Below, one piece after another: positions 1-33,164 of a stretch of DNA of 33,164 nucleotides. Made by a program: the position numbers and the translations under genes. Source of the DNA: Ectocarpus siliculosus (taxonomy: Eukaryota; Sar; Phaeophyceae; Ectocarpales; Ectocarpaceae); the NCBI GenBank assembly GCA_000310025.1, contig FN648800.1, forward strand, positions 8,843 to 42,006, in the 5' to 3' direction. The notes beneath the pieces are model-generated. The model was not told the origin of the DNA. It saw nothing but the letters and a program-made list of their open reading frames with translations, and searched no databases. Every line of letters starts with the position of its first letter. Within the stretch, counting starts at the first letter, position 1.

Positions 1-142
1 TGTCCACGCTCTCTGATGCGGGACGCTTCTCTTCGGTAAACTTGATTTTTTCTTGTACTCCTCTCTCCACTTCCTCTTTGATGTGCGCCGATAATGCTTG
101 GCGGTCCTCTTCAGTTAAGCTGCTGAGGTCGAGGGCTTCCAT
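1..142 (-). CDS. 5' end of an unidentified protein gene (partial)
   Basis: Reading leftwards from an ATG at 142-140, 47 codons stay open to the window edge. The peptide starts MEALDLSSLTEEDRQALSAH and continues as a strongly charged, helix-prone stretch (EEVERG, EKIKFTEEKRP). The start was chosen because it is the first Met and the sequence changes character just upstream, where palindromes and a stop-rich stretch begin. The acidic start with a LTEEDRQAL-like segment vaguely recalls the N-termini of small cytosolic or mitochondrial helical proteins, but 47 residues are not enough to name a family. It may be a first exon. Composition supports coding; function is unknown. Confidence 0.45.
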   Translation of the reverse strand, partial: MEALDLSSLTEEDRQALSAHIKEEVERGVQEKIKFTEEKRPASESVD

Positions 143-185
143 GATCTACTTCTCTAGCCGAACCCTTTTATAGCTAACCTCACCT

Positions 186-218
186 CGGGATCCCGTGTGA
201 TATCACACGCTAGCGTGT
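186..218. promoter_or_regulatory. Three consecutive perfect palindromes upstream of the left-edge gene
   Basis: CGGGATCCCG (186-195), GTGTGATATCACAC (195-208) and ACACGCTAGCGTGT (205-218) follow one another. The last two share four bases, so they could form only one cruciform or hairpin at a time. They lie 44-76 bases upstream of the ATG at 142, in the likely promoter or 5'UTR. Palindromy is seen directly; a regulatory role is inferred. Confidence 0.3.
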
Positions 219-1860
219 TAGGATGATCCGAACTGGGGGTAGCTTGTCGCAAGACGTGTGTTGAATAGGGTGTCGGCAACTCGGCGAACTCGCGCCAAGG
301 AGGAAAGATGTGCTGGGCTTGTTGTATAGACTTCTTCTTCACATGAAAAACATGGACTCACATGAACACATGAACGAACTGCACGCACACGCGCACGCAC
401 CATCAGTACGGGGGCGACGCAGTATACAACAGGGGTACCTTGCACACCCTGGAAATACATTCCACGTACCACACAATCCTACAACCACTTGGCATTGCTA
501 CAAGTATATCTATCAGGCGCTGTAACATCACTGAGAACGCTAGGAAGACCTGCCAGACTCACGTCCAGGTCTGTTGTGGAGATGGACAAGCGGCAGAAGC
601 GGCGTCCAGTCCGTTCTTGGCCCAAAACTAGGCATTGCGTGGTGCTCTCGTCTTCAACTGCTGCTGTTGGTGCATTTTTTTTTTTCAATCACACATAGCA
701 AACACGGAAACAGTAGAACGAGTACAGCAGCAGCACCAAGACCTCCCACGCGCTGATTCCTTCGGTTCGGCTATCTATTTGATACCATCTCCCGGCGCCA
801 TGCTGCTTCGTGGGTATTGGGTGCTTGGGTGCTGCTCAATAAAGTGTGCGAGAGACGTGTGCCACCTCACCAAAATGCCGTTGGAAAAAATGCGACGAGA
901 TGATACGTTTTTGGTCCGACGCATCAACATCAATCGACGGCACCACGCAGGAGTAGAGCAACAGGGCCTCCGACACGCTAATTCTTTCGGATTCGCCATC
1001 TATTTGATGCTGGCTGTCAGCGCGGCTGCCGCCCTATGATTGTTGAGCTCTTCTACGTACCTTTGGGCAGGTGGTGGTCAAAGATGGGAATCGCAACCGT
1101 GAAAAATGAGCTGGCAAACTGAAGCAATCGCAAGCAACACCCACCTGCCCTGCGCCTGTTGTTGCTGAACACTAAAAACAGCAGGCCAGGTGGACGGGAT
1201 TTTTCTAAGTGTGTTGTCCTCTGTGTCGGGTGCTGCTCATTGCGCTTTCACTGCTGCTCTATGGTAAGCAGTACCATGTCAACCTGTTGTGTGTCGAGCA
1301 AAACGTGTATTCAGGGAAGCAAACGTACTTTTCGCGATGACATCACGAATAGAACAAGCGAGAAATAATCGGATCTTCTTTTCACCGTTCCGTGAAAAAA
1401 AGCGTTTTATTCGTTGCGCTAACAATACCCCTAAGTATCTCTCTGAGCGTCCCGTGTCTCGGGTGTAGGCGCGAAGAGATGCATGAGCTTTAGGTGCGAG
1501 AGTGTTGTGAAGAATGTAACAAACAATATTTGACATAACCCATGTTGCACTTATTTTCACGATGTCACCGTTATTTTGGTTTGCCAAACGGATTGTTCGA
1601 AGTCAGACTACTACTGCTGTTTACCATGAATGGTAGTCTCTACATACAGCAGCAGCCGGCCTTCCTTCACAAGCGCTACTGCTGTTGTATGCAACAATCA
1701 CAACCGCCGTTCACCATGGAGTAGGTTGAAAGTAGTAGTCGAGGACCACCTCCGGAGTCTGTCTGCGCGTAGACGAGCTTGTTCGTTGCAAAGAGGTGGG
1801 CGAGGGAGACACGATGACTCCTACTGAGGAAGAACCAACGGGCGGCCTCCGGGTGAGTGG
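219..1860. other. No supported gene
   Basis: Only short open frames on both strands, with no splice-consistent exon noticed. The stretch contains scattered CTGCTGTTG tracts, a T11 run near 676 and small inverted repeats around 1605-1740 (GACTAC/GTAGTC and TACCAT/ATGGTA arms). Confidence 0.5.
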
Positions 1861-1863
1861 TCT

Positions 1864-1905
1864 GGCGTCTTTCGCCGCTCCGCTCAATAGCTCGATTCCA
1901 AGATA
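1864..1905 (+). repeat. GGCGGC-hairpin dispersed repeat, copy 1
   Basis: GGCGTCTTTCGCCGCTCCG followed by CTCAATAG and CTCGATTCCAAGATAC. It matches copies at 2084 and 9171 across a GC-rich hairpin and the bases just 3' of it. One arm has a mismatch here (GGCGTC against GCCGCT). Confidence 0.5.
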
Positions 1906-2083
1906 CGCGATATGTGGTACTCGACATTCGTGCCAGTAAAAATGCATACCACCAATTTGAAAATGAGAACAAATACCGAGCGGTGCAGAAAGAGAGAGGG
2001 CACAAACACTCGATTCATGCCATCCACCAGTAGTTGTAAATAGTATCTGACAAACATCAAAATGAACGAAGAGTGGTAGTGCT

Positions 2084-2110
2084 GGCGGCTTTCGCCGCCC
2101 CGCTCAATAG
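2084..2110 (+). repeat. GGCGGC-hairpin dispersed repeat, copy 2
   Basis: GGCGGCTTTCGCCGCC (2084-2099) is a perfect 6-bp stem with a TTTC loop, followed by CCGCTCAATAG as in copy 1. The match stops at 2110, where the terminal-inverted-repeat element begins, so that element probably inserted into this repeat. Confidence 0.5.
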
Positions 2111-2112
2111 AT

Positions 2113-2360
2113 ACACTGGTGGCCAGAGGAGCAGGTTGGGCACGAACTACAACCTGGGGGGGGAGGTTGGGAGGCCGAGTTCGACCTTGAACCCATTTTT
2201 TCTTCAGACTTGCAGCCCGCCGTGTTGATTGCAATAACGCCACTATCCAAGATGCGGGATATATCTTGCACGCTTTGGACTGCAACCTCCCTACAACCTC
2301 CCCCCCAGGTTGTAGTTGGTACTCCAACCTACGCACAACCTGCCTCTGGCCACCCGTGTA
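2113..2360. mobile_element. Short terminal-inverted-repeat element (MITE-like)
   Basis: The left end starts TACACTGGTGGCCAGAGG. The reverse complement of the right end starts TACACGGGTGGCCAGAGG. Both ends continue with CAGGTTG and an AACTACAACCTGGGGGGG block, so the inverted arms span about 60-70 bp each with small indels, in an element of ~248 bp with no coding capacity. Flanks offer only a 2-3 base possible target duplication (AGA/GA), too short to assign a superfamily. Compact size, long GC-rich inverted arms and lack of an ORF fit a non-autonomous DNA transposon; a foldback element is the alternative. Confidence 0.6.
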
Positions 2361-3139
2361 GACCTTGAACTCACGGCCATAAGTGCGCCCGGCGTCTAAT
2401 GGCCTGGTTCATCGTGTATTTTTTTCAACTGACTGAGTAGATATCCGCATGCGTTGCAGCAGCAAGCTGTAGCGCGGCACACAGAGTTGCAAATGTCATG
2501 CGAAGCGCGGAGCTACTACTGCTACTACTAAACTGGCGTCATCAGCAGCTATATTTTTACGCTGAACGGGCAAGAGAGATCACGGAGAGAGAGTAAGGAG
2601 AGTCAGAAAAGAAGTGCCGCTCATGTGGAACCAATGAAATATATCATGCTATATACTGGTACAAGGTCTCCCTTCGGGACGTGGGTGTCGACCCTCCCTC
2701 AGGTGACGCAAGACCGCATGCGCCTTGCCCGAAGAGGGACTGAGTGTCTTACAACGCTTGTACTTTCGCAGAAAACATCGCGCACGTTGTTATTCTGCAT
2801 TGATTGGAGCCAGCTCGAGCGGACAATATTTTGGCAGCGAAAACTCAGACTTCCATGATGTCTTTCATTGATGATGGCGGGTTTCCGATGAGAACCGACT
2901 TTGAAGCCGAAACAACACCACGAATGGGACAGGTTCAACACTGCGGGTGGATACATGCTCTCAGACTTGTCTACACTTGGCCCGCGGCGAAGTGCAGTAA
3001 ACGTAGGTACTCTTGTTGGACTACGCGATGACACGAAGAGTCACAGCCAGGACTCATCGAATGAATGAATAAAAGAAGTAAATGAAAGTGGAGAGGCAAG
3101 AGGCAAATATTTCAAACCGTTGTGTTTGATGGGTTTGAC
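2361..3139. other. No supported gene
   Basis: Open frames reach about 110 codons on the minus strand, but composition and the absence of splice context give no support. ACAAGGTCTCCCTTCGGGAC at 2661 resembles sequence at 3384 and 6939. Confidence 0.4.
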
Positions 3140-3390
3140 AGGTTTCACAATTGGTCCGCCAGGCTCTTCTAGCGCGGAACGCGTCCCCAAGGTTTTGAGG
3201 CAATTTTCGCAACTTTGGCCGTCAACCACCCGCGCAACGGAGGTCTACCGAGCTCCGGGCGCGGGCGTTAAGGTACCGACGAGCCTCCTTCGTGCCCCTG
3301 AGAAGGAATTGCGATAAAAGGCCCGCTCCCGCGAGAGAAAGAAATGCCGAACCACGAAAAGTGACCAAATCTTACATCTACATACAAGGT
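3140..3390 (+). repeat. Dispersed repeat R1, copy 1
   Basis: It runs from GGTTTCACAATTGGT through GCGGAACGCGTCCCC, CTTCGTGCCCCTGAGAAGG and GAGAGAAAGAAATGCCGA to GTGACCAAATCTTACAT. The same blocks recur in the same order and orientation at 4561-4830, and more weakly at 7640-7830. A short frame is shared by copies 1 and 2, but substitutions show no third-position bias, so I do not call it coding. Confidence 0.6.
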
Positions 3391-3713
3391 CCCCCGGGGG
3401 TGACGCAAGTAGGAAAGGGAGTAGTGAAGTCATGGATAAAATTGCAAAGTTCGGTAGTGCTCGCCCCCGTACAAAACACCCCATGTATCATGGAACGGAT
3501 GTGACAACACGAAAACTATTTAGGTGGAAGGGGAACGATGTGTTGGTAGCGGCGCTGGAGGCTCGGCGGCTTTGGCGAGGCATGGATATACGGTGTGAGC
3601 TGTGATTTGTGATGAGAGGGAGGGTGTAGAAGGAGTAGATGCGAGGAGAGCCATCGTGAGAGCGAGTGCGGGCAGCCGGATATTTGCATGCCACGGCAGA
3701 TTTTTGCTTTTGG

Positions 3714-4304
3714 AACAGATTTTTCTTTCTTCGTGTTGAGTCGGACTTACTTTCGCCTGTACATGAATAGACACATTGTTCTGCACATGACCAGCCCGAG
3801 AAGTAGTACTGATGCAGATGCATACACTGCGCCGTAATGTATGAATAAGTGTTGTTCCTGTGGCGTATCCATCCGTGCGGGTAGCGTGCTGATGGCGCAG
3901 TGATCGCCCGCCAGTGATGGCCCTCACTCTTCAGGACAAAATCGGAGATTTCACCTATCTATGAAGAAAAGATCCGAAAAATTCTGTAATCGGCACGTTT
4001 CTACCGGTCAGGTTTTTCGTTTTGAGCTTGTGTTGAATTGGACTTTTCCCTGTACATGTATAGACACATTGTTCTACACATGACCAGCCCCGAGAAGGAG
4101 TGCTGATGCAAATGCATACACGGCACAGTATGTGTAAATAAAAGACATGTGTTACTGCTGTTGTGAATCCATCATCTGTGGAGAGTTGCAGCTGGTGCAG
4201 TGATGGCCCGCACCCATTCGGAGAAAATCGGGGAGATAGATTTGACCTATCTATGGGAAAAAGATCTGAAAAACTCTGTGACTGGCAGGACGAGTTCTAG
4301 TCAA
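3714..4304. repeat. Diverged tandem duplication, ~293-bp unit
   Basis: Unit 1 is about 3714-4007 and unit 2 about 4008-4304. Shared blocks in order are ATAGACACATTGTTCT, CACATGACCAGCCC, TGATGCA(A/G)ATGCATACAC, CAGTGAT(C/G)GCCCGC and ACCTATCTATG. Offsets between matching blocks are 292-293 bases. Neither unit has a convincing reading frame. Confidence 0.75.
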
Positions 4305-4560
4305 CCATGGACTGAGTTAGGATTGTGACCATGCATCTTCTACACAATACAATTGCAAACCGGAGGTTAGAGTTCAAAGCAGAATCGCGGCCCCGAAGCT
4401 GAAGAACCACGTTACATAGAAACGTACGCACGCATGGACACACACAGTGTCAAGGCTGCCATGATGCTTCACCGATTAGGAACCATCGAAATGATTCCAA
4501 ATTTTTTGCGACCGTGTTCTCTCAACTTGCTGGGGAAACATCTCCTGGTATGCCACAGAG

Positions 4561-4830
4561 AGGTTTCAGGAATTGGTTCGGGAGGCATGGTCGTCGCGGA
4601 ACGCGTCCCCTGGGTTTTGAGCCAATTTTTCGCAACTTTGACGGTAAACTACACACAAACGCCACGGAGGTCTGCCGAGTTCCGGACACGAGCGTTAATG
4701 TACCGACGGGCATCCTGCGTGCCCCTGAGAAGGCACCGCGAGAAAAGACTCGGTGGGGCGAGAGAAAGAAATACCGAGGCATGAAAAGTGACCAAATCTT
4801 ATATGTACATATATACATCACAGGATGGCG
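4561..4830 (+). repeat. Dispersed repeat R1, copy 2
   Basis: Matches copy 1 (3140-3390) over GCGGAACGCGTCCCC, TTTTCGCAACTTTG, ACGGAGGTCTGCCGAG, TGCGTGCCCCTGAGAAGG and AAAAGTGACCAAATCTTA. Downstream, ACAGGATGGCGGTCGTG and the following TATGGGAAAAAAA resemble 16424-16472, so the 3' boundary may be about 40 bases further right. Confidence 0.6.
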
Positions 4831-6113
4831 GTCGTGTCGTGACACATTTTTTACAAATAGTATGGGAAAAAAACAAAAATAAGGTAGCTTCATTTGTTTT
4901 TTGTGGACGTGGTGGACACGACCGAACATTAGCGTGTCCTGGCGACATCGGCTGAATGAGATGCCTTCGGCAACCGGGCCAAGGCTACTTCAATGCGTCG
5001 CCACCGGGCTAAGCGAAACACTGCTGCTGTAGACAAGTCCTAGCGCATGCACCCGCAGTGTTGAACGTGTTTGTTTGTGGTGGTGTTTCGCGGATTCACA
5101 TTCGGTTCTCAATCTGCCATCTCATCATTCACAAGTGTTCTTGCTGTAGACTCTACATCATCATCCAGCATCTGGTGAACATTGCTGCCGTACCTCTGCG
5201 TTCAACGATTACACGCTACCATGCGTTAACTCGTGGCATGCGACGAACACGTATGTGTGTCTACCACTGTGACCTTGTCAACCATCATCGGACAAAAAAT
5301 ACCGAAACAGCACCAAGACAGCAAGCGTGATTGGTGATGGACAAAATCTGAATCTACACGAACTTGATAGCATTGACTGGGAATGGGTGGACAAACCTCT
5401 GCACGCACAAGAAGCACCCACACATTCGTGTTGCTCCCCCTGCCCGTCGGAGATAGATGTGAGTGCGGGTGTGGGTGGGGTCCTGAGAACGGAAAAGGGC
5501 TATGTAGTAAGTGGAGGAGTGAGTGGTAGGGTTGTACCGCGGTGTAGAAGAGAACGATAGGCAGATAGTTATGATATCTTGCTATCGATAAATGCGTTTT
5601 GATGTACGTCCATAAACGCATAGGACAACTGCAACACTTCAGCGTGCTGTGGACTAGCGAATGCACGTATGCATCCATCCCTGTTGTAAGACATCCTATT
5701 CAACACACTACTCTTGCTCGGAAATATGAGGAAGGCCGCTTGAGACAGTATAGATGAGAGGCGGAGTGTACTCCTTTTAAGACTTCGTACACATAAGGTC
5801 ATGAGTTCGATTCGGCTCAAAAACTTTTTTCCCCGAAAATACATCGATTTTCTCTGAGTAACATACTGTCTTCCCTTCGTTATTGCCCGTCCAACTTGCT
5901 CATTGTTGCCGCCCTGAATGTTTGGTCCCGGTCAACACCGAAGAACTGTTCAAGCTTCTTCAACATATATGTGGTTGTAAACGTAGCGCATTGGTGACAC
6001 ATCAAAAATATAAACAAGAAAACTATGTTCTACAGTAGGAGTATATCTTTTGGCGCGTACGATACGAACTATTTTCTCGGGAGATCAGTATCGGAGTTAA
6101 CTTGCTCACGGGA
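4831..6113. other. No supported gene
   Basis: No frame with coding character was seen. A tRNA-B-box-like GGTCATGAGTTCGATTC lies at about 5797-5813, but the neighbouring T-stem and A box do not form, so no tRNA is called. Confidence 0.45.
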
Positions 6114-6137
6114 GGGGATGATGAGCTTGTCATCCCC
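6114..6137. other. Perfect 8-bp stem-loop
   Basis: GGGGATGA (6114-6121) and TCATCCCC (6130-6137) pair around an 8-base loop. No gene ends next to it and no T-run follows, so it is an isolated hairpin of unknown role. Confidence 0.4.
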
Positions 6138-6884
6138 TATGCTTGATAGTTTTCCTTTGACCGCCTCTTATCACGTCCGAGCATCATGAAATGGATGTAT
6201 ATGCAACGAATCGATTTCTAAGCATCTTAAACAACAACCGGCCTTCCTTATATTCCCGGATTTCCCAACTAACTGTGAAAAGAAGGAATCGTTCTCGACA
6301 GAGGTTGGGGAGATAGTACCCTTTTTCATGAAGGTGGTTTCCACATTACTCCCCCCTCTTCGAGACTTCTTCTTGGTTGCCAGGAAATAGAAGTCTTCTA
6401 TAGGGTAACCGGAACCCGACCGGCTGGCGGCGGGGCGCTTCACTTCTTCACAATCCTCTGTGATTACACGGATTCGCTACGTCCGCCATCTCGCCCCCCA
6501 CAAACACCACTCGCACGGACGGATACGACACCGCCACCAATTTCATCAACGCATACAGGGCCACCGGTGACAACGGCCCCTTTCCTTTTCTCGCTTTCAT
6601 ACGGCATCGTCTTTTTTCCCCCCATTCCCTCCTCAAAATAGTCCCCACCCCCGTCTTCCGTCCGATTCACGTTTTGTGATCGGGTATCGACCATTCCACA
6701 AAAAAATCCCTTTTGTTTTCATTGTATGTTGCAGAACACCGACCTACGCAACGGACGGACGGACGTATCGACCTCACACCGTCTACCTAACTAAGCCGAC
6801 TTCGAGTACGCTTTTTCCGAAGCGATTTCACCATCGCGTCGACTTCTTCTGCTTATCGAACCGCCGAATCCATCCCACGCATGC
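6138..6884. other. No supported gene
   Basis: Short overlapping frames only. If the hairpin/CTGG at 6931 is a Helitron 3' terminus, this stretch may be the body of a non-autonomous Helitron; no 5' end could be fixed. Confidence 0.35.
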
Positions 6885-6931
6885 TGGCCGCCCACCCCCT
6901 TGAGGGGCGTGGAGCCAATCGTTCCCCCTGG
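6885..6931 (+). mobile_element. Candidate Helitron 3' terminus (hairpin + CTGG), copy 1
   Basis: A GC-rich imperfect hairpin starts TGGCCGCCCACCCCC and closes GAGGGGCGTGGAGCCA (ending about 6917). About ten bases later comes CTGG at 6928-6931, followed by T. Helitrons characteristically end in a short hairpin 10-12 bases before CTRR and insert between A and T, and CTGG fits CTRR. A second copy at 17641-17688 has the same hairpin, spacing, CTGG and following T, and similarity fades past that T. Confidence 0.45.
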
Positions 6932-7639
6932 TATATACACAAGGTTCCCCTGCGGGAGGTAGTAGTAGGTGATTGCCTCCTGGGGGCGACGAAAGAAGAC
7001 ATGGTCAATCAATGCCATCGCGGTCGCATGGTTGGTCGTCATAACGTTCGGTAGTGCCGGCTCGCGTGGAACCTGCATACTAGTAATTAGCCTGGAACTC
7101 GCATCATATGTGCGGGGTATTTTGTTTTCTCCCTCCGTGACTTTCCCTTGTGCACCGAGTGAGTGGTTATGGCTACAATAATAGCGGTTTTCTGCAGGTC
7201 CTACACTGCGGTAATCCGCTGCGTTTGATCATTTTTTCTTCTTGTTGTGTGATCGTGTTTCCCATGGTCTTTGGGACTTTTTCACACATACGCCAACAAC
7301 AACAGATCAAAGAGACGCTCACCGTGCGCAAGAACAGTCGCAGATAAATGGCGACCGCCACCTACCGTACCAAACTAGTATGTTTGACTCTTTCGATTCT
7401 CGGAATTAAAATGTACAAATTCACCGCTGCCAGAGTTGTGCGAGAGGACTTCTGTGTCTTGAGTGTCCCCATGAGCATCAATAGTCTTAATGCCCGCTGT
7501 GGGTACACATGCGTCAGTTGCCGTGTCGTGATTGTGTGCACACAACCATCACAGCAGCAGGTGTGTGTGTGGGCGCGTGTAAGCGTGGCGCGTGGCGCGG
7601 AGCAAAAAAAAGTTATGCTTTCAGTTTTCGTGCCGTTCG
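6932..7639. other. No supported gene
   Basis: Frames of up to about 120 codons occur on both strands over the same bases (7348-7713 plus, 7362-7676 minus). Neither has recognisable motifs or splice signals. Confidence 0.4.
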
Positions 7640-7830
7640 AGGAGGCTTTCATGGTTCGGATTCCCGACCCCTTCAAAAACAGCCCAGTCCCAGCAACTTT
7701 TAGGTGGCCCTAACGCGCGCCACCGGTGTCTCGCGAGCCCCACACGTAACGGGTAATGTACGGACGGGTCCTCTGCGTGCCATGCAGAAGAAAGTGCGAG
7801 AAAAATCGCTATGTGATATTTTGTGGATCA
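7640..7830 (+). repeat. Dispersed repeat R1, copy 3 (most diverged)
   Basis: AGCAACTTTTAGGTGGCC, GCGCCACCGGTGTC, GTAATGTACGGACGGG, CCTCTGCGTGCC and GTGCGAGAAAAAT correspond in order to blocks of copies 1 and 2. It abuts the C-terminal end of the arginine-rich minus-strand frame (7809-8140) and may have truncated it. Confidence 0.45.
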
Positions 7831-8140
7831 TCCAAATCCGTGTGTTTTAGTTCAAAAGGTGCCGAGGAGAAGTCGAATGATTGCGAGTCAATGCCTTGCA
7901 CTCCAAGGCGTATTTGTTTATTAGCATCACCACCGCGATGGCTGTCTAAACTCGGTGCCGGTAACCTTGTTGCACAATTCCTCATTTGACTAAAATGTTG
8001 ACGTATCATATCGAGTTCAGGGTGTGAGTCGTGTGGTGTGTTATTGTTCGCATTGCGACGTTGACGTTCCGTTAAGATTTCAGCACGTCTTCGTCTGCGA
8101 GATCTTGCTAGTTCTGCGTGTTGCGCGTTATCCGTATACA
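7809..8140 (-). pseudogene. Arginine-rich coding fragment joined out of frame to gene B
   Basis: A minus-strand frame stays open from inside gene B's second exon to a stop at 7809. Its N-terminal part is very basic (ELARSRRRRRAEILTERQRR, then NANNNTPHDSHPELD) and its C-terminal part is acidic/polar (FELKHTDLDDPQNIT). Basic R/E/Q-rich tracts of this kind occur at the N-termini of Helitron Rep-helicase proteins, which would suit the Helitron helicase nearby. No HUH Rep motif is visible, however, so that link is inference. Bases upstream of about 8140 are gene B exon 2 read in another frame, so any genuine protein begins after the junction. Its end overlaps repeat R1 copy 3. It could also be chance. 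Confidence 0.25.
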
Positions 8141-8738
8141 GTGACGTGCTTGAACTTCTTGCCGTCGGAAGACTTGGCACCAGCGTAACGACGCCACACC
8201 GCGTGGATGTTATTCCACTCTGACAACAACAGCAAGCAAAAAGGGCATTGTTGTGGAGAGATTTAGCGGTTGCGGTTGCGATGCAGTTTCATGTCAGGGC
8301 TTCATGCAACACCTGACTGAACAACATTCGGGCACACATCAGGTGGAAATTACTTGATATAATTATAGAGAGAAATTGCTTTTACATGTGTAGCCGCGGC
8401 TGTTGACCTGTTCGGTTGGGATCCCGAGCGAAGGAGTACCTCCCACCGGGGCGAGACAGAGCTGGCACGGCTTGAGGTACGTTGTCGACGGGGTGAGGAT
8501 GGTGCAGGATACGCTACAACTGTCCTCGTCGCGGATGTTGTTACGGTCGCAAGGGGCAAACTTGCCTTTACCGTCGCGCTTGTTTATGAGCTTAACGTGA
8601 CCGCCGTCGTCGCAGTCGGGCCCGGGGCAAGGCCAGTTGGGGTCGCCCTTTTGTACAGGGCGGCGCGGCTCTCCACTACGACTCGCTGACTGGGTGGACT
8701 TACGCTTTTGCTGGGGAGCTACGGGAGAGGGCGTTCAT
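8128..8738 (-). pseudogene. Gene B: cysteine-rich paralogue of gene A, frameshifted and truncated
   Basis: Exon 1 (8738-8440) starts ATG AAC GCC. One extra base in an A4 run (8705-8708 on the plus strand) shifts the frame; ignoring it, the frame runs SPAKRKSTQSASRS and then a cysteine-rich core (WPCPGPDC, APC, DSCSVSC, KPCQLC). A GT donor lies at 8439-8438 (GGAG|GTACTC). A T-rich intron ends TTGTTGTCAG at 8220, and exon 2 (8219-8128) reads WNNIHAVWRRYAGAKSSDGK, then a stop at 8128-8130. Corrected exon 1 is 298 nt, phase 1; gene A exon 1 is 295 nt, phase 1. Both have KRK(S/T) near the N-terminus and PC-x2-CL near the exon end, and both second exons carry N-x2-H, W and DGK in the same order. 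No counterpart of gene A exon 3 is seen; an arginine-rich frame takes over at about 8140. It is a decayed paralogue unless the extra A is an assembly error. Confidence 0.55.
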
Positions 8739-8740
8739 GT

Positions 8741-9170
8741 TGTGTTGTAGCTGAAGGTCGATGCGGGGATGAGAGGGGAGGATGTCGAAAATGAGAGTGA
8801 CCAGGTGGGGCCGGTGGGGCTGGAGCACGCTTTCACGCTCTACAGACTAAATTCTGACTAACCTTGGAGAGGAAATATGGAACATTTGACGAAATGTGCA
8901 CTCTTTCTTGCACTCTGCTCAGACTGACCTCTGACTGACTTCCATCAAATGTTTAAACTTCTGACTAAACTTCCAACAATTATTCCAACTTCTGACTACA
9001 CTTCCAGCAAGAATCCCATGAAACGGTGTGGTATCACGAAAAGTCGATCTCTCTTGCTTGACTGTATATATACGATATAGCACAGTCTACAGTTGCACCT
9101 TCAATACAACAGCAGCAGCAGTACAACAACAGCAGTGTTCACAGTACTACGTAAGACATACAAGTTTTTT
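8741..9170. repeat. Short ~31-bp degenerate tandem repeats; no gene
   Basis: TTCTGACTAA-type units recur at about 8853, 8930, 8960 and 8990 (CTTCTGACTAAACTTCCAAC and variants), ending near 9015. A TATATATAC stretch at about 9065 and a CAG/CAACAG tract (9108-9133) follow. No coding frame was recognised. Confidence 0.5.
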
Positions 9171-9213
9171 GGCGGCTTACGCCGCCACGCCCAATGGAGC
9201 GAGTTCCAAGGTA
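9171..9213 (+). repeat. GGCGGC-hairpin dispersed repeat, copy 3
   Basis: GGCGGCTTACGCCGCC (perfect 6-bp stem) is followed by ACGCCCAATGGAGCGAGTTC and CAAGGTAC, paralleling copy 1 (CCGCTCAATAGCTCGATTCC, AAGATAC). Confidence 0.5.
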
Positions 9214-9387
9214 CACGGGGACGGTACTTGTGGGGATCGTGGAAGGTTAAATGCAAGTTATGTGTCGTTGAGGATGCCCGTTTGACGTGCATGTCTGTCG
9301 TGTGACAACATGTTGGCACGTAGACATAAAACTGTATTAATGCAATCGACACGCTCAGACATACGCCAAATCCTACATGGCGACACC

Positions 9388-9905
9388 ACGCATACGATCA
9401 CAACCACCTAAAGACACACCACCGACCATGAAGGGTCGAACTCCCACGCTACTGACGTAACAATGGACATACACACACCAAGCTCGAACTTATATAAGCG
9501 GCAAAGCGGCAACGCTCGATCCCACCCAAAGACACGACACAGAACTCTCACGCTTGTGACGCAACAAAACGACACCAATAGTCGACAACGATCGCACCCG
9601 CGTAAAGACACGCCTACGACGATGCAGGATAGCACTCTCACGCTTCTGACGCAACAAAGGACATCCACACACCAAGCTCGACACCAACAGGAGACAACGA
9701 TCGCACCCGCGTAAAGACACGCCTACGACGATGCAGGATAGCACTCTCACGCTTCTGACGCAACAAAGGACATCCACACACCAAGCTCGACACCAACAGG
9801 AGACAACGATCGCACCCACCTTAAGACATGCCTACGAACATGAAGTGTAGCACTCACACGGATCTGAAGCATCAAAGGACATTCTCACACCAGGCGTGTA
9901 CCTCA
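9388..9905. repeat. 109-bp minisatellite at the 3' side of the Helitron helicase
   Basis: CGATCGCACCC(G/A) anchors recur at 9591, 9700 and 9809, a 109-base period. More diverged, length-variant units start at about 9388 and 9517. Within each unit are AAAGACACGCCTACGAC, ACTCTCACGCTTCTGACGCA and CACACACCAAGCTCGA. Units starting at 9591 and 9700 are nearly identical. The array begins 35 bases beyond the helicase stop, so in the helicase's orientation it is 3' subterminal, a place where Helitrons often carry tandem repeats. Confidence 0.8.
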
Positions 9906-9939
9906 ATACGCAACTCCGACATACACTGGACACATTACT

Positions 9940-12200
9940 CTAACGCGATAGGCCTTTTGCCTCAATCCACCCGCCGTCGGCGCATTGGTTGGGATGGCGG
10001 GCACTAGCCTGGCCATTTACGGGCGCGTTTTCTTCTGTGTCGTGTAGCCCAGGCGGCCCCGTGTCTCGTCGGGTGTTGTTGCTGGTGTCGGTTGCGTGCA
10101 TGTATCCGATGAAGTCAATGTACGAAGGCGGCAAGGGCGGGGAATTGTTGGTAGAGTCAGTTGCAGCATCTACGAATGACGGGAATGTGATGTTAGCGAC
10201 GAACGCGGCGCGGTTCAACGATCCTCGCAATCGTGATGATAATGTAAGACACATGATAGATGATCGCTTCTGCGCACGACTAAGTGCGACGTATAACTGA
10301 CCATGAGTGAAAACGTCAGCTCTCAAGTCAAGACCTATCTTGGAAAGTGTCTGTCCTTGACTTTTGTTGATGGTTAGCGCGTAGCACACTCACTCGTAGT
10401 GGAAGTTGCAATCGTGAGAAAGCAATACCGTTGCTGCCGACTTTAGTCTTGAAGCGAATACGTGGGATGAGGACGAGCGTTGAGAAACCGTCTAGTAGTT
10501 GTACATGCACAATTCGTGTTGAGTATCCACGAACGATAGCCTTCTGACCATTGACCAAGCCCTGCTTGAAGTTTAGGTTTCGTGTGATCATGACCATGCA
10601 ATTCAGTTTCAAATCCAAGGCATGAGGCGGTACACCAAAAACGTCAATAGCGTGGAGGTCAGCTGCGGCAACGAAACCCAATCCATCGTCAGTCGCGTCA
10701 GGATCGACGGTGTCACAACTGTATGCTGTGAGAAGGTCTCCTGGAAGGATTTCAAGGACGTGTGCGTTAATGGTGTCTATGGTGGCGTTGGTTGACGAAA
10801 GGATGGCTCTCGCCTTGAACTCAGTCGGGTCGGCGGCGAGGATGTCCGGATACACGAAATTGATTAGTTCTTCAAAAGAGTCTGTGTTGTCAAGGACGAA
10901 TCGTTCAGAGGCTACGTCGGGCATGCTATGAACGTATGCCAATGGCACGGCATCGATGCCGTCGTCTGTTGTAACATGCGGTTGGGTACCAACACCAATA
11001 TTTCCGACGAACGCAGCATAGGCCGCGTCCTCTCGATCGCGTTGCGATATGGTAAGACGCATACGTTGTACATATTGCCAGAGCGGACTGGAGATGATGG
11101 ATGCATCAATTGTTTCGGCGGGCCCGCCATGTTTGACGACAGGCCCTATCTGGCGTAGATCACCGCTTAGCAGGACAGTCTTGCCTCCCATGATCATGTT
11201 ATTGCCCATAAGATCTTTGAGTGTAAGATCAAGAGCTTCGACAGAAAAACGATGGCTCATTGGGATTTCGTCCCAAACAATAAGGTCACACTTCCGTAAT
11301 ACTTCTGCTCGTTGCGATTCAGCGGGGATATTGCACGTCGCACCGCTGACATTCTTTTCGTCCAGTGGTAGTTTGAACATGGAGTGCGCAGTCCACCCCT
11401 CAGGTAGTTGGAGACCTGCGATACCCGTACTCGCAACACAGAGCACTAATTTACTAAGTGATCGTAGGTGGGCGCATAGTACGCTCTCCGTGTGTGTCTT
11501 ACCCGTTCCAGCAGGCGCGTCTATCATGAATACGTTAGACGAACCGGATGCCACGCTGTTAACGACGCTATCGTAAAGATGACGTTGCTCGGCGGTGAGG
11601 TTTGGGAGATGCTCGGCAACAAACATGCGCATTATCTCCGGATCAAACATGTGCTTGAAACGCAAGTACTCAGTGTCTAGATGGACTACGGCAGGCAGTC
11701 CAACGACTACGTTCGTGCGTCCATGGTGCTGTAACCCGAGATCGATTTCGCGAAGGGCTGCGTTATCGGCATCGAGATCGGTCATGGACATGCGCAAATC
11801 TGCCGTGAATTCCTCGTTGAAATGCCCCCAAAGAAGTTTTGCAGGTGCGCCGTCAAGAATGAGCGTAACAAATAGCTGGCGCAACTGTCTACCCGTGTTG
11901 AAAATACTGGCCTCCTCTTGGCATACTTTGTATTCTTCGTCGTGTTTGATTATACCCATCGCTCTAGCGGCGTCCTGAAAGGTGTCATACACAACGTCTT
12001 CGTGAGTTCGCAATTGCTGAAATGATCTTGCGGGCTTGTGGTGTAGAAGTAAGCGCAGGTAAAAAACATCACCTTTATCAGGGGACATGGCCCACACACG
12101 TGCGACATGCTTTTCAGATGAACGTGGCGTAACAAAATTGCGGTATGTATCTCTATAGTATACGCATTTTGTGCGCGCTTTCTCCGTAAGCATGTTGAAC
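9940..12200 (-). pseudogene. Helitron-type Pif1-family DNA helicase, 5'-truncated and frameshifted
   Basis: The plausible Helitron part starts near 12200 (Met codon at 12193) and includes VARVWAMSPDKGDVFYLRLL, ARSFQQLRTHEDVVYDTF and RQLRQLFVTLIL, the segment that precedes the helicase core in Helitron proteins. Core motifs: Walker A APAGTGKT (about 11518-11495), Walker B/motif II IVWDEIPMSH (about 11278), motif III LLSGDLRQIGPV (about 11165), then LNCMVMITRNLNFKQGLVNG. The C-terminal motifs ([29 protein letters not shown]) lie in a different frame (10389-9940). At 10386-10396 the minus strand reads CGAGTGAGTGTGC; removing one AGTG restores R-V-C-Y-A-L-T, so a 4-bp tandem duplication broke the gene. 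No Rep/HUH domain is present. The open frame continues upstream to 12583, but that part is gene A exon 3 and intron 2 read out of frame. In an intact element the protein would unwind DNA for rolling-circle transposition. Confidence 0.9.
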
Positions 12201-13334
12201 AATCTTGTCGGAGTCGATGCCCTCCAGTTGCATGTTGTCCACGAACTGGGTGAAGTTATCGTCGAACACCTTGCGGCCGCACCCCTTGGCGTGCAGGGGC
12301 TGGTTGGAGGGCAGCGTAGGCTCCGCGTCGGGCCGATAGGTGGATATGACGAAATCACCCTCGACGATGAGCCCCTGGCAGGACAGGCAGGCCTCCTGAT
12401 TAAAGAAAATAAAAGGAAGAAGCAGAATGCAGAGATAAACACAAAACGAAAAAATGTGTAAACGAAGGGCTGAACGAAAATTAAGCACACAACAAACAAA
12501 ACAAAACGTGAAAGAAATGAACGACCGAGAGCGAAGAAACAGAACGCAGTGATACAAAAACAAAATGCACGAAGAATCGGCACGTATCAGTAAACCTCAC
12601 CCCGATCCTGGCGTCCTCGGCCTCAACCTTCTCGATGAACCGGAAGGCCTGCTTGCCGTCCCTGCTGAGCTTGATCTTCAACCCGAAGCAGTCCTCCCAC
12701 TTGTAGTGTTTGTTGACGTACGCTGAACATGAAACGAAAACGACACAAGAAGGGAAGAAAGAGCGGAGGAGGCAAAATGAAGAAGGACCGCCCGGAGGAA
12801 AAACCACAAAGGACGACCGTAAAGTAATAAAGCATACGTTGAACGCAAGACAAAACACCACACCGCACCGCTCTATTCCACACGTGTTTCGACGTCTGTA
12901 CAGCAGCGGCAGTAGTTAAAAAACGACGAAGCGCGCCCAGTCAAACAAACAATACGAAGACAATACGAAGCGAACTAAAATAAGCAGAGACATGAATGAC
13001 ATCGCAACACGAATCGAGAAGGGAATAGATCACACGCACGTTGCTTGCCGCTCTTAGTCTTGACGCCGTTAGGATTGGGTACGCCCAAGCACAGGACGCC
13101 GGGCTTGATGTCCGACAGGCAAGTTGTGCAGGGCGAACGCGCGGACAGGATGCTGATCTTGAATTTGCAGCCCTTCGTCCCGAAATTTTCACAGCCTCCG
13201 AAGGTTGCACAACAGCGAGTCACGTTGGCTGACGGGCAGAGGGCGCACTTGCCGATGACCTCACCGAGAGTGTAGTCAGCTGTCTTCCGCTTGGTGCTGG
13301 GCGGAGTAGACGCAAAAATGTTGCGCGACGCCAT
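12153..13334 (-). CDS. Gene A: three-exon cysteine-rich (zinc-binding-like) protein, ~219 aa
   Basis: Exon 1 is 13334-13040 (98 codons + 1), exon 2 12722-12601 and exon 3 12395-12153 (stop TAG). Donors are C|GTGCGT and GGG|GTGAGG; acceptors are ATGTTCAG| and TTTAATCAG|. Both introns (317 and 205 nt) are T-rich, and phases (1, 0) match exactly. Exon 1 starts MASRNIFASTPPSTKRKTAD and carries KCALC, RCC, GGC, KGC and SPCTTC, likely metal ligands. Exon 2 has NKHYKWEDCFG and SRDGKQAFRF. Exon 3 holds C-x2-C-x28-H-x3-C (EACLSCQGLIVEGDF to HAKGC), close to the C-x2-C-x28/30-H-x2-C spacing of PARP-type DNA-nick-sensing fingers. A DNA- or RNA-binding role is inferred; the family is not recognised. The last ~15 codons (after about 12200) overlap the helicase in another frame, so the true C-terminus may be lost. 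Gene B at 8.1-8.7 kb is a paralogue. Confidence 0.72.
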
Positions 13335-13413
13335 ACTCGAGTGCGCGAGAGAATGGTGTGGGATGGAGTGGGAGCTTGCGCGGACGGCGCGAGGGCGCGC
13401 GTGAGCGGGAGCG

Positions 13414-13423
13414 AAAACCCTAA
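13414..13423. promoter_or_regulatory. Telo-box-like AAAACCCTAA upstream of gene A
   Basis: AAAACCCTAA on the plus strand lies about 80 bases upstream of gene A's ATG, in a GC-rich stretch with no TATA box. In plants AAACCCTA boxes mark promoters of many translation and growth genes. Transfer of that role to this organism is inference. Confidence 0.2.
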
Positions 13424-13465
13424 GAAGATCTACCGAACCTCACCGCCCGTTGACCGAACGCCGAT

Positions 13466-13868
13466 GGATTCCGGCAAAAGATTCCGGACAAAGATATTCA
13501 TATGAGAAAAGATAAAGAAATGTTATTCATATGAGTAAAGAGCCGCACACACGTGCAAAATATGTGTGACACACGTGTAAAAATTATAGGTATTATTGTG
13601 TGTGTGACAGAGGGAGATAGAGAGAGACAGAAAAAGAGAGACAGGAAACAAATGAGAGAGGGAGAAGGATTCCGGAAAAAGATTCCGGTAAAATATGTTC
13701 ATATGGGAAAAGAAAAAGAAATGTTATTCATATGAGAAAAGAGCCGCACACACGTGCAAAATATGTGTGACACACGTGTAAAAATTATAGGTATTATTGT
13801 GTGTGTGACAGAGGGAGATAGAGAGAGACAGAAAAAGAGAGACAGGAAACAAATGAGAGAGGGAGAAG
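13466..13868. repeat. Near-identical 201-bp tandem duplication
   Basis: GGATTCCGG at 13466 recurs at 13667, and GAGCCGCACACACGTGC at 13540 recurs at 13741, a constant 201-base offset. From the second anchor to the end the copies are almost identical, including GTGTGACACACGTGT and the GAGAGACAGAAAAAGAGAG tract, so the duplication is recent. No ORF is duplicated with it. Confidence 0.85.
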
Positions 13869-14064
13869 GCAGAGAAAGACACACAGACAGACACAGAGAC
13901 GGAGAGAGAGAATCACATACACAGACAGAGAGAGAAACGGGGAAAATATATATATACCTGGTACCATAATAATAAAGTTGTACCGCCCATTCGGACTAAT
14001 TCCGAGAGAGGAGCGAGAGAAAAAGCGCCGAAGAGAGAGAGAGAGAGAGAGCGTCTCTCACGAC
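13869..14064 (+). repeat. GA/CA-rich low-complexity tract
   Basis: Purine-rich GAGAGA and CACAGACAGA runs cover the stretch, with (GA)9-10 around 14033-14052 and (TA)n at about 13947. It extends the purine-rich tail of the 201-bp duplication. Confidence 0.7.
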
Positions 14065-14785
14065 TCGACGGACGGCGAGACAGCGAGACCGGTAGAGAAA
14101 AAAGAAGGCAGAGACGAACGGAATGGCATTGGAGAGGACGATAGAGCACATCGGACCGAAGGAACTGCGCTCCGAGCGTCAAAATTGCGAAAACTGCAAA
14201 AAGCGAAATGCTGGCCTGTCAGCGCTCGAACGGTCCGGACTGAACTCTGAAACCAAGTGAATAAGCGTGGTGGCCTGAGAGCGCTCGAGAGAGCGTTTCC
14301 CGGCCCGGAGAAAATGCTGCGATTCTAGGAAAAAGATAAATGAAATAACTGTTATGCCTAAAACCTTGCAGCACTTGCAGTAATTGATGATGCCGTGAGA
14401 TTTGCGTGCATGTTCAAGCTCGAAACAAAACCAGTTAAGTCTAAAGTTGTGGCGTACCACAACAACAATCCATCTACATTTATTTATTAGTCCAATCTTC
14501 CTTGCTACGGTTGTACTTTGTGCAACTTGGAGGGTGTGTGTGGCACATACGTAGTACGTAACCATCCGTGTGGTGAAAATACACGATGCATCCAGTTCGC
14601 GTTGCCTACGCTAGAGAAGGCGACAGGATACATACATGCATGCACTACTGTACCTACAACGCATACCACATGGGACGGACAGTCTGTCGATATCTATCTA
14701 CAGATGACGCCATGCGGCAAAAACATGTCTGTGCTAGGTACTACAGTACATGTATGTAAGCTTTACTTCAAGTACATGTCACGAT
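14065..14785. other. No supported gene
   Basis: Only short frames. Palindromic TACATGTA/ACATGCATGCA words occur near 14630-14780. Frames on the minus strand just left of 14900 (GLQRTVISEESRSSLDEI, stop at 14786) look coding-like but are not in the splice-consistent frame of the neighbouring candidate gene. Confidence 0.35.
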
Positions 14786-14901
14786 TTATGAGTTAACGTT
14801 CTCCAAAATCTCGTCCAATGAGCTGCGTGATTCTTCAGAGATCACAGTCCGTTGAAGTCCCTTGCTTGGCGTAGACGCGCCCGGATGCGGGAGATTAAGC
14901 C

Positions 14902-15267
14902 TTACTTCACGGTGATGTAACTCAGCTCGCCCTTGGAGTCTAGAGCTCGCGACAGGGGCGCTGTGACCGTGAGAGTGGCACGCCCACGTCGGCGAAGACG
15001 GCCGAAAAAAACGTTTAAACTCCATTTAAAAACAATCAAAACCGATTTACCGTCTTGGGGATCTAGGCTTGTGGGTGTTGACCACCCGTATCGGCTCTCG
15101 AAGAGGTGTTGTTGGTTGTCGTCAAAAAGGGTAGTCCCAATTTTCTCTTGAGTTAGTGCGTACTCTCTCCGCAAGTGTGTCGGGCAAGTAGAACGTGCGT
15201 ATGCAGCAATGACCACTGATGTACATAAGCAGAGCACCCGATTGTGCAGTCTTATACATGTAGTCAC
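14902..15267 (-). CDS. 3' end of a small unidentified gene with a repeat-filled last intron
   Basis: The penultimate exon ends at 15051 and is open upstream to about 15267. Its last 40 codons include REYALTQEKIGTTLFDDNQQ and HLFESRYGWSTPTSLDPQD. The donor is GACG|GTAAAT. A 111-nt intron (15050-14940) ends GAGCTCTAG, and the last exon (14939-14902) adds DSKGELSYITVK and a TAA stop. The split codon (G|AC) keeps the frame. No domain is recognised and the 5' end is not defined. The intron holds most of a dispersed repeat also found at 16231-16350. Against it: the exon is short and a second coding-like frame continues left of the stop. Confidence 0.35.
   Translation of the reverse strand: MTTCIRLHNRVLCLCTSVVIAAYARSTCPTHLRREYALTQEKIGTTLFDDNQQHLFESRYGWSTPTSLDPQDGKSVLIVFKWSLNVFFGRLRRRGRATLTVTAPLSRALDSKGELSYITVK
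14940..15030. repeat. Dispersed repeat R2, copy 1 (inside the candidate intron)
   Basis: GAGCTCGCGACAGGGGCGCT GTGA, then a GC-rich section and GGCCGAAAAAAACG, match the copy at 16231-16350 in the same orientation. Confidence 0.55.
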
Positions 15268-15480
15268 AGGTCAAAGGCAAAACTCAAGTGCTGCGTGTTA
15301 GCCTGCACGTGTCCTGTACGGCTGCAGCGCGGCGTGCCAACTCACTTGTTGCGCCGCTGGACCCTTTAGTACGAGAGGCTTGGCTCTGAGTACGCAGGAA
15401 GGTCCGAAGGAGAAGAGAAGATGGTTTGGTGGAAATATAGTTACTTGATCAGTGGAGACCAGAAATAATGTAGAGAAACA

Positions 15481-15618
15481 GAGGGGTAGTGAACCCCGGA
15501 GAAGTAGAGAGGTTGAGAAACCCCAAATAGGCAAAGGGTTGGAGAACCCCCAAAGAAGCAGAGGGTTGGAGAACCCCTAAAGAAGCAGAGGGTTGGAGAA
15601 CCCCTAAAGAAGCAGAGT
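15481..15618. repeat. Array of five ~27-bp units, each a mini-hairpin
   Basis: Units start at about 15481, 15508, 15536, 15563 and 15590. Each contains a G-run/AACCCC pair around a 4-5-base loop (for example GGGTTGGAGAACCCC), followed by TAAAGAAGCAGA. The last two units are identical and the first two are diverged. Spacers are not unique, so this is a minisatellite and not CRISPR. Confidence 0.8.
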
Positions 15619-16230
15619 GAGAGGATGGGGCGAGAACGCGCTCATCCTCGAAATCATGGAATCACACCTATCCGACAACGTCGACCAATCACACGTGTTC
15701 AGAATACGTACTGGTAAGCTACGATACCTTCCTGGAAAGATAACTTCAACACCATGCTCTCGAACCTGTGTCACGTATGCACATCAAGTATTGTACTTGC
15801 ACGCGCAAGTGATTACTTGCACTGACTACGACAAACCACAGAATACAGCTTCAACAATTGAACTAATGTACTTTCCAAATTCGACTGCTGCGCCCATACG
15901 AATATTCATTCATTCAAGCACGCAGCAAGTCTGAGCTACTTGCACTATAACATATTTCCGGAAATCTAGGCTATGCAGATTTTTTCTGGCTATGAAACAC
16001 AGAACATCAACCATGTCCATATTCCGAGTATGACAGACCATGCGGAATTTTACCTACTACATGATATAGCGACATTATCAATATTTGAACTAGTCAAACT
16101 GACTACCTAATGCTGAAGCTACGGTAGTGCCAAATATTCCAACATACCGCACCGCAACGTCTAGCTCAATGACTGAAATAGTGGTTGCGTGCATTCACCG
16201 TGCTGTAACTCTACTCGCCTTTCTTTGTAG
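15619..16230. other. No supported gene
   Basis: AT-richer stretch with one frame of about 105 codons on the plus strand (15617-15934). It lacks motifs or splice context and is not annotated. Confidence 0.4.
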
Positions 16231-16480
16231 TTTCGAGCTCACGACAGGGGCGCTGTGATCCAGAGACTGGCCCGCTGCAGCGGGCAACCGCCGGCGAAAA
16301 AAAAAGCCTCAAGGCGACCGCGAACTGATGCACCGAAAAAACGTCTTGATTTTAGGGTGCAACAATGGTTGAACTCTGGCGCCTCAGGCTTCCGACATAA
16401 TTGTAGTCAAGTCTATACTCACAGGATGGTCGTCGTGACGTGATACATTCCTTGTTATTAGTATAGGAAAAAAAAATATA
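16231..16480. repeat. Dispersed repeat R2, copy 2, with R1-like tail
   Basis: GAGCTCACGACAGGGGCGCT GTGA at 16236, GCCGGCGAAAAAAAAAG and CACCGAAAAAACG parallel copy 1 at 14940-15030. Further right, CACAGGATGGTCGTCGTGAC and TAGTATAGGAAAAAAAA (16421-16472) resemble 4816-4872 next to R1 copy 2, suggesting R1 and R2 share a 3' end. Confidence 0.5.
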
Positions 16481-17640
16481 TATATGGCTCGATTTTTGTA
16501 TGTCTACAGCAGTATGGACCAGACGCCGACTGTACATAGAAGTCGTACGAGTGTCCACTTAGTTGTGCTGTCACAGCATCTCCCACGCACTCTCCTACCG
16601 GTGCTTGCGTCGATTGGAGTCTTGGAGGCCAAAATACCAGAGTGGGTTGTGTTCCCGGGTTGTGGAAGCAAAACCTGCCTGCGACAACAGAGAAGGCGGT
16701 GTTCTATTTACTACAGTATCCCGCTCAACGTTTTGTTTGTTTTTGCGACATGTGGTTGCGTATTTCTTTGCCACTGCCGAAAAAGACCGCTGGATCTTTA
16801 TGCAGTCCATCTTTCGCATTTATCATTTTACACCGAACGACGCAGGACGGTTCGACCTTCATCATTGTTGTTGCTGTTGTTGTTGTCTTCACATTAAAAA
16901 CCGTTCGGATCTCTCGCTACCCAGTACCTTCATATGTCCGTACTTGTGGATTACCTGTTGAAAATTGTGGGAATCCCGTCATTCCGAGAGAGCCATCGGT
17001 CGGCATCCGGCCTTTTCTTTTTTTGTATGAACTTTTCTTCTTGTGAAGTTTTGACGTTGCGCTTGCCAACGTCGCATAATAAGTGTTTGTGTCTTCAAAC
17101 CTTCTCAGCCGGCCTTCAAACCTCTTGTTGATAAGTCCCCGTGGTAACTTCTCCGCGCATGAATCATATGCAGTCATGACCTGGACTCTTTGACTTTCAC
17201 GATGGGTATTTTACCTCCCCGTCTTGCATTGGTGAGTACCTCCGTTATACGGAAGGATCGTTCCACGACGCAAACGTCGACGTCTCCTTTTTTTTGTTTC
17301 GTTCCCTTCGCACTTCTTCCTTGCGGCGGTTTTCACACCGACTTCGAACGTGGGGTGCGATTTCCTCTCTTCGTACCTTCCTCGTCGGCCTTCTCCATCG
17401 TTATGTACATAATGTATACCTCGATGTTTCGGCTTTCGATTCCGATAGACAACTACCCTACGGACTGACATGTCCCTTTCACCCCCGACGGGACCGCGCG
17501 CTCGTCGAGTGCTGGAATTCTTCACCACTTGCTTGCCTCTCCCAACACCGTCCCTTCTTCCTGCCCCTACAAATAAATCCTCTCCCCTTCTTCTTCTTCT
17601 TCCCTTCCTCCCGGACACTCATCACCATCCGTCCTGGATG
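16481..17640. other. No firm gene; scattered minus-strand coding-like scraps
   Basis: A TTG/GTT microsatellite lies at 16865-16889. On the minus strand, broken frames such as MEKADEEGTKRGNRTPRSKS and ENRRKEEVRRERNKKKETST (17270-17420) alternate with stops and change frame. They may be remnants of a basic protein, but no continuous exon can be drawn. Confidence 0.3.
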
Positions 17641-17688
17641 TTGGCCCCCGGCCCCATTGGGGGGCGGGGGGCCAATCCTTGACCCTGG
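17641..17688 (+). mobile_element. Candidate Helitron 3' terminus (hairpin + CTGG), copy 2
   Basis: TTGGCCCCCGGCCCC pairs with GGGGGGCGGGGGGCCAA (ending 17675) as a strong GC-rich hairpin. Nine bases later CTGG (17685-17688) is followed by T. Layout and terminal bases match the copy ending at 6931. The sequence left of the hairpin shows only faint similarity between the two sites, as expected for non-autonomous Helitrons that share ends. Confidence 0.45.
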
Positions 17689-18757
17689 TTCTAATTTTCT
17701 TGAGCCCCAGGGAAGAGTTACCAAACTGGAAGAGAGCACGTGTAATGCCCGACGACATCTTTCTGCGGCCTTTCTATCATGATTCTGCCTCTCTCCCAAT
17801 ACACTCTGTCCCTCTCTCTACCCTCCAAACAGCAACCGAGTGTGCTATTTCCTGCGGTAGAGGGAACCAATCTTACTGCGCATAGTATAGTCTCACATGA
17901 CCAAGTCCCAATTTCTTCGCCAACTTTGAGGTCGTCGTGAAACTAATCATGCAATGGGATTAGCTCCCGTTCTTGACAACCCCCACACCGTGCCTTCCCC
18001 CAATTGCCTCCCGACTTGCTATTTTGTACCGTGCTGGACACCACTGTACACGGCTCCTTCTCATTCGTCTATCTTCATCTTCCTGCCCTCCAGGATTCTT
18101 GCTCCCCAACCGCCATATACCAGTTCCCCAACCTTTAGCAAGTGCAGCACGCATTGGTTTCTGGGATTCACCCCTATTTCTCCACTATTTGCCTCGACGC
18201 TCCGTGAGCTCGGTCATATTTCAAAGCTTGCACTACTGTACCCAACCTTTAACACTTAAAAAGTTATCCGTCAACCCCAAGTGGTATGCCTTGTTGTCTT
18301 TGTAGTGATTGTAGTGCTTAATGTTTAGATGCTTATTATCACTCACGCCCGTTTGGGGGGAAATAGCAGGGAGTGCCACGAGCACGACAGCTGACGGGGG
18401 GGCTCCGCACAATCATTCTCTGGTCGTACTACCCAACGCATACCTATTGTGCAGGGCACCTAAAACAGTCATCTCGTCTACAAATCCCACTACAACGCAC
18501 TCACACGAACAAAGGTTCTCAGGGATAGTTGTTTCATACATGTCCATGTAGACGGAAGCCAAGTTTTATCCCTTCTGTGCTCGCTGCAGGCAACATAGAC
18601 GAAAGTAGTCGAACCCAAGCTATGACAAGATTGTGTGTTCACGCTAGGTCTGCAGAATGCTGCAGAATTGTGCCGGTATCAGAGGGCAGCAGTCGCTGGC
18701 AGATGTCCAGTTATAGTGGAGCAGACACCACATGCTGTGTGAACCAGACCTCAGCCA
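17689..18757. other. No supported gene
   Basis: Pyrimidine-rich with frames of up to about 110 codons on both strands. None has motifs. Confidence 0.4.
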
Positions 18758-19345
18758 TAAAACACTATTGATGTGTTTAGTCAGTGAATCACGTGCAACA
18801 TGGGTAAACGCGGACGATGGTAGGTATCGCTGTTGAAAAACAAGCCCACCAACCACGGCCGCGAGACACTATTCATGTGTATAGCTCCGGCATTTGGGCT
18901 GTCTGTATTCAAGCGTGAATTGCCCCCAAGGTAACCCCTGGTAGGTATCGCTGTTGAAAAATAAGCCCACCAACTACGGCCGCCACACACTATTCATGCG
19001 TGTGGTTCCAGCAGTCATTCTCTCTTTATCGTTGCGTGAATCGCTCGTGGTGACAACCCTAGTAGGTGATGTTTTTGAAAAACAAGACCACCGACCACCG
19101 ACGCCACGCACTGTTTATGCGTGTGGCCCCGACATGTACCCTTTCTTGCTGTGTGAATCGCCCCAAAGGTGACAACCTTTTTGGATGCCGCTGGTAAAAA
19201 ACAAGCCCACCAACCACCGCCGCCAAGCACTATATATACGTTTTGGTTCGGGCGTTTGTACTCTTTCTGCGTGAATAGCCCAAAGGCGACAACCCTAGTA
19301 TAAAGCACTGGTCCTGCTGACAAACAAATCCCATCAACCCAGCAG
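18758..19345. repeat. 121-bp diverged satellite, about five units
   Basis: The anchor AAGCCCACCAACCAC (or variants) recurs at 18842, 18963, 19084, 19203 and about 19324, a 119-121-base period. Each unit also has CACTATTCATG(T/C)GTGTGG and GCGTGAATCG, then CCCAAAGGTGACAACC, GTAGGTATCGCTG and TTGAAAAACA. A partial unit starts at 18758. Divergence between units indicates an old array. Confidence 0.8.
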
Positions 19346-20466
19346 CAGTTGGTTTTCTCTCTCCTTTACAGACCAATCCATCGGGGTTCTCTCTCCTCGA
19401 CACAGATGAGGGTTTGTTCTCTTTCCACGTCACCTCTCTCCACATTGCCATCCCATCGCCACACGTACCGTTCAGTGCTGCGCCCTAGATGCCACGCCTG
19501 CTGGCGCCTGGCGTCCTTGCTCTCTTCTCCGCTCGGCACTCCCGACCAGAGACCCCGGGTTCTCCGTAACTACCCCATTTCTCAAGCGCAAGAGGAAAGA
19601 CTCAACTTGTTGTCATGTACTGAGGCAGGCACTTCACCTCTGTAGAAGCCTTCTATGTGTCCACCTCGCTCGTTGCCTCTGCGCTACTCTCTTTCTCTCC
19701 CTCTCTGGCACGCTGAAACTCTGTGAACACAGGACTTAAACAGAGTGGTAACATGTGCGACTCCTCTCGTTCGAGGGGAGGGCGTAGTACGCCAAATGTC
19801 CCGGGTACCCCAAAGCGTCGAGTTACATTCACGCGATTCAGGCGGCCAGCAAATTCTGTAACGCGGATGAGTGTCCTTGTTTCTCTTATAGTATGGGTGA
19901 TTTCTTCACGGACGATTTGCTCTGAATACAGCACGGACATGCCCCCCTTCAACACAAATATGCCTTGCCTGATTACCGCCCCAAGACGTATGAAATACCA
20001 ATCTACGCTCCCACACACAAACGCGCGAAAAAACACAGAGGACAAAAAACAGTGAATTTGTAGGTTCATCGCGCTTGCTTGCAACAGTTCACGTACCGTA
20101 CGACCGTACGTCCGCCAAGACGTACACCCCCTCTTTCGGTGGACGATGCCCTGGCTTCAGCCCGACAAATAAAAAACAACTTTGACCCATTTTAGGTTTC
20201 CGGTTCATGTGAATCGTCAATCAACGGAGCATCACAATCTGTTCCAACAAATTTCTTTGACAACCTGTCAGCATATATCTCGTGGAAGAGTGATGCCCAC
20301 ATGGACTTACGTTATTTTCTACTGATCGTAAAAGAGACCTCGACCGGCACATAAATCGTGACGAAGCCTGCACGATAGCCGTGCTTATGGTGTTCCTTGC
20401 GAGTTGGTGAGGATGACACCCAGCCAGAAACTTGGCGCGCCGTGCGCACGTGTAGATCCTTGTGTT
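19346..20466. other. No supported gene
   Basis: A minus-strand frame of about 143 codons (20084-19653) and its plus-strand mirror overlap. Neither shows recognisable motifs. A CGTACGACCGTACG palindrome is at about 20096. Confidence 0.4.
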
Positions 20467-20589
20467 GGATTCGAACGGGTTAAGCCTGAACCTCGTAGCG
20501 AACTGGTGACCAGGAGTGTGCAGTGGCGCCATGGAGTTAGTGGGGGGGGGGGTGTACTCACAGTCGTGCATGCCGTAGCCATTAGACCA
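20467..20589 (-). other. tRNA-like pol III promoter boxes (possible SINE or tRNA relic)
   Basis: On the minus strand, TGGTCTAATGG (20589-20579) matches the tRNA A box at nearly all positions and CGTTCGAATCC (20477-20467) matches the B box. They are about 100 bases apart, wider than in an intronless tRNA, and the T-stem and acceptor stem do not pair. A G12 run on the plus strand lies between them. A tRNA-derived SINE head or decayed tRNA gene is possible; chance is not excluded. Confidence 0.3.
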
Positions 20590-21015
20590 TTGACCTCGCA
20601 TCCCTACAAAGCCGGGACGGAGCACGCCGGGTTCTCACCGGACCAGGCTCTCACATCACCAAGCGCGAAGCGCCGTGAGGTATTTGGCGAGTCGCATGAA
20701 GGGTGAGCTGCATCCTGCTAAGGGTGTTCGGCATCTTGTGCTTACTTCCTTGCGTACGGATGACAGCTACGTATGACTTAATTTATTTTCTGGTGCTTTC
20801 ACTTCCAGAGACAGTTGTAAGGACTGTGTAACTGCCTCGAGGAAGCTTGACCATTTTAACACAACGTGGTGCGATCATCCCCCGTTGCGCGGAGTGAGGT
20901 TTCTCGACCCCGCACAACATGATCTACTCGACCACCATCACGGTTACCGCCAAAAAAAAAACCGAGGTAAAAAAAAAAACCGGTAGCCTGGATGCCGAGT
21001 TCACGAAGTGAATTG

Positions 21016-21140
21016 GCTTGTTTTACAACGTCGTTGCCAAGCGACGAAAACCCAATCCCGATGGCAAACACCGAGTGGGGGGCTTGTTTTACAACGTCGT
21101 TGCCAAGCGACTAAAACCCAAACCCCGATGGCAAACACCG
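21016..21140. repeat. 65-bp tandem duplication
   Basis: GGCTTGTTTTACAACGTCGT at 21016 and again at 21081, followed in both by TGCCAAGCGAC, AAAACCCAA and CCCGATGGCAAACACCG. It is flanked by A9-A10 and G-rich homopolymer runs. Confidence 0.85.
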
Positions 21141-22257
21141 GGGGGGGGGGTATAGGAACGTCTTTCTGCCTGTCCGTTACGGTAAATCACCCCAAGTTAA
21201 GTACTCACAGAAAATGGGTACGTGACACTACTTGAAGATAGAGTAGGTGGAGATTTTTTTGGCTTTTTTTTCTTGCGTTGTTGTTGTGTGAGAGTGAATG
21301 CGACGACCATGGGTTGCCCCCAACCGCCAAAACCTTTGACCAACCGAACATGTACTCTCACACTTAAGCATTGGTCGTGATCGGATGAACGTGGTGAGGA
21401 ATTGTAAACAAACATGCGGTCTCTTTAGCAGCGCACAGTTTACGTACACAGAGCGGCAACCCACGGCCAGTTGAAGCCGCTGTACAGCACACACATCTTT
21501 TGTGGCGTGGGTACGTGGCGGGTCAGTGTGTACCTTACCTCAAGCACGTCTCACATACGTATGTGACGGTTCGGACGTTAGGTTGCGCGTTGCGAGTTCA
21601 CGAGTATGGCGCTTGGTCAATCCGTCGGACATGCATGACAGCCGCGTGTGCACACCAGCACCGAAGCACAGGAAGAGTACAGGGTTAGCAGCACAGAGAA
21701 CTTCTGTTGTCTCCGCAATGCAAACAAAAGCCAACGCGCTCTCAACACGTCTTGTATATATGAGTTCTGCATGTGGTCACCCCACGATTCCAGGATTTTG
21801 TTAACCCAGCCAAACACCGCGTACGGAAGGCAGTCAAGCCTTGAAGAAGTAGACACGTAGTCTGGAACACTTCTTTATGTGGCGGAGAGAACTTGCCTTC
21901 CCCTGCTACATGTCAACAGCAGTATGCAAACGACACCGACCGCGGTCATAACGCAACACGCCGTGCCTCGCCTGTCCGTTCCAACGCGAAATACTTACAA
22001 CAGCTGTATTTTGCATTCGTGAACACACGCCACACCCAGCATGACGCACGTTCACTCTCAGCCGGGGTGTGCTGTGCGAAAGCCGCTAAGCTCAGCGGAG
22101 CCGCGCAGATTTTGTCAAGAATATTCTTCACACGGAACCGCGAAAATGTGTTTTTGTCTACAACACCTCAACCATGTAGGGAAGATGTTGTACTCGACGC
22201 CAAGCCACACATTCTTCAGTTCAAACTCGACCCTGTCAAGAGAACTGTCCATTGTGG
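21141..22257. other. No firm gene; possible end of the decayed coding tract
   Basis: The minus strand near 22250-21985 carries two short coding-like frames (MDSSLDRVEFELKNVWLGVE; AAPLSLAAFAQHTPAESERA), the second ending at a good donor GTAAGTAT. They may extend the 22258-24347 tract but cannot be joined in one frame. Confidence 0.3.
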
Positions 22258-24347
22258 TTAACGGGTATCACCAGTACTTTTATCGTCACCCACCAGGGCG
22301 TTAGTGCCAAGTGAACCCAGTTGCCGAAAAGCCTTTTGTTCGGTATGACTGCTGCTGTTCACACGTGTCCAAGGAAACAAACGTTGGACCGTACTTGTTT
22401 CGATTTGACGTTGGATCCCTTTACTCCATGGAGCCATTTGCATTGTGGAACTCGCGGGTACGCAAGTAACTCTGAGGACATGGTTGTTTTGACGAAGATA
22501 CATTATGCAGGTTGCTAGGGGAACGCCAAGGCGCATACAATGCGCCTTTCGTTCCCTCAGTGCGGACGGTCTCACCTTCACGAACATTTTTTCACGTACG
22601 CTTTCGCCCCACTCATAGACATAGAATACAGTCAACTTTGCAAAGCCCTGCATCATCAATGTCGCCGTTTGTGTGCTAATACCTTGCGTGTCATTCGGAC
22701 TTCAATGGGCGGGGGACCGTTCAGGTGCCTCCATAAGCTACGTAGATGGATAGTGTTGGGGTTTAACTTGAAAGAGGGACCAAAGCGTTTTACTGCAAAC
22801 AGACGTCAAGACATCCGCTTTCTTCATGTCAAATTTGATTGACTCGCGTTTCATGCCCGTGTGGGTCGTTTTGGGTCGGGTTGTACCCTTTGGGCATAAG
22901 TAGCTATATCGTACGTACAAAATCTTCCATCCGTTGAGCTCGTGTTGTGCTCGTTTCATATTAACCAGTACAGTAGTTTCGTCGAATAGACTATGGGATA
23001 TCCTTGCACTCTCATCTTTAATCTACACCCCGTTCGATCAGAATTGGAGGTCGGGTTTCAATTCTTCTCTCTTGCTTCCATAGGTTCCTTGGAGTTACAT
23101 CTTTCTTCTCGAAGTTGTATATTGCATTGTTGCAGTGCACACATGAGGATCGATCGTTGCAAAAAAAGCGGGTAGGCACGTGGCTGCTAGCCTTTCCGGT
23201 GGTTTTAGCGGCACTGCTCGGCGTAGATGTTGCAGTCAACCTTCGTGGTGTTGTTTCTTTTCCTCTTGCGCATGTTTTTTTCGGATCCTCCAGCATCGAG
23301 CCGTTATCTGGTTTACTGACAGTAAATACTGTAGTATCTCCACACAAAATCTCTTTCTGTGGGCAAGCCTTCGTCACCTTCACATACAGGTACCCATGCG
23401 TTCTCAGCACGCATTACGCTGTGCTTCGCCTTTTCAGTCCCACCCGAGCACGGGAACAAATTCTCATCAGCTTTGCAACTTCGCAGTCTTCTTAGCATCT
23501 CCTTTCACCGTCGTCCAGTACTTTCGCTTGCGATGCGGGCCCCCGTGGCCGTCCAGTACCCTTGCATAGCTTTACAGGGCAGCAAGACAGGGGTATAGTA
23601 AGGTCTTCCTCGATTTCATGTGCTGCTTTTTGGCGTCAGGCGGCGTCTACTTTGGTTTTGGCTTGTTTTCGTACATCTTGTGTTCTCATACATCTCGTGC
23701 AGGAAGGAGTTGGGGTGGGAGGACTCTCTCACGGAAAAATCTTACAGATAGTGTGCCCTTCCTTGTTGAACGCCGTTTCGTAGCGGAGAAACCCTGCCAT
23801 TCCGGAGGGGCTGGCGTCTTGTGCTTGTGAGACCCATACAATCCCTTGAACGTGTATGTATGCACACGTCACCACAAACAGTCGCTGTTTCTTCAATTTC
23901 GCTCGGATACGGTTCGTGTCTAAGCGAAATTGGATAGGGGTTGGGTGGGTTGGGCACGTTGCATTTTGGCAGACCCGCATAAAGAACGGGTCTGCTATGA
24001 TCTGATGGATAGCGACTCGTGTCTTTCGGTCGAGTACCGAGGGGTCCCGGCGTAGCAACCATTGGTTTTGATAATGTGAAACGCTCGCTACACCAGTAGT
24101 AGAAGTACATATGCTAGACATACTTGGTACAATACCTATTCCCAGGTCATTTTCCCCACTCATTCCGCAAACGTTGTCGAATATGGGCGTGGTGAAGTCC
24201 TTCAGGCGTGCGTGTGCGCTTGATACACCACCTCCTCTCAGTTAAGGAAATGGTGCGCAGAGCTGAACAACTTGACTCTTGTTTTTTTGTGGGAAACAGC
24301 ATCCCTTTGCATGCTAGCCACGCGACGAAACTGGGACCATTAGGCAT
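22258..24347 (-). pseudogene. Decayed coding tract of unknown identity
   Basis: The minus strand is unusually poor in stops here. 24163-23018 is a single frame of 382 codons with only four internal stops (about 18 expected by chance). A second frame covers about 23006-22258 with two. Readable segments include LTERRWCIKRTRTPEGLHHA, TRVAIHQIIADPFFMRVCQN, RLFVVTCAYIHVQGIVWVSQ, HEIEEDLTIPLSCCPVKLCK, FFCNDRSSCVHCNNAIYNFE and ELNGWKILYVRYSYLCPKG. The first stop (23729) sits inside CC|GTGAGA, a good donor, so some stops may be intronic. No domain is recognised; an old transposase or a diverged host gene are both possible. Evidence is statistical and compositional only. Confidence 0.33.
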
Positions 24348-25267
24348 ACACCGAGTCTGGTTTGAGGGGCTCTAAAAGGCGTCGCCACACTCGAATACAA
24401 TCCCAAAGTGCCGAAACGTACCACCGGGCAACAAGAACCCAAGGCAAAGTGAGTAAGGGTCGCATTTTCCTCGACAAGTTGCCCCAAAGCTGCGCTGCAC
24501 TCCTGAAAACCGTCGGGTCGCCTGCCGTAGTCCTATCCGCGATTCTCAGCTTTATCGACGGGCCCGGACCTCCACTTCACCGCCATGAGGTACTGCTTGC
24601 GCTCGATACCATATTGTATTTAGACACGAGGACAACACGGAACGAATCACCCTAATCAACTACTCGCAGAACGTCGTCGTCGACCGTCGGTCATTTTTCT
24701 TGAAAATAGACTATGGTCATGAAATAATAATATGAACAGACAAATCTGCTGTTTTGTTCCGCTTTATATGCAGTTGTGGAAGTGTGAGGAGTCTTGGCGG
24801 ATATGAGTATAGTTGTTGTGTGACGGGGTTGAGTCTTTGGCGGATATGAGTACGGCGCCGACCATGTAAGATGCCATGCCATTAAAGTGGGAGCGTCCTC
24901 ACTGCATAACGCGTCAGGGAGAACGGCAGTTCAGCACATATAATATACACTGGAGCACGTCTGTCACCAGCAATAATACTGTAGTTGCGATCAGGACATA
25001 TGCATATGCCGAATCTAAGTAGTCACCAGTAGTTAGTACAGCAATTGCTCACACAGCACGATACGGCACAGCCGCGAGTGCGTCTTAAAGATATCACTCC
25101 CTCCATTCTTTCAGCTGTGGCACCGCCTACAAGGCGAATGCGTGTAAGTGTGTTTTGCAGAACACCAGGACGGGGGAAAACACCTTGTGCACAGCGGTTC
25201 ACGGCAGTTCACCATCACACTCCCCTGCATTCGGGGTAAATTGCGTAAAGCACCCGCGAGGGTAGTA
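24348..25267. other. No supported gene
   Basis: A plus-strand frame (24362-24655, 97 codons) and minus-strand fragments overlap; neither is convincing. TTGGCGGATATGAGTA is repeated at about 24794 and 24837. Confidence 0.35.
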
Positions 25268-25350
25268 ATACCGCTTTTTATGGAAGCACAATGCTGCAAG
25301 AAAAGCTGCAAGAAAAGCTGCATACTTTTCCTGCAGCTTTTCTTCCAAAC
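25268..25350 (+). repeat. GCTGCAAG palindromic repeat, copy 1
   Basis: It starts with ACCGCTTTTTATGG, then AGCACAATGCTGCAAGAAAA, two GCTGCAAGAAAA units and an inverted CCTGCAGCTTTTCTTCC. The same head occurs inverted at 26374-26330. Confidence 0.6.
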
Positions 25351-25552
25351 TTTGTTAATTGAACTTTTGATGCACGCTCTTTACGGGACGCAAAAAGTTT
25401 TGTGCACAGGACTGGCGCAATACGGAGGGGTGATATATGTATATGTATTGACAACGGCGAGAAGAAGGCACGTGCCTTTCATGTTGCACCGCGAAAGAAC
25501 CGGTCAAAGTGTGCGGGAGAGGGTGTAGTTGCAACCTTTTTTTCTCCACACT

Positions 25553-25965
25553 CACGATACCCCAAGGCAGCTAACCTGGTACCAGAATGATGCTGGGTAA
25601 AGAATGCTCCCTCGGGGTGGCATTGCTGTTGCTGTTGCGTTCTCCTTCGAAACGTTATCGCTGGAAAACCAAACCATGCGCACACAATCCCTGCGAACTT
25701 GAACCAACTGCTCTCTGACGTGGGTACTTTGGGGTCGATCAAAACCTTGTTCCCGATGCGCACGATACCCCGCGGCACCAAAACTTGAGCATGAAAGATG
25801 AGCAGAGAGCGACCTCCCACCGAGCAGCCTTGCTATTGCTGTTGCTTCTTCCTTGGGAAAGTTATCGGTGGATAACCAAACCCGTGGCGGTCAAGAACAC
25901 CGATCTTGAACTAACCGCTCGCGACCGTTGACGGTTGTGCACAGCACAACTTTTTTTCCCGGCGC
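25553..25965. repeat. Diverged 208-bp tandem duplication
   Basis: CACGATACCCC at 25553 and 25761, and GTTATCG at 25654 and 25861, give a 207-208-base offset. Both units carry TTGCTGTTGC(T), TGGA(A/T)AACCAAACC and CTTGAAC(C/T)AAC. The minus strand is open for 113 codons across the junction, but the repeat explains the pattern. Confidence 0.7.
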
Positions 25966-26149
25966 ATTCGGCACCTCACGGCCCCAAACCTTGGCATTGC
26001 CCAACAGCCCATGGCACGACCTCCTTCCAGATGCCATTCATGAGGCAAGTCGTTGAGTAATCGTCGAGATCTCGGTCATCACGGCCTTCACATAATCGGT
26101 GCTGGAGAGGGTCTACGTGTGCGGTAGGGGTAGCAGGTTGACGTGAACC

Positions 26150-26374
26150 GGTATAGTTTCGGCGGTGCAGCTTTTCTCGCCCCTTCCCGACCCGAGAAAA
26201 GCTGCAAAACGGTTTGGCCGGATTGCAGCTTTTTGCTCCGGAAAAAATTTGCAGAACTTTTCGTGCAACTTTAACCTCCCACACTGAGCGTACATTAGCA
26301 AAGCTGCAAGAAATTTTGCAGAAATGCAGCTTTCTTTTGCAGCATTGTGCTACCAAAAAAAGCGGTGTATAAAG
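26150..26374 (-). repeat. GCTGCAAG palindromic repeat, copy 2 (opposite orientation)
   Basis: Read on the minus strand from about 26374: ACCGCTTTTTTTGGTAGCAC, AATGCTGCAAAAGAAAGCTG, TTTCTTGCAGC, AAAAGCTGCAATCC, TTTTGCAGCTTTTCTCG and GAGAAAAGCTGCACC. Head and motif are as in copy 1, with a longer body of alternating direct and inverted GCTGCA/TGCAGC words. Confidence 0.6.
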
Positions 26375-26941
26375 ACGGGCAACAATCGTGCCCTCTATGA
26401 TATGTCCAGCAATCCACAACCACACCACTCGAGAGTACCTGGACATTTTGAACGGAACGTCAAGATGTTTCTCCGGTCTCCGCACAACGTTCCCGACAGT
26501 CTTGCCGAAGGCTGCGACCGGTACAGACGTACACACAATCACATCCCGCTGCCATCGACCACAAGTAAACGTTTCAACATCACCATGTGTCATACAATGA
26601 CCTCCGCCACCGACGGACAACACCCAACTACGTACGAAGACGACGTGGGTACGTACACAGGCGACTTGTTGTTATTGTTGTTGTTGATGTTGTTGAATAT
26701 ACGACAGAAGTATTTTTTTGTCGTTGGTCATCGTCGTCGCGAGTGACGCACGAACGACTTACCAAGACTTCACGAAGTAGCATCCGCGGACGTCCCGGCA
26801 AAAAATCAAACGTCTCCAAAATCTACCGATTTTTCATGGGTGACGGATAGAGCATTGCTCGATACCTTTCCCAACTCACAAATAATATAAAAAACGTTGT
26901 GTGCTTCCTACAATCCTATCGTTTGAGTCATTTTAGCCCAT
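26375..26941. other. No supported gene; TTG microsatellite
   Basis: (TTG)n-like tract at 26668-26696. The surrounding frames of up to 140 codons on the plus strand look random. Confidence 0.4.
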
Positions 26942-27523
26942 CCATGCTTTCATGTCTGCCATCTCGTGCTCGAACCGCACAACTTTTCGCCTTACAGTGA
27001 TCCGTCATCCACACCAGCGGAAACATCAACAATTACTCCGACGTTTTTTCTCCGTGACTTCCCACCACTCGGGTCCGCCAACCATGGACCATCATTTATT
27101 CATGGTGCGCCCTTGCACTCTCGGATCGTCGCCGGTCTATCAGCCAAGCCCAAGCGCCCATAATCGACGGCATACGGCAAGCCGTCACCACCAACGCGTC
27201 CGCCAAGTTACGTTGTTCGCGTCCCATTCCGGTATGAATGAGGACCATTCCAGTTTCATGCCACTGGACGCGGAGCCTTATCTACCGCAAAATCCCGCAA
27301 GATCAAGCGCAAACCTTCGCCAAAACCCAACGGCAAGGGCAAGAAACGCAAGGTCACTACTCCCCGCCCTTCTGCATTCGCCGACGCCGACGCCGACGCT
27401 GACGGCAACGGCAACGGCAACGACGCCAATGACCCCGAAAAACAACAAGATGACTCGGAACATGGAGGGAAAGAGGAGGAGGAGGAGGAGGAAGAGGAGG
27501 AGAAGGAGAAGGAGAAGGACTAG
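26942..27523 (+). pseudogene. Coding remnant with basic NLS-like region and acidic tail
   Basis: One plus-strand frame from 26942 to TAG at 27521-27523 has only two internal stops (27158-27160, 27239-27241) in 194 codons. N-terminal part is proline-rich (FFLRDFPPLGSANHGPSF). The C-terminal part reads STAKSRKIKRKPSPKPNGKG and KKRKV (a classical NLS pattern), then DADADAD, NGNGN, a run of ten glutamates and KEKEKD. CATTCCAG at 27252 could be a 3' splice site, making 27253-27523 a clean last exon of a nuclear or chromatin-type protein. Otherwise it is a decayed gene. Both are inference; the basic-to-acidic order is seen directly. The glutamate run is a GAG microsatellite. Confidence 0.38.
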
Positions 27524-30126
27524 GAGGAGGAGAACCACCGGGCGCACGAGGACGAGTAATACGACGACGATGATGAAGTAGACAGCAACAGGAGGAAAAC
27601 GACCAGTTCAGTATAATGACGCTCAAGAACCTGTCCTAGATATTTTGTTTACACTACATTGCCAGTGCGTATCTTCTTTGCCCGGCTGTATTCCTGTCCT
27701 TTTGGTTTCCTTCATGGAGTACGTCGCCTCTTTTCAGCGTGCGGGACCGTCCTTCGGCGCTCCTTCTGAGCCATTCGGTCCATCCTGTACCTCACGGATA
27801 TACGACCGCTTGTGGCCTCTTCTTTGCACTTACTTTCGATTCCACTTCGCTGTTGATTACTTCATGTTATGGCGGGACGTACCGTTACCGTATCGACCTT
27901 CTGCTTGCTTCCTCTTTTCGTCGTTACCGTCTGCTTCTTGATGGTTACCTATTGGTTGTTCTATGTTTTGAGATGTGACAGCAACGGCGGCCGTTTGCAT
28001 GTTCATATTCGTCTCTTGGACAACAGCACCGCGCAACTTCTCACGCGCGCACTGTTTTGACTTCGCCCTTGGGCACTGCTTCGGATGAATATTTCCGTAT
28101 GCCTTTCTTGTCATTAGTGATTGGAGCCTTTGCGCTTTGGGATTGCTAGCTTCGTACAGGCCGAAAAATCGATACCTTCATGAGCTGTCCTCATTCTTGT
28201 ATTAATTTGGCTTCAAAGTATTCCAATAATATGATTGTTCCCTTTCTGTGTCCGTAGTTTAATCCATCATGTCTCTTCAACGGTAGCCTGTGGTGTTACA
28301 GTAGTGTAGATGGATTTTTTCCGATCACTTCCGTTCCGTTCCAGGTCCCACGTTGTTTTAAACTGGGGGGGTATTACCCCCTTCACTTATGGATCAGATC
28401 TCTGTATTTCATCTGGGACTTGCGTGTGTACCGTGCGTGGTGGGACGAGGGAACAGAGAGTTCATTTATGCTTCACGCGTCCTCTTCACCTGTTTTATTC
28501 AAACTACTTGTTACACGTTCTTCATCCATCATTCCTGCCATAACGTATGCCACATGCTGTACACCTACCCCGCCAGGGGGAAATGATCGCCATGTCTGCC
28601 TCGACGGACTTGCCATCTTTCGCCGGTACCAACCTTGCGACGTGCGGAGGTTGCATCCATATTTTCTCTTCATGTACCTTCAACATCCACAAAGTGTGTC
28701 TGTGTTTAGCACCTTCTTATTCCCAATGAATCAATCAGGTCCTTCATGCAGAGCCGCGAACCGCCAACCGTCATATGTTCTTACCGTATCAGGCTATTAT
28801 CCCAACCATCGCGCTGGAAAGTCGCCCTTCCGCAAAACCCCTCCAATTTCGTATTTATTATTTTTCTTTCGAATTGCCTTGATTTGTTTTTTCTGTGGCC
28901 TACGGAGGGAAACTTCCCCCGTTGTACACGTCCCGCACGGCACAAAGCCTCCGCGGTATTCTGACGTGTCTCTGCTACAAAACACAAGTCTCCCTCCGAA
29001 TACCACCAGACGGAGCCAAATTGTTGTAGAGTCATCCTCGGACGATTGAGCCGAATTCGAAGTGGTGCGATAACGGCTTCGGAAGACAACAGTAGAACCC
29101 ATCGGGTGGTCCGATGTCGTACAATACCCATATATTATCAGTACCGAACTGGTACGATACACATCCTGCCTGCAATTTGACCGCTCAACGGAATGACACA
29201 GCACAGCCGGTTGGCTTCGTGCGGCCCCGCCCGCCTACCACACCTCAAACCGAAGGAAGCGAAGAGTTCCTCTACCAAGAAGCACACCGGCGAGCGCTAC
29301 CTTGGAGAGACCCCAGTCTGTCTCTCGGCGGTGGCGTGCAGTACCGATTGGCGATGACCAGCTGCGGGGCACTAATGTAGGATTCGCCGAGTGTCGTTTT
29401 GTCATGCTCTTGTTGATCCCCTATGGGTCCGCGCCGTGTGTTGGTTTCATGGACTTGCTTGATCCCCTCTTGCATCTTTGAGGTCTTCATGAAATGATCC
29501 GCTTGGCGTCTGGGATGTCTCATTACGCAAAGAAACATGACACAGAGGCACGAGAAAAGTGACAGGGATACGCTATCGTGCATCCGGGTCACCAAATCTC
29601 GTGGGCATTCGGACATAGCCAGGACGGGTGGACATGGGGTCAGGCGACGTGCGAGGCATGGTATATTTTTGTTTTCTTCCGGGGGTGGGAATTCACGGCG
29701 CCATGTCGAATTCCTTGGGGCGGTTCAGCTTACGGCGCGGCCTAAATATGATAAAAAAACAAAACGACCACACAGCATGTGGCTTCATCACGGGAACGAA
29801 TACGATTGCTTGACCGTGGTCGTCTCTGCTGGTATTATTGAGCGTTACTTGACTAGCGCGCATGTAGTTCGAACTCGACGCTACACTTTCACAGCTATGC
29901 ATCGTTCGAGACATGACCAAGTTTCGTGAGGACATTCCCCGGTATCTTGTACCTACAGTAGATCGATTCGAGACCAGATCACCAATCGTCGCTCACACAT
30001 GTTGTCGATCGCCTACGGCCTCGTCGCGCTGCCGCTGCCGCTCGGTCCGCGGAGAGTGGCCAAGTTGGTCTCGTCGAGAGGGGCGCCACGGGTGTCCGTT
30101 GATCGCGCTCGCATGACGACCTGCAT
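27524..30126. other. No supported gene
   Basis: Long stretch of short overlapping frames on both strands. The longest (28420-29049 plus, 209 codons) is proline/serine/phenylalanine-rich with no motif, and the minus strand is also open over much of it. A GGGGGGG-TATTA-CCCCC hairpin lies at 28363-28382. Confidence 0.4.
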
Positions 30127-30717
30127 CTAACTATTGTAGAGTATGTGACACGCTGCGTATCGAGTCGCGTGCCGTCCGACTCGCTGCTGGTCGTCCTGAA
30201 GCTCTCCTCGTACATCGTGAGTCCGCCCGGCCCCGCCACCCTTGCCTAGCCGCAGCCCTGCCGCTCCGCCACCGCGTGGAGATTCGTGCCGACATCTAAT
30301 CACAATCGGTTTTGTCAACAGCGAACCGGTGACGGGGAAGCGTACGAACGTCAGGACGGCGTAACGGGAACACTCGCTGTTGTCTTCAGCGTAGTCGGGG
30401 ACAGGGCACACGTGTATCTGCAAGTAGAATTTCTGCACGCTCCCATCTCTGTGGCAGAATGTCCAGCATGGCAATGAGTCAGACGTAACGTCGCTACAGC
30501 TTTTCATGCTCTTACTTTCTTCGTTGTCCACGCCTGCGTGAATTGAAAGGCGCAACGTTACTGCGCCCGTGGCACTTTTTGGTCTGTCGGGGCTGCGAGT
30601 AGTTTCGTGGCACTGCTCGGATGTTTTCGGGTAACAAGGCGTGGACATACTTCCAGATGTTCTCTTTGCATCAGCCCCTTGCGAACAGGAGACTACTGAG
30701 CCACAGCAGAAGAACAA
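30127..30717 (-). CDS. Ambiguous: 196-codon open frame, with an antisense candidate exon
   Basis: Minus-strand frame open for 196 codons, with protein-like composition in the middle (LPCWTFCHRDGSVQKFYLQI; VPDYAEDNSECSRYAVLTFV). The first Met of the more plausible part would be in GSMSTPCYPKTSEQC. However, on the plus strand 30139-30219 is framed by ATTGTAG| and |GTGAGT and reads YVTRCVSSRVPSDSLLVVLK with high GC at third positions. Both strands cannot be coding over the same bases. No family is recognised on either. Confidence 0.22.
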   Translation of the reverse strand: MFFCCGSVVSCSQGADAKRTSGSMSTPCYPKTSEQCHETTRSPDRPKSATGAVTLRLSIHAGVDNEESKSMKSCSDVTSDSLPCWTFCHRDGSVQKFYLQIHVCPVPDYAEDNSECSRYAVLTFVRFPVTGSLLTKPIVIRCRHESPRGGGAAGLRLGKGGGAGRTHDVRGELQDDQQRVGRHATRYAACHILYNS

Positions 30718-30851
30718 TTATTTCTGTGTTTGTAAACGTGTACTACATATACCCTGCTGCTCGAGATGCGTCTTTTGTTTGAAAAGACACTGTAAATGGT
30801 TTTATTCCAAGGCGCATGCACCGATCTTGCCTACAGTGGTTGGAGAGGGGT

Positions 30852-30923
30852 GGGAGGTCCGAAAGGTGATGCATTTCCGGAGAGGCCGGGAGGTCCGAAA
30901 GGTGATGCATTTCCGGAGAGGCC
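30852..30923. repeat. Perfect 36-bp tandem duplication
   Basis: GGGAGGTCCGAAAGGTGATG (start 30852) continues through CATTTCCGGAGAGGCC and is repeated from 30888 without a mismatch. Confidence 0.9.
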
Positions 30924-32945
30924 GGCTTCCCCTTCATACAGTTTTATTCTGGTGAGGGGTGCGGAATTTTCCCAGGAGCTCGTGGACAGCCTTTTCGCCA
31001 CGAGGAGCGACTATTGCGCGTCCCTCGTGTGCCGCTCGGATACAAAAATTATTGCGAGACAACGTTGATTTCTTCCGTGGGTTGATTTTTCTGTCTCGTC
31101 CGTGCAAATGCAGAAATCACGCATTCGCGCCTTGGGGCAAATATTGGGGGACCCTCGTAGAAACGGCATATTTTTATCCAACAGATGTTTCGTTCGCACA
31201 GTCTTACCCTCGCTGCCGCAGGTGGTCTCAGTCGTTCATTATGTGTCTTCCACATCATTCACACTACGATTGATTCGATTCTGGACGCGTGGGCATTGTT
31301 TTATAGGTATATGCCACTCTTCTTCACCACGCCGCACACAATGTCTCTTCTCTCTCTCTCTCTTGCATATTTATCGATCGATATCATGGATGACTGGGCA
31401 CTATTATGTTGGGATGTAGAGCTCGAGGCTCTAACCTGTTGGGATGTAACCTTGTGATAGGTGTATCCCTGGATGTGGCACCGTGTAATATAACAGTGTG
31501 CAGAGGCTCACAGAGTGACTGTAAAGTATGCTTGTGTTGTAGACCAGATTGATGGTTTGAATTGATTGGCGCTTATTATGTGGCCGAAACGTAACAAAGA
31601 GAAGAGGAGTCCTGGGACTCGCAAGAGTCCCGAAGGACTTGGAAGAGGCCAAGGGGCCTGGAAGAAGAGAGAAAGGAAGGAGAGTGATCGACAGGGGGCG
31701 AGCACCACAGGGGGCGAGCCTCCAAGCTATCACGGAAAGATGCACACATACGGACTATTGCAACGTACCGGTCACGGTAACAGTCGGTTAATCCGACCTA
31801 TAGAACCAGTCCAAGAATATCCTACTGGACAATGGTCCGATGTACCATACTCCCATGGTTCAACATGTGTCTCGTATGTGTGTATACCCTACCGAAGATT
31901 ATTCCGGTAATACTTCTCAGATGCATACCTACGTGCTGTGTATACAGCAGTACCAATACGTATGACTGACATTGAGTATTCCAACGTATTACACCTACCT
32001 CCCACCAGGCCTTCACCAGGCCCTCTCCATGTAATATCTCGCATGCACACTGCCAGTCGGACGAAAGCATACGTTTGTCTTCGACTGCACACACTGTTGA
32101 TCATTTTCTGCTCTCGTTGTCACCGCCTACGTATGTATATGCAATGCGTCGATGCTCTCTTCAAAATATTTCGGTCGAATACGATCAACAAGAAGTTAAG
32201 TCGCTTCCCGTTCAGTGGCGGCACAAATCGCCAATGACCCGAAAACCTACCATGATCATGTAGGGACGGCGGACTGAAGTGTAGGTATAATCTGTGTGAT
32301 TGTCGTTGATAGCACTCGACCTTCAGTAGTATCAGACAACCGAGGGTTTGTTGGGCCCATCCTCGTTCCGGCCTGCATCAGGTATAAGGCGGTAGATTTG
32401 CTCATCATTATGGCGCGCGGCAAGCGCCAGAAAAGTCCAGCTCTTCGCAAAAACCGCAGATACTTGGTAGTCTCGATGCAATGCGCGGCCTTCTCCTGAT
32501 ACTTCAATCCAATGTATTTTTCGTTCAAGACAATGCAACAAACTGATGATATCGCGAATAGTACGCCTTCCCGCACTATTGACGGTACTGAGGACCCTGA
32601 CTTGTGAGTCTTGCCGCACTAGTCAGGCCCGAAATCATATAGTGCGGGCACCTGCTACAGTGCCGGTGTTTTCGCTTGGCCCATGCCCGCACTACAGCCG
32701 AACCCCCTCTGTACGTGTACGCACGGCTGCCGACATACATGGGCCTCTTCGGAACGTAGAGTGTCACAAAAACTATGTTTTGTTAACTTGCAAAGGTGTG
32801 GTCCAAAGCGCATGTCTCTACCGCTACCACAGAAAGTGGTGGACGGCCCTTTTCAAAGCTTTTGGTTACCGGTGCGCCCCGACTGATCAACGCGGTAAAG
32901 AGTGTTGTTTTTTTTTTGTCTGGCCTGAAGAAAACCTCATGGTTT
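30924..32945. other. No supported gene
   Basis: Frames of up to 134 codons but none with motifs. GTTGGGATGTA recurs at 31408 and 31439. A purine-rich stretch with GAGTCC/GGACTC inversions lies at 31600-31640. Confidence 0.4.
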
Positions 32946-33158
32946 CGTGATTAGAGGCGATAGCCGTGTTGCTTTGGCACGGAGGCAGCCACGCTACGGC
33001 GCGTCACGATAAACAAATGCCCCTGTGAGATTTTCGATCAGCCTACTTTGGATTTGATTCGACGGGCTTCATTGTTCCGTGACTATATGCGATAGCCGTT
33101 CTGCATTAGCCACGTTGTGGAGCGTCACGATAACCAACGGCATGTGAGTTTTTTTTTT
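32946..33158. repeat. Diverged ~132-bp tandem duplication
   Basis: CGTGATTAGAGGCGATAGCC at 32946 and CGTGACTATATGCGATAGCC at 33078. Both are followed by AGCCACG(C/T)T, GCGTCACGATAA and TGTGAG with a T-run. Unit 2 is shortened near its start. Confidence 0.7.
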
Positions 33159-33164
33159 CCTTTC

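Follow-up and report, generated by a model that had tools for sequence, protein, structure and literature searches.

Helitrons may need steps beyond those performed by Rep/Hel, and in the sections of the published accounts drawn on here few accessory genes or domains are named, i.e., RPA, OTU, endonuclease and SET. Plant Helitrons and Helentrons carry RPA-like accessory genes; in the elements of Ectocarpus siliculosus considered here, no RPA could be found among the Pfam matches, and a short Cys/His-rich protein is present instead. It is encoded by two cargo genes, A and B, in the window, i.e., the whole stretch of 33,164 nucleotides that was analysed. Helentrons are defined by an AP endonuclease domain fused to Rep/Hel, according to the portion of PMC4067079 consulted; among the Pfam matches of the open reading frames at loci L026 and L032 there is no endonuclease, and both have an OTU domain instead.

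According to the same source, the proto-Helentron-Pi of Phytophthora infestans is a Helitron-like element of a stramenopile that lacks an endonuclease, inserts between A and T, and has as its first ORF a gene for a hypothetical protein of 218 aa (PMC4067079). Compared by description, it shares with the elements carrying A and B the stramenopile host, the missing endonuclease, the A/T insertion and a first ORF of similar kind, but unlike them it has a SET gene and the ends 5'TT..CTAG. As described in the relevant part of PMC5148889, the FoHeli3 element of Fusarium oxysporum contains an extra ORF which has no known domains, is found only in Helitrons and lies upstream of the transposase; by this description it differs from the cargo gene in being opposite in orientation to the transposase. 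Helitrons are common in Ectocarpus, where 13 families have been distinguished, and the parts of the corresponding report consulted do not describe their gene content (PMC12477816). Nor is the A/B gene family described in the titles, abstracts and passages of the open-access literature searched.

Two homologous cargo genes

Gene A lies on the reverse strand and consists of three exons, with 21, 13 and 4 genome matches, respectively. Exon 1 (13040..13334), for which the preliminary description had correctly given 295 nt, encodes a KRK N-terminus, a Cys core and the first C-x2-C; exon 2 (12601..12722, 122 nt, GT..AG junctions) encodes N-x-H-x2-W-x2-C, and exon 3 (12156..12395) C-x2-C..PLH-x3-C. 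The two GT..AG introns measure 317 and 205 nt and are in phases 1 and 0. Comparison with L029, L030 and L033 reveals that the 3' tail of exon 3 is out-of-frame Rep/helicase DNA.

Gene B, on the same strand, comprises exon 1 (8386..8738; 129 genome matches, fragments counted), whose frame is shifted by one base close to its start, and a truncated exon 2 (8138..8219). Either gene includes a third exon, which the window retains for A only: exon 3 of B has been lost, and a deletion joins exon 2, at about 8138, to residual sequence from the N-terminal part of the B-carrying element's Rep/Hel ORF (7811..8138, reverse strand); this sequence resembles ORF stretches of L021 and L027. Over the corresponding Rep/Hel N-terminal region of two relatives (L026:5585-7093 and L027:3602-5227), no Pfam family is found. 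Both genes are therefore damaged in the window, A by running from exon 3 into a truncated helicase, B by the frameshift and by fusion to the Rep remnant.

The two genes had been likened to each other on the grounds of first exons of almost equal length, intron phase and several motifs. The length argument fails because exon 1 of B extends over 353 nt from the ATG at 8738 to the donor, the frameshifted base included, instead of the supposed 298 nt, and that of L027 over 349 nt; the phase still agrees, A and L027 alike having introns of phases 1 and 0. The KRK(S/T) N-terminus and the PC-x2-CL core recur in A and B alike. In exon 2, the motifs N-x-H, H-x2-W and DGK do follow each other in the same order in both genes, the first of them in A reading N-x-H and not N-x2-H as had been stated; W and DGK are both absent from L026, and L035 lacks W, so that neither is family-wide.

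Profile comparison of the A family with the B family by hhalign shows that A and B are homologous along their length (probability 96, E = 4.3e-9, score 62.9), the score being far above the maxima of 100 column shuffles (24.3) and of 100 shuffles with the cysteine columns held fixed (22.0) and above that of the reversed profile (12.7). Taken separately, the exon 1/2 unit (31.1 versus a maximum of 17.6) and the exon 3 unit (33.8 versus 15.0) also exceed their 60 shuffles each. The profile comparison and the divergence of the cargo genes further support the earlier view that the split between A and B is old and not a recent duplication.

The cargo protein has about 205-240 residues, with P-x(1-2)-KRK near its N-terminus (ERK in L036), and consists of a cysteine-rich N-terminal module followed by two Cys/His units, C-x2-C..H-x5-C encoded by exons 1-2 and C..PLH-x2/3-C in exon 3. 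The H-x5-C is kept across the wider family; the window copy of B has itself lost that Cys, and the cargo gene of L027 lacks one Cys of C-x2-C.

A Helitron-like element nested in another

Gene A resides on a Helitron-like element of 5,194 bp (element A; 9161..14354, reverse strand), which starts with TAACAGTTATTTC and ends with ...GGCGGCGTAAGCCGCCAAAAAACTTG. Both ends are shared with L015 and L017, the 5' end also with L016 and L004, and the 3' end also with L018. The insert is absent from all seven B copies compared. In the window the insertion context reads GGCA|element|TATGTC, and the empty site reads CATATGTC in five of the seven B copies, CGTATGTC in L020 and CAATTGTC in L022; in line with the behaviour of Helitrons, the element sits between A and T, with no duplication of the target, as judged from the window insertion. 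Also as in Helitrons, there is a 3' subterminal hairpin, GGCGGC-GTAA-GCCGCC (9171..9186, reverse strand), identical in the three copies compared (L015, L017, L018), and a PIF1-family helicase is encoded by an ORF on the reverse strand (10331..12184; Pfam PIF1, E = 2.5e-53; Pif1_2B, E = 1.2e-9). This Rep/Hel ORF is truncated to its helicase part, and since the Rep (HUH) domain is not among its Pfam matches, the element is called a truncated Helitron-like element and not an autonomous Helitron. Canonical Helitron1 ends are 5'-TC and CTRR-3' in the part of PMC3627910 consulted; as the ends here are 5'-TA..CTTG-3', element A is not filed as Helitron1 either.

At 14355..15052 (reverse strand) follows the 5' (upstream) portion of the element that carries B, as revealed by BLAST matches to L019, L021, L023 and L024 and by the junctions, and in B copies without element A this sequence continues directly from 9160. 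A shortened element A has therefore come to lie, by insertion at an A/T junction, within a degraded B-carrying element. The preliminary description had recognised a paralogous pair 4 kb apart; the homology holds, and the spacing results from the insertion of one Helitron-like element into another. A host gene pair or local duplication is ruled out by this nested insertion together with the copy numbers. An LTR-like insert ends at 16144, and a search of the window against Rfam gave no match at the gathering threshold.

Genomic copies and linkage to Helitron genes

It had been proposed that many genomic copies of exon 1 beside Helitrons would mark a transposon-borne gene, and few syntenic copies a host gene. 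The 21 matches of A (seven at 97% identity or more, the window itself counted) and the 129 of B, which include fragments, together with Helitron helicase, Rep or OTU parts at several of the retrieved loci, place the family on the transposon side. In relatives a fuller layout is seen on one strand, with the cargo gene followed by a Rep/PIF1 helicase and an OTU protease (L026 and, partly, L027). In the more distant relative L026, Rep and PIF1 lie in a single ORF (Pfam Helitron_like_N, E = 1e-34) with a run of N within the Rep region, and in L027 Pfam gives PIF1 but neither Rep nor OTU, so that Rep and an OTU-like stretch were judged by eye.

The first 161 aa of the window Rep/Hel ORF have 66 genome matches, fragments counted. 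At four loci (the window, C27, C173 and C64) the cargo gene is followed, on its own strand, by a helicase match downstream. These are the only ones among the 63 cargo loci kept to have such a match within 8 kb downstream, which counts against the association; the count covers part of the match list, as 17 of 21 A matches, 46 of 129 B matches and 44 of 66 helicase matches were kept, second pieces, fragments and most weaker B matches being left out. L015, L016 and L017 retain a C-terminal helicase piece downstream of gene A, outside the coverage of the 161-aa probe, and no cargo exon is present at the helicase loci L029 and L032, both of which are truncated. The cargo gene is thus associated with Rep/Hel/OTU at some loci.

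Exon 1 evolves under purifying selection between lineages, with dN/dS values of 0.16-0.39 in six between-lineage comparisons. All the ratios considered come from pairs that include the window or from pairs formed by L026, L034 and L035 with one another, codons with stops or gaps being skipped; dS was saturated for window B versus these three loci. Comparison of window B with nine recent B copies gave 0.26-1.21, three values exceeding 1, as in decaying copies; the ratio for L008 is inflated because this copy reads partly out of frame. Cargo and helicase diverge broadly in parallel, their identities being correlated (Spearman 0.69 over ten locus pairs, which are not independent).

Possible roles of the cargo protein

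It seems rather likely that A and B represent, in the large genome of an alga, two lineages of an accessory gene of the Helitron superfamily whose product aids Rep/Hel in rolling-circle transposition, and the family probably helps its element to handle DNA. The cargo protein may accordingly be pictured as a nuclear, zinc-binding and DNA-binding Helitron cofactor: it would enter the nucleus, fold around zinc, as far as the conserved Cys/His columns tell, bind DNA at the element ends that is single-stranded, nicked or folded into a hairpin, and assist Rep/Hel much as has been proposed for RPA in plant Helitrons. If so, a selected, intron-bearing gene with zinc motifs that diverges broadly with the helicase would be a further Helitron partner in an algal lineage, and a testable handle on the completion of Helitron transposition. 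A likely misreading would also be corrected, as Helitron cargo genes could pass for orphan host genes.

An unlikely alternative regards the cargo as a captured host cysteine-rich gene, perhaps captured more than once and carried as a passenger without a function in transposition. Gene capture is known for Helitrons from the accounts consulted, the A/B genes contain introns, and many copies have internal deletions. However, the gene keeps its position and orientation even where the helicase of the element shares no more than 47-50% identity with that of the window, its divergence broadly tracks that of the helicase, and its lineages are under purifying selection; no host progenitor was identified among those genome matches of A exons 1-3 and B exon 1 that can be judged, L035 and L036 bordering gaps.

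As anticipated by the preliminary description, which could not name the family, Pfam, NCBIfam and PDB searches gave no significant match for it and, in particular, no recognised DNA-binding domain. Profiles of the A family, the B family and exon 3 matched nothing in the PDB at E ≤ 10, and NCBIfam gave no name for six A members; four unrelated weak names for six B members (best E = 0.018) and the single-member Pfam matches DUF7107, DAAD and Phage_terminase were taken as chance. Likewise, neither the Top1 (PF01396) nor the GRF zinc ribbon (PF06839) was retained for the N-terminal module, the 3 and 10 genome matches, respectively, at E ≤ 1 including no cargo locus. Viral contigs gave 18 and 17 pattern matches, none an A/B relative. 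Single-sequence AlphaFold models were of low confidence (pLDDT 40.3 for exon 3 and 46.7 for exon 1 of A).

The sole Pfam family listed for spliced A is zf-PARP (PF00645; E = 0.033), and it is conceivable, albeit quite improbable, that A/B proteins are tandem-zinc-finger proteins of the PARP/DNA ligase III type sensing nicks. By analogy, a novel kind of Helitron accessory protein might then be at hand, a nick or flap binder with tandem zinc fingers, encoded at the element's front, that recognises the Rep-made break and either shields it from host repair or recruits host ligation so that rolling-circle transposition is completed, which we consider equally doubtful. The fingers of PARP1 and DNA ligase III share the C-x2-C..H..C layout with the A family, both units of A (exon 1/2 and exon 3) can be aligned in register with their C..I..G, and the two A units resemble each other (17.7, shuffle maximum 16.6). 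Despite this likeness, assignment to zf-PARP is not supported: the match reaches 15.4 bits against a curated cut-off of 39.3, it occurs in one of six A members, none of six B members and none of seven exon-3 members, and no cargo locus is recovered when the genome is scanned with PF00645 (E ≤ 0.1). Scores against a four-sequence PARP/ligase profile (13.1, 16.1, 6.2 and 10.7) remain below the maxima of 60 shuffles (15.2, 17.8, 15.8 and 14.8), as does that of the two B units against each other (7.3 versus a shuffle maximum of 14.6). The zf-PARP spacing is C-x2-C-x(28-34)-H-x2-C; the exon 1/2 unit has H-x5-C, A-type exon 3 H-x3-C, and B-type exon 3 H-x2-C with one Cys displaced.

Finally, as the cargo gene lies directly upstream of Rep/Hel on the same strand, it could be taken for 5' exons of Rep/Hel itself, i.e., a zinc-finger N-terminus of the transposase, which is highly improbable given that in L026 and L027 exon 3 has its own stop codon and the downstream ORF its own Met near the start.

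Exon structure and homology of the two cargo genes

In the 189-Mb assembly searched (492 contigs, with the window at G000:C254:8843-42006), gene A is read on the minus strand as exon 1 (13334-13040, 295 nt), exon 2 (12722-12601, 122 nt) and an exon 3 starting at 12395, separated by GT..AG introns of 317 nt (phase 1) and 205 nt (phase 0). Gene B, on the same strand, has an exon 1 of 353 nt (8738-8386), frameshifted by one base close to the beginning, and an exon 2 that is truncated (8219-8138). The first exons are thus not of equal length, as the preliminary description had it (295 versus 298 nt), while the intron phase and motif order that it gave as common to both genes are borne out. In the relative at locus L027 the reading frame is open across three exons (exon 1 349 nt, exon 2 104 nt) with phases as in gene A, and the gene has its own stop codon ahead of the Helitron Rep and PIF1 helicase ORF (Rep/Hel); one C-x2-C cysteine is lost from its protein.

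By profile comparison, A and B are homologous. Alignment of the two families with hhalign (six rows each, some of them partial) spans 157 columns from exon 1 as far as exon 3 with a probability of 96, an E-value of 4.3e-9 and a score of 62.9, as compared to a maximum of 24.3 in 100 column shuffles, 22.0 in 100 shuffles with the 11 cysteine columns fixed, and 12.7 for the reversed profile. Also each Cys/His unit taken separately exceeds the maximum of 60 shuffles, with 31.1 against 17.6 for the exon 1/2 unit and 33.8 against 15.0 for the exon 3 unit. Since the window A protein is only 21% and 24% identical to the proteins of L026 and L027, respectively, the A/B split is old.

Helitron-like elements carrying the genes

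Genes A and B are transposon-borne. Exon 1 of gene A has 21 genome matches, seven of which (the window itself included) reach at least 97%, and exon 1 of gene B has 129, fragments counted. Copies of element A align with window 14354-9161 and the alignment stops at those points; L015 and L017 share both ends, L016 and L004 the 5' one, and L018 the 3' one. In the window and all three copies printed, the 3' end consists of a hairpin, GGCGGC-GTAA-GCCGCC, followed by AAAAAACTTG. The insert is absent from all seven B copies printed, where the empty site reads CATATGTC (five copies), CGTATGTC (L020) or CAATTGTC (L022); as the window reads GGCA | element | TATGTC, element A was inserted into the B-carrying element between A and T without duplication.

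Element A contains a PIF1 helicase ORF (12184-10331). Internal deletions lie between 12556 and 10840 in L015-L017 and between 12362 and 10205 in L008 and L018 (window coordinates), and all five of these copies keep exons 1-2 of gene A; in L029, the 5' end is retained along with a portion of the helicase, and no gene A exons were seen. Several distinct internal deletions of one ancestral element would explain these copies. Tandem repeats occur in element A at 9570-9892 (109 bp, three times) and 13466-13869 (201 bp, twice). In L030, an A-family exon 3 is found twice in inverted orientation (2446-2634, plus strand; 3080-2889, minus strand), adjoining a helicase fragment, and a repeat of about 610 bp at window 20542-21150 recurs twice in L015 (5420-6031 and 4694-5297), beyond its Helitron.

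The B-carrying element is likewise Helitron-like. In the window, exon 2 of gene B is followed by a stretch (8138-7811) similar to the N-terminal region of Rep/Hel ORFs from L021 and L027. In the eight copies examined, homology stops just beyond a GGGCGC-CTCT-GCGCCC hairpin (one base changed in L021, L022, L023, L025 and L027), in seven of them near the same base as given by BLAST ends. At L026, a B-type gene is followed by an ORF that contains both Helitron_like_N (E 1e-34) and a PIF1 match (E 9.8e-55) and is interrupted upstream by a run of N, and then by an OTU protease domain (E 9.4e-8) in a different frame. L027 has gene B plus a PIF1 helicase split over two ORFs; Pfam gave no match to Rep or OTU there, and its end looks OTU-like by eye. 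L032 combines PIF1 and OTU (E 2e-5) within one ORF, and no cargo gene was found at this locus. A stretch of about 1.09 kb (window 15053-16144) is missing in the B-element copies L019, L021, L023 and L024; it is flanked by TACCG on each side (15048, 16145), contains a 27-bp tandem repeat and begins on the minus strand with TGTTGGAATATT, a start that we take to be like that of a solo LTR.

Helicase association and selection

Counted by coordinates (63 cargo loci kept, 44 helicase rows), four of the 63 loci, namely window A and those on contigs C27, C173 and C64, have a helicase match at most 8 kb downstream on the same strand, with about 0.06 expected by chance if both were scattered randomly (63 x 44 x 8,000 / 2 x 189 Mb). 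The low fraction is consistent with internally deleted copies such as L015-L018. Across ten locus pairs, which are non-independent and include some short regions, cargo and helicase identities are correlated (Spearman 0.69, P 0.03); in the L028-L030 pair, the cargo (82%) is closer than the helicase (74%).

Between lineages, exon 1 is under selection, with dN/dS of 0.16, 0.28 and 0.29 in the A family and 0.23, 0.33 and 0.39 in the B family. Against recent copies, dN/dS is 0.21-0.61 for window A and 0.26-1.21 for window B, the latter exceeding 1 in three of nine comparisons, as for decaying copies.

Protein motifs and proposed role

Common to both families are a KRK soon after a proline of the N-terminal region (ERK in L036), which we take to be a possible nuclear signal, a Cys-rich N-terminal module, C-x2-C..H-x5-C across exons 1-2 and C..PLH-x2/3-C in exon 3. 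The conserved Cys/His motifs suggest putative zinc sites, perhaps three. Within the A protein, the exon 1/2 and exon 3 units score 17.7 against each other, slightly over the shuffle maximum (16.6), and within the B protein 7.3, under it (14.6). We read the cargo protein as a probable accessory DNA-handling cofactor of Rep/Hel, which would enter the nucleus, bind zinc and DNA and take part in transposition.

The sole Pfam family for spliced A was zf-PARP (E 0.033, under the cut-off). Membership found no support in further tests: the family was matched by only one of six A, none of six B and none of seven exon-3 members, scanning the genome with it turned up none of the cargo loci, and alignment to a small profile of PARP and ligase fingers scored no higher than shuffles. 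Topoisomerase and GRF ribbons were negative, as were PDB profile searches with the cargo families, and AlphaFold gave no usable model on single cargo sequences. The sole PARP-type finger of the genome scan (L040 486-647, minus strand, C16:613585; E 3.7e-5, under the curated cut-off) is likely to be an exon of a host PARP or ligase gene.

For Helitron relatives, one study (Thomas et al. 2014, PMC4067079) names genes or domains of the RPA, OTU, endonuclease and SET types, and also gives a 218-aa hypothetical protein as first ORF of a Phytophthora element, a possible homologue of the A/B cargo. FoHeli3 carries a Helitron-only ORF without known domains, but in the opposite orientation, unlike the cargo gene (Chellapan et al. 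2016, PMC5148889). Thirteen Helitron families are given among Ectocarpus TEs in part of PMC12477816, and no report of the A/B cargo family was found among the best-ranked papers in open-access literature searches.

Elsewhere in the genome, a chlorophyll-binding family has 87 matches, one of which (C163), compared with PDB, best matches fucoxanthin-type proteins (FCP), so that the host would probably be an ochrophyte and perhaps a brown alga. These matches cluster on few contigs (G000:C92, C232, C488, C16:100199-282213), often with identical match scores.
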